A stretch of DNA of 64,000 bases from the NCBI RefSeq assembly GCF_004339595.1, contig NZ_SMFU01000008.1:620001-684000 (forward strand). The letters are read 5' to 3'. This DNA is from Marinobacterium mangrovicola. GTDB taxonomy: Bacteria; Pseudomonadota; Gammaproteobacteria; Pseudomonadales; Balneatricaceae. Made by a program: the position numbers and the translations under genes. How positions within the stretch are numbered: the first letter of the stretch is position 1; every line of letters starts with the position of its first letter. This document shows positions 1-64,000 of the stretch, piece after piece. The notes under the pieces were generated by a model that worked only from the letters and a program-made list of their open reading frames with translations, ran no database searches and was not told where the DNA came from.

Positions 1-654
1 CTGCTCGGCATGATCGCCAGTACCCAGCTGGCGCCGGGCGAACGGCTGCCGTCAGAGCGAAGGCTGGCTGCAGGGCAGGGCCTGTCGCGGGAGATGGTGC
101 GAAAGGCTACTACCCGCTTGCAGGCGGTCGGTTTCGTAGATGTTTCCCAGGGCCGGGCCAACCGCGTCGCCAACCTGGTGGAGCCGCACCTGAGTCTGCC
201 GCTGGAAGGACTGGGTGATGATCTGGCGTTTCAGTTACAGGTATTGGAGGTGCGGGCGTTTCTGGAGGGCGAGTGCGCCTGGTATTGCTCCACTCGGGCC
301 AGCGATGAGGAACTGGCACTGCTGGCCGAAGAGTATGCCCGGCTTTATGAGCGTGGACAGCGAGAAACCACCCTGGCCAGAGCCAAGGCGGACCTGCAGT
401 TTCACACTCAGATTGCCCGCTACAGCCACCATCTGCTGCTGGTCTCCTTCAGCCAGATCTTTTACGAGCGCTACTTCAACGCGATCTATGGTGTGCTTTC
501 ACGCACGCTGAAAAAATTCGGCCGCTATCCCGAGGGAATCCGCGGCCAGCATGCCGATATTCACCGCGCGATTCAGGCGCGGGATGCGGAGACCGCCCGC
601 CGTGTGGCCCGGGATCATATTCTCTATACCCGGGGATTGCTCGAGGCCGATTAA
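1..654 (+). CDS. GntR/FadR-type transcriptional regulator (5' partial)
   Basis: The reading frame is open to the left edge, so the N-terminus is cut off by the window; the first internal ATG at position 10 is unlikely to be the true start because the winged helix has already begun there. The remaining part shows a GntR HTH (PGERLPSERRLA, then LSREMVRKATTRLQAVGF) followed by an all-helical FCD-like ligand domain with conserved Asp/His positions (FHTQIARYSHH, DHILYTRGL). FadR-subfamily GntR proteins sense organic acids or amino acids. It ends 94 bases before the PuuC-type dehydrogenase on the same strand and may regulate it or a neighbour upstream of the window. The ligand cannot be told from sequence. 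Confidence 0.85.
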   Translation: MLGMIASTQLAPGERLPSERRLAAGQGLSREMVRKATTRLQAVGFVDVSQGRANRVANLVEPHLSLPLEGLGDDLAFQLQVLEVRAFLEGECAWYCSTRASDEELALLAEEYARLYERGQRETTLARAKADLQFHTQIARYSHHLLLVSFSQIFYERYFNAIYGVLSRTLKKFGRYPEGIRGQHADIHRAIQARDAETARRVARDHILYTRGLLEAD

Positions 655-674
655 TCTACCCCCTGGGGTGTATT
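655..674. promoter_or_regulatory. Polyamine-regulon dyad, copy 1 (upstream of puuC)
   Basis: On the minus strand this reads AATACACCCCAGGGGGTAGA, matching the 20-bp dyad AATACCYCCCAGGRGGTATT found at four other places in the locus. It starts directly after the stop codon of the GntR gene. A -10-like TACTCT lies at 696-701, about 21 bases further on, which would place the dyad over the -35 region as expected for a LuxR-type activator box. Confidence 0.6.
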
Positions 675-748
675 GGCTTCGCCCTTCAGGAGGCCTACTC
701 TCTACCTATCGTTAGTACAGTTACTAGTACCGTTTAAAAGGAGACACC

Positions 749-2233
749 ATGCATACGCTGGCTGAGTGGACAGCCCTGTCCGAGAAAATCGAGTTTCGTC
801 ACCAGGCATGGATTAACGGCGAGTTTCGCCCGGCAGCGAGCGGTGAAACCTTCCCGGCGATCAACCCGACCACCGAAGAGCTGCTGACCGATCTGGCCAG
901 CTGCGATACGGCCGATATCGATGCCGCGGTGAAAGCCGCCCGCAATGCCTTCAAGGCGGGCGACTGGTCCCGTGCGGCACCGGCGGAGCGCAAGCGCATC
1001 CTGCTGAAACTGGCGGATCTGATGCAGGAGCATTTCGATGAGTTCGCGCTGCTCGATACCCTGGATATGGGCAAGGGCATCACCGAGATGATCGGCATAG
1101 ATGTGCCTGACTCCATCGACTGCCTGCGCTGGAGCGCAGAGTGCATCGACAAGATCTACGGTGAAATCGCGCCGACCAAACCTACTACGCTCGGCCTGAT
1201 CACCCGCCATCCTATCGGTGTTATCGGGGCGATCACACCGTGGAACTACCCGCTGATGATGGCGATGTGGAAGCTGGCACCGGCACTGGCCGCCGGTAAC
1301 TCCGTGGTACTCAAACCGTCGGAAAAGGCCTCCCTGAGCTGCCTGCGTTTTGCCGAGCTTGCAAAAGAGGCGGGCCTGCCGGATGGCGTACTGAACGTGG
1401 TGCCGGGCTTTGGCCACACCGCCGGTAAGGCGCTGGCGCTGCATATGGATGTGGACTCTCTGGCCTTTACTGGCTCCACCCGTGTGGCGGGCATGCTGAT
1501 GCAGTACGCCGGTCAGTCCAATCTCAAGCGGGTCTGGATCGAAGCGGGCGGCAAGTCGCCGCTAATCGTGTTCGATGACTGCGGCGATATTGAAGCGGCT
1601 GCTCAGGGCGCAGCCATCGCTATCTTCACCAACCAGGGCGAGGTCTGCATCGCCGGCTCGCGCCTGTATGTGCAGAACGGTATCCGCGAGCAGTTCATGG
1701 CGGCACTGAAGCGCTATGCCGCGGAATACAAGCCGGGCAACCCGCTGGACCCTGAAGTGAAAATGGGCCCGATGGTGGACAAGGCGCAGCTGGAAACCGT
1801 TAACCGTTACATTGCTGGCGCTCTCGAAGAGGGCGGTAAGGTAGAGCTGGGTGGCATCACCGAGAGTGCTGAGAAAGGCTTCTTCTCCCAGCCAACGATC
1901 ATCACCGATACCCATGCCGATATGACCTGCGTGCGCGAAGAGATCTTCGGCCCGGTGCTTGCGGTGGCCGGTTTCGATACCGAAGAGGAAGTGATCGCCA
2001 TGGCCAACGACTGCGTCTATGGCCTGGGTGCGTCCATCTGGACCGATAACCTGTCCCGCGCTCACCGCGTCAGCCGCGAGATCGAAAGCGGTATGGTTTG
2101 GGTTAACACCTGGGGCGAAGGCGATACCACCATGCCGTTCGGCGGTGTCAAAGGCTCGGGCAACGGCCGCGACAAGTCGCTGCACTCGCTGGAGAAATAC
2201 ACCGAACTCAAGTCGGTCTGGATCAGCATCTAA
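749..2233 (+). CDS. puuC: γ-glutamyl-γ-aminobutyraldehyde dehydrogenase (PuuC-like ALDH)
   Basis: An NAD(P)-dependent aldehyde dehydrogenase of 494 residues, the same length as E. coli PuuC. It would oxidise γ-glutamyl-γ-aminobutyraldehyde, or free aminobutyraldehyde, to the acid during putrescine breakdown in the cytoplasm. Seen in the sequence: the cofactor-binding ITPWNYP motif, the general-base Glu in WIEAGGKSP (about residue 265; Ala replaces the usual Leu of ELGGK) and the catalytic Cys300 in NQGEVCIAGSR. The start follows AAGGAG at an ideal distance. It is the first gene downstream of dyad copy 1 and ends in a strong terminator, so it is probably monocistronic. Other aminoaldehydes are possible substrates; the PuuC call rests on overall similarity and on the polyamine context. 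Confidence 0.88.
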   Translation: MHTLAEWTALSEKIEFRHQAWINGEFRPAASGETFPAINPTTEELLTDLASCDTADIDAAVKAARNAFKAGDWSRAAPAERKRILLKLADLMQEHFDEFALLDTLDMGKGITEMIGIDVPDSIDCLRWSAECIDKIYGEIAPTKPTTLGLITRHPIGVIGAITPWNYPLMMAMWKLAPALAAGNSVVLKPSEKASLSCLRFAELAKEAGLPDGVLNVVPGFGHTAGKALALHMDVDSLAFTGSTRVAGMLMQYAGQSNLKRVWIEAGGKSPLIVFDDCGDIEAAAQGAAIAIFTNQGEVCIAGSRLYVQNGIREQFMAALKRYAAEYKPGNPLDPEVKMGPMVDKAQLETVNRYIAGALEEGGKVELGGITESAEKGFFSQPTIITDTHADMTCVREEIFGPVLAVAGFDTEEEVIAMANDCVYGLGASIWTDNLSRAHRVSREIESGMVWVNTWGEGDTTMPFGGVKGSGNGRDKSLHSLEKYTELKSVWISI

Positions 2234-2254
2234 GCTTTTCGCTTCTGACGAAAG

Positions 2255-2286
2255 CGCCCGCCCGGGTAACCGGGTGGGCGTTTTTT
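2255..2286 (+). terminator. Rho-independent terminator of puuC
   Basis: An 11-bp GC-rich stem (CGCCCGCCCGG pairing with CCGGGTGGGCG, one G-T wobble) with a four-base loop, followed by TTTTTT. Confidence 0.93.
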
Positions 2287-2413
2287 ATGTCCGACGCAGA
2301 GACTCTGGCTAGCCGGCGCTTTGCATCTGCTAAGATTTAAGTCTGTAATGTCGCTATCTGTTATCACTGATTGCTAACAGGGCTCCTGCCGCGGCAGAGG
2401 GACGGATATCCAG

Positions 2414-3955
2414 GTGCGCTATCGTTACTCCATCTATCATCTAGCGTTACTGCTATTTATCGCGGCGGCGGGAGGCATTGGTGCCTGGCAAGCGCACAGC
2501 GTTTCACGACTGCTGGAGCAGAACCGGGCGGATGAAACCCTGAATGAGCTGGCCCAGGTGCAGGCTTTCCGCGCTCAGGATCTGCTCAGCGATGCGGAAC
2601 ATGTGCTGGAAGCCTTTGCCGCGCACTTTGCCGCGTCCGACTATGTGTCCGCTGCGGAATTCAGAAAGTTTGCCAGCATTCTTTTGCCCGAACGGCGCGA
2701 TGTTTACGCGGTGCATTGGGCGCCACTGATTACCGCGGATGCGCGAGAGTCCTACGAGAGGTCGTTGGCTGCCAGGGGCCTGGCACCGCTGGGCATATTT
2801 GAGCTTGACCTGCCTGCACTCTCGCCGGTGGTCGCCGCCGGTCGGCCTTTCTATTTTCCGGTCACCTACAGCGAACCGATGGAGCGCAATCGTGCCGCCT
2901 TTGGGCTGGATATAGTGCCCCGTTTCAACGGCAAGCACGGCCCGGTCGAAATGGCCCGGCAGGGCAAGTCTTACACCTCGTATGCCTTTCCTATCGTGCA
3001 GGATGAAAATGGCCCCCTGGGTGTCGCCTTGTTTCAGCCGGTGGAGACGCAGACTCGCGGTGATGGTGAGCGAGAGTTACGCGGCTTCCTGATGTTGCTG
3101 CTTCGGCCCGAGATTTCCCTGACCGAGCGGTTGGAGCCGAATCGCTCCCAGCCCTATCACATGCGTTTGCTGGATCTAAGCGGTGAGTCACCCTTCCAGA
3201 TCTATCCGCGTAGCGAGCAGTCCTGGCCGTCCGGGCCGGAATACAGCTATCCGTTGGTGCTGGGGGAGCGACAGTGGCAGATCGATATCGCCTTTGATAA
3301 TGAGCCCTCGTCCAGTGCGGTGCCGGCACTGGTGTCATCGCTGGTGCTGTTGCTGACGCTGGTGATCATCGTTGCGCTGGGGCGTAGCTTCCGCCAGTCC
3401 TCTGAGCTGCTGGCGGCGAACAGCAAACTGTCACAACTGGCCAACAGCGATCCACTCACCGGGCTTGCGAACCGGCGGCGCATTGAAGAGAGGGCTGCCG
3501 AAGTGTTTGCCCTGGAAGCGCGCAGCGATAGCTTCAGCGCGGTCTGTGTTATCGATCTGGATAACTTCAAGGAGGTCAATGACAGCTTCGGTCATCAGCG
3601 GGGCGACAGGCTGCTGATCGAACTGGCAGAGCTGTTTCGGCGCTACATACGTGGTGGCGATGTGGCGGCCCGCACAGGGGGCGATGAGTTCGTGCTGTTG
3701 ATGCCCCAGCTCCGCTCCCTGAATGATGTCACCGGTATGCTCGACCGCCTTATAGAGTCGATGAATATGACCGTGGAGGGGCTGGATAAGACTCAGTGGG
3801 TTTCCGCCAGCATTGGTGTGGCGCTCTCCGAGGCGGGCTGCCGTGATTTTGAAACCCTGCAGCAGCGGGCGGACAGGGCGATGTATGCGGCCAAAAGAGC
3901 GGGCAAGAACCGTTATCTGATCTGGTCGTCTGAGCTCTCCCAGCAAACAGGGTAG
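2414..3955 (+). CDS. CHASE-like sensor diguanylate cyclase
   Basis: A membrane-bound c-di-GMP synthase of 513 residues with a GTG start. An N-terminal membrane segment (about 7-27) is followed by a periplasmic sensor of about 270 residues resembling CHASE domains (VYAVHWAPLITADARESYE and FGLDIV are typical), a second membrane helix (about 303-326), a short linker and a GGDEF domain. The active-site motif GGDEF is intact at 422-426, and the RGGD five residues before it fits the RxxD inhibitory site, so product inhibition is likely. There is no EAL domain. It stands alone between the puuC terminator and the converging potF1 operon. CHASE domains bind small ligands; a link to polyamine sensing is only suggested by position. 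Confidence 0.9.
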   Translation: MRYRYSIYHLALLLFIAAAGGIGAWQAHSVSRLLEQNRADETLNELAQVQAFRAQDLLSDAEHVLEAFAAHFAASDYVSAAEFRKFASILLPERRDVYAVHWAPLITADARESYERSLAARGLAPLGIFELDLPALSPVVAAGRPFYFPVTYSEPMERNRAAFGLDIVPRFNGKHGPVEMARQGKSYTSYAFPIVQDENGPLGVALFQPVETQTRGDGERELRGFLMLLLRPEISLTERLEPNRSQPYHMRLLDLSGESPFQIYPRSEQSWPSGPEYSYPLVLGERQWQIDIAFDNEPSSSAVPALVSSLVLLLTLVIIVALGRSFRQSSELLAANSKLSQLANSDPLTGLANRRRIEERAAEVFALEARSDSFSAVCVIDLDNFKEVNDSFGHQRGDRLLIELAELFRRYIRGGDVAARTGGDEFVLLMPQLRSLNDVTGMLDRLIESMNMTVEGLDKTQWVSASIGVALSEAGCRDFETLQQRADRAMYAAKRAGKNRYLIWSSELSQQTG

Positions 3956-4056
3956 AGGCCTTCGCCTGAAAACAAAAAGGCCGCCGGACCAAAACCCGAC
4001 GGCTTCCAGAAGAGGGGGAGCTCTGGAAAAACGGCTAACTCAGCTAACGCAGTGGG

Positions 4057-5160
4057 TTAGTCACCTGAGAGTACTGAACTCCAGGCTCGAGTCCGTATAC
4101 GGCCGGTTTTGATCGACACATCCTCCAGCGGGAACAGCAGATCCTGTTGCTCTTTCGGGATGTACATATGGGGATCGTTGCGGATCGCCTCCATCACCAG
4201 GTCAGTCGCATCTTTATTGGCGTTAGGGTATCCGGTCGCGTTGCTGGCGCGGGCGATCACGTCGGGACGCAGCATGTAGTTGATAAACTGGTGTGCTTCA
4301 TCCAGATGGGGCGCATTGCTGGGAATAACCATCACATCTGACCAGAAAGGCACACCCTCCCTGGGCAGTGACATCTGTACATCGATACCGTTGTTGGATG
4401 CACGAGCAATCTTGTTGGCCAGCGCCATGCCACCGGACCAGCCGACCGCCAGACATAGATTTCCGTTGGCCAGGTCCATACCGTAGCGTGCCGAGTTGAA
4501 GTACTTCACATAGGGGCGGATGCTGAGCAGCAGATCCCTGGCCTGGGCGTAATCACCTTTCTCTGTGGAGTGGGATGGCAGCCCCAGGTAATTCAGCGCG
4601 ATCGGCATGATTTCATCCGGGGCATCCAGCAGGCCAACGCCGCACTCTTTGAGTTTGCTGATGTTTTCCTCTTTGAAAATAATATCCCAGGTGTCCATAT
4701 CCACATCCGGACCCAGCGCTTTTGCAATGGCGTCTCGGTTGTAGCCGATCAGTGTGGTGCCCCACATGTACGGAATTGCGTAGTCGTTACCTGGGTCGTT
4801 GTTCTCCAGAGACTGCATGACATCGGCGTCCAGGTGGTTGCTGTTGTCCAGAAGTGACTTATCCAGCGACTGTATTGCCTTCGCATTGATATAGCGCTGC
4901 AGTGAGGTGCTGCTGGGAAACGCCACGTCATAGCCAGAGTTTCCGGAGAGCAGTTTGGATTCCAGCATCTGCGGGCTATCGAAAACATCATAGATAGGAT
5001 GGATGCCGGTCTCTTTCTCGAAGTCATCCAGAATCTGTTGTGGCAGATACTCTATCCAGTTATAGATGCGCACGACGGACTGGCTTTCTTCGGCCTGAAC
5101 TGCACCGGTCAACATGGAGGCGGTTAATAGCAGCGTCGCTTTGGTGAGTTGGGTTTTCAT
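4057..5160 (-). CDS. PotF/SpuD-type periplasmic binding protein, divergent paralogue 1
   Basis: A solute-binding protein of the spermidine/putrescine family with a clear signal peptide (MKTQLTKATLLLTASMLTGAVQA). The start at 5160 was chosen because it gives this signal peptide and has GGAG eight bases upstream; a longer frame exists. The fold motifs VVRIYNWIEYL, DFEKETG and YDVFDS match E. coli PotF, but the usual NWSDY is NWIEY and the GWxGD motif, whose Asp contacts the ligand amine in PotF, is GWSGG. The ligand is therefore probably not plain putrescine. It is the last gene of a three-gene operon behind the β-barrel gene (34 bases away) and a serine hydrolase. No ABC permease lies next to it, so it may feed the PotGHI system at 16-19 kb. 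Confidence 0.85.
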   Translation of the reverse strand: MKTQLTKATLLLTASMLTGAVQAEESQSVVRIYNWIEYLPQQILDDFEKETGIHPIYDVFDSPQMLESKLLSGNSGYDVAFPSSTSLQRYINAKAIQSLDKSLLDNSNHLDADVMQSLENNDPGNDYAIPYMWGTTLIGYNRDAIAKALGPDVDMDTWDIIFKEENISKLKECGVGLLDAPDEIMPIALNYLGLPSHSTEKGDYAQARDLLLSIRPYVKYFNSARYGMDLANGNLCLAVGWSGGMALANKIARASNNGIDVQMSLPREGVPFWSDVMVIPSNAPHLDEAHQFINYMLRPDVIARASNATGYPNANKDATDLVMEAIRNDPHMYIPKEQQDLLFPLEDVSIKTGRIRTRAWSSVLSGD

Positions 5161-5194
5161 TGTAATTCTCCGGTATAAACAGGCAGACGCCGGC

Positions 5195-6511
5195 TCAGAA
5201 GTTGTAAGCAAAGTAGAGTTCGAACACGGAAAAGTCGTCATCGCCGAAGAACTCCTTGGCGGCATCGCCCGGGCTCACCCGGCTGTAGGCGACGGAGGTG
5301 GCGATATTTTCACTGGGGTACCAATCCATGAACAGCATATTTTCCTTGCCGAAGTCGTCGCTGCTGACAGGTGCTCCGTAGATGTTTTTCTCATCCAGCT
5401 TGAAGTCATGATGGATGGCACCGATCGTCAGGTTCGGCTTGAGATCCACTTTCACCCAGACCTCATTGATCACCTGGTTGCTGTTGTTGAACAGGTAGTT
5501 GCCAGTCACTTCACCGATCACCCAGGTATCCCAGTCGATATAGCCTTTTGCCAGCGAGTTCCAGGTTTTCTGGGTGTTGTCACCCAGATCGTTGTCACCG
5601 GAAAAGTAGGAGTGGCGGTAACCGATACGCGGGTTGGTATCAAAGCCGGAAAAGGTGTATTCGGCCTGGGCGTACCAGGCGGATGCATCGTAATCCATGC
5701 CATCGCCGCTGCCGGTCTGGATGGCATACTCACCGGAGACAACCAGTTCGGGTAGCGAGGGCAGGGCCAGACCGATACCGCGCAGACTGTAAACCTCCAT
5801 GCCATCGACGGTGATATCGTCATTGTTTGACTCGATACCCAGCCCCATGGCGCCGATCATGCTGTACTCGCCCAGGTAATAATCCAGGTTGGCGCCGTTC
5901 ATCCTGTAACCGCCAAGGTCACCGTCGGTCTTGAGAGAAAAGCCCTGTACGCCGTAACTATCTGCCGTGTAGCTCAGTACTGCCGAGTCTTTGAACGCGT
6001 GGCGTGGAGCCAGCCAGAAGGCGGCATCTTCGAACTGATCCAGGTTGCCGTCCATAACGATAAAGCCGTTACCGATCATGAAGTCCTGATCACCGGCGGT
6101 AAACCGCCAGCCGTTCGATTCAAAGCCCAGGTAGAGCTGTTCCGTAGCCACATCACTATCAGAGCTGTAGGTGAAGCCGGCGGGGTCCCCATCACCGGTT
6201 GTGGTTGCGGCAACGACTGATGCGCCGGCAAGCAGGTCCAGTTCAGGCCCGAGTGAATAGCTGCCGGTCAGGCTCGGGGCGAGGAAGAACTCCTGCCAGT
6301 TGGCGTTTTCTCTATCCTCCAGCTCGCCAGTACGCTGGTTAATCACGCCACCGCCGAAGTTTAGATTGCGACTAAACAGGGCGGCACTGCCAAATGACAG
6401 GTTCAGCTCCGCCGATAGGTTGCCTTTGTCGATGTTGTACCCAGCCTGTGCAGCGCTTGCCGCCAGCAACAGCATAGAGCCCGATACCAGGTGTCCGATA
6501 GGAAGTTTCAT
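5195..6511 (-). CDS. Outer-membrane β-barrel protein, possible channel
   Basis: A secreted protein of about 438 residues. It has a signal peptide (MKLPIGHLVSGSMLLLAASAAQA), many alternating aromatic/hydrophobic strands, short Asp/Gly/Asn-rich turns, and ends in YFAYNF with a C-terminal Phe, the usual β-signal of barrels inserted by the BAM complex. The start at 6511 was chosen over the longer frame because AAGGAG lies nine bases before it. I do not recognise a named family; it looks like a barrel of about 16-18 strands. It sits between the serine hydrolase and the PotF-type binding protein in one operon, which suggests an outer-membrane entry route for the substrate of that operon (inference). 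Confidence 0.75.
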   Translation of the reverse strand: MKLPIGHLVSGSMLLLAASAAQAGYNIDKGNLSAELNLSFGSAALFSRNLNFGGGVINQRTGELEDRENANWQEFFLAPSLTGSYSLGPELDLLAGASVVAATTTGDGDPAGFTYSSDSDVATEQLYLGFESNGWRFTAGDQDFMIGNGFIVMDGNLDQFEDAAFWLAPRHAFKDSAVLSYTADSYGVQGFSLKTDGDLGGYRMNGANLDYYLGEYSMIGAMGLGIESNNDDITVDGMEVYSLRGIGLALPSLPELVVSGEYAIQTGSGDGMDYDASAWYAQAEYTFSGFDTNPRIGYRHSYFSGDNDLGDNTQKTWNSLAKGYIDWDTWVIGEVTGNYLFNNSNQVINEVWVKVDLKPNLTIGAIHHDFKLDEKNIYGAPVSSDDFGKENMLFMDWYPSENIATSVAYSRVSPGDAAKEFFGDDDFSVFELYFAYNF

Positions 6512-6590
6512 CTCTGGTTCTCCTTGGTTTTCATAAAGAAAATTGAGGGGCATGCCAGGCGGGGCCGTGCACGCGGCCCCGTCGTTATGG

Positions 6591-7865
6591 TTATTTTTTC
6601 AAGTGCGCGGTGATGGCCTTGAGTAAGCGAACGCTATCGGGGTCGAGCAGTCCCACCGCTTCGGGGAGCGTGGACTGTTTGACGATGACCACCTGGGAGG
6701 GGCGATCGATGAAGAGGTATTGGCCGTGGATACCGCCGGCCATCATTGACTGGCTGTCATCGTTGGTGACATACCACTGGCTTTTGTACGATGCGCCGGG
6801 GACCCAGGCATGGAAGTCCTCATCCTGGGCGTAGATGGCGGGGTCGCTGCCCTGGGCGATGCGCTCAATGGTATCGACATCGATAAGCTGCTCGCCGCGG
6901 CAGCAGCCGTTTTCGGCCAGCAGCAGGCCGAAGCGTGCCATATCCCGGGCGGTGGCGTTGAAGCCGGCACCACAGACGCTGCGGCCCCAGGGGTCCGCCA
7001 TAAAGTAACCGCTGGACTCGGCTCCCATCCGTGACCAGATACGAGTGAGAAGATCGGCGCAGGTGGTGGAGGAGGCTCTCTCCATGACCCAGGCAAGCAC
7101 TTCAGTGCAGGCGGTGACGTAATGAAAATGGCCGCCGTGTTCACCTTTCTTCCTCAATGTGGGGAGGTATTCGTAGAGCGAGGCGTAGTGCGCAAACTCG
7201 GCTGGTGCAGGCTGAAAGCCGCAGGCGTAGCCGTACTGTGAGCTTTCTGACCTGGGGTCGTCGTACTCTTCGCTGAACTCGATGCCCACTGCCATATCCA
7301 TCAGCTGGCGCACGCTGGCATCGCCAAAGGCACTGCTGGCGAGCTCCGGCAGGTAGTGATCGGTGCGTAGCGCACAATCCAGTACACCCTCGCTAATCAG
7401 CTGTTCTGCCAGGATTCCGATCAGCGATTTGGTTACCGAAAACATAATGTGGCGGTCTGTGGCTCTCTGTCCCGCCAGGTAGCGCTCGTAGACCACTTTG
7501 CCGCGGTGCAAAACCAGAAGAGAGTCGGCCTGAGTTGCCTGTAGCGCTTCGACAACGCTGATCTGCTGACCGCAGAGACTCTCGAAACAGAGGTTGTCCA
7601 GGTCTTGCGGGGCTTCAGGAAGCTCCCTGACCGGGCCACGGCCTGCCGGTACTTCAATGCTGGGACGCAGCTGATTCAGATGGCGAAACCCCCAGCGGCT
7701 GAAAGGGGGACGCATCCAGTTATCCCAGGTCACACGTTGGCAGGGCTTCGGTGGAAAGCCGCTCATCATCGGCGTCGGCTGTTTCGAGTCGGCTATTTCA
7801 GCACGAGCCTGTTCGTATCGGGCGGCGATCGCCTGCTGTTCTTCTGAGCATGTCTGATGGTCCAT
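6591..7865 (-). CDS. NylB/class C β-lactamase-like serine hydrolase, paralogue 1
   Basis: A 424-residue protein of the penicillin-binding/β-lactamase serine hydrolase fold, close in layout to 6-aminohexanoate-dimer hydrolase (NylB). The nucleophile motif is S143-V-T-K146; a Tyr in HYVTACTEVLAWV takes the position of the second motif, and GIHGQYLFID that of the third. No signal peptide is seen, so it should be cytoplasmic. It is the first gene of the operon leading to the β-barrel and PotF paralogue 1. A second copy (13156-14325) lies in the same locus. NylB-type enzymes cut linear amides of ω-amino acids, which suggests a γ-glutamyl- or acyl-amine amide substrate here, but esters cannot be excluded. 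Confidence 0.8.
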   Translation of the reverse strand: MDHQTCSEEQQAIAARYEQARAEIADSKQPTPMMSGFPPKPCQRVTWDNWMRPPFSRWGFRHLNQLRPSIEVPAGRGPVRELPEAPQDLDNLCFESLCGQQISVVEALQATQADSLLVLHRGKVVYERYLAGQRATDRHIMFSVTKSLIGILAEQLISEGVLDCALRTDHYLPELASSAFGDASVRQLMDMAVGIEFSEEYDDPRSESSQYGYACGFQPAPAEFAHYASLYEYLPTLRKKGEHGGHFHYVTACTEVLAWVMERASSTTCADLLTRIWSRMGAESSGYFMADPWGRSVCGAGFNATARDMARFGLLLAENGCCRGEQLIDVDTIERIAQGSDPAIYAQDEDFHAWVPGASYKSQWYVTNDDSQSMMAGGIHGQYLFIDRPSQVVIVKQSTLPEAVGLLDPDSVRLLKAITAHLKK

Positions 7866-7918
7866 TCTCGCGTCCTGAATTCCTGAGTAAGCAAAAGAAT
7901 GATTTATTTTTATTAGGG

Positions 7919-7964
7919 TAAAAGTTTTTAGTCAATAAAAATTTTATCAAGGTAAAACTTTTTA
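7919..7964. promoter_or_regulatory. Three operator-like repeats at 17-bp period, hydrolase/tetR divergent promoter
   Basis: Three near-palindromic 12-mers follow one another at exactly 17-bp spacing: TAAAAGTTTTTA (7919-7930), TAAAAATTTTAT (7936-7947) and TAAAACTTTTTA (7953-7964). They lie in the 154-bp AT-rich gap between the divergent hydrolase operon and the TetR gene, so they are the likely operators for the TetR protein. Confidence 0.6.
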
Positions 7965-8019
7965 TTCTGATAAAGCTGAGTGGTAAGATGCGAGAATATC
8001 CAGTAGATGAGGTCAGATA

Positions 8020-8634
8020 GTGAGCGGGTTGAGGGAACAGCAGAAGGAGATGCGGCGCCAGGCTATTCGCCGGGCAGCGGTGGAATTGTTTGAAAGTCAG
8101 GGGTACACGGATACGACCATCGAGCAGATAGCGCGGCAGGCCGGCGTGACTGCGCCCACCGTGTTTAACTATTTCGGCTCAAAGCAGGCGATATTGCTGG
8201 AGATCTTCAGAGATATCGATGATGCGGCTATTGCTGAGGCCTGTGGTTGTATCGATGACTATGCCGACCCGCTGGATGCGCTATGCCGGCTTGAGCAGGC
8301 GATCTCCGACTTGACCATAAGAGCCTTTCCCGCATCGGTCTGGCGAGAGCTGCTACCCGTGTTGTTATCCGAAAGTACCGGCGGGGTGTCGGATAGCTAC
8401 CGCAAATCCAATGAGCGCCTGCAGCACGCCGTAGCTGATGTGCTGGCAAAGATGAAAGTCAAAGGGATGCTGCGGGAAGACCTGGATGTGCACCTGGCTG
8501 CGCGCCTGCTCAATGAATACTCTCATATCCAGTTGATGCGGCTGACCAGCCGTGACGACTACGACCTGGACGCGCATCGCAAGGATGTGCGCGAAGTGAC
8601 CGGGTTAATCCTCTACGGCATGATCAAAAGCTAA
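8020..8634 (+). CDS. TetR-family transcriptional repressor
   Basis: A 204-residue TetR-family regulator with a GTG start after a GAGG-like site. The N-terminal HTH is clear at about residues 10-60 (RRQAIRRAAVELFESQGYTDTTIEQIARQAGVTAPTVFNYFGSKQAILLEIF). The C-terminal ligand domain is variable, as usual for the family. It is transcribed divergently from the hydrolase/β-barrel/PotF1 operon, and the shared gap carries a triple repeat that suits a TetR operator array. Repression of that operon and of its own gene is the simplest reading; the inducer is unknown. Confidence 0.88.
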   Translation: MSGLREQQKEMRRQAIRRAAVELFESQGYTDTTIEQIARQAGVTAPTVFNYFGSKQAILLEIFRDIDDAAIAEACGCIDDYADPLDALCRLEQAISDLTIRAFPASVWRELLPVLLSESTGGVSDSYRKSNERLQHAVADVLAKMKVKGMLREDLDVHLAARLLNEYSHIQLMRLTSRDDYDLDAHRKDVREVTGLILYGMIKS

Positions 8635-8641
8635 TACCAGC

Positions 8642-8664
8642 CGGTGACCGATCTCAGGTCACCG
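8642..8664. terminator. Possible bidirectional hairpin between tetR and luxR
   Basis: CGGTGACC and GGTCACCG form an 8-bp perfect stem with a seven-base loop between two converging genes; the right arm overlaps the end of the luxR-type gene. There is no clear T-tract, so termination is uncertain. Confidence 0.35.
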
Positions 8665-9457
8665 ATTTCAGGTGATCCAGGAACAGGTTGAACAGCTCTG
8701 ACTGGTTCGAGGTGTGCATCTTGGCGTGGATATTCTTGCGATGCACCTTCACCGTACCGACGCTGATGTTGAGCTGATCGGCGATCGCCTGGGAGGAGTT
8801 ACCCTTCACCACCAGCTCGGTGATCTGACGCTCACGCTGGGTCAGCACGCCGCTGCCGAAGCTCTTCAGCGCCTGCTTGGTGGCGTCGTCCGACTGTTCG
8901 TACTGCACATACTGGCCGGACTGGGTGCTCCAGAACTGGCGGTAAAGTGCGCTCACCACCGGGTAGATCTCCTGCAGTGCACGCAGTTCGCCGCGGGTGA
9001 TGGTGCCCAGGTCCGGCTGGCGGCCCAGGGAAATGGTGCAGGTGACCTCATCGCTCAGATCGATAATCAGCACGATCTCGTCGACGATATTGAAATACTG
9101 GTAGCAGTTCTCGAAAAACTCGCTCTGCTGGAAAGAGTCGGGAGCGATCTCGGCCACGCGGACTACGCCGCTAATGCCGTTTTGCACCGCGTTGAACAGC
9201 GGGTCCAGCAGGTAGTAGCCGTTGTTGATGTAGGAGATCAGCGTCTGGCTCTGCTCCGCGGGATCCAGCGGCTGCAGAATGATCGGCTTAAACGACTTCT
9301 TGTAGGTGACCGTCAGTGCCGTGTCGAAATGACAGAGGGTGGCAAGGTACTCGATCAGCAGGTCGGGGAAAGTGTTCGATTTTACATGGTCGATCAGAAC
9401 CGCCAGGTTCTTCTGCCAGCTGTTCTTGACGTTTATCGCCGGGAAATATTCAGCCAT
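8654..9457 (-). CDS. LuxR-type transcriptional regulator, candidate polyamine regulator
   Basis: A 267-residue regulator with a LuxR/FixJ HTH at about 200-260 (GVLTQRERQITELVVKGNSSQAIADQLNISVGTVKVHRKNIHAKM). The N-terminal 190 residues are a sensory domain without a receiver Asp pattern and without the typical autoinducer-binding signature, so this is an orphan LuxR-type protein. It lies between the TetR gene and the SpuC-like transaminase inside the polyamine locus. Five 20-bp dyads are spread over the locus, and LuxR-type HTH dimers bind dyads of that length; the assignment of this protein to those sites is inference. It could respond to a polyamine or a γ-glutamyl intermediate. Confidence 0.82.
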   Translation of the reverse strand: MAEYFPAINVKNSWQKNLAVLIDHVKSNTFPDLLIEYLATLCHFDTALTVTYKKSFKPIILQPLDPAEQSQTLISYINNGYYLLDPLFNAVQNGISGVVRVAEIAPDSFQQSEFFENCYQYFNIVDEIVLIIDLSDEVTCTISLGRQPDLGTITRGELRALQEIYPVVSALYRQFWSTQSGQYVQYEQSDDATKQALKSFGSGVLTQRERQITELVVKGNSSQAIADQLNISVGTVKVHRKNIHAKMHTSNQSELFNLFLDHLKSVT

Positions 9458-9562
9458 GAATGATCCGTTGCTATCCAGGGTTGCGCGATTGTATCAGCTT
9501 ACCGTGGAAAGTGGGCTCTGGCGATGTTTGCAGCCAGAGCCCGGTAACGGGAGTAGTCTTGG

Positions 9563-9775
9563 ACAGGGTGCTGAAAAGCGTTTTCGAGGCAGCTGAGGCA
9601 AGCGGTACGCCGCCCGGGTAAAAACAGGCGAAAAAGCGGAGTTTAGTAAACTAAATGAGCATATTACTCGCTCCGCTCGCCCCTGTGGGGCCGCACTGAA
9701 GTGCGTTCATGCAATGCCTGTGAGCCTGTTTTTAACGCCGCATTCAGCAACGCAGATAGCTTTTCAACATCCTGT
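9563..9775. repeat. Composite inverted-repeat intergenic element
   Basis: The 213-bp element starts with ACAGGGTGCTGAAAAGC (9563-9579) and ends with the imperfect complement of that sequence (9759-9775; 15 of 17 positions). Inside, TAAAAACAGGC (9619-9629) pairs with GCCTGTTTTTA (9724-9734), and the centre holds TTTAGT-AA-ACTAAA (9642-9655). The right end touches the stop codon of the transaminase. It fills most of the 317-bp gap between luxR and spuC. The nested arrangement looks like a mobile, MITE- or REP-like palindromic unit rather than a simple terminator. Confidence 0.65.
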
Positions 9776-11178
9776 TACATCCAGCCCAGTTCCTTAAGGC
9801 TGGCTTCGGTCTTGTCGAGGCAAACCAGGATCAGGTCGATCATCTCATCGATCTGCTCGCGGCTGATGATCAGCGGCGGTGACAGCACCATGCGGTTGCC
9901 GCAGGCACGCATCACCAGCCCGTTGCTGAAGCAGTGGTCGCGGCAGACGGTGCCGGCATCCTGATCCTTGCCGAAGAACGCCTTGGGCTCCTTGCTCTTG
10001 ACCAGCGCCATGCCGGCGACCAGACCGGTGCCTTCGATATGGCCGACCAGCGGATGTTGACCCACGCGTTCGCGCAGCTGCTGCTGGAAGTAGGGGCCGG
10101 TATCGGCACCCACTGTCTCGACGATGCCCTCATCGCGCAGAATGCGGATGTTTTCCAGCGCCACTGCAGCGGCCACCGGGTGACCGGAGTAGGTAAAGCC
10201 GTGGTTGAACTCGCCGCCATCCTCGATCAGCGCGTTGGCTACACGGTCGCCCACAGCGACGGCGGAGATCGGCTGGTAGCCGGAGGAGAGACCCTTGGCC
10301 ATGGACATCAGGTCTGGTTCGATGCCGAGGGTCTGGCTGCCGAACCACTGGCCGGTGCGGCCAAAGCCACAGATCACCTCATCGGCAACCAGCAGGATGT
10401 CGTATTTCTTGCAGATGCGCTGAATCTCTTTCCAGTAACCCGGCGGCGGCACGATCACGCCACCGGCGCCCTGGATAGGTTCGCCGACGAAGGCGGCCAC
10501 GTTGTCCGGGCCCACTTCCAGAATACGGTCTTCCAGCGCCTTGGCGCACTCCAGAGCGAACTCCTCTTCGCTCTGACCCTCTGCGGCTTCGCCGTACCAG
10601 TAGGGCTGACGGATATGCTCGATACCCGGCAGCATCGGTGTGCCCTGGGCGTGCATGCCGCCCATGCCGCCGAGGCTGACACCACCGAGGGTGCTGCCGT
10701 GGTAGGCATTTTCACGGGAGATCAGAATCTTGCGCCAGGGCTTGCCGGCCACTTCCCAGTAACGACGTACCATGCGGATCACGGTATCGATCGCTTCGGA
10801 ACCGGAGTTGGCGAAGAACACGTGGTTCAGGTCGCCAGGTGTCAGTGCAGCGATCTGCTCAGCCAGCTTGGCGGCCGGGTGGGTCGTGGTCTGGAAGAAG
10901 GTGTTGTAGTAGGGCAGCTGGTTCATCTGCTCGGCAGCGACTTCCGCCAGCTCCGGGCGACCATAGCCCAGGTTGACGCACCAGAGACCGGCCATGCCGT
11001 CGATCATGCGGTTGCCTTCGCTGTCCCAGATGTAGATCCCTTCCGCGCGTTCAATGACCCGGGCGTTTTTCGCGTTCAGCGCCTTGGTGTCGGTAAAGGG
11101 GTGCAGGTGATGCTGCGCGTCCCTTGCCTGGGTTTCGGTGCACTCGGGGCTGAGGATCGCTCGGGTGGTTGAATTCAT
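9775..11178 (-). CDS. spuC: Putrescine-pyruvate aminotransferase (SpuC-like, class III)
   Basis: A PLP-dependent class III aminotransferase of 467 residues, very like Pseudomonas SpuC over its length (HLHPFTDTKALN, YIWDSEGNRMIDGMAGLWCVNLGYGRPEL, NHVFFANSGSEAIDTVIRMVRRYW). The cofactor Asp/Glu region VADEVICGFGRTG and the Schiff-base lysine in SMAKGLSSGYQPIS are present. It would transfer the amino group of putrescine (or another diamine) to pyruvate, giving 4-aminobutyraldehyde and alanine, a route that bypasses γ-glutamylation and feeds the PuuC-type dehydrogenase. It is preceded by dyad copy 2 and seems monocistronic. β-Alanine or other ω-amines remain possible substrates. Confidence 0.88.
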   Translation of the reverse strand: MNSTTRAILSPECTETQARDAQHHLHPFTDTKALNAKNARVIERAEGIYIWDSEGNRMIDGMAGLWCVNLGYGRPELAEVAAEQMNQLPYYNTFFQTTTHPAAKLAEQIAALTPGDLNHVFFANSGSEAIDTVIRMVRRYWEVAGKPWRKILISRENAYHGSTLGGVSLGGMGGMHAQGTPMLPGIEHIRQPYWYGEAAEGQSEEEFALECAKALEDRILEVGPDNVAAFVGEPIQGAGGVIVPPPGYWKEIQRICKKYDILLVADEVICGFGRTGQWFGSQTLGIEPDLMSMAKGLSSGYQPISAVAVGDRVANALIEDGGEFNHGFTYSGHPVAAAVALENIRILRDEGIVETVGADTGPYFQQQLRERVGQHPLVGHIEGTGLVAGMALVKSKEPKAFFGKDQDAGTVCRDHCFSNGLVMRACGNRMVLSPPLIISREQIDEMIDLILVCLDKTEASLKELGWM

Positions 11179-11287
11179 TCAATCTCTCCAGTATCAAATG
11201 TTCGCTATATCGGTTAGGGAAGGCCATTGGCCTGTTCATCGCTTCCCTGACATCTACCCACGATACTGAGAGCGCAGGCGTGGGGCA

Positions 11288-11307
11288 TATACCTACCGGG
11301 GGATATT
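11288..11307. promoter_or_regulatory. Polyamine-regulon dyad, copy 2 (upstream of spuC)
   Basis: TATACCTACCGGGGGATATT. The 24 bases from 11287 are shared unchanged with copy 4 at 14502, although the surrounding sequence differs. It lies 110-129 bases upstream of the spuC start; on the minus strand a -10-like AGTATC (11262-11267) follows at the same spacing seen at copy 1. Confidence 0.65.
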
Positions 11308-11387
11308 TTGGCGTTGAACCTCGCCATTTGGGGAGGGCTGCAAGAATAGCTGCAGTGTCTGGCTGGCAGTCAGCCATAAAAAATACG

Positions 11388-11422
11388 AAAAAAGGCCCCA
11401 TTGTGACCAATGGAGCCCTTTT
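11388..11422 (-). terminator. Rho-independent terminator of PotF paralogue 2
   Basis: On the minus strand GGGCTCCATTGG and CCAATGGGGCC pair (with one mismatch region) around TCACA, followed by TTTTTT. It ends the gene at 11447-12544. Confidence 0.85.
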
Positions 11423-11446
11423 GAAAGACGGCTGGTTAGCGCCGGA

Positions 11447-12544
11447 TTATTGGCCGGCCGTGATGCGGGTCCAGCTACGGTTCATGGCGCGCAGCACCTT
11501 GTGATTCAGGTCCACATAGGTGTACAGATTTTCCTTGGTCTCCTCGGTGGGATAGATGCCGGGGTTGTTGCGAAGCTCTTCCTCTACCATCGGTGTGGCG
11601 GCATCGTTAGGGTTTGCATAGGCGACGTAGTTGGTGATGTTGGCAATCACATCGCCCCGCAGGATGTAGTTCATGAACTCGTACGCTTCTTCCTTGTTTT
11701 TAGCGTCTTTCGGCATACCCATCATGTCGAAGAAGGTGAGGGCTCCCTCTTCGGGAATGGCGTACTCGATATTGATGCCGGCTCCGGCCTCGTTGGCACG
11801 GGATTGCGCCTGGATAATATCGCCAGACCAGCCCACCGCGACGCAGGTGTTACCGTTGGCCAGGTCAGAGATATATTTGGATGAGTGAAAGTACTGCACG
11901 TAGGGACGCACGGCACTGAGGGCCGCTTCGGCTTTGTCGATGCCCGCGGTATCTGTCGGGTAGGGATTCTCGCCGAGATAGTTAAGCACGGCGGGATAGA
12001 TTTCGACCACTGAGTCGAGCATCGATACGCCACACTCCTGAAGCTTCTCCATATTTTCCGGTTCAAATACGGCGGACCAGGAGGTTATTTCGTCTACTCC
12101 AAGTACTTCTTTGATTTTATCGACGTTGTAGCCGATCCCGGTGGTACCCCAGAGGTAAGGGAAAGCGTGCTTATTACCCGGGTCCACGCCGTCCAGGGAT
12201 TTGAGCAGCGTAGGGTTCAGGTTTTTCCAGTTCGGCAGTTTGTCCTTGTCGAGTTCTTCGAATATGCCGGCTTTAATCTCTTTAGTGATAAATATGTTGG
12301 AGGGGACGACGATGTCATAGCCGGAGTTACCCGAGAGCAGCTTGGCCTCCAGCAGTTTGTTGCTGTCGAAGACATCGTAAACCACGTTGATACCGGTCTC
12401 TTTCTCGAACTCCTCGATCGTATCTTGGGCGATATAGTCGGACCAGTTGTAGATGTGGAGCGTACGCTCTTCGGCCATGGCCGTTGATGAAACGGTAAGT
12501 GCGACACTTGTCGCGAGCAGGGTGCGCTTGAAAGCGGATATCAT
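11447..12544 (-). CDS. PotF/SpuD-type periplasmic polyamine-binding protein, paralogue 2
   Basis: A 365-residue periplasmic binding protein with the signal peptide MISAFKRTLLATSVALTVSSTAMA. The start at 12544 was chosen because AGGAG lies nine bases before it and the signal peptide begins there; the frame stays open for another 110 codons upstream without protein-like character. It keeps the PotF ligand motifs HIYNWSDY, YDVFDSN, GWSGD and FFD, so a diamine such as putrescine is a likely ligand. It is very similar to paralogue 3 at 19360-20463, which is linked to the ABC genes. This copy stands alone behind an unusually long leader and dyad copy 3, and may broaden the specificity of the PotGHI importer. 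Confidence 0.88.
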   Translation of the reverse strand: MISAFKRTLLATSVALTVSSTAMAEERTLHIYNWSDYIAQDTIEEFEKETGINVVYDVFDSNKLLEAKLLSGNSGYDIVVPSNIFITKEIKAGIFEELDKDKLPNWKNLNPTLLKSLDGVDPGNKHAFPYLWGTTGIGYNVDKIKEVLGVDEITSWSAVFEPENMEKLQECGVSMLDSVVEIYPAVLNYLGENPYPTDTAGIDKAEAALSAVRPYVQYFHSSKYISDLANGNTCVAVGWSGDIIQAQSRANEAGAGINIEYAIPEEGALTFFDMMGMPKDAKNKEEAYEFMNYILRGDVIANITNYVAYANPNDAATPMVEEELRNNPGIYPTEETKENLYTYVDLNHKVLRAMNRSWTRITAGQ

Positions 12545-13155
12545 CGTATCTCTCCTAGGTGACTGCATAAAGCCGGGTACAAACCCTGGCCATCCATTTT
12601 GGGTGGGGAGGGGGGGCGCTCCGATTGAGCAGGTCAAAGCCCGCAACTGGGCTCCATCTGGACCGCTGAGGTTTCTTATGAGACTGGCGTCAGAAGTGGC
12701 GACCCTAGCTAAAAGGTCAGAGTTGGCTCTGCGAGCGGGCTGTCGAAACGCCGGCAGGGAATGGACGTTCCAGATGAAGATGAGCCCAGCCTGGTAACTG
12801 GCGGCGGGTGCTACCTGTCTGTCTTCTTCAGGCTTGTTGCTGATGGAATTAAAATCGGGTAGATCGCGTTCCATGCCACTTCATCCTTGAAATCATCCCT
12901 GTTATTGCCGGCAGCGGGTCTGTGCCGCTAAGCCTGGGTTGCCCCTGAGTACCTTTTGATCATCGGCCGGGGGGGAGTGAGCGGCAATACCTCCCAGGGG
13001 GTAGGCTCAACAAAGGTCCTCTGATCCGGGGCGACAGGTGTTCTAAGAACTAAGAGCAGGGAGCGAGGTTGCTTGAAGTCAGGGCTGTGCGCGGCAGAAC
13101 CCGAAAGGCCTTATCGGTTCTGCCGGGGATCTGCTGGTAGAAAGATCAGCCACTG
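12545..13155. other. 611-bp non-coding stretch, long leader of PotF paralogue 2
   Basis: No convincing gene lies here. It contains the ribosome binding site of PotF paralogue 2 at its left end and dyad copy 3 at 12986-13005, giving a possible transcript leader of over 400 bases. Several GC-rich segments could fold, for example around 12600-12720, but I could not match them to a known riboswitch. The stretch 13006-13155 shows nothing I can name. Confidence 0.5.
12986..13005. promoter_or_regulatory. Polyamine-regulon dyad, copy 3
   Basis: AATACCTCCCAGGGGGTAGG, one of the best matches to the consensus in the left arm. It lies 442-461 bases upstream of the start of PotF paralogue 2, the only gene it could serve on the minus strand. 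Confidence 0.6.
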
Positions 13156-14325
13156 TCAGCGTCTTGATGCCAGGGCAGCGGCGAGTTTGTCGCAGAGTTC
13201 CAGGTTTTGAGCGTTCAGCTGGTCATCTTCCGGCAGGGGTTGAGAGGAGAGCTTGGCGATGGTGACCTGCCGCTTGCTATCGACGAATAGCCACTGACCA
13301 TGAATACCTATCGCAATCATGGCGCCGGGTATTTGATCAGGCATATACCACTGAGAACGGTAGTGGCCGCTACCGAACAGACTGTAGAGATCGCTTTGCT
13401 GCCAGGTCTCGCGGTTGCCTGACTGGAGGATATCTTCGATCCAGAGAGCAGGCACAACCTCTTTGCCCTGAGCTGCTCCTTTGTGTCTGACCATCTCGCC
13501 GAAACGTGCCAGGTCGAGAGCGGTCGCGCACAGGCCACCGGCCGTGCGTGAACAGCCCTCAGCGTCTATCGTGATCCAGGCATCCTGCTGGGCGCCGAGT
13601 TTTCCCCACAGGCGGGTGGATAACAGCTCTGGAATTTTTTCCCCGCTGGCACGCTCAAGCACCCAGCCAAGAACATCGGCGGTGGGCGATGCATAATGCA
13701 GAACAGAGCCAGGGGCGGCAGGGCCGGCTTTTAGCAGCGGCAGGAAGCTGTAGAGGCCACCTTTGAACGGGAAGCAGGTGGGAGGATTCCACTCCATGGC
13801 GACCCGGTACTGCGCCAGAAGGCCATCGGGGGTGAGATAATCTTCATCAAAATCTACAGACACCGCCATATCGAGTACCTGGCGTACGCTGGCCTCGCCC
13901 CAGGCCGAGTGCAAAAGCTCCGGCACATAGCTGGCCACGTTACGGGACGGATCGAGTAATCCTTCGTCCACCAGTATGCCGGCCAGTAAACCGGTGACTG
14001 ACTTGGTGACAGAGAACAGCAGATGTCGCGTATCCCGATGGTTGTAGCCAAAATAAAGCTCATTACAAAGCTGGCCATCATCCAATATGACCAGGGCGTC
14101 GGTATGGCTATCGGCGATCGCTTCGGCAGCACTTTTGCCCGAATCGAGCCTGATCGCTTCCAGATCCAGAGGAGTGGTTGGGTCAAAACTGGTCACAGGG
14201 CCTGCACGATGAATCGTTCCCCCGGGAACCAGTGCCTCGACATTAACGAAGCTCCAGGTGTTGAACGGGTGTGTTCGCCAGTTGGATAACTGAGTGTGTT
14301 CGGCAAGTCCTTCTGTGCTGTCCAT
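13156..14325 (-). CDS. NylB/class C β-lactamase-like serine hydrolase, paralogue 2
   Basis: A 389-residue paralogue of the hydrolase at 6591-7865, with the same order of motifs: S105-V-T-K108, a Tyr in HYASPTADVLGWV, and GIHGQWLFVDS near the C-terminus. No signal peptide is seen. It lies between PotF paralogue 2 and the glutamine amidotransferase, with dyad copy 4 in its upstream gap. The co-location of two such enzymes with polyamine genes suggests that they cleave an amide made or imported in this pathway, for example γ-glutamyl-GABA or an acylated polyamine. This is inference; esterase activity is also common in the family. Confidence 0.8.
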   Translation of the reverse strand: MDSTEGLAEHTQLSNWRTHPFNTWSFVNVEALVPGGTIHRAGPVTSFDPTTPLDLEAIRLDSGKSAAEAIADSHTDALVILDDGQLCNELYFGYNHRDTRHLLFSVTKSVTGLLAGILVDEGLLDPSRNVASYVPELLHSAWGEASVRQVLDMAVSVDFDEDYLTPDGLLAQYRVAMEWNPPTCFPFKGGLYSFLPLLKAGPAAPGSVLHYASPTADVLGWVLERASGEKIPELLSTRLWGKLGAQQDAWITIDAEGCSRTAGGLCATALDLARFGEMVRHKGAAQGKEVVPALWIEDILQSGNRETWQQSDLYSLFGSGHYRSQWYMPDQIPGAMIAIGIHGQWLFVDSKRQVTIAKLSSQPLPEDDQLNAQNLELCDKLAAALASRR

Positions 14326-14686
14326 GACTGTCCTTCGATGAAATCTGTGTTGGGCTAAAGCTTCGATCTAACGGATCGGTGAGAAGATGCGGCTCTGGAT
14401 TCAGTGCTGAAGTTAATCGACTAGCGCGCATTCGCGGTTGGTACCGGATTCAGCGACAGGCTTTTCTCAGCATCAGGTTACTGATAACGCTGGCCAGAGA
14501 CATATACCTACCGGGGGATATTTTGAACCTGGGCAGGGTCTCCTACACTGAAAGCCGCATTCAAAGATTGAGAACAGAACGCTTTGGCACAGACTGTTTG
14601 CATAGATACTGTGTATAGAGAGTTAATAGAGAGCGAATACGGGCAGTTTGCCCAGGCAGTACCCATAGTTTGATACAGGAAAAGAG
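14326..14686. other. Divergent promoter gap with dyad copy 4
   Basis: This 361-bp gap separates the hydrolase (minus) from the amidotransferase (plus). Besides the dyad it holds a plausible σ70 promoter for the rightward gene: TTGAAC (14523-14528), a 15-bp spacer and TACACT (14544-14549). Nothing else was recognised. Confidence 0.5.
14503..14522. promoter_or_regulatory. Polyamine-regulon dyad, copy 4 (hydrolase/amidotransferase gap)
   Basis: TATACCTACCGGGGGATATT, identical to copy 2 including flanking bases. It borders the -35-like TTGAAC of the rightward amidotransferase gene and can also serve the leftward hydrolase gene. Confidence 0.65.
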
Positions 14687-15406
14687 ATGAAGACTGGAAT
14701 TCTGGCCACCGGCATCACGCCGCCGGAACTACTGGGGCAACATGGTTCCTACGCGGATATGTTTGAAGCCCTGCTCGGTAAAGAAGACCCGGAGATGAGC
14801 TTTGAGGTCTTCGATGTGCGGGATGATCACTTCCCCGAGTCCATCGAAGGCTTTGACGCCTGGGTGATTACCGGCTCCCGCTGTGGTGTTTATGATGACC
14901 TGCCCTGGATGCAGCGTCTCAAGGGGTTGATCAAAGAGATCTACGCTGCGGGACAGCCGATGGTAGGGATTTGCTTCGGTCACCAGATCGTGGCCAGCGC
15001 CTTTGGCGCCAAGGTGCAAAAATATGACGGCGGCTGGGGTGTGGGTCTCAATACCTACCGTGTCGAAGGTGAGCACGGATTCGTCGACAGCGGTGAGCCG
15101 GACAGCTTTACCATCAACGCCATGCACCAGGATCAGGTACTGGAACTGCCAGAGAATGCGAGCCTGTTCGCCAGCTCCGACTTCTGCCAGTACGCGGGGT
15201 TGGTCTATGACGACCGTATCCTGACACTGCAGGCGCACCCGGAATTCAATAACCCGTTCGAGCGTGAACTGGTCGCTTCCCGTCGCGGACCGACCGTGCC
15301 GGAAGCGGTGGCCGATAAAGCCCTGGCCGGGCTGGAAACGGGGCAGCAGCCGGAATCCGAGCGTGTTGCCCGCTGGATGGTGCGCTTTCTGAAAGGGCGG
15401 AAATAA
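14687..15406 (+). CDS. Class I glutamine amidotransferase, candidate γ-glutamyl hydrolase of the polyamine pathway
   Basis: A stand-alone class I (triad) glutamine amidotransferase of 239 residues. The nucleophile Cys96 is in GICFGHQ and the catalytic pair His184/Glu186 in LQAHPEF; both are intact. It resembles the YfeJ/GuaA-type domain rather than the PuuD (peptidase C26) type. No PuuD homologue is seen in the window, so this enzyme may release GABA from γ-glutamyl-GABA, completing the pathway. It could equally act on another γ-glutamyl compound. It has its own promoter next to dyad copy 4 and ends in a shared terminator with the converging yrbL. Confidence 0.8.
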   Translation: MKTGILATGITPPELLGQHGSYADMFEALLGKEDPEMSFEVFDVRDDHFPESIEGFDAWVITGSRCGVYDDLPWMQRLKGLIKEIYAAGQPMVGICFGHQIVASAFGAKVQKYDGGWGVGLNTYRVEGEHGFVDSGEPDSFTINAMHQDQVLELPENASLFASSDFCQYAGLVYDDRILTLQAHPEFNNPFERELVASRRGPTVPEAVADKALAGLETGQQPESERVARWMVRFLKGRK

Positions 15407-15440
15407 CAGCGAGGCTGGGCGGCTGCTCAGCCTTCTGCAC

Positions 15441-15482
15441 AAAAATGGGGTAGTTGAGCTCAGGCTCACTGCCCCATTTTTC
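15441..15482. terminator. Bidirectional rho-independent terminator
   Basis: AAAAATGGGGTAGT and ACTGCCCCATTTTT pair over 13 of 14 positions between two converging genes; both strands end in a T-run. Confidence 0.92.
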
Positions 15483-15510
15483 GTTTGGGATGGACAGGCC
15501 GCGCGACGTA

Positions 15511-16167
15511 TCAGGAGGGCTGAGCCAGTTCCTCATCACTCGTGTCGTGGCGAGTGTCCGGGGCGATGAAAAAGTCGAAGCGCTCGCCAAGGATCCGTTC
15601 AAACTTGGCCAGGTGGCGCTGGATCTTCGTTTTCGCCAGGTAACGGCTCAGGTATGCACCAGGGATTAAATTGGCCATGCCCAGGCTATCCACAATAACC
15701 AGTTCGTACTGACCCTGGCCCTTTATCTGGAACAGGATGTTGTAGGGCTTTAGCGCCATGGTAATCAGGTTGCCCAGGGAGGCCTTTAGCTTGAACTGCT
15801 GGTAAGCGCTGCGTATCCGGTCACCGTATTTCTCTACGGCAGCTTCATTGCGCAGGTAATAGGACAGCGGTTTGGAGACCTTGCCGTCAGCATCCAACAC
15901 CAGGCCGAACATATGGCCTGTACCTTCACTGGTTTCAACGCTGCCGTGGTAGCGCGGCAAGATCGTATCCAGATTCGCGGTGTCTGTTCGTCCTTCCAGA
16001 AACCGGTAGAAACGTAGTTCGCGATTGATCTCTTTCAGACTGCGTGCGCTGTTATCCAGGCTTACCTTGATGCAGAGCGCCGGATTTTCGGGGTGCTGAT
16101 AGCAGAAACGATGAAGTCCCTTACCGATGAGAAGCGACTCATCGAGTTGAATAGTGTCACTGGCCAT
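15511..16167 (-). CDS. yrbL: YrbL-family protein
   Basis: A 218-residue homologue of E. coli YrbL, recognisable from LLIGKGLHRFCYQHPENPALCIKV, REIxxELRFYRFLEGR-like positions, LPRYHGSVETSEGTGHMFG and ALKPYNILFQ. The family has a protein-kinase-like fold; in enterobacteria it is a PhoP target of unknown reaction. A glycine-rich start, a Lys in CIKVS and the KPYNIL segment fit a degenerate kinase core. It converges on the amidotransferase gene and has no obvious operon partner. Its function here is unknown and a polyamine role is not implied by the sequence. Confidence 0.85.
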   Translation of the reverse strand: MASDTIQLDESLLIGKGLHRFCYQHPENPALCIKVSLDNSARSLKEINRELRFYRFLEGRTDTANLDTILPRYHGSVETSEGTGHMFGLVLDADGKVSKPLSYYLRNEAAVEKYGDRIRSAYQQFKLKASLGNLITMALKPYNILFQIKGQGQYELVIVDSLGMANLIPGAYLSRYLAKTKIQRHLAKFERILGERFDFFIAPDTRHDTSDEELAQPS

Positions 16168-16375
16168 GGTTCTTCCTTGAGATGGCAGTAGTAATAGAGG
16201 AAGCGCGAAATTTTAATAACGGCGTCACGAGTACGCAACAAAAGTGTGGGTATGCGAGGCTGGAGTCTGGAAAGCAGCTAGAAATAAGCTGGAGAGAAAC
16301 TGGAGAGAAACGAGGTAGCGTTGGGAAAGAGTAACTGACCTGGCGTTTCAGCAGGTGCGGCGCAGGGACGTCATA

Positions 16376-16406
16376 ATAAAAAGAGGCGGGCTCAGGGCCC
16401 GCCTCG
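16376..16406 (-). terminator. Terminator of the potFGHI operon
   Basis: On the minus strand GAGGCGGGC and GCCCGCCTC pair perfectly around a short loop and are followed by a T-run (TTTTTATTATG). It lies 30 bases after the potI stop. Confidence 0.93.
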
Positions 16407-16435
16407 TGTCGCCGTCGGAGATGACTGTCTGTTAT

Positions 16436-17257
16436 CTATTCCTCGTTTATTCTTGCCATGGAGCGCTTCTGCGAGCGATGCGCCACATACCAGGCGATCA
16501 GTGCCACCAGTGAGACGGCCAATATGATCAGGGTCGCCAGGGCGTTGATCTTCGGTGAGACACCGAGACGCACCGAGGAGAACACCACCATCGGCAGAGT
16601 GGTAGAGCCAGGGCCCGAGGTGAAGCTGGCGATCACCAGGTCATCCAGTGACAGGCTGAACGCCAGCAACCAGCCGGAGATCAAAGCTGGAGTGATCATC
16701 GGTACCGTCACCAGGAAGAAGGACTGCAGCGGGGTAGCACCCAGATCCAATGCCGCTTCTTCTACTGAACGGTCCACTTCACGCAGTCGTGATGACACTA
16801 CCACCGCCACGTAAGCGGCACAGAAGGTGGAGTGCGCAATCCAGACGGTGGTCATACCGCGCTCGGTAGGCCAGCCGATCAGGTCCGCCATGTGCACGAA
16901 CAGCAGCAGCAGTGACAGACCGGTGATCACTTCCGGCATAACCAGCGGTGCAGTGATCATGTTGGACAGGGTCATCTTCGCCCAGGAGTGGCGGAACCGG
17001 GTCATGACGAAGGCCGCCATGGTTCCCAGGATCACCGCCATGCATGAGCTGTAGAAGGCGATCGCCAAACTGGTAAACACCGCATCGATGATCTGCTCAT
17101 CCTTCAGCAGTTCCGCATACCACTTGCCGGACCAGCCGCCCCAGACTGTTACCAGTTTTGAGGCGTTGAAGGAGTAGATCACCAGGATCAGCATCGGCAG
17201 GTAGAGGAACAGCAGGCCGACCCAGAGCATGATGGTGGAGAATCCAAGCTTTCTCAT
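16436..17257 (-). CDS. potI: Putrescine/spermidine ABC transporter permease PotI
   Basis: An inner-membrane permease of 273 residues with about six membrane helices, the first at about 8-30. The cytoplasmic EAA loop that contacts the ATPase is clear (EEAALDLGATPLQSFFLVTVPMI). It is the second permease of the importer and overlaps potH by four bases (ATGA), so the two are translationally coupled. It is the last gene of the operon before the terminator. Equivalent to E. coli PotI and Pseudomonas SpuH. Confidence 0.93.
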   Translation of the reverse strand: MRKLGFSTIMLWVGLLFLYLPMLILVIYSFNASKLVTVWGGWSGKWYAELLKDEQIIDAVFTSLAIAFYSSCMAVILGTMAAFVMTRFRHSWAKMTLSNMITAPLVMPEVITGLSLLLLFVHMADLIGWPTERGMTTVWIAHSTFCAAYVAVVVSSRLREVDRSVEEAALDLGATPLQSFFLVTVPMITPALISGWLLAFSLSLDDLVIASFTSGPGSTTLPMVVFSSVRLGVSPKINALATLIILAVSLVALIAWYVAHRSQKRSMARINEE

Positions 17258-18156
17258 GAGTTGGCCTCCATGGTGCGGGACTGGTAGCGGTGGAACAGTG
17301 CGATCGGAATGATCAGCAGTAACAGCATCACTATCGCCAGCGCCGAGGCTACGGGCCAGTCGCGGTTATTAAAGAACTCCTGCCAGAGCACCTTACCGAT
17401 CATCAGCGAGTTGGGGCCGCCGAGCAGTTCCGGAATAACGAATTCACCCACCGCCGGAATAAACACCAGCATGGAGCCGGCGATGATGCCGCCCTTGGAC
17501 AGGGGCAGGGTGATGGTCCAGAAGCTGTGCAGAGTGCGTGAGCCCAGGTCAGATGCCGCTTCCAGCAGGCTGCGGTCGAGCTTCACCAGGTTGGCGTACA
17601 GTGGCAGCACCATGAACGGCAGATAGGCATAGACAATACCGATGTACACCGCGGTGTTGGTGTTCATGATCCGCAGCGGGTCATCGATGATGCCGAGTGA
17701 CATCAGCGTAGTGTTGATCAGGCCGGTATCGCTGATCAGGCCCATCCAGGCGTAGACACGGATCAGGAAGGAGGTCCATGACGGCAGCATCACCAGCAGC
17801 AGCAGAATCGTCTGCTTGCGTGCCGGCGCCTTGGCGATGGCATAGGCCATCGGGTAGCCGAGGATCAGGCACCAGAGGGTGGAGATAAACGCCACCTTCA
17901 CTGAGTTGAGATAGGCCGACACGTAAAGCGAGTCGTCCATCAGAAGAATGTAGTTGCCGATGTTCAGGGCAAACTCAATCACCTCGTCGCGATAATGGAA
18001 AATCGCCTCATAGGGCGGGATCGCGATCGCCATGCTGGAAAAACTGATCTTCAGAACGATCAGAAACGGCAGGGCGAAGAACAGCAGCAGCCAGAGGTAG
18101 GGCACCCCGATGGTAAAGATGCGCCCATTGGGACGCTTCAATGCGCTTAACTTCAT
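17254..18156 (-). CDS. potH: Putrescine/spermidine ABC transporter permease PotH
   Basis: An inner-membrane permease of 300 residues, PotH/SpuG type, with about six membrane helices and an N-terminal cytoplasmic tail. The EAA loop reads EAASDLGSRTLHSFWTITLPLSKGGI. It overlaps potG at its 5' end by four bases and potI at its 3' end by four bases, so the three genes form a tight translational unit. It forms the heterodimeric channel with PotI. Confidence 0.93.
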   Translation of the reverse strand: MKLSALKRPNGRIFTIGVPYLWLLLFFALPFLIVLKISFSSMAIAIPPYEAIFHYRDEVIEFALNIGNYILLMDDSLYVSAYLNSVKVAFISTLWCLILGYPMAYAIAKAPARKQTILLLLVMLPSWTSFLIRVYAWMGLISDTGLINTTLMSLGIIDDPLRIMNTNTAVYIGIVYAYLPFMVLPLYANLVKLDRSLLEAASDLGSRTLHSFWTITLPLSKGGIIAGSMLVFIPAVGEFVIPELLGGPNSLMIGKVLWQEFFNNRDWPVASALAIVMLLLLIIPIALFHRYQSRTMEANS

Positions 18157-19286
18157 GATCTTAGTACCACGCCGCTATCGGCTTCCCAGCTGATATAGAC
18201 TTTGTCTTCCCACTGCGGATTGTCGCCGCGACGCTCGCGGTTGGTCATGCAGCATTGGACAATCTGGCCATTTTCCAGACGGATATAGAACACCGAGATG
18301 CCGCCCAGGTAGGCGATATCGTCGACGATGCCTTCCGCCCAGTTGTACTGACCTTCAGGTTTTTCGCGGGATAGCAGGGTTTTCTCCGGGCGAACGGCCA
18401 GCCAGACATGGCGGCTTTCGGCACTGGTGGAGACACCGTAGCCCACGTAAAGCGACTGGCTCAGCCCCGGCGATTCGATGATAGCGTGATCCGGCTCGTC
18501 GGCCACGATATCGCCCTCGAATAGGTTCACCGAGCCGATAAATTCGGCGATCATGCGGCTGTTGGGGCTCTCGTAGATATCCACCGGGGTGCCGGTCTGG
18601 GCGATCCAGCCTTCATCCATGATGGAGATACGGGCCGCCATGGTCATCGCTTCCTCCTGGTCGTGGGTCACCATGACGCAAGTAACGCCGACCCGTTCCA
18701 GAATCTCGACGACCTCAAGCTGCATCTGGGTGCGCAGCTTTTTGTCCAGTGCGCCCATGGGCTCATCCAGCAGCAGCAGCTTGGGACGCTTCGCCAGAGA
18801 GCGGGCCAGCGCCACACGCTGCCGCTGACCACCGGAAAGCTGGTGCGGCTTGCGGCGGGCAAATTTTTCCATGTGTACCAGGGCGAGCAGTTCCTTCACC
18901 CGGGTTTCGATCTCGGCCTTGGGCAGCTTGTCGCGCTTGAGGCCGAAGGCGATGTTGTCCGCCACGCTCATATGCGGGAACAGCGCGTAGGACTGGAACA
19001 TCATGTTGATCGGGCGTTCGTAGGGGGGCAGGTCGGTGATGTCCTGGCCATCCAGATAGATACGACCGCTGGAGGGCTTTTCAAAACCCGCGAGCATTCT
19101 AAGGAGTGTGGACTTGCCGGAGCCCGAGCCGCCAAGCAGCGCGAAGATTTCGCCGCGCTTGATACTCAGAGACACGTCATCGACGGCGCGGACGTCATCG
19201 AACAGTTTGCTGACACCCTCAATACGCAGGATCTCCTCGCCGGGGTCGACGGAGGGGGTCGGTTGAGTGTTATGGGCTAATGCCAT
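18153..19286 (-). CDS. potG: Putrescine/spermidine ABC transporter ATPase PotG
   Basis: The ATP-binding subunit (377 residues). Walker A GGSGSGKST, Q-loop FQSYALFPHM, signature LSGGQRQR, Walker B LLLLDEP and the H-loop MVTHDQEEA are all intact, followed by a TOBE-type C-terminal regulatory domain. A TTG lies one codon earlier; the ATG at 19286 was preferred because GGAG then lies at a normal seven-base spacing. The gene lies 73 bases after potF3 with a hairpin in between, which may protect potF mRNA and keep the ATPase at a lower level. Confidence 0.93.
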   Translation of the reverse strand: MALAHNTQPTPSVDPGEEILRIEGVSKLFDDVRAVDDVSLSIKRGEIFALLGGSGSGKSTLLRMLAGFEKPSSGRIYLDGQDITDLPPYERPINMMFQSYALFPHMSVADNIAFGLKRDKLPKAEIETRVKELLALVHMEKFARRKPHQLSGGQRQRVALARSLAKRPKLLLLDEPMGALDKKLRTQMQLEVVEILERVGVTCVMVTHDQEEAMTMAARISIMDEGWIAQTGTPVDIYESPNSRMIAEFIGSVNLFEGDIVADEPDHAIIESPGLSQSLYVGYGVSTSAESRHVWLAVRPEKTLLSREKPEGQYNWAEGIVDDIAYLGGISVFYIRLENGQIVQCCMTNRERRGDNPQWEDKVYISWEADSGVVLRS

Positions 19287-19308
19287 CAATCTACTCCAGG
19301 CAGAATTG

Positions 19309-19330
19309 GCTCCGGCGTGAGCGCCGGAGC
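19309..19330. other. Intercistronic hairpin between potF and potG
   Basis: GCTCCGGCG and CGCCGGAGC form a perfect 9-bp stem with a four-base loop. On the operon strand no T-run follows, so it is more likely an mRNA-stabilising or partial-termination element than a full terminator. Such hairpins often sit after binding-protein genes of ABC operons. Confidence 0.6.
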
Positions 19331-19359
19331 TCTTTGTTTTAGTTGAAACCTGTGTCGGA

Positions 19360-20478
<1,119 letters not shown>

Positions 20479-20570
20479 TTACAGGAAGCCCGGTAATGAC
20501 CGTGGCTGTCAGTTGTTGTTCTTGATCTCAGATCGGTTTTTTATGGCTTCTACAACAAGGGGCAGAGGGC

Positions 20571-20609
20571 TTCCGGCTGCGCCCTGGTTATGCGCAGGGC
20601 GCGCCGGAA
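20571..20609. other. Long hairpin between γ-glutamylpolyamine synthetase and potF
   Basis: TTCCGGC/GCCGGAA form the outer stem and CGCCCTG/CAGGGCG the inner stem, around a short loop. On the minus (operon) strand no T-tract follows, so it is probably a processing or attenuation structure inside the operon rather than an end point. Confidence 0.55.
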
Positions 20610-20628
20610 ATTCTTATATGTTTTCGGT

Positions 20629-21987
20629 TCAGACGGCCAGCAACAGGAACTCCCGTTCCCAGGAACTGATGACGCGTTTGAAGTTTTCCATTTCCGCTTT
20701 GCGGGTGGCGATATAGCCATCGACGAACAGGTCGCCGAGGTACTCGCGCACCTGCTGGGATTCATCCATCTGCTGTACGGCTTCCTCGAGCGTGACCGGC
20801 AAACGCAGGTTGTCACGATCGTAGGCGCGGCCTTCGATGGGTGGGGTGGGGCGCAGGTTTTCGGTCATGCCCATGTAGCCGGCCAGCAGGCTGGCGGCCA
20901 CGGCCAGATAAACGTTGGCATCGGCGCCGGCAAGGCGGTTCTCGATACGGCGGTTCTCCGGGCTTGAGGCGGGCTCGCGCAGGCCACAGGTACGATTTTC
21001 CGCACCCCATTCCACGTTGACCGGCGCGGAGGTATCCGGCAGGAAGCGGCGGAAGGAGTTAACGTTGGGCGCCAGTAGCGGAATCAGTGCGGGCAGATAG
21101 GTCTGCAGACCGGCCACGTGGGCCAGGAACAGTTCGCTGCGCTGACCGTCTTCGGCGCTGAATACGTTGCGGCCGGTTTCCACATCCATAATGCTTTGAT
21201 GGATATGCATGGCGCTGCCCGGTTCGTTGGTCACCGGCTTGGCCATAAAGGTGGCGATAACGTTGTGCTTGAGCGCTGCTTCACGCATGGTGCGCTTGAA
21301 GACGAACACCTGATCGGCGATATGCAGGGGGTCACCGTGCAGGAAATTGATCTCCATCTGCGCGGTGCCTTCTTCATGAATAAGAGTGTCGATATCCAGG
21401 CCTTGGGCCTCGCACCAGTCGTACATATCCTCAAACAGCGGATCGTATTCGTTGGCCGCATCGATGGAGAAGGACTGGCGACCGCTTTCACGGCGGCCTG
21501 AACGGCCGATCGGCGACTGTAGTGGCTGGTCCGGATCGGCGGTACGTGCGGTCAGGTAGAACTCCATCTCCGGTGCTACTACCGGCTTCCAACCCTTGTC
21601 CTTATAAAGGTCGAGTACCTTTTTAAGCACGTTACGGGGGGAAAGTTCGATGGGGCGTCCCTGGCGGTCGAAGGTATCGTGAATAACCAGTGCGGTTTTC
21701 TCTTCGGTCCAGGGGATCAGGAAGGCAGCGCTAGGATCGGGTTTACAGATGAAATCAATATCGGCGGGGTGAAGCAGGGAATAGTAGAGTTCATCTTCTA
21801 CATAGTCGCCGGTGACGGTCTGCAAAAGAACGCTTTCCGGGAGCCTCATGCCCCCTTCGGCGATGAATTTATCCACCGGGGAAATTTTCCCTCGTGCAAT
21901 ACCGGTGAGGTCACTGACTACACACTCCACCTCGGTAATCGCTTCGTTTTTTAGCCAGTCTTTGATGCCTGGTTTATCGCTATCCAT
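20629..21987 (-). CDS. spuB: γ-glutamylpolyamine synthetase (SpuB-like, glutamine synthetase family)
   Basis: A 452-residue member of the glutamine-synthetase superfamily that would ligate glutamate to a polyamine using ATP, the first step of the γ-glutamyl pathway. The N-terminal β-grasp (ITEVECVVSDLTGIARGK) is followed by the catalytic barrel with metal/ATP motifs APEMEFYL, MHIHQSIMD, FRRF and WGAENRTCGLR. The ARGK sequence in place of the typical GS N-terminus is common in PuuA/SpuB-type enzymes. It leads the operon with potFGHI on the minus strand and shares a 319-bp divergent gap, holding dyad copy 5, with a second synthetase. Which paralogue prefers putrescine and which spermidine cannot be read from the sequence. 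Confidence 0.88.
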   Translation of the reverse strand: MDSDKPGIKDWLKNEAITEVECVVSDLTGIARGKISPVDKFIAEGGMRLPESVLLQTVTGDYVEDELYYSLLHPADIDFICKPDPSAAFLIPWTEEKTALVIHDTFDRQGRPIELSPRNVLKKVLDLYKDKGWKPVVAPEMEFYLTARTADPDQPLQSPIGRSGRRESGRQSFSIDAANEYDPLFEDMYDWCEAQGLDIDTLIHEEGTAQMEINFLHGDPLHIADQVFVFKRTMREAALKHNVIATFMAKPVTNEPGSAMHIHQSIMDVETGRNVFSAEDGQRSELFLAHVAGLQTYLPALIPLLAPNVNSFRRFLPDTSAPVNVEWGAENRTCGLREPASSPENRRIENRLAGADANVYLAVAASLLAGYMGMTENLRPTPPIEGRAYDRDNLRLPVTLEEAVQQMDESQQVREYLGDLFVDGYIATRKAEMENFKRVISSWEREFLLLAV

Positions 21988-22306
21988 TTTATTTAACCAT
22001 CTGCTGCGAAGCTTTCGGAAAATGTTTTATACGAAGATCAATCTATACCTTAAAACCGACTTTTCCGGAAACCTCGTCCTATCATTTCAGTGTTGTTTGA
22101 TCATCGTTTTGGAGCGGCTTAGCAACAATACCCCCCAGGAGGTATTTTCTGTAAACCGCTTTTAAATCAGAATTATATAGCACATATATAGTGCGGTCAG
22201 CCTTATCTGTGCATCTTTTTGGTGCGTTTCTTCCCCGGCTTCTCGCCTGGCTGCGCCGCCCCCGGTCCGGACTCATCGGGCTGTTTTTAATAATTGGATA
22301 GATAAA
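21988..22306. other. Divergent promoter gap between the two γ-glutamylpolyamine synthetases
   Basis: A 319-bp AT-richer gap. It contains dyad copy 5 and, to the right of it, AT-rich -10-like sequences (around 22160-22180) for the rightward gene. It is the control region of both large arms: spuB-potFGHI to the left and puuA-aguB-aguA-puuB to the right. Confidence 0.55.
22127..22146. promoter_or_regulatory. Polyamine-regulon dyad, copy 5 (master divergent gap)
   Basis: AATACCCCCCAGGAGGTATT, the most symmetric copy: both outer arms AATACC/GGTATT are perfect. It lies 160 bases upstream of the rightward synthetase and 140 bases upstream of the leftward one, a suitable place to control both transcripts. 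Confidence 0.7.
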
Positions 22307-23695
22307 ATGTCGAATGTATGTACCAAGGATGCTGAAAATCCTGAATTAAAAGAAGCAGAAGCATTTCTTGAAAAACACCCCGAAGTGCAGTTCGTCGATT
22401 TATTGATCGCTGATATGAACGGCATAGTACGGGGAAAAAGAGTCGATAAATCAGTCCTTTCCAAAGTATTTAAATCCGGCGTAGCCTTGCCGGCCTCGAT
22501 TTATGGCTTGAATATCCAGGGCACAACGGTCGAAGAGACCGGTCTGGGGCTGGAGATCGGCGATTCCGACCGTATCTGTCTGCCGGTGCCGGGCACCCTC
22601 TCCATGGAGCCCTGGCAAAAACGTCCCATCGCCCAGTGCCTGATGTCGATGTACGAAGAGCCGGGCGAGCCGTTTTTCGCGGACCCGCGCATGATTCTGC
22701 GCAGCGTGGTGCGTCGTTTCGAAGAGCTGGGGTTGAAGGCGGTGACCGCTTTCGAACTGGAGTTTTATCTGATCGATCAGGAGATGGTGAACGGTCGCCC
22801 GCAGCCTGCCTGTTCGCCGATCTCCGGCAAGCGCCCTGAAAGTGTGCAGGTCTACTCCATTGATGAACTCGACGAATACACCGATCTGCTGGTGGATATC
22901 ATCTCCAGCGCCCGTGAGCAGGGGCTGCCGGCGGATACCATCGTCGCCGAATCGGCGCCGGGGCAGTTCGAGATCAACCTGAACCATGTGGATGATCCGG
23001 TACGTTCCTGCGATAACACCACGCTGCTGCGTCGGGTGGTGAAGAACGTGGCCTATGACCACGGCATGGACACGACCTTTATGGCCAAGCCGTACGAAGA
23101 TCAGGCCGGTAACGGTATGCACATGCATATCAGCCTGGTAGACAAGGATGGCAACAATGTCTTTGCCATCGATAATGACAAGCCCAACGACATTATGCGC
23201 TGGGCGCTCGGTGGCCTGCTGGAGACCCTGGATCAGTATTTCGCCATTCTCTGCCCGAACATCAACTCCTACCGCCGTTTCAGCAGCCAGTTCTTCGTGC
23301 CGCTGGCGCCGACCTGGGGCATAGAGAACCGCACCACCGCGCTGCGTATTCCGGGCGGCGCGCCGGAAGCCACCCGTATCGAACACCGCGTGGCCGGCAC
23401 CGATGCCAACCCCTATCTGATGATGGCTGCCATGCTGTCGGCGATCCATTACGGCATCACCAACAAGGTGGAGCCCAATGAAATGGTCGAGGGCAACGCC
23501 TACGAGAAGGTGGATCCGAGCCTGCCGTGCAACCTGCGTGATTCCCTGCGTGCACTTGAGTCTTCCAGCGTAATGCGCGAATACCTGGGATCCGAGTTCC
23601 TGGATGTTTTCGTTGCCTGCAAAGAGCACGAACTGGCGGAGTTTGAACAGACGATTTCCGACCTGGAATACGCCTGGTACCTGCATACAGTTTGA
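22307..23695 (+). CDS. puuA: γ-glutamylputrescine synthetase (PuuA/SpuI-like)
   Basis: A second glutamine-synthetase-family ligase (462 residues). The N-terminal domain reads VQFVDLLIADMNGIVRGKRV; the catalytic motifs are AFELEFYLID, GMHMHISLVD, SYRRF and WGIENRTTALRIP. It is most like Pseudomonas SpuI/PauA1 and E. coli PuuA, which join glutamate to putrescine. The gene heads the plus-strand unit puuA-aguB-aguA-puuB with an 11-base gap to aguB. Its substrate class is secure from family and context; the exact amine is not. Confidence 0.88.
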   Translation: MSNVCTKDAENPELKEAEAFLEKHPEVQFVDLLIADMNGIVRGKRVDKSVLSKVFKSGVALPASIYGLNIQGTTVEETGLGLEIGDSDRICLPVPGTLSMEPWQKRPIAQCLMSMYEEPGEPFFADPRMILRSVVRRFEELGLKAVTAFELEFYLIDQEMVNGRPQPACSPISGKRPESVQVYSIDELDEYTDLLVDIISSAREQGLPADTIVAESAPGQFEINLNHVDDPVRSCDNTTLLRRVVKNVAYDHGMDTTFMAKPYEDQAGNGMHMHISLVDKDGNNVFAIDNDKPNDIMRWALGGLLETLDQYFAILCPNINSYRRFSSQFFVPLAPTWGIENRTTALRIPGGAPEATRIEHRVAGTDANPYLMMAAMLSAIHYGITNKVEPNEMVEGNAYEKVDPSLPCNLRDSLRALESSSVMREYLGSEFLDVFVACKEHELAEFEQTISDLEYAWYLHTV

Positions 23696-23706
23696 GGAGA
23701 ATAACA

Positions 23707-24594
23707 ATGACAAGATCGGTAGTTGTCGCGGCCACTCAAATGGCCTGCAGCGACAGTGTGGAAGAGAATATCGCTAACGGCGAAAAGCTGGTACGCCAGG
23801 CGGCGGCTCAGGGCGCCCAGGTTATCCTGCTGCAGGAACTGTTCGAGACGCCGTACTTCTGCAAGCGTCATGATGCCGAGTACCTTGCGCTGGCTACCAG
23901 CGTCGAGGAGAACCCGGCGATCCAGCATTTTCGTGGCGTTGCCGAAGAGCTGGGCGTGGTGCTGCCGATCAGTTTTTATGAGCGTGCCGGTCAGGCGCGC
24001 TTTAACTCGCTGGTGGTGATTGATGCGAACGGTCAGGTGCTGCCGGAAGTTTATCGCAAAAGCCATATTCCGGACGGCCCGGGTTATAGCGAGAAGTTCT
24101 ACTTCTCGCCCGGCGATACCGGTTTCCGCGTCTGGGATACGGCTTATGGCCGCATCGGTGTCGCGATCTGCTGGGATCAGTGGTTCCCGGAAACGGCGCG
24201 CTCCATGGCCCTGGCCGGCGCCGAGCTGCTGTTTTTTCCGACGGCCATCGGCAGTGAGCCCCAGGACGCTACGCTGGATTCACGCCTGCACTGGCAGAAC
24301 ACCCAGCGCGGCCATGCCGCCGCCAATCTGACACCGGTGATCGCTTCCAACCGCATCGGTCGCGAACGTGATGGCGAAGTGGAGCTGCGCTTCTACGGTT
24401 CCTCGTTTATCGCAGGTCCCGATGGCGAGTTCTGCGCCGAAGCGGATCAGGAATCTGAAACGGTGCTGGTGCAGTCATTCGATCTGGATCAGCTGGCGGC
24501 GCAACGTGCGTCCTGGGGGCTGTTCCGCGACCGTCGGCCGGATCTGTACAGCGCTGTGGCCACGCTGGATGGCTCTCATAAATCGGTAGGCTAA
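23707..24594 (+). CDS. aguB: N-carbamoylputrescine amidohydrolase
   Basis: A nitrilase-superfamily enzyme of 295 residues that turns N-carbamoylputrescine into putrescine, CO2 and ammonia, the second step of agmatine breakdown. The catalytic triad is visible as Glu44 (LLQELFETPYF), Lys118 (YRKSHIPDGPGY) and Cys155 (AICWDQWFPE). The start at 23707 was chosen over an ATG five codons earlier because AGGAG lies nine bases before it. It lies between puuA and aguA, so agmatine-derived putrescine flows directly into the γ-glutamyl pathway. Confidence 0.95.
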   Translation: MTRSVVVAATQMACSDSVEENIANGEKLVRQAAAQGAQVILLQELFETPYFCKRHDAEYLALATSVEENPAIQHFRGVAEELGVVLPISFYERAGQARFNSLVVIDANGQVLPEVYRKSHIPDGPGYSEKFYFSPGDTGFRVWDTAYGRIGVAICWDQWFPETARSMALAGAELLFFPTAIGSEPQDATLDSRLHWQNTQRGHAAANLTPVIASNRIGRERDGEVELRFYGSSFIAGPDGEFCAEADQESETVLVQSFDLDQLAAQRASWGLFRDRRPDLYSAVATLDGSHKSVG

Positions 24595-24611
24595 TAGAAC
24601 GGAGATAAACG

Positions 24612-25700
24612 ATGCTAGTGAACGCCAAGCCACTACAGGATGGTTTCAGTATGCCCGCCGAGTGGGCGCCGCAGCAACGCGTCTGGATGATCTGGCCGGA
24701 ACGTACCGACAACTGGCGTGACGGCGCCGTGCCTGCGCAACAGGCGTTCACCGCGGTTGCCAAAGCGATTGCCGAGTTCGAGCCGGTGACCGTCGGCGCC
24801 AGTGCCGCGCAGTATGACCGTGCGCAGCTAGCCCTGGATTATCCCGGGATCTCCGTGGTGGAAATCTCCAGCGATGATGCCTGGGCGCGGGATACCGGGC
24901 CGACTTTCGTCAGCAACGGAAAAACCGTGCGTGCCGTGGACTGGCGCTTTAATGCCTGGGGCGGCGAGAACGGCGGGCTCTATGCGTCATGGAATAAGGA
25001 TGAGCGGGTTGCAGCTAAAATGGCTGCTGTTGCTGATTGTGATCGCTATGCCGCGGACTTCGTGCTTGAGGGCGGTTCCATCCATGTGGATGGCGAGGGC
25101 ACGCTGATCACCACCGAAGAGTGCCTGCTCAACCCCAACCGTAATCCGCACCTCGGCCGCGCCGACCTGGAACAGCTGTTGGGTGACTACCTGGGCGTCA
25201 GCAAGGTGATCTGGCTGCCGGAAGGGCTCTACAACGATGAGACCGACGGCCATGTGGATAACTGCTGCTGCTTCGTGGCGCCCGGTGAGCTGGTGCTGGC
25301 CTGGACCGATGATCCCGCTAACCCCAACTACGAGCGTTGCCGCACGGCACTGGCGGTGATCGAGCAGAGCCGCGATGCCAAGGGGCGTGAGCTTAAAGTC
25401 CACAAGATGCCGCTGCCGTCAGCGATCTACGCCACCGAGGCCGAATGTGAGGGCGTGGAGCAGGTGGAGGGCAGCCAGCCAAGAACCCCTGACGAATGGT
25501 TGGCGGGCTCCTACGTGAACTTCCTTCTGGTTAACGGCGGTGTCATTATGCCGCGCTTTGATGACCCGGCGGATGAGCCAGCACAGGCGCTGATGCAGCA
25601 GATGTTCCCCGATCGGAAGATTGTCGCCGTGCCGGGACGTGAGATCCTGCTAGGTGGCGGCAATATTCATTGTATAACCCAGCAGCAACCTATGCCGTAA
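24612..25700 (+). CDS. aguA: Agmatine deiminase
   Basis: A 362-residue agmatine iminohydrolase that converts agmatine to N-carbamoylputrescine. Family signatures are clear: [18 protein letters not shown] at the N-terminus, the substrate-binding [20 protein letters not shown], and the nucleophile Cys354 in [11 protein letters not shown]. It follows aguB by 17 bases with GGAG upstream. No AguR-type TetR repressor and no arginine decarboxylase lie nearby, so agmatine would come from uptake or from a decarboxylase elsewhere. Confidence 0.96.
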
Positions 25701-25751
25701 GACCTTAAGAGTGTTTATCACCTATTAACCCGATGGACCCGGGAGGCTCAG

Positions 25752-27053
25752 ATGAAAGACCCCGTACACAGCAATGACTACCCCAACTCCTTTTACACGG
25801 CGACGGCGCGCTATCAGAAAGAACGACCGTCGCTGTCTGGATCCCTGGAGGTAGATGTTTGCGTTGTCGGGGGCGGTTTCAGCGGCGTGAATACCGCGCT
25901 GGAACTGGCTGAGCGGGGTTTTTCCGTGGCGCTGCTGGAAGCCAAACGCGTCGGATGGGGAGCGTCCGGGCGTAACGGCGGCGAGCTGATTCGCGGTATC
26001 GGTCATGGTGTGGATCAGTTCCGCGACCAGATCGGCGACAGCGGTGTTGAGGCACTCGGGCGCATGGGAATCGAGGCGGTCGACATCGTCCGCAAGCGGG
26101 TTGAGCGCTACAGCATCGACTGCGATCTGCAGATGGGCTACTGCGACCTGGCGCTGAAACCGCGTCATATGGATGAGATGGCCGCTGAGCGAGAAGAGCT
26201 TGAGGCACTGGGCTACGGTTACGATCTGAAGATCCTCGACCGTGATGAGGTGGGGCAGGTGATCGGATCTAACCGCTACCTGGGGGCGATGGTCGATATG
26301 GGTAGCGGTCACCTGCATCCGCTGAACCTGGTGCTGGGTGAGGCGGTCGCGGCGGAAGAGGCCGGTGTACAGATCTTTGAGTATTCGCCGGCGGAAAAGA
26401 TCATCAAGGGTGACAGGCCCCGTGTGGTGACTCCGAATGGCGAGGTGAGCTGCAACTACCTTGTGCTCTGCGGCAACGCCTACATTGGACACAAGCTGGA
26501 GTCGCATATCGGCGGTAAGGTTCTGCCTGCAGGCAGCTATGTCATCGCCACCGAACCGCTCAGCGAAGCGCAGTCGGCGGAGATTATTCCGCAGAATATG
26601 GCCTTTGCCGACCTCAGTGTGGCGCTGGATTATTTCCATCTGTCGGCGGATCGCCGGCTGTTGTTTGGTGGTCTGTGTAATTACTCGGGTAAGGATCCGC
26701 GCGATATTACCGGCGCCCTGAGGCCAAACCTTGAGCGCGTCTTCCCGCAGCTCAAAGGCGTGAAAATCGATTTCGAGTGGGGCGGCATGATCGGCATAGG
26801 TGCTAACCGCCTGCCGCAGGTTGGACGTCTGCCGGATGCGCCCAATATTCTCTTTGCCCAGGCTTATGCTGGACACGGTGTGAACGCTACCCACATGGCC
26901 GCGAAGGTGATCGCGGAGATGCTCAGTGGCCAGGCGGAACGTTTCGACGTGTTCGATAAGGTCAAGCATATGACCTTCCCGGGTGGACCGGCGCTGCGTT
27001 CGCCGCTGCTGGCGATGGGGATGCTCTACTACCGGATGAAAGACCTGTTGTAA
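25752..27053 (+). CDS. puuB: γ-glutamylputrescine oxidase (PuuB-like FAD oxidoreductase)
   Basis: A 433-residue DAO-type flavoprotein. The dinucleotide-binding fold lies at about residues 35-70 (VCVVGGGFSGVNTALELAERG, then LLEAKRVGWGASGRNGGEL), and the C-terminal FAD contact GYAGHGVN-like (AYAGHGVNATHMAA) is present. It oxidises γ-glutamylputrescine to the aldehyde with release of ammonia, linking PuuA to PuuC. It is the last gene of the puuA-aguB-aguA-puuB unit, 51 bases after aguA. Related amine oxidases act on other N-glutamyl or free amines, but the gene set supports this role. Confidence 0.9.
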   Translation: MKDPVHSNDYPNSFYTATARYQKERPSLSGSLEVDVCVVGGGFSGVNTALELAERGFSVALLEAKRVGWGASGRNGGELIRGIGHGVDQFRDQIGDSGVEALGRMGIEAVDIVRKRVERYSIDCDLQMGYCDLALKPRHMDEMAAEREELEALGYGYDLKILDRDEVGQVIGSNRYLGAMVDMGSGHLHPLNLVLGEAVAAEEAGVQIFEYSPAEKIIKGDRPRVVTPNGEVSCNYLVLCGNAYIGHKLESHIGGKVLPAGSYVIATEPLSEAQSAEIIPQNMAFADLSVALDYFHLSADRRLLFGGLCNYSGKDPRDITGALRPNLERVFPQLKGVKIDFEWGGMIGIGANRLPQVGRLPDAPNILFAQAYAGHGVNATHMAAKVIAEMLSGQAERFDVFDKVKHMTFPGGPALRSPLLAMGMLYYRMKDLL

Positions 27054-27389
27054 CGGTCGTTAAACGGCGCCACGGCGCGTCTCCTGCCGGGTGCTTCTCG
27101 AGCGGGGCTACGCCCCGTCGCGATCATCCAAGGTGGTTTGAATTATCTCCGTGCGAACTCCAATCGGTGTGATGCTCCTCCCGCATCTTGTAGTCCTTTC
27201 TGTGAACTTTATGAACAAAAGGTCCGTTAAGGCCTAAACGCTTAATATTCACCTAAACTTTCAAGCCTGTGACTCTGCGACTATGTTTTGGTTGTGATCA
27301 GGCCGCGCACAGCGAGCCTGCGTTAGGCCGGTCTTCCCCAAAGCGGCCGGTTCTCACGACAAAAACAATAATCTCGGAGAGATCGCATT
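27054..27389. other. Gap between puuB and tctC
   Basis: 336 bp without a gene. A small perfect stem (CGGGGC/GCCCCG, 27103-27116) lies after puuB but lacks a T-run. The right part holds the AGAG-type ribosome binding site and presumably the promoter of the tct operon; no operator was recognised. Confidence 0.4.
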
Positions 27390-28373
27390 ATGCAACGTCC
27401 TATCCGCAAGCTGGTGCTTGCTACCTCCCTCGTATTTGCTGCGTCCCAGTCCTACGCCTTTGAGCCAGAGCGCACCGCTGAGTGTATCGCGCCGGCGAAC
27501 CCGGGCGGTGGTTGGGACTTTACCTGCCGTAGCGTTGGCAAGGTCTTGACCGATCTGGATTACATCGAAGGCAACGTGCAGACCGTGAATATGCCGGGTG
27601 CCGGCGGTGGTGTTGCATTTGCGCATACCGTATCCAAGCGTGAAGGCGATGAGGCGCTGATCGTTGCGGCAAGTACCGCAACCACTACCCGTCTGGCCCA
27701 GGGCCAGTTCGCGGGCATGAACTCAGACCAGGTCCGCTGGGTGGGTGCGCTGGGCGCAGACTACGGCGTGATTGCGGTCGCTGCCGACTCTCCCTACAAA
27801 AACCTGAACGAACTGTTCGCCGCCATTAAGGAAGAGCCAACCTCTGTGAAATTCGGTGGTGGTAGTGCCGCGGGTGGCTGGGATCACCTGAAAGTACTGA
27901 TCGCGGCCAAGGCCGATGGCGTAGAAAACCTGCCGAAAATTAAATACCTCGCTTACAACGGTGGTGCTGAGGCGATCACCCAGGTTGTCGGTGGCCATAT
28001 CCAGGCGTTCACCGGTGACGTGTCCGAGGTGCTTGGCTTTGTTGAATCCGGTGACCTGCGCGTACTGGCGGTGATGGCTGAAGAGCGTCTGCCGGGCGAA
28101 TATGCTGGTATGCCGACTGCGGTAGAACAGGGCATCCAGGCGATCGCTCCGAACTGGCGTGGTTTCTACCTGCCGGCTGGCGTTTCTGACGATGCCTACA
28201 ACTGGTGGGCTGAAACTGTCGACGGCATCTATGCCAGCGATGAGTGGAAAACCGTCATGCAGCAGAATGGTCTGATGCCGTTCCACAAATCCGGTGACGA
28301 CTTTACCGCTTTCGTTAATCAACAGGTTCAGGATATCCGTGACCTGTCTATCGAGATTGGACTGATCAAATGA
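27390..28373 (+). CDS. tctC: Tripartite tricarboxylate transporter substrate-binding protein TctC
   Basis: A periplasmic binding protein of the Bug/TctC family (327 residues) with the signal peptide MQRPIRKLVLATSLVFAASQSYA. Typical motifs: the ligand loop PANPGGGWDFTCR, the second helix-contact region VNMPGAGGGVAFAHT, and FGGGSAAGGWDHL. It captures a carboxylate (citrate or a similar acid in characterised members) for the TctAB membrane pair. Its stop overlaps the start of tctB by four bases, so the three genes form one operon. Confidence 0.92.
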   Translation: MQRPIRKLVLATSLVFAASQSYAFEPERTAECIAPANPGGGWDFTCRSVGKVLTDLDYIEGNVQTVNMPGAGGGVAFAHTVSKREGDEALIVAASTATTTRLAQGQFAGMNSDQVRWVGALGADYGVIAVAADSPYKNLNELFAAIKEEPTSVKFGGGSAAGGWDHLKVLIAAKADGVENLPKIKYLAYNGGAEAITQVVGGHIQAFTGDVSEVLGFVESGDLRVLAVMAEERLPGEYAGMPTAVEQGIQAIAPNWRGFYLPAGVSDDAYNWWAETVDGIYASDEWKTVMQQNGLMPFHKSGDDFTAFVNQQVQDIRDLSIEIGLIK

Positions 28374-28810
28374 TTGGGGATCGCATCCTTGGGATCCTGC
28401 TGCTCCTCCTGGCCGTCGTGTACGGCTGGGAGGCCAGCCAGTTCCCCGTGCCGTTTGGTGGGGCTGAAGAAGTCGGTCCTGAAACCTTCCCGTTGATGCT
28501 GTCTGTGGTGCTTGGTCTTAGCAGTATCTACATGATTGTAAAACCGGATCCCGATCAGGAGTGGCCGGGTGTTAAAACCCTGCTGGACCTGGGATTCGTG
28601 CTCCTGGTGCTGATGATCTTCTCAGCGATGCTGGCCCCGGTGGGCTTCGTGATCTCCACGACGCTGATGGTTGGTGTGCTCTGCTGGCGCATGGGTGCCC
28701 GTCCGATGGCGGCTGGTCTGACCGGTATCGGCAGTGCCGTGGTCGTCTATGTGCTGTTCAACTTCGTGCTTGAGCTGCATCTGCCAGCTGGCATCCTCGA
28801 GCTGAGTTAA
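28370..28810 (+). CDS. tctB: Tripartite tricarboxylate transporter small membrane protein TctB
   Basis: A 146-residue inner-membrane protein with four predicted membrane helices, as in the TctB family (residues about 4-20, 39-57, 72-95 and 112-135). It overlaps tctC by four bases and is followed by tctA 12 bases later. Sequence conservation is low in this family, so the call rests mainly on topology and position. Confidence 0.88.
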   Translation: MIGDRILGILLLLLAVVYGWEASQFPVPFGGAEEVGPETFPLMLSVVLGLSSIYMIVKPDPDQEWPGVKTLLDLGFVLLVLMIFSAMLAPVGFVISTTLMVGVLCWRMGARPMAAGLTGIGSAVVVYVLFNFVLELHLPAGILELS

Positions 28811-28822
28811 GGAGCTGAACTG

Positions 28823-30358
28823 ATGGAAACTATCTCTTTCCTGCTGCAGGGTTTCGCCGTCGCGCTGACGCCGGAACACCTTATGTTTGCAGCGCTCGGT
28901 GCGATGCTCGGCACTCTGATCGGCGCACTCCCGGGTCTGGGGCCTGCTAACGGCGTCGCGATCCTGATCCCGCTGGCGTTCAGTCTGGGGCTTTCTCCGG
29001 CTGCATCGTTGATCATGCTGACCTCGGTCTATGCGGGCGCCATGTATGGCGGTCGTATCTCGAGCATCCTGCTCAATATCCCGGGCGATGAGCCGGCGAT
29101 GATGACCTGTCTCGATGGTTACCCGATGGCGATGAAGGGCAAGGCCGCCGAAGCCCTGGCGGTTTCAGCTATTGCCTCCTTCATCGGCAGCCTGTTGGCC
29201 ACCGTTGGTCTGATTATCCTGGCACCGATTCTGGCGCGCTTCGCCCTGCACTTTGGTCCGGCGGAATACTTCGCGCTGTTTGCCCTGGCGTTTGCGACGC
29301 TTGGCGGTATTACCGGTAAAAACCCGGTCAAGACCATCGTGGCGGCGGCCCTGGGTCTGATGATCGCCACCGTGGGTGTGGATATCTCCACCGGCAACCA
29401 GCGTTATACGTATAACATCCTCGAGCTGTACGAGGGGATCGACTTCATCATTGCCATCGTCGGCCTGTTTGCGGTCAGTGAGCTGCTGTTCTTTATCGAG
29501 AAGCATGTCGGTGAGGGACTCACTGCAGCGAAGCTGAACAAGCTGAACCTGAAGATGAAGGATATTGTCGAGATTCTGCCGACCAGTTTGCGCGGCTCGG
29601 TACTGGGTTTTATCTCCGGTGTACTGCCGGGTGCCGGTGCCTCCCTGGGTAGCTTTATCAGCTACACCCTGGAAAAGCGGATGGTGGGTTCAAAAGGTAA
29701 CTTCGGTGAGGGCGATCCTCGTGGTGTCGCTGCACCGGAAGCGGGTAACAATGCCGCTGCCAATGGTGCGCTGGTGCCGATGCTGACCCTGGGTGTACCG
29801 GGTAGCGGTACCACAGCGGTGCTGCTGGCGATGCTGATTTCACTGAATATTCAGCCGGGCCCGATGCTGTTCACGCAGAACGCTGAGCTGGTCTGGGGTG
29901 TGATTGCAGCGCTGCTGGTGGGTAACCTGATGCTGCTTCTGCTGAACATCCCGATGATCGGCGTGTTCGTCAAACTGCTCAGCATTCCGCCGAAGTACCT
30001 GATGCCGGTGGTGACGCTGGTGGCTGCGGTGGGTATCTACTCCATCAGCAACAGCGCGCTGGATCTCTACTTCATGGTCGGCTTCGGCTTGATGGGCTAC
30101 CTGCTGCGCAAGCTGGACGTGCCGCTGGTGCCGGTGATCCTCGGTATGCTGCTGGGGCCTGAGATGGAGCTCAACCTGCGCCATGCACTGACCATCTCCG
30201 ATGGTGACTGGACAGCTCTGTTCTCCAGCGGTCTTAGCATCGGTATCTGGATCGTGGCATTGGCCGGGCTGTTGCTGCCATACGTTTTTGGCCCGATTCT
30301 GCGTCGCCGTATGGAACGCGCCCGTGATCGTCTCGAAGTTCCGGAAGAGGGCGATTAA
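28823..30358 (+). CDS. tctA: Tripartite tricarboxylate transporter large membrane protein TctA
   Basis: A 511-residue inner-membrane transporter with about 12 membrane helices. The two family signatures are clear: GTLIGALPGLGPANGVAILIPLAF near the N-terminus and GSVLGFISGVLPGAGASLGSFISY in the middle, plus the GVPGSGTTAVLLAML repeat. It drives uptake coupled to an ion gradient with TctB and TctC. It ends the operon before a hairpin pair and a terminator shared with the converging response regulator. Confidence 0.95.
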   Translation: METISFLLQGFAVALTPEHLMFAALGAMLGTLIGALPGLGPANGVAILIPLAFSLGLSPAASLIMLTSVYAGAMYGGRISSILLNIPGDEPAMMTCLDGYPMAMKGKAAEALAVSAIASFIGSLLATVGLIILAPILARFALHFGPAEYFALFALAFATLGGITGKNPVKTIVAAALGLMIATVGVDISTGNQRYTYNILELYEGIDFIIAIVGLFAVSELLFFIEKHVGEGLTAAKLNKLNLKMKDIVEILPTSLRGSVLGFISGVLPGAGASLGSFISYTLEKRMVGSKGNFGEGDPRGVAAPEAGNNAAANGALVPMLTLGVPGSGTTAVLLAMLISLNIQPGPMLFTQNAELVWGVIAALLVGNLMLLLLNIPMIGVFVKLLSIPPKYLMPVVTLVAAVGIYSISNSALDLYFMVGFGLMGYLLRKLDVPLVPVILGMLLGPEMELNLRHALTISDGDWTALFSSGLSIGIWIVALAGLLLPYVFGPILRRRMERARDRLEVPEEGD

Positions 30359-30451
30359 GCCCTCCGCCTGACATGTTTTAAGCCTCTGCAAACGTCGTTG
30401 TTGTTTGCACCTGTCGGATAGCTCAGGTTCCTGCTATCCGGCAACTTTATG

Positions 30452-30487
30452 GCCACCCGTCGGCTCTGCTGGCGAGGTGGCTTTTTT
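30452..30487 (+). terminator. Terminator of the tctCBA operon
   Basis: GCCACC/GGTGGC stem with an inner loop that can pair further, followed by TTTTTT. A second stem, CGGATAG/CTATCCG (30414-30441), precedes it. The T-run overlaps the stop of the converging response-regulator gene. Confidence 0.82.
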
Positions 30488-31208
30488 ATTCGGCTGACTT
30501 GATCGTGGGTGCTGCGCGATAGCGCCGCTCCGGCCGTCCGATGCTGCCGTAGTTCACATCGGCTTCCAGTTCCTGCTCCGATACCAGGTATTCCAGATAG
30601 CGCCTTGCCGTTGTCCGGCTGGAGCCGATCCGTTCACCCACCTGCTCAGCACTCAGGCTTTCGTCGCTGTTGACCAGCGTGGTACGTACCTTATCCAGTG
30701 TCAGCGTATCGATGCCCTTGGGCAGGCGCTTGCGCGTAGGTTGTGAAGATGGCTGCGGGGTCGCGGAACCATGACGGGGCAGCAGTCCGTCCACCGATTG
30801 CTGGCTGAGGCTTTGCAGCGCCTTGAGCTTATCCAGATGGGCATTGAAGTTCTGCAGTGCCTGCTCAAGACGCTCGAAGACTAGGGGCTTGAGGATGTAG
30901 TCAAACACACCGCAGCGCAGCGCTTCGGTGAGGCTGTCCACCTCTTTGGCGGCGGTGACCAGAATGACGTCGGTGGGGCTGGCGGAAGCGCGGATTTCGC
31001 GCAGCAGATCCAGGCCGCTGCCATCGGGAAACTGTATATCCAGCAGCACCAGGTTGGGCTGGAGCACCTCGATAAGCTCCCGGGCATCGCGCGTGGTATG
31101 GGCAATACCGCGAACCTCGAAGCCGGGTACGCGCTCAACAAAGCGGCGCTGGATCTCGGCGATCTGCGGATCATCCTCTGCGATAACGATACCGACCGGT
31201 GTAGTCAT
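30486..31208 (-). CDS. CitB/DcuR-type response regulator
   Basis: A response regulator of 240 residues. The receiver domain has the acidic pair EDD at 11-13, the phosphoacceptor Asp57 (LVLLDIQFPDGSG) and the Lys in DYILKPL. The C-terminal HTH of the CitB/DcuR/DpiA class follows (LSAEQVGERIGSSRTTARRYLEYL). A TTG lies one codon earlier; the ATG at 31208 was preferred for its spacing to AAGGAG. The ATG shares its A with the kinase stop (TGATG), so the two are translationally coupled. It most likely activates the neighbouring tct operon in response to a di- or tricarboxylate. Confidence 0.9.
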   Translation of the reverse strand: MTTPVGIVIAEDDPQIAEIQRRFVERVPGFEVRGIAHTTRDARELIEVLQPNLVLLDIQFPDGSGLDLLREIRASASPTDVILVTAAKEVDSLTEALRCGVFDYILKPLVFERLEQALQNFNAHLDKLKALQSLSQQSVDGLLPRHGSATPQPSSQPTRKRLPKGIDTLTLDKVRTTLVNSDESLSAEQVGERIGSSRTTARRYLEYLVSEQELEADVNYGSIGRPERRYRAAPTIKSAE

Positions 31209-32791
31209 CAATGTGTCTCCTTGGGAAGGTAGAGCGTAAAGCGTGCGCCCTGAGCGGCCAGGTTTTCCACCACGACTTCGCCGCCCAGGTCGCTGACAAT
31301 CTCTTTCACCAGGTGCAGGCCGATGCCGCGGCCTTCCGCCTTGCGGCTGAAACCGCGCTCGAACACGCGGGCGAAGTCGTCATCTTCTATGCCCGGTCCC
31401 TGGTCTTCAACCTCAATAATGATGTCCTGGCCGATATCGGTCATGGATAGGGCGATACGTCGGTTTCCGGCGGACAGGGTGGCATCGAAGGCGTTATCCA
31501 GTAGGTTGCCGATCAGGGTCACCATGCGTTCGGTGGAGATATCCACCGGCAGGGGGCCGAGGTGGCTGTCCGGGTCGATCTCCAGGTGCAGGCCGAGCTC
31601 ATGCGCGCGGTTGAACTTGCCCAGCAGACAGCCGGATACCACCGGGTCATCCACCGAATCCACCAGCCAGCGCAGCATCGCCTGATGGTCGCGGGTCTCC
31701 TGGCCGATCAGTTCCAGCGCCTCGTCGCTTTTGTCGAGCTGGATAAGCCCGGCGATGGTGTGCAGCTTGTTGGCGTATTCGTGGGCCTGGCTGCGCAGTG
31801 ACTCGGCGTACTGGCGGATGCGGGTGAGGCGGCGGCTCACCATGGTGAGTTCGTCGCGCACACGGAAGCTGGCGACCACGCCGGTAATGCGGCCTTTTAC
31901 CCGGATGGGGATGCGGTTGATCACCAGGTAGCGGCCATCGACGAGCATCTCCTTGTCGAACTCGGGCTCGCCGCTTTCCAGCAGCGCGGGCATACGGCTG
32001 TCGGGGAGTACCTCGCGGATATGGCGCCCGGTGAGCTGCTCTGTGCCCAGGTCCAGGGTATCCACGGCGGCACGGTTGAACGTGGTGATCAAGCCCTTGT
32101 TGTTGATGGCGATAATGCCTTCACGGACCGACTCCAGGGTGGCGTTACGCTCTTCGAACAGGGCGGCTATTTCGTGGGGTTCCAGGTCAAAGATCGCGGC
32201 CCGGAAGCGACGTCCTATCCAGCTGGCGATCATCACGGAGAGTGCCAGCAGCGCCAGGGTGACGATGATCACCAGGCGCTGATAGGTGAGTACCGTGTTA
32301 TCGATCTGGTTGGTCAGGTAGCCTACGGACACCACGCCGACCACCTCGCCTATATCGTTGAACACCGGTGCCTTGCCGCGGATGGATGGCCCCATGCTGC
32401 CGGTGGCCGAGGATATAATGGTGCGTCCCTCCTGCAGCACTGCATAGTTATCGCCGCCCACCATCGGTTTACCGATGCGGTCCGGCAGCGGGTGCGCCAG
32501 GCGGATGCCCTCGATATTGCCGATCGATATAAAGCTGGCATCGGTGGCGTCGCGTAACTCGGAGACGATGCGACTGGTAGCGTCGGCGTCATTGGCGGCG
32601 ACGGCGCTGCGAATCGATGGCGTCTGCGCGACCATGGAGGCGAGCTGAACCGCTCGCTGAGCGATCTGCTCCTCGAGGGAATCGCCGAGATGGCGTAGGG
32701 CGAAACCACCCAGAACGACGGACTGCACCAGTACCAACAGGCACAGGACAATCATCAAACGGGTGCTGATACGTAAACGGATGCGTGGCAT
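31208..32791 (-). CDS. CitA/DcuS-type sensor histidine kinase
   Basis: A 527-residue membrane kinase. Membrane helices at about 13-33 and 170-190 flank a periplasmic PAS-like sensor with the carboxylate-sensor pattern seen in CitA/DcuS (RIGKPMVGGD, then GKAPVFNDIGEVVGVVSVGYL). A cytoplasmic PAS domain follows (about 205-310), then the phosphoacceptor helix SQAHEYANKLHTIAGLIQL and a HATPase domain with GNLLDNAFDA, DQGPGI and GRGIGLHLV. It is coupled to the response regulator downstream and lies convergent to tctCBA, whose substrate it probably senses. Confidence 0.92.
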   Translation of the reverse strand: MPRIRLRISTRLMIVLCLLVLVQSVVLGGFALRHLGDSLEEQIAQRAVQLASMVAQTPSIRSAVAANDADATSRIVSELRDATDASFISIGNIEGIRLAHPLPDRIGKPMVGGDNYAVLQEGRTIISSATGSMGPSIRGKAPVFNDIGEVVGVVSVGYLTNQIDNTVLTYQRLVIIVTLALLALSVMIASWIGRRFRAAIFDLEPHEIAALFEERNATLESVREGIIAINNKGLITTFNRAAVDTLDLGTEQLTGRHIREVLPDSRMPALLESGEPEFDKEMLVDGRYLVINRIPIRVKGRITGVVASFRVRDELTMVSRRLTRIRQYAESLRSQAHEYANKLHTIAGLIQLDKSDEALELIGQETRDHQAMLRWLVDSVDDPVVSGCLLGKFNRAHELGLHLEIDPDSHLGPLPVDISTERMVTLIGNLLDNAFDATLSAGNRRIALSMTDIGQDIIIEVEDQGPGIEDDDFARVFERGFSRKAEGRGIGLHLVKEIVSDLGGEVVVENLAAQGARFTLYLPKETH

Positions 32792-32939
32792 GGAATTATT
32801 ATTGGTCAGGCCGACTTTGAACCTAAATTGTACGCCTAAGCTACTGATTTGTCCGTATGGGTGGTGGCACCGGAGTGGGGACGTTATACTCTCGCGTCTT
32901 GCTCAGGGCCGTCCGTCGATTGTCGGCCAACATTCTTAT

Positions 32940-32960
32940 GTGGCCTGTCGTAGGGGCCAC
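32940..32960 (+). promoter_or_regulatory. thrS operator hairpin imitating the tRNA-Thr anticodon arm
   Basis: A 7-bp stem (GTGGCCT with GGGCCAC, one closing T-G wobble) carries a seven-base loop GTCGTAG. Read as an anticodon loop, U is at position 33, CGU at 34-36 and A at 37, exactly the tRNA-Thr(CGU) layout. It ends 20 bases before the thrS ATG. In E. coli, ThrRS binds such an arm in its own leader and blocks ribosome binding; the same control is inferred here. A -10-like TATACT lies at 32885-32890. Confidence 0.7.
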
Positions 32961-32980
32961 CACTAAGCATAGGATTTACC

Positions 32981-34897
32981 ATGCCTGTTATTACCCTTCC
33001 CGACGCGAGTATTCGCGAATTCGATCACCCCGTCAGCGTATTCGATGTGGCCGCCGATATCGGTACCGGCCTGGCCAAGGCAGCTCTTGCCGGCAAAGTC
33101 GATGGCACGCTGGTGGATACCAGTTACGTCATTGAAAACGATGCCGAGCTGGCGATCGTCACGGCACGCGACGAGGAAGGCCTCGAAGTTATTCGTCACT
33201 CCTGCGCCCACCTGATGGCCATGGCCGTCCAGGAACTGTTCCCCGGTGCCCAGGTTACTATCGGCCCCGTGATCGACAACGGTTTCTATTACGACTTTGC
33301 TTACGAACGCGCCTTTACCCAGGAAGATCTAGAAAAGATCGAGAAGCGGATGACCGAGCTGTCGAAGCAGAACCTGGAAGTCTCCCGCTCCATCATGAGC
33401 CGCGACGAAGCGGTGGCGATGTTCGAGCAGATGGGTGAGCAGTACAAGGTCGAGATCATCCAGGATATCCCGGGTGACCAGCCGCTCTCTTTCTACCGCC
33501 AGGGCGACTTCATCGATCTGTGCCGTGGCCCGCACGTGCCTGCTACTGGCCACATCAAGGCCTTCAAACTGATGAAGGTTGCCGGTGCCTACTGGCGCGG
33601 TGATGCCAAGAACGAGATGCTGCAGCGCATCTACGGTACCGCCTGGGGCGACAAGAAAGCGCTCAAGGCCTACCTGCACCGTCTGGAAGAAGCGGAGAAG
33701 CGTGACCACCGTAAACTGGCCAAGCAGCTGAACCTGTTCCACCTGCAGGAAGAAGCGCCGGGCATGGTGTTCTGGCATCCGCATGGCTGGACTCTGTATC
33801 AGCAGATCGAGCAGTACATGCGTGCCAAGCAGCGCAAGCACGGCTACCAGGAGATCAAGACTCCGCAGGTGGTGGAACGTACCCTGTGGGAGAAATCCGG
33901 TCACTGGGACAAGTTCTCCGAGCAGATGTTTACCACGCACTCCGAGAGCCGCGACTTCGCCATCAAGCCGATGAACTGCCCCTGCCACATTCAGGTGTTC
34001 AACCAGGGCCTGCGTTCATACCGCGAAATGCCGCTGCGTCTGGCTGAGTTTGGCTCCTGCCACCGTAACGAGCCGTCCGGTGCGCTGCACGGCATCATGC
34101 GTGTGCGTGGCTTCGTGCAGGACGACGCGCATATCTTCTGTGCCGAAGACTCTATCCAGGCGGAAGTGGCATCGTTCATCGACTTCCTGCATGAGGTGTA
34201 TGCGGACTTCGGTTTCTCCGACATTCTTTACAAGCTCTCCACCCGTCCGGAGCAGCGTGTAGGTTCCGACGAAATCTGGGATAAAGCGGAGAAAGCGCTG
34301 GCTGACGCACTGAACGCGGCGGAACTGGATTGGGAAGAGCTGCCGGGTGAAGGTGCGTTCTACGGTCCGAAGATCGAATTCTCCCTGCGTGACTGCCTCG
34401 GCCGTGTCTGGCAGTGCGGTACCATCCAGGTGGACTTCTCCATGCCGGGTCGTCTGGATGCCCAGTTCGTCAACGAGCAGGGCAATCGTGAAACACCGGT
34501 CATGCTGCACCGCGCAATCCTCGGATCGTTCGAGCGCTTCATCGGTATTCTGATCGAACATTACGCGGGCGCACTGCCGACCTGGTTGGCTCCGGTGCAG
34601 GTTGCGGTGATGAATATCACCGACAAACAGGCCGCTTTTGTGAATGAAGTGACCGAAAGACTGGAAAATCAGGGTTATCGTGCGGTTGCGGACTTGAGAA
34701 ACGAGAAGATCGGCTTTAAAATCCGCGAGCGTACTTTACAGAAGGTGCCTTACCTGCTCGTCATCGGCGACAAAGAGGTAGAGAACGGAACCGTTGCAGT
34801 GCGTACGCGCTCCGGTGAAGATCTCGGTACAATGTCCGTAGACGCCCTCGTTGAGACCTTAGGTCTCGAAGTATCCCGAAAGGGGCGCCAGGAATAA
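32981..34897 (+). CDS. thrS: Threonyl-tRNA synthetase
   Basis: A class II aminoacyl-tRNA synthetase of 638 residues. Domain order: TGS (1-60, [24 protein letters not shown]), the editing domain with [16 protein letters not shown], the catalytic core with [11 protein letters not shown] and [26 protein letters not shown], and the C-terminal anticodon-binding domain. The zinc-binding Cys in PMNCPCH and the editing-site His pairs are present. It is the first gene of the conserved thrS-infC-rpmI-rplT-pheST-ihfA cluster, preceded by an anticodon-mimicking hairpin that suggests translational autoregulation. Confidence 0.98.
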
Positions 34898-34918
34898 AAC
34901 TCGTCAGGAGATAAAGCT

Positions 34919-35461
34919 ATCAGGCGTGATAACAAGCGCGGCGGTCGTCAGAACCTGCCGCCAATCAACGATAACATTCGTGCTCGTGAAGTCCGTCTTA
35001 TTGCGGCGGACGGTAACCAGGTTGGTGTCGTTTCGATTAATGAGGCTCTTGAGCACGCTCAGGAAGCCGAGCTTGACCTCGTACAGATCTCTGATTCTGA
35101 TCCCATCGTCTGTAAGATCATGGACTATGGTAAGCATCAGTATGAGCTGAAGAAGAAAGCAAATGAGGCTAAGAAGAAGCAGTCTCAGATGCAGGTCAAG
35201 GAAGTGAAATTCCGTCCCGGTACGGAAGAAGGGGATTATCAGGTAAAACTGCGCAACCTGATACGTTTCCTTGAAGCCGGGGACAAGGCCAAGGTGACAT
35301 TGCGTTTCCGTGGTCGTGAGATGGCCCATCAGGAGCTGGGTATGCAGCTGCTCCGTCGTGTCGAGGCAGACCTCGTCAAGTTGGAGCTCGGTGCTGTAGA
35401 ACAGCAGCCGAAGATGGAAGGTCGCCAGATGGTGATGGTCGTCGCCCCGAAGAAGAAATAG
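34919..35461 (+). CDS. infC: Translation initiation factor IF-3 with rare AUC start codon
   Basis: Initiation factor 3, 180 residues if it starts at ATC 34919. That codon has AGGAG eight bases upstream, and there is no ATG, GTG or TTG in frame before conserved sequence begins ([15 protein letters not shown]). The first ordinary ATG lies deep inside the gene at 35120 and would delete the N-terminal domain. The C-terminal domain motifs [26 protein letters not shown] and [17 protein letters not shown] are intact. E. coli infC uses AUU, which IF-3 itself discriminates against; AUC here should give the same self-control. Confidence 0.93.
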
Positions 35462-35475
35462 TCAGCGTTTCTTCG

Positions 35476-35521
35476 AAGCCCGCGTCGCGTCTTCTTAACG
35501 GAGAGGCTGCGTGGGTTTTGT
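35476..35521 (+). promoter_or_regulatory. Hairpin leader of rpmI-rplT, candidate L20 control site or attenuator
   Basis: AAGCCCGCG pairs with CGTGGGTTT (two G-T wobbles) around a 25-base loop, followed by TTTTGTTG. It lies in the 105-bp gap between infC and rpmI. In E. coli and Bacillus, L20 represses this operon through leader structures; that this hairpin serves so is inference. Confidence 0.4.
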
Positions 35522-35566
35522 TGATTCAGACTGACGCATTACAAACGAATGCGTGGAGATTGAGTA

Positions 35567-35761
35567 ATGCCTAAGATTAAAACTGTCCGCGGTGCGGCAA
35601 AACGTTTCAAGAAAACTGCTAATGGCGTAAAGCACAAGCAGGCCTTCAAAAGCCACATTCTGACCAAGAAAAGCACCAAGCGTAAGCGTCAGCTGCGCCC
35701 GATGCTGCAGGTTCATGATGCTGACCAGGCTCTGGTCAAGCGCATGCTGCCGTATCTGTAA
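35567..35761 (+). CDS. rpmI: Ribosomal protein bL35
   Basis: A 64-residue, strongly basic protein with the bL35 pattern [20 protein letters not shown] and the C-terminal [21 protein letters not shown]. It lies between infC and rplT, the universal arrangement. GGAG lies seven bases before the ATG. Confidence 0.98.
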
Positions 35762-35802
35762 GCTTTTTGTCTGAATCAACTTTTATTTAAGAAGGAAATA
35801 CC

Positions 35803-36159
35803 ATGGCTCGTGTAAAACGTGGTGTTGTGGCTCGTGCTCGTCATAAGAAAGTCCTGAAACAGGCAAAAGGTTACTACGGCGCTCGCAGCCGTGTATTCCG
35901 CGTTGCCAAGCAGGCGGTCATCAAAGCTGGTCAGTATGCTTACCGTGACCGTCGTCAGCGTAAGCGTCAGTTCCGCGCTCTGTGGATCGCACGTATCAAC
36001 GCTGCTGCCCGTATCAACGGTCTGTCCTACAGCCGCTTCATCGCTGGTCTGAAAAAGGCCAACATCGAGATCGACCGTAAGGTTCTGGCTGACCTGGCTG
36101 TTCATCAGCAGGCTGCCTTCGCTGCGGTTGTCGAGAAAGCGAAAGCTGCCCTGGCCTAA
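35803..36159 (+). CDS. rplT: Ribosomal protein bL20
   Basis: A 118-residue basic protein with the bL20 pattern [33 protein letters not shown] and the conserved [21 protein letters not shown]. It binds 23S rRNA early in 50S assembly and in other bacteria represses its own operon. It follows rpmI by 41 bases with AAGGA before the start. Confidence 0.98.
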
Positions 36160-36189
36160 GGCGTCACCCGCCTGATGGTAGGTAATTGA

Positions 36190-37230
<1,041 letters not shown>

Positions 37231-37269
37231 TCGACCCAACCCAGAATTCAGAGATTTCAGGACAGCAGC

Positions 37270-39648
37270 ATGAAATTCAGTGAACACTGGTTGCGCGAAC
37301 TGGTGCAGCCCGAAATTGATACCCAGACACTGGTCGATCAGCTCAGCCTGTCGGGACTGGAAGTCGACGAAGTCGAGCCGGTCGCCGGACAGTTCAGCGG
37401 CGTTGTCGTTGGCGAGATCATCAGTGCTGAACAGCACCCCAACGCCGACAAACTGCGTGTTTGTCAGGTGTCTGACGGTAGCGAAGAGTTCCAGATCGTC
37501 TGTGGCGCGCCCAATGCCCGTGCCGGCATCCGTGTGCCTTTCGCCAAGGTAGGCGCCGTCCTGCCGGGCGACTTCAAGATCAAGAAAGCCAAACTGCGTC
37601 AGGTTGAGTCCTTCGGCATGCTGTGCGCCGAAGACGAACTGGGCCTGTCCGACGACCACGCAGGTCTGATGGAGCTGGCGGCCGATGCGCCGGTTGGCAC
37701 CGATATCCGTGAATACCTGAAGCTCGATGACCAGATCATCGATGTGGATCTGACCCCGAACCGCGGTGACTGCCTGAGCCTGGTAGGCATGGCGCGTGAA
37801 GTGGGCGTGCTCAACAAGGTACCGGTTGCGGAAGTGGACTGCGCTGCCGTAGCGCCGCAGATCGACGACCAGGTGGAAGCCAAGCTGCTGGCCGCAAACG
37901 GCTGCCCGCGTTATCTGGCTCGCGTGATCCGCAATATCAACCCGGGTGTTGAAACCCCGCTGTGGATGCAGGAAAAGCTGCGCCGCTCCGGTGTACGTAC
38001 CATCGATCCGGTGGTTGATGTCACCAACTACGTACTGCTCGAGCTGGGCCAGCCGATGCACGCGTTCGACCTGAACAAGCTCGAAGGCGGTATCCAGGTG
38101 CGCATGGCGGAGCAGGACGAAGAGCTGACTTTGCTCGACGGCCAGGAGATCAAACTCAACGCCGATACCCTGGTCATCGCCGACCAGTCGAAAGCGGTGG
38201 CGATGGCGGGCATCATGGGTGGCGAACCCACCTCCGTGACCGGCGAAACCACCGATATCCTGCTGGAAAGCGCCTTCTTCGCGCCGCTGGCGATCGCCGG
38301 CCGTGCCCGCAGCTACGGTCTGCACACCGACTCCTCACACCGCTTTGAGCGCGGTGTGGACTGGCAGCAGCAGCGTCGCGCCATCGAGCGTGCTACCGCG
38401 CTGCTGCTCGATATCGTTGGCGGTGAAGCCGGTCCTGTGACCGAAGCAGTCTCCGAAACCGATCTGCCGGAAGCGGCTCAGGTGACCCTGCGTCACGATC
38501 GTGTCACCTCCATGCTGGCGCTGGAAATTCCGGCGGAAGAGATCGTCGAGATCCTGACCCGTCTGGGTCTGTCGCTGGAAGTCAGCGGTGATCGTCAGTG
38601 GCAGGTCAGCGTACCGAGCTACCGTTTCGACATCAGCCTCGAAGTGGACCTGATCGAAGAGATCGCCCGTGTCTACGGTTACAACAATCTGCCGTCACGC
38701 ACGCCGCTGGCAGAGCTGCCGATTGCGCCGAAGTCTGAAGCGCTGGTATTGCAGGGCCGCGTTCGCAGCCACCTGATCAGCCTGGGCTACCAGGAAGCGA
38801 TCACCTACAGCTTTATCGAAAAAGGCCTGTCTGCTCAGTTTGATGATCAGCACGAGCCGATGGCGCTGGCCAACCCGATCTCTGCCGAAATGGCGGTGAT
38901 GCGCACCAGCCTCTGGCCGGGTCTGGCCAAGGCGCTGCAGTACAACCAGCATCGTCAGCAGCCGCGTGTGCGTCTGTTTGAGATCGGTCAGCGTTTTGTG
39001 CCGGGTGACGAAGGTCTGCAGCAGCAGAACGTGGTCGCCGGTATCATCTGTGGCTCGCGTCAGCCGGAAGGCTGGAACGGCGGCAGCGACAAGGTGGACT
39101 TCTTCGACCTGAAGGGCGATGTGGAGTCTCTGCTGGGTCTGGGCAGCTGTGCCGATCAGTTCAGCTTCGCTGCAGAACCCCATGTGGCGCTGCATCCGGG
39201 CCAGAGTGCCGCTATCCTGCGTGGCGGAAAAACCGTTGGTCGTATCGGTGCGCTGCACCCGAGCCTGCAGAAGTCTCTGGACCTGACCGGCCCCGTCTTC
39301 CTGTTCGAAATCGAGCTGGATGCGGTGATCGAAGGGCAGGTGTCACGCTTCAGTGAACTGTCCAAGTTCCCTGAATCCCGTCGCGATCTGGCGGTGCTGA
39401 TGAACGTGGAAACTCACTTTGCGCAACTGCGTGAAGTGGTTGTCGCCGAGGCCGGAGAGTACCTCAAACAAGTGACTCTGTTTGACGTCTATCAGGGCCA
39501 AGGTATTGAACCGGGACGAAAAAGTCTGGCACTGGGCTTGACCTGGCAACATCCATCACGCACTCTTACTGATGAAGAAATAAACAGCGCAGTGAGTGCT
39601 GTGGTTTCCGCTCTGGGCACAAAGCTGGGAGCGGTCCTAAGAGATTAA
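37270..39648 (+). CDS. pheT: Phenylalanyl-tRNA synthetase β subunit
   Basis: The β subunit, 792 residues, the usual length. Domains: the N-terminal tRNA-binding (OB) domain (about 40-150, [26 protein letters not shown]), the B3/B4 editing module with [15 protein letters not shown] and the downstream [12 protein letters not shown]5 and the inactive synthetase-like core, and the C-terminal FDX-ACB domain ([13 protein letters not shown]). It edits tyrosylated tRNA-Phe in trans of its catalytic partner PheS. Confidence 0.98.
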
Positions 39649-39662
39649 GACAGGATGGTGTC

Positions 39663-39974
39663 ATGAGCTCTTTGACAAAAGCGGATATGGCGGAGCGTCT
39701 GTTCGAAGAACTGGGCCTCAATAAACGTGAAGCTAAAGACATGGTTGAATCTTTCTTTGAAGAGATTCGGGCGAGTCTGGCGTCAAATGAGCATGTGAAG
39801 CTTTCGGGTTTCGGCAACTTCGACCTGCGCGACAAGCGTCAGCGTCCGGGCCGAAATCCGAAGACTGGAGAGGAGGTCCCGATCTCGGCACGCCGGGTCG
39901 TGACCTTCCGTCCAGGACAAAAACTCAAGGAACGTGTAGAAGCCTATGCCGGACAACAGTCCGACTCAGAATGA
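39663..39974 (+). CDS. ihfA: Integration host factor α subunit
   Basis: A 103-residue nucleoid protein. The DNABII signature is clear ([45 protein letters not shown]), with the intercalating Pro in RPGRNPKTG. It dimerises with IhfB and bends DNA. It follows pheT by 14 bases, as in most gammaproteobacteria, and overlaps the next gene by 29 bases. Confidence 0.98.
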
Positions 39975-40308
39975 GCTGGAGCCCATCCCCGGCAAACGCT
40001 ATTTCACCATCGGCGAAGCGGCTAAACTCTGTGATCTCAAGCCCCATGTACTGCGTTACTGGGAGCAGGAGTTCGATCAGATTCAGCCGGTCAAGCGCAG
40101 TAACCGACGCTACTACCAGCGTCAGGATCTGCTGCTGATCCGCCAGATTCGCAGCCTTCTCTACGATCAGGGTTTTACCATTGGCGGCGCCCGCCAGTGG
40201 CTCAAGGGCGATAACGCCAGCGACGATACCAAGCAGTACCGTCAGCTGCTCAAACAGACCATTTCCGAGCTTGAAGATATTCGCGATCTGTTAAAAACAG
40301 TGCGATAA
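39946..40308 (+). CDS. MerR-family transcriptional regulator (ihfA-linked)
   Basis: A 120-residue MerR-type protein. The HTH reads [67 protein letters not shown], followed by a short helical tail (about 85-118) without metal-binding cysteines. It overlaps ihfA by 29 bases, an arrangement conserved in Pseudomonas and relatives, where the gene is annotated only as a MerR-like regulator. No effector is suggested by the sequence. Confidence 0.9.
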
Positions 40309-40381
40309 AAAAGCTTCACATTATCAAACCCTTAATGTAATATGCGCATCTCAAATCGGGACCTAAGGGTCTCCGCCTAGT

Positions 40382-40458
40382 CGGGGCGTAGCGCAGTCTG
40401 GTAGCGCACTTGCATGGGGTGCAAGGGGTCGAGTGTTCAAATCACTCCGTCCCGACCA
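40382..40458 (+). tRNA. tRNA-Pro (anticodon GGG)
   Basis: A 77-base cloverleaf with encoded CCA. The acceptor arm CGGGGCG pairs with CGTCCCG (one G-T), the D-arm region contains GCGCAGTCTGGTAGCGC, the anticodon loop ATGGGGT gives GGG, and the T-loop GTTCAAATC is standard. Its 3' end is the left border of the AT-richer defense island, as often for tRNA integration sites. Confidence 0.95.
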
Positions 40459-40601
40459 TTTTAATCAAAGACTTATTCAAGTCTTGCTTCACAATTACCT
40501 TCTTTTATTTCATCTTGTCCGGTATCTGTCCGGAAACCGCCGCGAAGGGTGTATACCTGTCTGGAAAGGTTCATTGCTTCGGTGTTATGACCGAGTGGTC
40601 A

Positions 40602-41009
40602 CTAGCCTGCTAAAACAGGTTTCGTGGTTCTAGCTCCTGCTGATGCTCCGCCTCGAGAGCTTCCAAACCTTCTTCTGGTTCGAGCATTAGAGGGTTGCGT
40701 TCCGCCTGCTGCCGTGTGGCAGTACACCGGGTACCCGGCCGCTTTTAGGTCGTCCCTCTTTTGCCACAACCGTTCCTGAAGAACGTATGCCAACGGTTCG
40801 GTGAGTTCTAGGGTTTGTAGCCGTGACCACATTGTCGGGCTGCCGTTCTCCCATGTATCTAGTATCTGCTGGTGAAGGACTTGGTTGTGCATTACCTCCT
40901 CGTCCTCCAATAGTTGCTGGTGTTCCTTCTTTATCTGAGAGTCCCAGGCTAGAGTTTGTTCATCCATCGTTGCCGCCGCGATTGTTTGCGTATTCGGGTA
41001 CTGTAGCAT
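40602..41009 (-). CDS. Hypothetical protein at the island left end
   Basis: An open frame of 135 codons with a plausible ATG at 41009. The first 100 residues look protein-like (WDSQIKKEHQQLLEDEEVMHNQVLHQQILDTW is an acidic helical stretch) and the last 30 are low-complexity Ser/Arg/Gly. The frame stays open 17 codons further upstream, where residues such as SYLTEQDLEAM also look coding, so this may be the tail of a decayed gene. No family was recognised, and no good ribosome binding site is seen. Confidence 0.35.
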   Translation of the reverse strand: MLQYPNTQTIAAATMDEQTLAWDSQIKKEHQQLLEDEEVMHNQVLHQQILDTWENGSPTMWSRLQTLELTEPLAYVLQERLWQKRDDLKAAGYPVYCHTAAGGTQPSNARTRRRFGSSRGGASAGARTTKPVLAG

Positions 41010-41602
41010 TGCTTCTAGATCTTGCTCAGTGAGGTAGCTCCAGATAGTCCCGGCAGTTTGTTAGGAAACGGTGACCACTACACATGGTTCTGCGGTCTTG
41101 TTTGCGTGTTTTTTTGGGGAGTCAAGAAACTGTCCTAGTCTCGCCCTTATATGGGCCCTATCGCACTGTTAGTCTGTCGCTATCATGCCGTAATTTGCTG
41201 TTCAGAATGGCCCTTATCTGGCCCTAATTCACCTTTTTATAGGCCCAAGAAACGGCTCCTTGTCGGTTGCTTCCCTCGCGTATTGATGTCCGAAAAACCT
41301 TGCCTAATCCTTGCTTCTGGTCGCTGTTCCAGCTCTAACAATGGCGGGTTCAGCAGGGCTGGATGTTTACAAATGTTGACATTGGGCCGGTGTCTGTACG
41401 GTTAATCTACGCGAGCTAATCCCTACGTTCCTATTTCTAATTCGCCGAGGTGGCCGGAAGCGTCGCAGCGCGGTTAGTAGTGAGTCCTGTCAGGTTCTCG
41501 TAGGGAGATACTATGTCAGTTCGTATTAGTTCGCCTTTTCTTTGTTGAGGCGAACTAATGGCGTGTGGTCTTATGATTTCAAGCAACCGAGGAGACCATC
41601 AC
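41010..41602. other. Gene-poor stretch with short repeats upstream of the XRE gene
   Basis: 593 bp with no convincing gene. Two related 17-mers, CCCTTATATGGGCCCTA (41144-41160) and CCCTTATCTGGCCCTAA (41211-41227), lie 67 bp apart, with a weaker third, CTTTTTATAGGCCCA (41232-41246). Their role is unknown. The right end holds the perfect inverted repeat 41525-41559 before the XRE gene. Confidence 0.4.
41525..41559. promoter_or_regulatory. Perfect 11-bp inverted repeat upstream of the XRE regulator
   Basis: ATTAGTTCGCC (41525-41535) and GGCGAACTAAT (41549-41559) are exact complements with a 13-base spacer. No T-tract follows, and the repeat ends 43 bases before the XRE start, so an operator for that regulator is more likely than a terminator. 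Confidence 0.6.
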
Positions 41603-42655
41603 ATGCCTGCTACTTATGTACTTAAGCCTGAAATTATCAAGCACCTGCGAAAACAGCGGAAGCTCAAGCAATTGGTTGTAGCGAATTCTATAGGGATAAC
41701 AGAGCGCGGTTACCAGAAGGTCGAGAAGACCGGCCGCACTACACCCGGGAACGCAGAAAAATTGGCCCAAGTGTTCGACACCTCTTTAGCTTTTTTGAAA
41801 GGGGATCAAGAACTACCGCTCTATAGTTCCTACTGGTTTTATACATCCAAAGATGAGCGCCAAAACAAAGCGGGTCGAATTCTTTATGGTGACAGAGAGG
41901 TGTGCGGTGAGGTCGATAGCTTGTCATCACAAATCGCCCCTTATTTCCCATCAGAAAAAAATGAGATCAGTGTTTCTCTTAGCAAGGATGATCAAGGTTA
42001 CTTTTTATCAGTGACAGGGGGCCGTTCAGGCGAGTTCTGGATGCGTTGGCGACGTGTGGAGCTGGATTTAGATCGTGGCTTAGTGTGGACCTATGAGAGC
42101 GAGTGGGAAGCTGGCTTCATGCAGAGAGCAATTGATGATCTGCTTTTTAATGTTAGTACTCGCTATATACGCTACGGGGACTCAATGCCACCAGCCGGAA
42201 TGAAGGAGGTCTTTTGTGTCGATGTGATAACCAAGGAGTTCCTTGGTAAGGGGCAAGGAATTTTGGAGAAACATATTGGATGGAAGAGCTTTGATGAGGA
42301 ATCATCAGTAACCAACTTCATCATAAAATTCGTAAACGAATTCAATCCGAGTGGTTACGAAATCAAAGATGATTTTCTTAGGACTGAAAGAGGCTGCGTA
42401 CTAATCTCACTAACACCTTTCTTGAGTCTGCGAGATCCGTCTATTCCATTTATACCTGGAACCATCCTCCAAATCAGGCGAAGTTGGGTTAACGAAGAGG
42501 GGGGTATCAAAGGTTGTGCCCCTTGGCACCGAAGGTCGATCGAATGCTTAAAGCAGCAGATAAGGGAGGGGTGCGAGCAAGATAGGGGGCAGGGAGCGCG
42601 CTCTCGCATGCCCGAACTGCCGTTAGAACCAGGTCTCGGGGAGATCCTGCAATAG
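41603..42655 (+). CDS. XRE-family HTH protein with long C-terminal domain
   Basis: A 350-residue protein. The N-terminus (about 8-65) is a Cro/C1-type HTH (IIKHLRKQRKLKQLVVANSIGITERGYQKVEKTGRTTPGNAEKLAQVFDTSL). The remaining 280 residues match no family I recognise; they are rich in aromatic residues and β-like, with segments such as SGEFWMRWRRVELDLDRGLVWTYESEW. GAGGAG lies eight bases before the ATG at 41603, preferred over earlier in-frame ATGs. It precedes the HEPN-like gene by 59 bases on the same strand. It may be a regulator with a sensory domain for the defense island. Confidence 0.7.
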   Translation: MPATYVLKPEIIKHLRKQRKLKQLVVANSIGITERGYQKVEKTGRTTPGNAEKLAQVFDTSLAFLKGDQELPLYSSYWFYTSKDERQNKAGRILYGDREVCGEVDSLSSQIAPYFPSEKNEISVSLSKDDQGYFLSVTGGRSGEFWMRWRRVELDLDRGLVWTYESEWEAGFMQRAIDDLLFNVSTRYIRYGDSMPPAGMKEVFCVDVITKEFLGKGQGILEKHIGWKSFDEESSVTNFIIKFVNEFNPSGYEIKDDFLRTERGCVLISLTPFLSLRDPSIPFIPGTILQIRRSWVNEEGGIKGCAPWHRRSIECLKQQIREGCEQDRGQGARSRMPELPLEPGLGEILQ

Positions 42656-42714
42656 CAAGATTGACCCCGGTAATTTGTAAGGACATCGATATCTGCTCAT
42701 AGAGAATAGAGCCC

Positions 42715-43590
42715 ATGACTGATCATCTAACGGTAACCAAACAAACAACTCTCGAAGAGGCCACCCGGAAGTCCAGCGAGGGGATACGGAATGCGCTCAA
42801 AACGAAGAACTATGAGTCTGTATGCCTGCAAGTCGGCAAGTACATTGAGAATCTAATTGGCCGTCTTAGCTGTTCATCTATAGGGAGGGGATCTGTAGCG
42901 GCTAGACTCGATGTGGCGCTTTCGAACAAGGAGATGAAGCCTCTGCTAGCGTATAACCTAAAGGCAGCGTGGGAGTTGCGGCACCTGGCAGCGCACAATA
43001 GCTCTTGGATTTTTAGGCGAGAAAATGCTCTCACTTCTATAGTCGCGTTCAACGGTGCGATACGCTGGTTTTTCGGTCCCTATCAAGCTCGACAGCAAAC
43101 CAAAGGACTTTTCGATATACCGAATCAAAAAATGGAAGACTCAAGGTATAACGGTATGGTTGTTTTCAATAAGAAGCCATTGGAGCTTCAGGACGTTGTA
43201 GACAGCTCTACGGCTCAACAGTATTTCAACGAATCTTTCGGTAGTCGAAGGTTTCTGGTGGACTTGGCTGGATGCTTTTCCTATCTGCTGGAGTCAAAAG
43301 GATTTTTGAATGAAAGCGATACAACCGTTGGAGACTTCAAGGTAGCGGCAAGAAATTTTTTGAAAGCAAAAGGCCTAAAACCTGAAGAAAATATTTCGTT
43401 CAGATCGATCTGTATTTACTACAAATATCGTGGCAGGAAGACCTCTATCAACTCTCCTGTTAGTCCAAATACCCTTAAAGATATACTTTGGTTTTTGAAT
43501 CTTGAAACCAAAGCGCTGGTAGAGGATTTCCAATCTCTACTCGACCCGCCAGACAAGGAGTTTATCCATCGAGTCTGTATAAATGTCTAG
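42715..43590 (+). CDS. HEPN-like protein (RHxxxH motif), unknown
   Basis: A 291-residue protein of no named family. The N-terminal half is helical and contains LRHLAAHNSSW at about residues 91-101; Arg-x4-His is the active-site pattern of HEPN ribonucleases, and the surrounding helices (KTKNYESVCLQVGKYIENLIGRL before, IVAFNGAIRWFF after) suit that fold. The C-terminal half (about 150-291) is unassigned. It probably shares a transcript with the XRE gene. HEPN domains are frequent in toxin and abortive-infection proteins, which fits the neighbours, but the motif alone is weak evidence. Non-catalytic DUF4145-like proteins look similar. Confidence 0.5.
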   Translation: MTDHLTVTKQTTLEEATRKSSEGIRNALKTKNYESVCLQVGKYIENLIGRLSCSSIGRGSVAARLDVALSNKEMKPLLAYNLKAAWELRHLAAHNSSWIFRRENALTSIVAFNGAIRWFFGPYQARQQTKGLFDIPNQKMEDSRYNGMVVFNKKPLELQDVVDSSTAQQYFNESFGSRRFLVDLAGCFSYLLESKGFLNESDTTVGDFKVAARNFLKAKGLKPEENISFRSICIYYKYRGRKTSINSPVSPNTLKDILWFLNLETKALVEDFQSLLDPPDKEFIHRVCINV

Positions 43591-43720
43591 TTCGGGGGTA
43601 GGACCCGCGTTTGAAGTGTCGTTCTTATTACCGGGGCGAGGTGTCACCATCAGCCCCTTTAACTGTTTGAAATTATCGGTTCAATAGCTCATAGAGTCAC
43701 ATAGCCACTAGAGATGAAGG

Positions 43721-44731
43721 TTATTCCGCCGGCCAGTAGACTTTAACCAGGGGTAGCAACCGTTGTCCCTCAATATCGAACTTCTCATAGTTTGCTACCA
43801 CCAGATCAGCCAATAGGTCGATGTCGATCAGGGTCACAGGAATGGTGGCCCGCTCGGCTTCATAGCGGGCTTCTCGGGTGAAGCCGCCGGTGCTGATAAA
43901 CAATCCCCGGTCACCTTCGCGCAGGGCCCCGATAAAACTGCGGATCGGATTAGAGCCCATACTGCCGTTGCGGTGTTTCACTTCGGCCTTGATACGGGGC
44001 TCGGTAAGGCCAAGGCCATCTGGTGAAGCCAAGACGTCTACACCGCGATCCGGGCCTCTTGCGGAAACCCGTGTTTGGTAACCCATGGCACGGAGGAGGG
44101 CAGCGGTGAGTTCTTCCATTTCTTCCGGATCTAGGGCCTGGATTTTGTCCTTGATAAGTTCATGGCCACGGGAGACAACTTCCTCGCGAAGTAGCTCGAA
44201 CTCTGCCTCTACTGTCGGTATGTCGTCTGTAAGCGAAGGTGTCTGAGCGGGCTTTCCTGCTAATCTGTCCTGTACCTCATCGATCACAGTCCCCGAGAGT
44301 GAAAAGACCGTCAGAACCGAGCCCATGCTGTTACGGGTGGATTGGGTGAAAAGGTCTCTGGATACTCGGCCGAGCCACTTCACTTTACGAATGTGTTGGA
44401 ACTCGCCTACCTGCTCTGTTTCTGGTCGGAACTCATACTGCCCCAAGTCTTCGCCTACAAGATATTCCCTGTGTTCCTGGCTATAGGTGATGAGCAGGTC
44501 GCCCTGTTGGATGTCATCGCGGAACTTACGAATCATGGCAATCGCATTTGCGGTGCGTCCCGGTTTAGCATTACCGAAGTATTCCACGTAGGCATCCCGC
44601 AGCGCTTCATTGCTGGTGTACTGGCGAAGATCGCCCAGATTATTCCAGCCTATAGCAACGCAGTTTGCTTCCTTGAAGTCGTTGAAATAGCGTCCGCCGT
44701 TGCCGGCACGAATCATCCAACCGTGTTTCAT
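43721..44731 (-). CDS. Mrr-type restriction endonuclease
   Basis: A 336-residue protein. The N-terminal part (about 1-110) has GWMIRAGNGGRYFNDFKEANCVAIGWNNLGDL and reads as an EVE/PUA-like domain of the sort that recognises modified bases. A linker leads to an Mrr catalytic domain (about 205-330): LLRAMGYQTRVSARGPDRGVDVLAS, then EPRIKAEVKHR, giving the PD-(D/E)xK pattern with Asp in the DRGVDVL strand and Glu-x-Lys in AEVKH. No methyltransferase lies next to it, so it may be a modification-dependent (type IV) enzyme. The ATG at 44731 was preferred over a GTG two codons upstream. Confidence 0.8.
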   Translation of the reverse strand: MKHGWMIRAGNGGRYFNDFKEANCVAIGWNNLGDLRQYTSNEALRDAYVEYFGNAKPGRTANAIAMIRKFRDDIQQGDLLITYSQEHREYLVGEDLGQYEFRPETEQVGEFQHIRKVKWLGRVSRDLFTQSTRNSMGSVLTVFSLSGTVIDEVQDRLAGKPAQTPSLTDDIPTVEAEFELLREEVVSRGHELIKDKIQALDPEEMEELTAALLRAMGYQTRVSARGPDRGVDVLASPDGLGLTEPRIKAEVKHRNGSMGSNPIRSFIGALREGDRGLFISTGGFTREARYEAERATIPVTLIDIDLLADLVVANYEKFDIEGQRLLPLVKVYWPAE

Positions 44732-44922
44732 ATACACTCCATTTCGCTCAGTCCTTGTGCTTGATTGCAGATGGTTCGAGCCTCATTGCGTGTTAGCAGT
44801 ATGCCCCGGGGTTTAAACATTTCCAGTCGCTGAGGGAAGGGCTTATATGGCCTGCTATAAACCATTAGCTCAGGACTCCTCATGCTATGAATTCAGTCGA
44901 CGGGCACGGTACAGTGATGTAT

Positions 44923-47900
44923 TCAAACACCTGCGGGGGCAGATTTCTGTTTGATGCCTGATTGCATACTTGCCCCAACACCATCGCGTCGGAAATCAAA
45001 CATATTCATTCTGAACGTGTTGATTGTTACTTGGTCGTTTCCGCTTGAGTGGGAGATTAGACGCTCGTGCCGCTTGTCATAGGGAGCCATGGCATAGGAG
45101 CCGCCGTATTCGCCTGTATTCACCAGCACCACGTGCTGGTACATGTGGTAGTGAAGTGCCTCTACCATTGAGTCAAAAGTGTTAACGTCGCGGTTTAGGG
45201 CAGGTATTAAGAGCGCATTGGACTTGTCACGAAGGTCCGCGCTCAGTGCTATGTCTGTAGAATCGAAACAAATAGCTGCGCTTAGACAGAATCCTTTTTC
45301 ATTTGGAAAGGCTGGGTGGGCAAGTTCCAATATTAACTGATACGGACGCCAAGGCTGGATTCCCAACTTAACCTCCGGGGCTGTCATATGGTGCTTACCC
45401 TGAAAACGTTGGATCTCGTTGTTGTTGCCGTTGTGTTTTCTAGGAACAATCCAAACAGCACAGTTTTTAGGTTGTTTAGAGCCTGGCTGCTTTATGAATC
45501 CAAGCCCTGCCACAATGATGGCATGGGTCTTTCTGGATAAGTGAATCAGGATATCCATATCATCTTGGTGAACCGCTAATTCTGGTAGTACGATGAGGTC
45601 AATGTTTTGCTCCCGCTCGCCGTTGGTCGGCTTATCGAGGTGCTGAGCTTCGATATGTTTGGTTACCAGTTTTGCGACACGTGCTATGTGGCGTCGGTGT
45701 TTGGTCCGGTATTCAGGATCATCAAGGAATTGACCATGTTCAGCAAAGTCCTGTTGCCTAGGCATCTTGGCTTGGACCATGGCGACCACTAGATCTTTTT
45801 TGGACTTGTCCCAACTGGGTGAAACCAATTCAGGCAGACCAGGCATACTGGATTGTATGCAATAAGCGTCTTTAAGCTCGTTCAGCCGTTTATCAACCAG
45901 CTTACTAACACTTTCTACAGAAAGCTCGATCGGCCAAGAGTAACCTTGATCATTGACACGGATACCTGGCCATTTGAGAAGCTTGGAGAGGAGCGTAGTA
46001 AGCCAGCCTGAGAACTGAGCAGCCTCACCTGCTAATGCTTCAGGTGTTGTCAGTAAGCCGATCTGTCTTTTGAACTGAGTTGTCTTTAGGCCGCGGTAGC
46101 CAGTCTTGGGAGCGACGCTTGTCCCAAAACCTGTCGGGTCACCTAAGCCTGATAGCACTGCTCGCACACACAGCGCGATACGTTGAAGAATGAAGGTGTC
46201 GTCTTGCTGGGAGTGGAGGTGACCAGCAGCCTCTGACAGAGCTTTGTTGAACTCAAGGTTTATTGAAACTTCAGCATCGAACACATTGAAAGAGGGGGAG
46301 GCTGATAATTTATCAAACTTTACTTTTGTCTTTGCCAAATCGATGACTTCGTCTTTTTTACTCGTATCAAAAGAGGCACTTTTTCGTAGCAGAGACCTCA
46401 TTAGCTTCAATGCCATTATTTCATTGCCGAACGGATTGTCTGGCCTTGCTACAAGCTTATAAAGGGAAATGTAAGAAGTAATATCTTCCAGTTTTTTGGC
46501 TGAAGGTCTTGTATTTATGTAGAGCTTTTCAATTAACGCTTGGACTTTTTCTGAGTCAAGCCAGGAATACTTTAATGCCCGAGCATGGAGTACGAGTGAA
46601 CGAAGAAGAGTCGCATCCTGAATAGCTATAAGCTCAAGTATCTTTGGGGGATTTTTATGATCATCAAGAAGGCTTGATGCTGCGCGTAGAAGCGGCTTGA
46701 TATCCTCAATAATCTGACTGGAAATCACTATAGCTGTCGCTATATCCCGGTCGGTAGCATCCTTGTCTAGGCTTATCTTCCTGAATCCATTTGCGAGTTT
46801 GAAAATAAGGTCATGGAACCAGCATCCTGAGCTGCCTTCCAACGTTGTGTCCATTCTCACAAGTAACAGGAAGCGTGCTTGCGCCGCAAGAAAGTTGAAG
46901 CCTTCTGGTTTAGCATTTTCTGGCGACGATGAAGCTGTTTCTTCGATAGAGCTAATACGTTCCTCAAAGGCTGTTTCGTCGATAGCATTAGACTGCAGAA
47001 GTTCGAAGAATTGATCTATATCGGCATGAGCCGGAACAGCCTGGCGGTCTTTACGGTGAATAACGGTTGCGGCATGCCGATAGATTTCAGCGAGGCAGTA
47101 GGTACCAATTGCAGCTTGAGTTTGTGACTGCTTTGACACGATGTGGCGCCACGGACTAAATGGTATCTCTCTGAGATACTGAAGTTGCTCTAGTATTGGC
47201 TCGAGCAACTTGGTACTTGGGAATAACTCGATCCCTTTTTTTAGGAGTAGCACCAGGGCAGGGTCTCGACTCCAGCATGCTATGAGTCTTCGGGCTAGCC
47301 TCTCTTGAAGATAATCCCAATCTCCTGGAATGGGTTTACCATTCTCATCGGTTTTTCGGGATGTAAAGTGTCGCATGCTATTTAAAAGCTTTGATATTTT
47401 ATTCGCAGCAAAGCGTTTCAATGTATCCTCGCGGACATCGAACATATCCTTCTCTATTGCCGCAAGCCGGTTGTAGTATCCATGACCATCGGACTGATTT
47501 TGTTCCTTGCTTTTAGATAGAGCAAGCAACGATTCCAATTGGTCAAGATGAACTTCGGTGTCATCATAAGATATTGGGCCAGAAACGCTGTTTTGAATAT
47601 CTTCAAGGGTTTGGGAAATTCCAACAGACTTTCCTCTGAAAACTTCAACCTTGGTCTTGTTAGGGTTAGATTCCAGATTTAGTTCATCGAGTAGAGGGAT
47701 TGTGATATCGAGTAATGCATTCTTTATTATCTCCAAGTATGTCTTTGAACTCTTTGACTTCCCAAGTTTTTCTTCTATCTTGTTTCGATTAGGACCTACG
47801 AGAACAAAACGCATATCATCGACATAGCGACAGTAATCAACTAGTCTAATGTCATGGTGTTCACAAATAATATGACCTATTTTTTCCTTCATCCGGTCAT

Positions 47901-48876
47901 CAAAATCTGACATGTAAATGTTAGCTAGAAAACCAGATGCGACTAATCCTTGAGGTAGTCCAAAAGGTGCTTTTGGGCACTTCTCTGAAGAACAAATCTG
48001 TTTGAATTTTTCATTGGAATCAACGGACCATTCCCAGTCTTTAAATGCTGTGAATATGTTTTTTCTGACTTCGGTTTTTTGAATTAAGTTGCCTTCTTGC
48101 TTTTGAGAAAATTGCGCAATTTTTTTCACAAGAAGTGGCCGCTTTATACAGTCAAAAAATTGAGAAATATCGAGTTCTACTAGATATACCTCTTCCTCAT
48201 CAGATTTATCTTGTATCTCATTTTTGGCAAAGTAATATGGCCTTTCCAAGAATTTTCGGTAGTCCGTGAAAAATTTACTATAGGTGGTTGTTGCGCCATA
48301 GCTGTGTTCAGCTTCGTCGTCTTTATATCTGCAATAGAGCCTATTTCCGTAGCTAACGATTCCTTTTTTATGTACTTCATCGTAGCTAGTTGACGGGTCA
48401 CCCTGTTTGCTTTCGACCTCGTTGGCAAGGCACATCATTACGAGTGTCATGATTGTCTGCTCGCGTATGCTTATATGGGCGAGGGGCCGTAATTTGAGAG
48501 GGCTATCTTCTACTGAGTGATCGTCATCAGGATCTAGGTTTTGAAAATTTAGGTTTTCGGGCTGCCAGGTTAGCCTGTATTCAGATAACTGCAGGGGATC
48601 ATTATCCTGCTTCACAAACTCCCAAGGATGAGACTTAGGCGCCGGTACGAGTTCGAGTGGTGTAAAAGTGAGCTCATCTTTAACTTCTTTAGCCCACTCA
48701 TCACAGCGATTAGCCAAATCAATGGATGACGTATCGAGTTCGAAGTGATCAGCATACCAGTTGGTTGTGCGGATATACTCGTGTGCCTTCTTCCAGGCGA
48801 GTGCAAAGAGTAGAGGATCGGTCAAGTAATCATCATTTAATGCGAGCTTTTCGTACTTTTTGTCTAATACAGGCAT
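44923..48876 (-). CDS. Defense-associated reverse transcriptase-nitrilase fusion (DRT type 1 / UG1 class)
   Basis: A 1317-residue single protein. Residues about 130-415 form a reverse-transcriptase palm: Asp236 in VELDISQFFD, the PQG loop (308-310) in FGLPQGLVASGFLANIY, and the catalytic YVDD box at 351-354. The middle 600 residues are helical and unassigned. The C-terminal 250 residues are a nitrilase-superfamily domain with the full triad: Glu1099 (VLPELAV), Lys1161 (FQGKHHM) and Cys1203 (AAICFDS). This RT plus C-terminal nitrilase layout is that of the UG1/DRT type 1 anti-phage systems. Both active sites are intact. AAGGAC precedes the ATG. No intron or retron RNA was recognised nearby. 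Confidence 0.88.
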   Translation of the reverse strand: MPVLDKKYEKLALNDDYLTDPLLFALAWKKAHEYIRTTNWYADHFELDTSSIDLANRCDEWAKEVKDELTFTPLELVPAPKSHPWEFVKQDNDPLQLSEYRLTWQPENLNFQNLDPDDDHSVEDSPLKLRPLAHISIREQTIMTLVMMCLANEVESKQGDPSTSYDEVHKKGIVSYGNRLYCRYKDDEAEHSYGATTTYSKFFTDYRKFLERPYYFAKNEIQDKSDEEEVYLVELDISQFFDCIKRPLLVKKIAQFSQKQEGNLIQKTEVRKNIFTAFKDWEWSVDSNEKFKQICSSEKCPKAPFGLPQGLVASGFLANIYMSDFDDRMKEKIGHIICEHHDIRLVDYCRYVDDMRFVLVGPNRNKIEEKLGKSKSSKTYLEIIKNALLDITIPLLDELNLESNPNKTKVEVFRGKSVGISQTLEDIQNSVSGPISYDDTEVHLDQLESLLALSKSKEQNQSDGHGYYNRLAAIEKDMFDVREDTLKRFAANKISKLLNSMRHFTSRKTDENGKPIPGDWDYLQERLARRLIACWSRDPALVLLLKKGIELFPSTKLLEPILEQLQYLREIPFSPWRHIVSKQSQTQAAIGTYCLAEIYRHAATVIHRKDRQAVPAHADIDQFFELLQSNAIDETAFEERISSIEETASSSPENAKPEGFNFLAAQARFLLLVRMDTTLEGSSGCWFHDLIFKLANGFRKISLDKDATDRDIATAIVISSQIIEDIKPLLRAASSLLDDHKNPPKILELIAIQDATLLRSLVLHARALKYSWLDSEKVQALIEKLYINTRPSAKKLEDITSYISLYKLVARPDNPFGNEIMALKLMRSLLRKSASFDTSKKDEVIDLAKTKVKFDKLSASPSFNVFDAEVSINLEFNKALSEAAGHLHSQQDDTFILQRIALCVRAVLSGLGDPTGFGTSVAPKTGYRGLKTTQFKRQIGLLTTPEALAGEAAQFSGWLTTLLSKLLKWPGIRVNDQGYSWPIELSVESVSKLVDKRLNELKDAYCIQSSMPGLPELVSPSWDKSKKDLVVAMVQAKMPRQQDFAEHGQFLDDPEYRTKHRRHIARVAKLVTKHIEAQHLDKPTNGEREQNIDLIVLPELAVHQDDMDILIHLSRKTHAIIVAGLGFIKQPGSKQPKNCAVWIVPRKHNGNNNEIQRFQGKHHMTAPEVKLGIQPWRPYQLILELAHPAFPNEKGFCLSAAICFDSTDIALSADLRDKSNALLIPALNRDVNTFDSMVEALHYHMYQHVVLVNTGEYGGSYAMAPYDKRHERLISHSSGNDQVTINTFRMNMFDFRRDGVGASMQSGIKQKSAPAGV

Positions 48877-49073
48877 TGCGTTGTCCTTAACTAATCGCTT
48901 TTTCCACTATTACTTCAGCCAAATGGCATCGGGTCTCGCATAGGGGTATCTCACCAGCGCTCAGGGTATCCCAATGGAGTCAGTTTCTGAAGCTTAGCTA
49001 ATTAGCCTGTTATGGTTAGCGGGAGGGTAGTTTACTGGTGGCTGTTTGAAGTCTCCGGGTCGGGACTAATGCT

Positions 49074-49304
49074 TCAGCCAGACGTTTGGTCAGTCGTCAC
49101 TATTTTCCGAGTGTAGTGAACCTCAGTTACCCGCCCGGCTTCTTCGTTGTAGGTGTCCAGATGTTTAGCGCTCCTGTCCCGCTTCGCGCATGATTTGATC
49201 ACTTCTCTTGTCGCCGAAACCAGCGACCAGCATTTATTCCCATACTCTGAAGTTCGTGCACGATAGATAGCAGCTATCTTCTCAGGTACTGTTGCATACA
49301 CCAT
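49074..49304 (-). CDS. Possible small hypothetical protein
   Basis: A 76-codon frame starting MVYATVPEKIAAIYRARTSEYGNK. The composition is protein-like, but there is no clear ribosome binding site and no recognised family. It may be a remnant at the island border. Confidence 0.2.
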   Translation of the reverse strand: MVYATVPEKIAAIYRARTSEYGNKCWSLVSATREVIKSCAKRDRSAKHLDTYNEEAGRVTEVHYTRKIVTTDQTSG

Positions 49305-49347
49305 TTAATAGCCATTCAATCCGTGCTGTTATTTTCATGCCCATTCC

Positions 49348-49378
49348 TTGACCTTCCAATCGTGGGAAGGTTTATAGT
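49348..49378 (+). promoter_or_regulatory. CueR-type copA promoter with 19-bp spacer
   Basis: -35 TTGACC (49348-49353) and -10 TATAGT (49373-49378) are separated by 19 bp, the over-long spacer typical of MerR-family promoters. The spacer holds the dyad ACCTTCC-N7-GGAAGGT (49351-49371), the CueR binding pattern. Confidence 0.92.
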
Positions 49379-49416
49379 TGCCAGTATCAATATGGAATGT
49401 TTCTAGGAGGCAGCTG

Positions 49417-51900
49417 ATGAACACCCAGTTAAAACCGAATCAGTCGCCCGCGTCATCGATAAGTCTGCCCGTCGAGGGCATGAGTTGTGCCTCATGCGTG
49501 GGGCGCGTGGAAGCGGCACTGAAAAAGGTCGATAACGTTGAAGAGGTCGCGGTAAACCTGGCGACCGAGCGTGCCGATATACGCTCCAGCAAGCCGCTGG
49601 ATCGCCAGTCACTGGTTGAGGCGGTGGAGAAAGCGGGCTACTCGGTACCGGCAACGACCACCGAGCTTGCTATCGAGGGGATGAGCTGTGCGTCCTGCGT
49701 CGGCCGGGTCGAGCGCGCGCTGCAGGCGGTGCCAGGCGTTGTGGAAGCCAACGTGAACCTGGCGACGGAAAAGGCCAGCATACGCGGTAATTCCAGTGTC
49801 GATACGCTGATCGCTGCGGTGGCTGATGCCGGTTATGAGGCCAGCGAGATCGATCAGGGCGGTGCCGTTGCCGATGACAGCAGCGAGAAAAAAGATGCCG
49901 AGCTGGCGGGGCTGAAACGAGATCTGACCATTGCGGCGCTGCTCTCCCTGCCGGTGTTCCTGATAGAGATGGGCTCACACCTGATTCCCGGCGTGCATAG
50001 CCTGGTGGCTAACACCATCGGCATGCAGATGAGCTGGTACATCCAGTTTGTGCTGGCCACGCTGACGCTGTTCGGGCCGGGCCTGCGCTTCTTCAAAAAA
50101 GGCGTGCCTGCGCTTCTGCGTGCGGCGCCGGATATGAACTCCCTGGTGGTGCTCGGTACCTCGGCGGCCTGGGGATATTCCGTTATCGCGACCTTCTTCT
50201 CCGGCGTGCTGCCTGAAGGCACGGCTAACGTTTATTACGAGGCCGCTGCGGTCATCGTAACCCTGATCCTGCTCGGCCGTTTCTTTGAAGCCCGGGCGAA
50301 AGGGCGTACCTCCCAGGCGATCAAACGCCTGGTGGGTCTGCAGGCAAAGACCGCCCGCGTGCACCGTGATGGCAAGACTGTTGAGATCGGTATTGGTGAG
50401 GTTCAGCCGGGGGATACCGTTGAGGTACGTCCCGGTGAGCGTATACCGGTGGACGGCGAGGTGATCGAAGGCGACAGCTATGTCGACGAGTCGATGATCA
50501 CCGGTGAGCCGGTGCCGGTATCCAAAAGCAGCGGCAGCCCGGTGGTGGGCGGTACCGTCAACCAGAAGGGTGCGCTGACGTTCAAAGCCACGGCTGTGGG
50601 CGGCACCACTGTTCTGGCGCAGATCATCCGTATGGTGGAGGAAGCGCAGGGTTCCAAGCTGCCGATCCAGGGTATGGTGGACAAGGTGACCATGTGGTTT
50701 GTGCCCGCGGTAATGACAGCGGCGCTGCTAACCTTCCTGGTCTGGTTCTTCGCGGGGCCAGAGCCAGCACTGAGCCTGGCGTTGGTCAACGCGGTGGCGG
50801 TACTGATCATCGCCTGCCCCTGCGCCATGGGGCTGGCAACACCCACATCGATCATGGTTGGCACCGGACGTGGCGCCGAGATGGGCGTGCTGTTCCGTAA
50901 GGGTGAGGCGCTCCAGCTGTTGCGGGACGCGAAAGTCGTCGCGGTCGACAAGACCGGTACGCTGACCGAAGGCAAGCCGGCACTGACCGATCTGCAGGTC
51001 GCCGAAGGGTTTGAGCGCAGCGATATCCTGGCGAAAATTGCCGCGGTGGAATCCCGCTCTGAGCACCCCATCGGGCGTGCCATCGCTGAGGCGGCAGAAG
51101 CGGAAGGTCTCAGTATTCCTGCTACCGAGAGCTTTGAGTCTGTCACCGGTTTTGGTGTCAGGGCTCAGGCGGAAGGCGTGTCCGTGGATATCGGTGCCGA
51201 CCGCTATATGAGCAAACTCGGTCTGGATGTGGACCTCTTTGCTGAAGAGGCGGCACGTCTGGGGGATGAGGGTAAATCTCCGCTTTATGCCGCGATTAAT
51301 GGAAAACTGGCGGCGATCATCGCCGTATCGGACCCGATCAAGGAATCCACTCCCGATGCGATTGCAGCACTGCATTCACTGGGGCTCAAGGTCGCGATGA
51401 TTACCGGTGATAACCGCCGCACCGCCGAGGCGATCGCCCGGCAGCTGGGTATCGATGATGTGGTTGCCGAGGTGTTGCCGGAAGGTAAGGTTGAGGCGGT
51501 GAAAAAACTCAAGTCCGAGCACGGCAAACTGGCCTTTGTGGGTGATGGCATCAACGATGCGCCGGCCCTGGCGGAAGCCGATGTGGGTATGGCGATCGGC
51601 ACAGGCACCGATATCGCCATCGAAGCGGCGGATGTGGTGCTGATGTCCGGTAGCCTGGGCGGTATTCCCAGTGCGATCGCGCTGTCACAGGAGACCATCC
51701 GCAATATCAAGCAGAACCTGTTCTGGGCATTCGCCTACAACACGGCGCTGATTCCGCTGGCGGCAGGGGTGCTCTATCCGGCCTTTGGTCTGCTGCTGTC
51801 ACCGATCTTTGCGGCGGGCGCCATGGCGCTCTCTTCGGTCTTTGTGCTGACCAATGCGCTCAGGTTGCGCCGCTTCAAGGCGCCGGTGCAGGCAGCCTGA
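49417..51900 (+). CDS. copA: Copper-exporting P1B-type ATPase CopA
   Basis: A Cu(I) efflux ATPase of 827 residues. Two N-terminal HMA domains each have GMSCASC (21-27 and 88-94), followed by eight membrane helices. The transport motif CPC is in [15 protein letters not shown], the phosphorylation site in [11 protein letters not shown], the actuator motif in [17 protein letters not shown], and the hinge in [17 protein letters not shown]. The ATG at 49417 follows AGGAGG; an in-frame start further upstream overlaps the promoter and was rejected. It is expressed from a CueR promoter and followed by cueR after 47 bases. Confidence 0.96.
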
Positions 51901-51947
51901 GCGCAAAACGGCTTTAACCGAACGCATTGGAAAAGAGAGCGGTGACT

Positions 51948-52484
51948 ATGAATATTGGTAAAGCGGCAGAGGCCTCGGGCGTTTCGGCGAAGATGATTCG
52001 CTACTACGAGTCGATCGGGCTGATCCCTGAGGTGTCCCGCACCGAAGCCGGCTACCGGGACTACTCCGATAAAGATGTGCACCGGCTGCGCTTCATCCGT
52101 CGCGCCCGCGATCTCGGCTTTTCGGTGGATCAGATGGCGGAGCTGCTGGCGCTTTGGCAGGACAGAGGCCGGGCCAGTGCCGATGTGAAACGGATTGCGC
52201 TGGAGCATGTGGCTGAGCTGGAACGCAAGGCGCGCGAGCTGATGGAGATGAGCCAGACTCTCGCGCACCTGGCCGGCAACTGCCACGGCGATGATCGACC
52301 GGATTGCCCGATCATCAATGTGCTGTCTGAGCAGGATGGTTGTGAGGACGGTTGTAAGGACAGGGAGCCCGATGCGGCCGGGCATTGCGGAGGGAAGGCT
52401 GATCAGAGCCATGAACATGCGCAACCGCGTTTTGGTAAAACCGGTATTGAACCGGATCGAAAACGGCGGCACGGGTCGGACTGA
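51948..52484 (+). CDS. cueR: Copper-responsive MerR regulator CueR with extended tail
   Basis: A MerR-family Cu(I) sensor. The HTH (MNIGKAAEASGVSAKMIRYYESIGLIPEVSRTEAGYRDY) leads to the dimer helix and the metal site Cys112-x7-Cys120, the same numbering as E. coli CueR. It is 178 residues, about 40 longer than usual: after the metal loop comes a tail with Cys132, Cys136, His146, Cys147, His155 and His157. The tail may bind metal or may be an accident of a lost stop. The start at 51948 fits the family N-terminus. It lies just downstream of copA. Confidence 0.9.
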   Translation: MNIGKAAEASGVSAKMIRYYESIGLIPEVSRTEAGYRDYSDKDVHRLRFIRRARDLGFSVDQMAELLALWQDRGRASADVKRIALEHVAELERKARELMEMSQTLAHLAGNCHGDDRPDCPIINVLSEQDGCEDGCKDREPDAAGHCGGKADQSHEHAQPRFGKTGIEPDRKRRHGSD

Positions 52485-52515
52485 TCTCTGCTCGCAGTAG
52501 AGCGCCAGGAACAAG

Positions 52516-52552
52516 AAAGGCCGCCCGGGATTTAATCGCGGGCGGCCTTTTT
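52516..52552. terminator. Terminator between cueR and copZ, probably bidirectional
   Basis: AAAGGCCGCCCG pairs with CGGGCGGCCTTT around an 11-base loop and is followed by TT; the minus strand also ends in a T-run from the leading A-rich arm. It separates converging cueR and copZ. Confidence 0.9.
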
Positions 52553-52631
52553 AATGCTGGGCTCCGGCAGTGCAACTCTTCAGCTCTCCAACGCTTCATC
52601 TCAACGGAAGCCGAAAGCCGGGAGTTAGGCG

Positions 52632-52838
52632 TCAGGCGTTGATCGCCTGGTTCTCGTAACCTGCTTCCAGGATGGCTGCGCTGATCGCTGCAAACTCAGT
52701 ATCGCTGCTGACGGTCACTTCACCTTTATCAAGATCGGTGGAGACCTCGGCCTGAGGGTCCAGGCCCTTGACCGCTTTCTCAATCGCAGAAACGCAGTGA
52801 CCGCAGGACATGCCGGTAACTTTCAGTTGGTGCTGCAT
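52632..52838 (-). CDS. copZ: Copper chaperone CopZ (HMA-domain protein)
   Basis: A 68-residue heavy-metal-associated protein with the Cu(I) site GMSCGHC at 9-15 and the ferredoxin-like βαββαβ pattern. It would carry copper to CopA. The start at 52838 was chosen because AAGGAG lies six bases upstream; an earlier in-frame ATG (52853) precedes that site. Its own CueR-type promoter lies directly upstream, so copA and copZ respond together. Confidence 0.93.
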   Translation of the reverse strand: MQHQLKVTGMSCGHCVSAIEKAVKGLDPQAEVSTDLDKGEVTVSSDTEFAAISAAILEAGYENQAINA

Positions 52839-53162
52839 TTCAAACTCCTTCATTGGTTCGACAATGAAACGATAAACCTTCCAACTCTGGTAAGGTCAAG
52901 ATCTGCTAAAGCCTGTAGCTCAGATCCTGTAGTTGACCCCAGTAGTTGAGACCCAGTAGCCGGTCGGAATTAAATGAACAGCAGTTACGATAGGGTGGAT
53001 CGAATTTCGCTGCATTGACCGCGATTAAATCGCTGCAGAAAACGGAGTGATTTGCTTGCTGGCGAGTGTGCTCGTCTCACATTTCTGGGCCCAGGCCCCG
53101 ATTTCTAATATCGGCTCCTGGCTGAACTGTCTTCCCTGGCTTAATCTCTCGCGTAAATCGAT
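52839..53162. other. Gap between copZ and bhcR
   Basis: 324 bp. The left end holds the copZ promoter (52869-52899). The rest, down to the stop of the converging IclR gene's upstream neighbour, shows no gene or clear signal. Confidence 0.5.
52869..52899 (-). promoter_or_regulatory. CueR-type copZ promoter with 19-bp spacer
   Basis: On the minus strand -35 TTGACC (52894-52899) and -10 TATCGT (52869-52874) are 19 bp apart. The spacer carries ACCTTAC-N7-GGAAGGT (52876-52896), one mismatch from the copA operator. Confidence 0.9.
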
Positions 53163-53942
53163 CTATTCCTCAACGCTCTGCAATGGCCGATATCCCAGCT
53201 GCTCAGAAATCGCTTCCCCGGCCAGTTTGAGATCCTCTACCCACTCGCCCCGGCGTCGTTCGATGGGGGCAGACAGGGAAAGCCCCGCCACCGGCTGGTT
53301 GGTGTGATCGTAGATCAGCACGCCGATACAACCCACACCGATCTCCGCTTCCTCGTTATCCAGGGCATAGCCCCGCTCCACGGAGGCAAGACACTCATTG
53401 GTCAGCGTCGGCAGCGAGGTAAAGGTGTTGCGGGTGTAGGCGGGCAGGTTGGTGCGCTGGGCGTAGCTCTCGATCTCCTTTTCGCCGCCCTTGCCCAGCA
53501 TCAGTTTGCCGACGCCGGTCACGTGCAGCGGGGCGCGGCTGCCGATGATCTGGTTCACATGCATCATGCGGTTCGGTGTGGCCTTGTCGTAGTAAACCAC
53601 CGCATCGCCTTCGCGGATCGTCAGGTTGATCGTCTCGCCCAGCTGGTCGCGCAGCTTGGTCATGTAGGGCATGGCCACCGCTCTGAGCTCGATATCGGAG
53701 TGGATGCGGTTACTGAGCTGAAGCAGGCGCTGACCCAGGCGGTAGGTGCCGTCGCCGCTGCGTTCCACAAAACGATTATCGATCAGCGAGTGCAGGATTC
53801 TGTAGGCGGTGGAGGGGTGCAGGCCGGCATCGGCACTCAATACCTTGAGCTTGACCGGTGTCGAGTAGCGGGAGATTACATCGAGCAGTGTCGCCGCCCG
53901 GTCAATGACCTGGATGCGCGCTTCCGGTTTTTCATCAGACAT
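53163..53942 (-). CDS. bhcR: IclR-family regulator BhcR of the β-hydroxyaspartate cycle
   Basis: A 259-residue IclR-type regulator. The winged helix lies at about 10-70 (VIDRAATLLDVISRYSTPVKLKVLSADAGLHPSTAYRILHSLI), followed by the GAF-like effector domain with GKLMLG and EEAEIGVGCIGVLIYD. The start at 53942 follows GAGG. It is divergent from bhcABCD, the arrangement described for BhcR in Paracoccus, where glyoxylate is the effector. Two perfect 17-bp palindromes in the divergent gap are its likely operators. Confidence 0.88.
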   Translation of the reverse strand: MSDEKPEARIQVIDRAATLLDVISRYSTPVKLKVLSADAGLHPSTAYRILHSLIDNRFVERSGDGTYRLGQRLLQLSNRIHSDIELRAVAMPYMTKLRDQLGETINLTIREGDAVVYYDKATPNRMMHVNQIIGSRAPLHVTGVGKLMLGKGGEKEIESYAQRTNLPAYTRNTFTSLPTLTNECLASVERGYALDNEEAEIGVGCIGVLIYDHTNQPVAGLSLSAPIERRRGEWVEDLKLAGEAISEQLGYRPLQSVEE

Positions 53943-54021
53943 TGGCTGCCTCGCTTTCACGGTTTCGTTGTTATCGTTTTGATCCTCCTCAAGTTACCAC
54001 AATGCAGTAATAACAAGCAGC

Positions 54022-54038
54022 TTTTCACATTGTGAAAA
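54022..54038. promoter_or_regulatory. BhcR operator candidate 1 (perfect palindrome)
   Basis: TTTTCACATTGTGAAAA is a perfect 17-bp palindrome with a single central base, 79 bases before the bhcR start. It shares the outer TTTTCA/TGAAAA arms with the second palindrome 96 bp away. Confidence 0.7.
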
Positions 54039-54117
54039 TCAGTGATTTTACCCATTCTAAAGATATAACCCCTTTATAAACATTAGCTTAAGTCGAATAA
54101 GCTGATTTTTTGGTCAG

Positions 54118-54134
54118 TTTTCATAATATGAAAA
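54118..54134. promoter_or_regulatory. BhcR operator candidate 2 (perfect palindrome)
   Basis: TTTTCATAATATGAAAA, a perfect 17-bp palindrome 172 bases before the bhcA start. The 96-bp distance to candidate 1 is close to nine helical turns, so both could lie on the same DNA face. Confidence 0.7.
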
Positions 54135-54306
54135 TCGTTGCGTATTGCGGAATGAGAGTGGGCTCCCTAAGGTGAATCACAACTTCAGCGCTGACTCAGG
54201 ATCGATTTGAAAGTCGAGTCGGGTCGCGCAGCAGAGCCAAGCAATAAGCCCAGGCAAGACACCCGGGCGGTTAGATAGCCAAACAAACAAGAAAGGGCGA
54301 ATCACC

Positions 54307-55485
54307 ATGTCAGACCAGAACCCCGTTTTTATTCCCGGCCCGACCAATATTCCTGATCGGTTGCGCAACGCCATGCATATCCAGACCCGCGATCACCGCG
54401 CGCCGGATTTTGTGGAAACCTTCGCGCCGGTGCTTGAGGACTGCAAGCGTGTATTCGGGACAGAAACCGGGCAGGTGATAACGTTCCCCGCAAGCGGTAC
54501 CGGCGGTTGGGAAGCCTCCATCTGCAACACCCTGTCTGCCGGCGACACCGTTCTGGTTGCCCGTTACGGCATGTTCTCCCACCGCTGGATCGACCTGTGC
54601 CAGCGTCACAACCTGGAAGTTCAGGTGATCGATTGCGAGTGGGGCTCCGGTGCACCGGCTGACCTGTTCGAGCAGGCGCTGAAAGCCGATACCGACAAGA
54701 CCATCAAGGCGGTTCTGGTCACCCACAACGAGACGGCCACCGGCGTTAAAAGCGATATCGCCGCCGTGCGTCGCGCCATGGATGCTGCCAGCCACCCGGC
54801 GATGCTGTTTGTTGACTGCGTAAGCTCCCTGGCTTCCATGCCGTTCCATATGGATGACTGGGGCGTTGATATCGCAGTGTCCGGTTCGCAGAAAGGTTTC
54901 ATGCTGGCCACCGGTATGGCGATTCTCGGTGTCAGCCAGAAGGCGCTGGCGGCGATGGAAACCGCAACCCTGCCGCGCACCTTCTTTGACTTCCGCGACA
55001 TGATGGCGGCCAACGCCAGCGGCGGCTTCCCTTACACGCCGCCGCTGCAGCTGATCTACGGCATGCGCGAGAGCCTGAAGATGTTGCTCGAAGAGGGGCT
55101 GGATAACGTCTACGCCCGTCACTTCCGTCTGGCGGAAGGCGTTCGTAAAGCGGTAGAGGCCTGGGGCATGAAGCTCTGCGCCCAGTCACCGGAACTCTAC
55201 TCCGACACCGTCAGCGCGATCTATGTACCTGAAGGCTTCGACAGTAACGAGCTCACCGAGCACGCCTTCAACGCCTACGGCGTCTCTTTCGGCATTGGCC
55301 TGGGCGAGATGAACGGCAAGGCGTTCCGTATCGGGCACCTGGGTTCGCTGACCGATGTCATGGTGCTGTCGGGCCTGGCCACCATCGAAATGGCGATGGC
55401 GGATCTGAACTACCCGTTCGAGCTGGGCTCCGGCGTGCGTGCCGCGCAGGAATACTACCGCGCCACCGCAGCCGCCAACCAGTAA
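54307..55485 (+). CDS. bhcA: L-aspartate:glyoxylate aminotransferase BhcA
   Basis: A class V PLP aminotransferase of 392 residues. The Schiff-base Lys196 lies in VSGSQKGFML; FIPGPTNIPDRLRNAMHIQTRDHRAPDF and the AGC-like GTGGWEASICNT are typical of alanine/aspartate-glyoxylate transaminases. In the β-hydroxyaspartate cycle it makes glycine from glyoxylate using aspartate. Alone it could be called serine-glyoxylate aminotransferase; the complete bhcBCD context decides. It follows an AAGGG-type site and precedes bhcB by 12 bases. Confidence 0.92.
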   Translation: MSDQNPVFIPGPTNIPDRLRNAMHIQTRDHRAPDFVETFAPVLEDCKRVFGTETGQVITFPASGTGGWEASICNTLSAGDTVLVARYGMFSHRWIDLCQRHNLEVQVIDCEWGSGAPADLFEQALKADTDKTIKAVLVTHNETATGVKSDIAAVRRAMDAASHPAMLFVDCVSSLASMPFHMDDWGVDIAVSGSQKGFMLATGMAILGVSQKALAAMETATLPRTFFDFRDMMAANASGGFPYTPPLQLIYGMRESLKMLLEEGLDNVYARHFRLAEGVRKAVEAWGMKLCAQSPELYSDTVSAIYVPEGFDSNELTEHAFNAYGVSFGIGLGEMNGKAFRIGHLGSLTDVMVLSGLATIEMAMADLNYPFELGSGVRAAQEYYRATAAANQ

Positions 55486-55497
55486 AGGAGGAGTGTC

Positions 55498-56472
55498 ATG
55501 AGCGAAACCGAGATGACGATCCCGACCTATGACGATGTACTCATCGCCCATGAGCGGATCAAGCCCTACATCCACGAAACGCCGGTGCTGACCTCGCGTT
55601 TCCTGAATGAGCTGACCGGCGCGAAGCTGTTCTTCAAGTGCGAGAACTTCCAGAAGGCCGGCGCTTTCAAGGTGCGCGGTGCCAGCAACGCGGTGTTCGG
55701 CCTGACCGAGGAGAAAGCCAGGCTTGGAGTGGCCACTCACTCTTCCGGCAACCACGCGCTGTCGCTCTCCTACGCGGCAGGCCAGCGCGGCATTCCGGTC
55801 ACCGTGGTGATGCCACGCACGGCACCCCAGGCGAAGAAAGATGCGGTGATCGGCTACGGCGGCAAGATCGTCGAGTGCGAGCCATCTACCAGCTCGCGCG
55901 AAGCAACCTTCGCCGAAGTCGTGGCTGAGACCGGGGCCGAGTTTGTGCACCCGTACAACGATCCGCGCGTGATTGCGGGTCAGGCGACCTGCTCCAAGGA
56001 GCTGCACGAACAGGTGAAAGACCTGGACGCAGTGATCGCCCCGATAGGCGGTGGCGGCATGATCTCCGGTACCTGCCTGACCCTGTCGAACATTGCGCCG
56101 GAAGTGAAGATCTACGCCGCCGAGCCACTCAACGCCGATGATGCCGCACGCTCGTTCCGTGCCGGCCATATCATCGCCGACGATGCACCCGATACCGTGG
56201 CCGACGGCCTCAAGGTGCCGCTGAAAGATCTGACCTGGCACTTCGTCAGCAACCATGTCACCGACATCCTCACCGCCACGGAGGAGGAGATCGTCGATGC
56301 CATGAAGCTGATCTGGAAGCGGATGAAGATCGTCATGGAGCCCAGCAGCGCGGTACCCCTGGCGACCATTCTGAAGAACCCGGAGATTTTCCGCGGCAAG
56401 CGGGTAGGCGTGATCATCACCGGCGGCAATGTGGATCTGGACAAACTGCCCTGGCTTAACACTCAGGGTTGA
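55498..56472 (+). CDS. bhcB: erythro-3-hydroxyaspartate dehydratase BhcB
   Basis: A threonine/serine-dehydratase-like PLP enzyme of 324 residues. The Schiff-base Lys58 is in FQKAGAFKVRGASNA and the Gly-rich phosphate loop in IGGGGMISG. It converts β-hydroxyaspartate to iminosuccinate with loss of water. AAGGAGG lies before the ATG. It is the second gene of bhcABCD, 31 bases before bhcC. Confidence 0.92.
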   Translation: MSETEMTIPTYDDVLIAHERIKPYIHETPVLTSRFLNELTGAKLFFKCENFQKAGAFKVRGASNAVFGLTEEKARLGVATHSSGNHALSLSYAAGQRGIPVTVVMPRTAPQAKKDAVIGYGGKIVECEPSTSSREATFAEVVAETGAEFVHPYNDPRVIAGQATCSKELHEQVKDLDAVIAPIGGGGMISGTCLTLSNIAPEVKIYAAEPLNADDAARSFRAGHIIADDAPDTVADGLKVPLKDLTWHFVSNHVTDILTATEEEIVDAMKLIWKRMKIVMEPSSAVPLATILKNPEIFRGKRVGVIITGGNVDLDKLPWLNTQG

Positions 56473-56503
56473 ACGGCTGATAACGAATCAAAGGAGATAA
56501 TTA

Positions 56504-57667
56504 ATGAATGCAAAAACCGATTTCTCAAAGCTTGAAGTTGGCTACGACGTTCCGGCCGTTCCGGGCATGGACGAAGCCGATATCCAGACCCCTTGCCTGA
56601 TCCTCGATCTGGATGCCCTGGAGCGCAACATCAAAAAGATGGGCGACTACGCCAAGGCTCACGGCATGCGTCACCGTGTGCACGGCAAGATGCACAAGTC
56701 CGTGGATGTGGCCAAGCTGCAGGAAGAGCTGGGCGGCGCCATCGGCGTCTGCTGCCAGAAGGTTTCCGAAGCCGAGGTGTTCGCCCGCGGCGGCATCAAG
56801 GATGTACTGGTATCCAACCAGGTGCGTGATCCGCAGAAACTGGACCGCCTGGCACAGCTGCCGAAACTGGGGGCGCGCACCATCGTCTGTGTCGATGACA
56901 TCGACAACGTGGCCGAGCTGTCTGCCGCTGCCCAGAAGCACGGCACCGAGATCGAGTGCTTCGTCGAGATCGACTGTGGCGCGGGCCGTTGCGGTGTGAC
57001 CACCACCGAAGCGGTGGTCCAGATCGCTCAGGCCATTGATACGGCTGCCAACCTCAAGTTCACCGGTATCCAGGCCTACCAGGGCGCCATGCAGCACCTC
57101 GACACCTACGAGGCGCGCAAGGAGAAGCTGGATATCGCCATCGCCCAGGTTCAGGACGCTGTGGATGGCCTGAAGGCAGTGGGTCTGGAGCCGGAACTGG
57201 TCTCCGGTGGTGGCACCGGCTCTTACTACTTTGAGAGCAACTCCGGCGTCTACAACGAGCTGCAGTGCGGATCCTACGCCTTCATGGATGCCGACTACGG
57301 CCGCATCCTCGATAAGGACGGCAACCGCATCGACAAGGGGGAGTGGGACAACGCCCTGTTTATCCTCACCAGCGTGATGAGCCACGCCAAGACCGACAAG
57401 GCGATCTGCGATGCGGGCCTGAAGGCTCAGTCCGTGGACAGCGGCCTGCCGTTTATCTTCGGTCGCGATGACGTGGAGTACATCAAGTGCTCCGACGAGC
57501 ACGGCGTGATCTCCGATCCGAACGGCGCGCTGAAGGTCAACGACAAGCTGCGTCTGGTGCCGGGGCACTGCGATCCGACCTGCAACGTGCACGACTACTA
57601 CGTTGGCGTTCGCAACGGCAAGGTCGAAACCCTGTGGCCGGTATCTGCCCGCGGCAAGGCGTACTGA
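56504..57667 (+). CDS. bhcC: β-hydroxyaspartate aldolase BhcC
   Basis: A D-threonine-aldolase/DSD1-type PLP enzyme of 387 residues (alanine-racemase-like barrel). The PLP lysine is in MRHRVHGKMHKS (about Lys62); the metal-binding pair His and Cys are in the C-terminal PGHCDPTCN. It joins glycine and glyoxylate to β-hydroxyaspartate, the C2+C2 step of the cycle. AGGAG lies eight bases before the start. Confidence 0.92.
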   Translation: MNAKTDFSKLEVGYDVPAVPGMDEADIQTPCLILDLDALERNIKKMGDYAKAHGMRHRVHGKMHKSVDVAKLQEELGGAIGVCCQKVSEAEVFARGGIKDVLVSNQVRDPQKLDRLAQLPKLGARTIVCVDDIDNVAELSAAAQKHGTEIECFVEIDCGAGRCGVTTTEAVVQIAQAIDTAANLKFTGIQAYQGAMQHLDTYEARKEKLDIAIAQVQDAVDGLKAVGLEPELVSGGGTGSYYFESNSGVYNELQCGSYAFMDADYGRILDKDGNRIDKGEWDNALFILTSVMSHAKTDKAICDAGLKAQSVDSGLPFIFGRDDVEYIKCSDEHGVISDPNGALKVNDKLRLVPGHCDPTCNVHDYYVGVRNGKVETLWPVSARGKAY

Positions 57668-57728
57668 TAGCCTATCAGCCGCTCTGCAGGGCAGGGCGGC
57701 AGCGCTCAAATATGAGAGGAGAGAATCT

Positions 57729-58727
57729 ATGACCACTCCCGCAAGTGGAGCAGGCAACCCGGTTTCGATCGTATCGGAAGCGGTGTGCCAGCAGATCGTC
57801 GGCCGCCCGGAAGCGTTCAAGGCGGTAGAGAATGTATTCGCGGCCATGGCCCGTGGCGATGCTTACAACTTCCCGGTGGTGCGCGAGGCGATCGGCCATG
57901 CCGATGCCCTGTACGGCTTCAAGTCCGGCTTCGACCGCGCCGGCATGGCGTTGGGCGTGAAGTCCGGCGGTTACTGGCCCGGTAACGTGCAGAAAGACCT
58001 GACCAACCACCAGTCCACGGTGATCCTGTTCGATCCCGATACCGGGCAGCTTAAATCGTTAGTGGGTGGTAACTATCTCACCGCGGTGCGTACCGCCGCG
58101 GCCTCGGCTGTATCGATTGCGCACCTGGCGCGCAGGGATGCCAAGGTGCTGGGCATGGTCGGGGCAGGGCACCAGTCCACCTTCCAGCTGCGCGCCGCAC
58201 TGGAACAGCGTGACTTCGAGAAAGTGGTCGCCTGGAACCCGCACCCGGAACACCTGCCGCGTCTGGCCGCGGTCTGCGAAGAACTGCGTGTGCCTTTCGA
58301 GGCCGTGACCCAGCAGGAACTGGGCGCCCAGGCGGACGTGATCATCACCATCACCTCGGCGTTCGAGCCGCTGCTGCTGAAAGAGTGGATCAAGCCCGGC
58401 ACCCATATCGCCTGCATGGGCACCGATACCAAGGGCAAGCAGGAGGTCGATCCGGCCCTGCTGGCTGCCGCTAGCGTGTTTACCGATGAAGTTGCCCAGT
58501 CTATCTCCATCGGCGAAGCGCAGCATGCCGTGGCCTCCGGCCTGATCGCTGAAGCCGATATCACCCCCATCGGCAAGGTGATCAACGGCACTCATGTGGG
58601 CCGCCGCGACGATCAGGAGATCACCCTGTTTGATGGCACTGGTGTGGGCCTGCAGGATCTGGCGGTGGCCTCCGCCGCTGCAGAGCTGGCCGAGCAGCAA
58701 GGCTTGTCCCAGAAGATTATCCTCTAA
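57729..58727 (+). CDS. bhcD: Iminosuccinate reductase BhcD
   Basis: An ornithine-cyclodeaminase/μ-crystallin-family reductase of 332 residues. The nucleotide-binding fold reads LGMVGAGHQSTFQLRAALEQRDFEKVVAWN and the active-site Arg/Lys region KSGFDRAGMALGVKSGGYWPGN. It reduces iminosuccinate to aspartate, closing the cycle. The start at 57729 was chosen because GAGGAG lies nine bases upstream; the frame extends further 5' over bhcC. Confidence 0.92.
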   Translation: MTTPASGAGNPVSIVSEAVCQQIVGRPEAFKAVENVFAAMARGDAYNFPVVREAIGHADALYGFKSGFDRAGMALGVKSGGYWPGNVQKDLTNHQSTVILFDPDTGQLKSLVGGNYLTAVRTAAASAVSIAHLARRDAKVLGMVGAGHQSTFQLRAALEQRDFEKVVAWNPHPEHLPRLAAVCEELRVPFEAVTQQELGAQADVIITITSAFEPLLLKEWIKPGTHIACMGTDTKGKQEVDPALLAAASVFTDEVAQSISIGEAQHAVASGLIAEADITPIGKVINGTHVGRRDDQEITLFDGTGVGLQDLAVASAAAELAEQQGLSQKIIL

Positions 58728-58902
58728 AGCCTGACGCGTCGTCGTTATGCAGGTGGCGGGATAGCCCTTTTCTCCGCCGCTGCTTAAGCCCGTTGCCACC
58801 CACCCCTGATCGGCAACGGCACCCAACATCCTCGCCCAACGGGTGAGGGTGTTACCCCAGCCCCTTCAAAAACGATTCATCAACAGATACAGGTACTGAC
58901 CC

Positions 58903-59763
58903 ATGAGTTCTGCCGCACGAATGAGACTCCGCGAGCTGCTGGAAACTCAGCAGTGTGTCCGCTGCGCCTCGGTTTTTGATCCCCTGTCTTCCCGCATGGC
59001 CGACGATATCGGCTTCTCGGTGGGAATACTCGGTGGCTCCGTAACCTCGCTGATGGCTCTGGGCGTACCGGATATCTACCTGCTGACCCTGAGCGAACTG
59101 GCCGAACAGGCCCGGCGCGTGTGCCAGGCCTCGGACCTGCCGGTGATCGTCGATGGCGACAACGGCTACGGCAACTCCCTCAACGTGATGCGCACCGTCT
59201 CCGAGCTCGAACATGCCGGCGCCTCGGTTATTACCCTTGAAGACACCATCATTCCCCGGCCGTACAAACAGCCGGAGCTCAACCTAAGCAGCATCGAAGA
59301 GGGCTGCAGCAAACTGAATGCAGCCCTGAGAGCCCGCCGCGACCCCAGCCTCGCCATCATCGCCCGCACCCACGCCCAGCAACCGTTGGAAAGTATCCTG
59401 GAACGGATAGGCGCCTACAGCCACACCGGCGTCGACGGCATCTGCATTTTTGGTAAGACCAGCAAGGCCTTGCTGGAACAGCTGCGCTCTGCCACCGATC
59501 TGCCGCTGATGCTGATCGACTACAACCCGCCCGAGATGAGCCTCGAAGAGATGACCCAGCTCGGCGTGCGCATCCACTTCAACGGCCACAAAGCCTACGA
59601 AGACGCCGTGAAAGCCGCCTACACCTCACTGCTTGAGTTACATACTGGCGCAGAGAGCGGCTCTGATATCGGTAGCGAACAAAACGCCAAACAATTAATC
59701 AGCCGCTTCGCCGGCCAGAAAGAATTCAAAGCCCTAAGCGAGGATTACCTGGGCCCGGTCTGA
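58903..59763 (+). CDS. Oxaloacetate decarboxylase of the isocitrate lyase/PEP mutase superfamily
   Basis: A 286-residue (β/α)8 enzyme. Metal-site and active-site signatures: CASVFDPLSSRMADDIGF, VIVDGDNGYGNSLNVMRTV, TLEDTIIPRP and IIARTHAQ. It resembles Pseudomonas PA4872, which decarboxylates oxaloacetate to pyruvate. It follows bhcD by 175 bases on the same strand. Oxaloacetate is the net product of the β-hydroxyaspartate cycle after aspartate transamination, so this enzyme could supply pyruvate from glyoxylate. Other 2-oxoacid lyase activities are possible. Confidence 0.82.
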   Translation: MSSAARMRLRELLETQQCVRCASVFDPLSSRMADDIGFSVGILGGSVTSLMALGVPDIYLLTLSELAEQARRVCQASDLPVIVDGDNGYGNSLNVMRTVSELEHAGASVITLEDTIIPRPYKQPELNLSSIEEGCSKLNAALRARRDPSLAIIARTHAQQPLESILERIGAYSHTGVDGICIFGKTSKALLEQLRSATDLPLMLIDYNPPEMSLEEMTQLGVRIHFNGHKAYEDAVKAAYTSLLELHTGAESGSDIGSEQNAKQLISRFAGQKEFKALSEDYLGPV

Positions 59764-60205
59764 ACTAGAAACGGCGCACCTCAAGTCAATAGAAGTGCAT
59801 TTGATCCTCTCTGATCAGGGCGCAGCTCTAATCGTTTTCCGCAGGCTAGCTGAGTGTCCCATCCCCTTCGACGCAGCCGAGCATCACAGCCTGAAAGAGA
59901 AACAAGGGACCGACTGTCTGAGCCGCAAAGCGGCGAGTTTGGAGGTTCCTCTCTTTCAGGCGAGAAGCGCAGGGCAGTCGGCGCAGCCGACCAAGTCGTC
60001 GGGGCGGTTTGGGATTGCTAAGGGACTTGTCCGCACAAGTCCCTTGGCTCGCCAGCAGGCGAAACCTGCAGCAGAAAAAAGATGACCGATTATAGATATC
60101 ACGCGCTGCTCAGAGCCACGTACATGGATCGTGGTTGGTTCCTTCCAGCCACGATTACCCAACACATTTTTAGATCAAAAAAAATAAAACCTACAGGAGA
60201 TAAAA
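59764..60205. other. 442-bp gap with repeat-like hairpins
   Basis: No gene. It contains a palindromic element (59890-60045, listed separately). The right part, 60046-60205, shows a direct AGGAGA ribosome binding site before the next gene and nothing else. Confidence 0.5.
59890..60045. repeat. Palindromic intergenic element
   Basis: Three nested or adjacent stems: CCTGAAAGAGA (59890-59900) with TCTCTTTCAGG (59950-59960), exact over 11 bp; CCGACTG (59910-59916) with CAGTCGG (59975-59981); and AAGGGACTTGT-CCGC-ACAAGTCCCTT (60020-60045), an 11-bp perfect hairpin. The high pairing density resembles a MITE-like or REP-like unit; copies elsewhere cannot be checked here. Confidence 0.5.
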
Positions 60206-60637
60206 ATGGAAAAGCTCAACCTCGAAAGCTCCATAAAAATAACCCAAGCCGCCTTCGAAAAAAGCAAACAACTCAACACCGCTCCACTGACCGTAGCCAT
60301 CCTTGATAGCGGCGGCGCCGTGATCTCCCTGCAACGCCAGGACGGTGCCAGCCTGATGCGCCCGGATATCGCCATCGGCAAAGCCTGGGGCGCCGTAGCC
60401 CTGGGTAAACCCTCCCGCCTGCTGGGGCAGGATGCCCAGGAGCGGCCAGCCTTTATCTCCGCTATAAACACGCTGGCGCAGGGCAATATCGTCCCAGTAG
60501 CCGGCGGGGTGTTGGTGCGTAACGCTAATAACGAGATAGTCGGCGCGGTGGGAATCACCGGAGACCTGTCCGATGTGGATGAGCAGTGCGCTATTGCTGG
60601 TATTCAGGGGGCCGGGTTGGTTGCTGATGCGGGCTAG
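60206..60637 (+). CDS. GlcG/HbpS-family protein
   Basis: A 143-residue protein of the heme-degrading HbpS/GlcG family: ITQAAFEKSKQLNTAPLTVAILDSGGAVISLQRQDGASL, the Gly-rich GKAWGAVALGKPS, and GGVLVRNANNEIVGAVGITGD. GlcG occurs in glycolate operons; glycolate oxidation yields glyoxylate, which would connect it to the upstream cycle. The biochemical role is unsettled. A strong terminator follows. GGAG lies at a good distance before the ATG. Confidence 0.8.
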   Translation: MEKLNLESSIKITQAAFEKSKQLNTAPLTVAILDSGGAVISLQRQDGASLMRPDIAIGKAWGAVALGKPSRLLGQDAQERPAFISAINTLAQGNIVPVAGGVLVRNANNEIVGAVGITGDLSDVDEQCAIAGIQGAGLVADAG

Positions 60638-60670
60638 TTATAACCCTCGTTAAGATATGAAACACTGTCG

Positions 60671-60703
60671 AAGTAAGCCTCCGTAATGGAGGCTTACTTT
60701 TTT
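60671..60703 (+). terminator. Rho-independent terminator of the glcG-like gene
   Basis: AAGTAAGCCTCC/GGAGGCTTACTT, a 12-bp perfect stem with a five-base loop, followed by TTTT. Confidence 0.95.
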
Positions 60704-60799
60704 AAACTAGGGGCAAAGTTTTATTTCCTGACTATCGTTAAATGCAGCCCCAGCCCGGCACCTATCAACAGCCTGAATAACAGAAAGAGGCAGACGGAA

Positions 60800-61873
60800 A
60801 TGCTCAATCGACCAGGTACTTGTTTGAACACGGAAGCGATCCAGATGCCGGGCTTAAAAGTATTAGCGCTAGCGCTACTGACGGCCCTATTGCTGATCGG
60901 CTTGAGCCCTGCGCGTGCGGCCACGCTAACAGAGGTGACCGGCTTCGGCTCAAACCCCGGCGATCTGCGCATGTATGAATATATCCCGGATAACCTGCCA
61001 GAAGGCCGCCCGCTGGTGGTCGCCCTCCACGGCTGCACCCAGAGCGCATCCGCCTATGACGATGAGAGCGGTTGGGTTGAACTCGCCGATCGCTGGCAAT
61101 TTGCCCTGTTGCTACCGGAACAGCAGAAGGGCAACAACAGCTCCCTTTGCTTTAACTGGTTTAACGGCAGCCATTATCTGGACTGGATCTTCTGGTGGAG
61201 CGATTGGGGTAACGATATCGATCACGGAGAGGGTGAAGCGCTCTCCATCAAGCAGATGGTCGATCATCTGGCGGATACACAGCAGTCGGATAACAGCCGT
61301 GTTTTTGTGACCGGCCTTTCAGCCGGTGGTGCTATGAGCGTTGTAATGCTGGCCACCTACCCGGAGACTTTCGCTGGAGGCGGCATCATCGCCGGTATTC
61401 CCTATAAATGCGCACGTTACTCCATCACTGCGCTTACCGACTGCGGTGTTGATGCGGACAGCGCCGGGTCCGTACCTATCAAGGATCTATCACCCCAGGA
61501 GTGGGGCGATCGGGTGCGCGATGCCAGTAACCACACCGGCCCCTGGCCCAGGCTATCGATCTGGCAGGGCGACGCGGACAAGCGAGTCAGCCCGGACAAT
61601 GCGAGGGAGCTGCTGGAGCAGTGGACCAATGTTCACGGCATCAATACCACGCCCGACGTTGAAGATAGCGTGAAGGGTTATCCACATAGGGTTTATGAGG
61701 ACGATGAAGGTAATGCCTTGATCGAGACCTACCTCATCACCGGTATGGGTCATGGTGCGCCTGTCGATCCGGGGCCCGGCGATGAGCAGTGTGGAATACC
61801 AGGCGGACATATTCTGGATACGGATATCTGTGCGAGCTACTTTATAGGCAGGTTCTGGGGGCTGGATCAATGA
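60800..61873 (+). CDS. Secreted PHB-depolymerase-type esterase
   Basis: An α/β-hydrolase of the extracellular PHB depolymerase/feruloyl esterase type. The lipase box is GLSAGGAM (nucleophile Ser), the N-terminal block is PLVVALHGCTQSASAYDDESGW, and the catalytic His lies in the C-terminal GMGHGAPVDP. The start is uncertain: ATG 60800 has a GAGG-type site, while ATG 60845 gives a compact signal peptide (MPGLKVLALALLTALLLIGLSPARA). Either way the mature protein should begin near ATLTEVTGF and be exported. It probably degrades a polyester or acetylated polymer. It stands alone, between a terminator and the LRR-kinase gene. Confidence 0.82.
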   Translation: MLNRPGTCLNTEAIQMPGLKVLALALLTALLLIGLSPARAATLTEVTGFGSNPGDLRMYEYIPDNLPEGRPLVVALHGCTQSASAYDDESGWVELADRWQFALLLPEQQKGNNSSLCFNWFNGSHYLDWIFWWSDWGNDIDHGEGEALSIKQMVDHLADTQQSDNSRVFVTGLSAGGAMSVVMLATYPETFAGGGIIAGIPYKCARYSITALTDCGVDADSAGSVPIKDLSPQEWGDRVRDASNHTGPWPRLSIWQGDADKRVSPDNARELLEQWTNVHGINTTPDVEDSVKGYPHRVYEDDEGNALIETYLITGMGHGAPVDPGPGDEQCGIPGGHILDTDICASYFIGRFWGLDQ

Positions 61874-62076
61874 GCGATTTGATAAGGCGGGTGTGGTTGA
61901 AAACTCTGCTGGGCTAGATCTGCACCGAGAGTGATTGGTATCCATGCGACAAGGTATCGCTAGAGTGGAGATCTTGGGGGGGAATTGTACTGGTGGCACT
62001 ATCCCGAAAAAATTGGGGCTAATTTCCGCAAGCCAATCAAGCATAATAGAGCGCTTTTACGAAGCGGAGAGCATGG

Positions 62077-63267
62077 GTGCACACCTTAGAGCAATTGCGT
62101 AGCGGCGCATTACAAGGCAGTAAACGGCTACAGATAAGCGAAGAGCTGACCTCGTTTCCTGATGAGATCTATGACTTGGCCGACTCGCTGGAAGTGCTGG
62201 ACCTATCCAATAATCGCTTGCGTGATCTGCCTTCTGACCTGACGCGGTTGACCCAGTTAAAGATCTTTTTTGCCTCCAACAACCTGTTTGAACACCTGCC
62301 GGATGTGCTTGGCCAGATGCCAAGGTTGGAGATGATCGGTTTTAAGCACAACCGTATTGAACGTGTGTCTGAGCACTGTTTGCCTGAGCAAACGCGTTGG
62401 CTGATCCTGACCGACAACCGCATTACCGCTTTACCCGAGAATATTGGAAAACTGACTCGGCTGGAAAAGTTAGCATTGGCAGGTAACCAGATTAGCGTTT
62501 TACCTGATTCCTTTGCGCAGCTTAAAAACCTGGGTCTATTACGCCTGTCAGCCAATGCCTTGGCTGAGTTTCCCGATCTATTGCTGGCGCTTCCAAAACT
62601 GGCCTGGTTGGCATTTTCCGGCAATCCGTTTTGCCCGGCCCACGATGAGCACGCGGATTTTATGCAGGTTCACTCACAGGATATGACGCTGCATGAAGTG
62701 CTTGGAATGGGCGCATCAGGTCTTATTTCTCGCGGAACATGGCGTAACAATGAACATGGCTTTGCCGATGAAGTAGCGGTGAAAGTGTTCAAGGGCGAGG
62801 TGACCAGTGATGGCTTCCCAAAAGACGAGCTGGATGCGTGTTTAACGCTGGGCCATCACGATAACTTAGTGAAGCCGCTGGCTCATATTCATGAGCCTGA
62901 TTGTGCCGCGTTAGTTATGGGACTGATTCCTGGTGATTATTACAACCTGGGGCAGCCACCGAGTTTGGAAACCTGTACACGAGACACGTTTACCCAAGGT
63001 CAGTCATTCACTGCGCGGCAAGCAGAGCACATTATTGCGCAGATGCGTGAACTGATAGCCTATTTTGAAAGTAAAGCGGTCAGTCACGGCGACTTATACG
63101 CCCATAATGTGTTGATCAATGCTGCCGGACATATTTTGTTTGGCGACTTTGGTGCCGCCTCGAAATACCACAACTTAACGCCTGCCCAACAAGCGGGAGT
63201 GCAGACGATTGAGCGCCGCGCCTTAGCCTATTTTGAAGAGGATGTGCGTGGGCTGGTTAATGCCTGA
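62077..63267 (+). CDS. Leucine-rich-repeat protein kinase
   Basis: A 396-residue protein with a GTG start. Residues about 20-195 form seven or so leucine-rich repeats (LEVLDLSNNRLRDLPSDL, LKIFFASNNLFEHLP, WLILTDNRITALPENI, LEKLALAGNQISVLP and so on). From about 205 a small kinase domain follows: GMGASGLISRG (P-loop), VAVKVFK (ATP lysine), SHGDLYAHNVLIN (catalytic loop) and FGDFGAAS (DFG). The fusion of LRRs to an intact Ser/Thr kinase in one bacterial protein is unusual but occurs in marine gammaproteobacteria. No membrane segment is visible, so it should act in the cytoplasm. No partner gene lies nearby. Confidence 0.85.
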   Translation: MHTLEQLRSGALQGSKRLQISEELTSFPDEIYDLADSLEVLDLSNNRLRDLPSDLTRLTQLKIFFASNNLFEHLPDVLGQMPRLEMIGFKHNRIERVSEHCLPEQTRWLILTDNRITALPENIGKLTRLEKLALAGNQISVLPDSFAQLKNLGLLRLSANALAEFPDLLLALPKLAWLAFSGNPFCPAHDEHADFMQVHSQDMTLHEVLGMGASGLISRGTWRNNEHGFADEVAVKVFKGEVTSDGFPKDELDACLTLGHHDNLVKPLAHIHEPDCAALVMGLIPGDYYNLGQPPSLETCTRDTFTQGQSFTARQAEHIIAQMRELIAYFESKAVSHGDLYAHNVLINAAGHILFGDFGAASKYHNLTPAQQAGVQTIERRALAYFEEDVRGLVNA

Positions 63268-63404
63268 TTGTGCAGCCGCAACAGTATTGTAAAAGCGGCT
63301 GATGATGAAGAAGATAGGGCCCTGACCGCTCTTTTCCACCTGTCTGCCGGATTCCCATAAAGTGACTACACTCAGTTGAATGCACTTTTTCAGGAGAGAA
63401 TACG

Positions 63405-64000
63405 ATGAAAGGCATGCGCGGCGTTGGAAAGAGCGGACAACCGGAAATCCCGCAGGAGGCGTTTGATTGGTACGACGAATATGCGCATGGTGACATCGAT
63501 CGGCGTACCTTTTTGCAGCGACTCGGAACGTTGGGGATTGCAGGCCTGAGCGCGGCCAGCTTGGCCAACAGTTTGCTGCCCAACTACGCATTGGCCGAAC
63601 AGGTGTCGTTCAATGATCCCGATATTAAGGCGACCTACGTCGAGTTCGATTCCCCCGATGGCTATGGCCGGGCCAGGGGATATCTGGTCGTACCCGCCGG
63701 TGTCAGCGCTGATCAACCGGCACCAGCTGTACTGGTAGCCCATGAGAACCGGGGCCTTAACCCGTACATAGAGGATGTGGCGCGCCGGCTGGCTAAAGCA
63801 GGCTACATCGCCCTGGCACCGGATGCTCTGTTCTCGCTGGGGGGCTATCCCGGTAACGATGATCAGGGACGGGCGATGCAGAAGCAGTTGGATCGCGGCA
63901 AGATCGAAGCAGACTTCAAAGCAGGGGCTCGGCTGCTGAAAAGCCATGAATTGAGCACAGGCAAGGTGGGGATGGTGGGATTCTGCTTCGGCGGTTATCT
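63405..64000 (+). CDS. Dienelactone hydrolase-family protein, Tat-exported (3' partial)
   Basis: The gene runs off the right edge. The protein begins MKGMRGVGKSGQPEIPQEAF and has a twin-arginine signal (DRRTFLQRLGTLGIAGLSAASL) that ends near NYALA. The hydrolase part shows VLVAHENRGLNPYIEDVARRLAKAGYIALAPDALF and ends in GFCFGGY, where Cys is the nucleophile of dienelactone hydrolases. It resembles YghX-like enzymes. CAGGAG lies nine bases before the ATG at 63405. Confidence 0.88.
   Translation, partial: MKGMRGVGKSGQPEIPQEAFDWYDEYAHGDIDRRTFLQRLGTLGIAGLSAASLANSLLPNYALAEQVSFNDPDIKATYVEFDSPDGYGRARGYLVVPAGVSADQPAPAVLVAHENRGLNPYIEDVARRLAKAGYIALAPDALFSLGGYPGNDDQGRAMQKQLDRGKIEADFKAGARLLKSHELSTGKVGMVGFCFGGY

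Follow-up and report, generated by a model that had tools for sequence, protein, structure and literature searches.

Neville et al. (2026, PMC13275509) described a mechanism of antiphage defence for the DRT1 protein whose structure is PDB 9YFD. In that protein, S402 is the proven protein-priming serine and its S402A change abolishes immunity, the lid changes K1219A and A1223F cost defence, and an alpha-helical repeat domain sits with the reverse transcriptase (RT) at the periphery of the filament. The window analysed here, a stretch of 64,000 nucleotides from Marinobacterium mangrovicola, carries a DRT1 gene whose product, with a probability of roughly 0.85, is an antiphage protein that most likely works like that of 9YFD. 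The gene probably once stood in an hsd-DRT1-Abi_2-Mrr array, from which hsd and Abi_2 are now missing. DNA synthesis, assembly, trigger and killing by this protein are predicted by homology. Specifically, the RT domain would add short semirandom DNA onto a serine of its own chain (here S432) in a template-free manner, the nitrilase domains would mediate assembly of the DNA-tagged protein, whose C-terminal tail (K1311 to A1315) would close the nitrilase site; phage infection would free the nitrilase, leading to the damage of an essential metabolite and to the abortion of the infection.

The intact open reading frame starts with ATG and, as the first-pass annotation had reported, is a single 1317-residue frame that holds D236, PQG at 308-310, YVDD at 351-354, E1099, K1161 and C1203. 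The assignment to the UG1/DRT1 class made there is equally borne out: the PADLOC model Drt1a (PDLC03745) spans residues 10-1317 with 1387 bits (E=0), phmmer pairs the protein with 9YFD at E=7.5e-145, and the profile of alignment A1 covers residues 1-1227 of the 1229 of 9YFD with 1318 bits. Profile, similarity to the solved DRT1 and conserved residues together confirm the gene, at the level of sequence, as a full-length DRT1 (UG1) member. A reading of its product as an RT-nitrilase from a different UG group (UG5-nitrilase, for instance), or as a retron or group II RT fused by chance, is highly improbable. PADLOC RT_UG5-nitrilase also combines RT and nitrilase, and its profile does match the nitrilase part with 164 bits, but this reading is already refuted by the end-to-end Drt1a score and by the run of profile A1 along the entire 9YFD. 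Moreover, the models for group II introns and for retrons reach 45 bits (cut-off 300) and 44.4 bits (cut-off 235), far under the curated family cut-offs, so that a group II intron or retron RT identity is rejected; a best match to either, which had been named as the outcome contrary to a DRT1 assignment, did not occur. The AlphaFold2 model of the protein has a mean pLDDT of only 71.6, and the Foldseek matches obtained with it include nitrilase-superfamily amidases, AbiK, UG15, DRT6 and DRT4.

Within the RT region, Pfam RVT_1 matches residues 225-411 (E=6.4e-12), and D236, D353, D354 and PQG 308-310 are invariant in 19/19 rows of A1, an alignment in which the L043 row stops at a contig end before the C-terminus and the L035 row begins late. 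The aspartates D353 and D354, counterparts of 9YFD D324 and D325, are kept in 23/23 rows. S432 is a candidate counterpart of the priming serine S402, depending on gap placement: serine occupies its column in all 23 rows, the sole invariant serine column of the 9YFD 382-478 linker, and the pairing is seen in one of several alignments and requires a two-residue gap before S432. HMMER with profile A1 and MAFFT through L027 place S402 opposite P434, and phmmer places it opposite I435. A search for an RNA partner with Rfam at E<=0.5 over positions 40300-49500 gave only tRNA, in keeping with template-free synthesis.

At the other end of the protein, E1099, K1161, E1168 and C1203 are invariant in 19/19 rows of A1. 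The residues of the nitrilase triad proposed earlier (E1099, K1161, C1203) were rightly named, while the fourth invariant residue, E1168, turns the triad into a tetrad; C1203, the counterpart of the catalytic C1116 of 9YFD, is kept in 23/23 rows. The PF00795 match anticipated for this part was not obtained, as Pfam CN_hydrolase gave no match to the window protein at E<=0.01, and the nitrilase assignment relies on the 9YFD match, on PADLOC RTasNitrilase and on the amidase matches of the predicted fold in Foldseek, which agree with the nitrilase fold expected at the C-terminus. In the lid, K1311, P1314 and A1315 are at least 90% conserved among the 19 rows, and K1311 and A1315 are paired with 9YFD K1219 and A1223 indirectly, via the ends of the L027 and L048 rows. 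Counterparts exist in the window protein for the catalytic residues tested in 9YFD, and both halves, RT and nitrilase, are predicted to be active. Conversely, the suggestion that the 600-residue middle part holds the phage sensor found no support: profile A1 matches this region to 9YFD, and it is helical in the model, like the peripheral repeat domain of 9YFD.

Table 1. Features of the DRT1 locus, in window positions; domain boundaries within the protein are approximate.
Feature	Position	Strand	Details
DRT1 (Drt1a, UG1, class 3 DRT) gene	44923..48876	-	1317 aa: RT, alpha-helical middle, nitrilase
RT region, residues 118-420	47617..48525	-	D236, D353, D354, PQG 308-310
Codon of S432, candidate protein-priming serine	47581..47583	-	aligned with 9YFD S402
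Middle region, residues about 421-1030	45787..47616	-	mostly alpha-helical in AlphaFold2 model
Nitrilase domain, residues about 1031-1317	44926..45786	-	E1099, K1161, E1168, C1203; lid K1311, A1315
hsdS 3' end remnant (ETRCHLAEVIVEKAIS*)	48887..48937	-	stop codon 10 nt before DRT1 ATG
Abi_2 (PF07751) remnant, first 29 codons	44779..44865	-	downstream of DRT1
Mrr-type nuclease (PADLOC candidate PDC-S02)	43721..44731	-	PDLC04819 E=5e-90; Mrr_cat 2e-24
Variable segment carrying DRT1	40462..49233	.	between tRNA-Pro end and upstream region of copper-ATPase-like gene

The surroundings of the gene (Table 1) are best read beside its nearest relative, the DRT1 of Marinobacterium alkalitolerans AK62 (L001, draft assembly), which is 93% identical in the best segment. 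There, the DRT1 frame is broken by a stop at residue 644, whereas the window frame is intact, and hsdM and hsdS still stand upstream of DRT1, whereas the window has no hsd genes; downstream follow a 326-aa open frame, identified as Abi_2 at 1.3e-51, and the Mrr nuclease shared with the window (86.5% identity). The hsdS remnant of the window matches the hsdS of the L070 locus by tblastn (2.9e-5 in a 624-nt target; 12/18 residues identical), and the 10-nt spacing between the hsdS stop and the DRT1 ATG is common to the window, L001, L066 and L070. The Abi_2 remnant is the best match in the 64-kb window when the Abi_2 protein of L001 is used as tblastn query (29 aa at 48%, E=1.2e-4). Owing to this hsdS-like tail upstream and Abi_2 head downstream, the window DRT1 looks like a surviving member of an hsd-DRT1-Abi_2-Mrr array; it lies next to tRNA-Pro in a site that varies, and the scraps around it suggest former membership of a restriction-modification gene array. 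The flanks of the variable segment match a genome of the same genus (G003) at 98% and 93%, and the segment there measures 4.1 kb and carries other genes; no convincing pair of att-like repeats was seen at the segment ends among 20 of the 22 direct repeat families, those listed. A four-sequence HMM for drt1b gave no match for the window. The upstream hsd genes are gone, and a consensus scan, whose sites do not outnumber those of shuffled sequences, gave no promoter-like site just upstream of DRT1 on the minus strand; expression of the gene is unproven.

In 11 of 27 DRT1 loci, which are related by descent and unevenly sampled, type I restriction-modification (RM) genes or pieces of them stand no more than 1.5 kb from DRT1. 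Around whole other RT genes the same is true of 1 of 18 control loci (hsdM beside L087), where distant versions may be missed, as the HMMs used to detect hsd, Abi_2 and NucS were built from DRT1 neighbours. Both flanks are complete in 26 of the 27 DRT1 loci and in 14 of the 18 controls; when the control stretches are taken at full length, about 5 kb on each side unless the contig ends earlier, hsdS and hsdM are present at L093 as well. The 27 loci exclude L068 (identical in sequence to L001), the second Sphingopyxis record, the short-contig fragments G482, G872 and G921, and the weak plasmid matches H7-H10, and they include five without a full-length open DRT1 (L001, L028, L058, L069, L070). 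Together with a drt1b-like gene in 6 of the 27 loci, the mere scraps of hsdS and Abi_2 retained in the window and the stop at residue 644 in the draft sequence of the nearest relative, this association would fit a DRT1 that needs a partner (type I RM, Drt1b, Abi_2 or a nuclease) and that became silent or idle upon its loss. Such dependence is unlikely, as the DRT1 of 9YFD provides defence by itself and drt1b is absent from most DRT1 operons (PMC13275509); the window frame, for its part, is intact, and its dN/dS against L001 is low (0.168 overall and 0.065 in the nitrilase part), although this signal may largely predate the loss of the partner.

A still more speculative possibility is that DRT1 of this branch evolved as a built-in backup of type I RM, translated with hsdS, with the window copy as a stand-alone escapee. 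In the way that the anticodon nuclease PrrC watches over its type I enzyme, DRT1 might, just as doubtfully, be set off by a phage that defeats or engages the restriction enzyme. The repeated hsdS-DRT1 junctions yield a testable idea on what triggers DRT1. No link between hsd and DRT1 was seen in literature listings and the openings of abstracts, and the term 'hsd' occurs 0 times in PMC13275509; the work of Mestre et al. on UG and Abi RTs may describe one.

At E<=1e-60, and with the own genome included each time, Drt1a is found in 5 of 116 genomes of the family, 13/390 of the order draw, 1/369 of the class draw and 8/398 of the phylum draw. No DRT1 match emerged in phage records, and none in IMG/VR with the window protein as query; alignment A1 retrieved four IMG/VR loci, three of them nearly full-length and used, with L049 (a short RT match) left out. 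The tree omits the UG5 proteins and the rows under 1150 aa that have no full-length open DRT1 (L001, L028, L058, L069, L070).

In this tree, the window protein and 9YFD fall in different deep branches, and the former shares only about 29% identity with L027, which belongs to the branch of 9YFD. The window DRT1 is 88 residues longer than the 9YFD protein and has the same domain order, and the RT aspartates, the nitrilase cysteine, the priming serine (by one gap placement) and the lid lysine and alanine of 9YFD all have counterparts in it. In contrast, the residues at the inter-tetramer contacts of 9YFD are unlike those of the window protein, with E333 replaced by P362 and most contact columns variable, so that formation of an identical filament is not assured. 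The window DRT1 is ordinary for its family and its surroundings are less so. Experimentally defined DRT1 features, namely the nitrilase residues, the lid and a candidate for the priming serine, are extended to a branch far from the sole solved protein, and their retention, set against filament contact residues that are not conserved, points to the parts of the published mechanism that are likely general.

The DRT1 gene of the window is an intact frame that starts with ATG and codes for 1317 residues, and its G+C content (44% vs 56% for the window) is as for an acquired gene. The PADLOC Drt1a profile PDLC03745 spans residues 10-1317 (1387 bits, E=0), followed by a second Drt1a profile (558 bits), RTasNitrilase (414), and UG5-nitrilase (164); Pfam recognises RVT_1 (6.4e-12), and the NCBIfam models for retron and group II reverse transcriptases (RTs) fall far under their cut-offs. 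Among solved structures, the sole sequence that phmmer retrieves at E<=0.001 is 9YFD, Defense-associated reverse transcriptase 1 (7.5e-145). Moreover, profile A1, made from 19 DRT1 sequences, covers residues 1-1227 of 9YFD with 1318 bits, and the next-best structures (DRT2, retron, and group II RTs) stay below 42 bits. The window protein is a typical DRT1, and the first-pass annotation, which had read it as an RT-nitrilase fusion of this class, was correct in observation and in class, with every residue that it named present at its number in the translated frame. Being typical, the protein adds little that is new; of value are its candidate priming serine, found in a branch far from the solved DRT1, and a history linked to type I restriction-modification (hsd) genes, the latter being correlative.

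All 19 rows of A1 share the RT aspartates D236, D353, and D354, together with E1099, K1161, E1168, and C1203 of the nitrilase. Pfam CN_hydrolase does not match the window protein at E<=0.01, and the nitrilase assignment relies on 9YFD, the RTasNitrilase profile, and Foldseek. An AlphaFold2 model of residues 118-1317 (14 input sequences, mean pLDDT 71.6, pTM 0.58) has a mostly helical middle and an alpha/beta C-terminus, and Foldseek matches it to the nitrilase-superfamily amidases 6ypa (TM by target 0.63), 2plq (0.49), and 1j31 (0.64), as well as to AbiK, UG15, DRT6, and DRT4. In this search, against a structure library that ends on 2026-04-08, 9YFD is absent among the 50 matches listed.

At E<=1e-60, Drt1a is found in 5/116 genomes of the family and in draws from the order (13/390), phylum (8/398), and class (1/369), the own genome being counted in each, and the rest of the genus, seven genomes, has no match. 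Phage records contain no DRT1 match, and nearly full-length relatives occur on three IMG/VR contigs. The own genome has a second, weak RT match outside the window (4e-8 to Drt1a, open frame of 556 aa), and a Sphingopyxis plasmid carries a 797-aa copy that lacks the nitrilase half and has an IS256-type element close behind. The nearest relative, L001 of Marinobacterium alkalitolerans AK62, is 93% identical in the best segment, with a dN/dS by simple Nei-Gojobori count of 0.168 overall and 0.065 in the nitrilase part; because the L001 frame has a stop at residue 644 (in a draft assembly), constraint acted at least before this break.

Positions of the features discussed (in the window unless another record is named)
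Feature	Position	Strand	Remark
G003 match, left	39572-40461		98%
tRNA-Pro end	40458		left edge of variable segment
Variable site	40462-49233		between tRNA-Pro and copper-ATPase-like gene; defence-type genes
XRE-type regulator	41558-42655	+	HTH_3 (Pfam)
291-aa protein	42715-43590	+	after XRE-type regulator
Mrr nuclease	43721-44731	-	86.5% identical to L001 Mrr
Abi_2 head	44779-44865		minus strand; within the stretch 44738 to 44922 between DRT1 and Mrr
DRT1	44923-48876	-	1317 residues
G003 match, right	49234-52495		93%
G003 metabolic set	L081 13918-18011		4.1 kb
DRT1 of L001	L001 3001-6916		behind hsdS
DRT1, hsdS, drt1b-like	L002 1002-7316		
Sphingopyxis plasmid DRT1	L028 3977-7907		
Second RT match	G000:C2:530966-531361		own genome

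The gene lies in a variable site, where the same-genus genome G003 has instead, flanked by its two matches to the window, 4.1 kb with racemase-like, permease-like, and GntR-like genes (named by reading). Pfam scans of four other proteins of the segment, besides DRT1, show no integrase. The 291-aa protein matches nothing in Pfam, PADLOC, or NCBIfam at the thresholds applied; with the XRE-type regulator, it may form a two-gene unit for defence or of toxin-antitoxin type. L001 has the order hsdM, hsdS, DRT1, Abi_2, Mrr, of which the window has DRT1 and Mrr. Between these two, a search of the whole window finds a match to the first 29 residues of L001 Abi_2 (48%, E=1.2e-4), and upstream of DRT1 a tail, ETRCHLAEVIVEKAIS-stop, ends 10 nt from the ATG and resembles the hsdS tails of L001, L066, and L070, all at the same spacing (12/18 identical to L070 hsdS; tblastn 2.9e-5 in 624 nt). 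Because an Abi_2 head and an hsdS-like tail remain, the window copy seems to have been cut from an hsd-DRT1-Abi_2-Mrr-type array. The decay is mirror-image, with a broken DRT1 and a 326-aa Abi_2 in L001 and an intact DRT1 with only the Abi_2 head in the window.

Of 27 distinct DRT1 loci, counting that of the window, 11 have a type I restriction gene, or a piece of one at least 40 aa long, within 1.5 kb; the window's own tail is too short to count. These are hsdS genes in L001, L002, L057, L059, L066, L067, and L070, hsdR following DRT1 in L047, and fragments in L054, L056, and L063. Whole-gene flanks of other RT loci give 1/18 at this distance (hsdM beside L087), and about 5 kb per side adds hsdS and hsdM at L093; as read from these related loci, with HMMs made from DRT1 neighbours, the difference remains. 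In L001, L057, L066, L067, and L070, hsdS either stops 10 or 18 nt short of the DRT1 start or overlaps that start; DRT1 is broken in L001 and L070. In these five, L059, and others, DRT1 stands behind the hsdS of type I restriction operons. A drt1b-like gene follows in 6/27 (L002, L024, L025, L027, L046, L048), L002 having both hsdS upstream and this gene downstream. The same survey finds, within 5 kb, Abi_2 in 4/27 (L001, L054, L056, L066) and a NucS-like nuclease in 3/27 (L054, L057, L062). As a tree label, "hsd or fragment", which includes the window and, on weak evidence, L025, needs 8 changes, and "hsd gene" alone needs 6 for its 6 rows, with 500/500 shuffles as low. The "hsd gene" label marks no single clade, since its changes are no fewer than in shuffles; this pattern speaks for repeated gain or loss of the hsd link, and no more does it demonstrate a fixed hsd-DRT1 partnership.

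Neville et al. 2026 (PMC13275509) show DRT1 DNA synthesis to be template-free and protein-primed on S402, dormant filaments to be stacked tetramers, defence to require RT D324/D325, nitrilase C1116, and C-terminal K1219 and A1223, and T4 Dda to be necessary, not sufficient, for activation. In an alignment of 9YFD residues 1-1119 with 22 DRT1 proteins longer than 1150 aa, D324/D325 correspond to D353/D354 of the window protein, C1116 to C1203, and S402 to S432, in columns invariant in 23/23 rows, and the S402/S432 column holds the only invariant serine of the linker (382-478) unresolved in 9YFD. The lid lysine and alanine map to K1311 and A1315 via the L027 and L048 ends. A two-residue gap precedes the serine in 20 rows, the ungapped ones being 9YFD, L027, and L048; HMMER with the profile and MAFFT via L027 place S402 opposite P434, and phmmer opposite I435, so that S432 is a candidate priming serine on which the alignments disagree by gap placement. 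In the 23-row tree, the window protein pairs with L057 (100/99) within a 10-row branch, and 9YFD falls with L048 and L027 in a separate 8-row branch (both 100/100), and the filament contact residues of 9YFD are not conserved in the window protein (E333 is P362). Because the key columns are invariant and the filament contacts are not, priming and nitrilase chemistry look general, and the form of assembly may differ.
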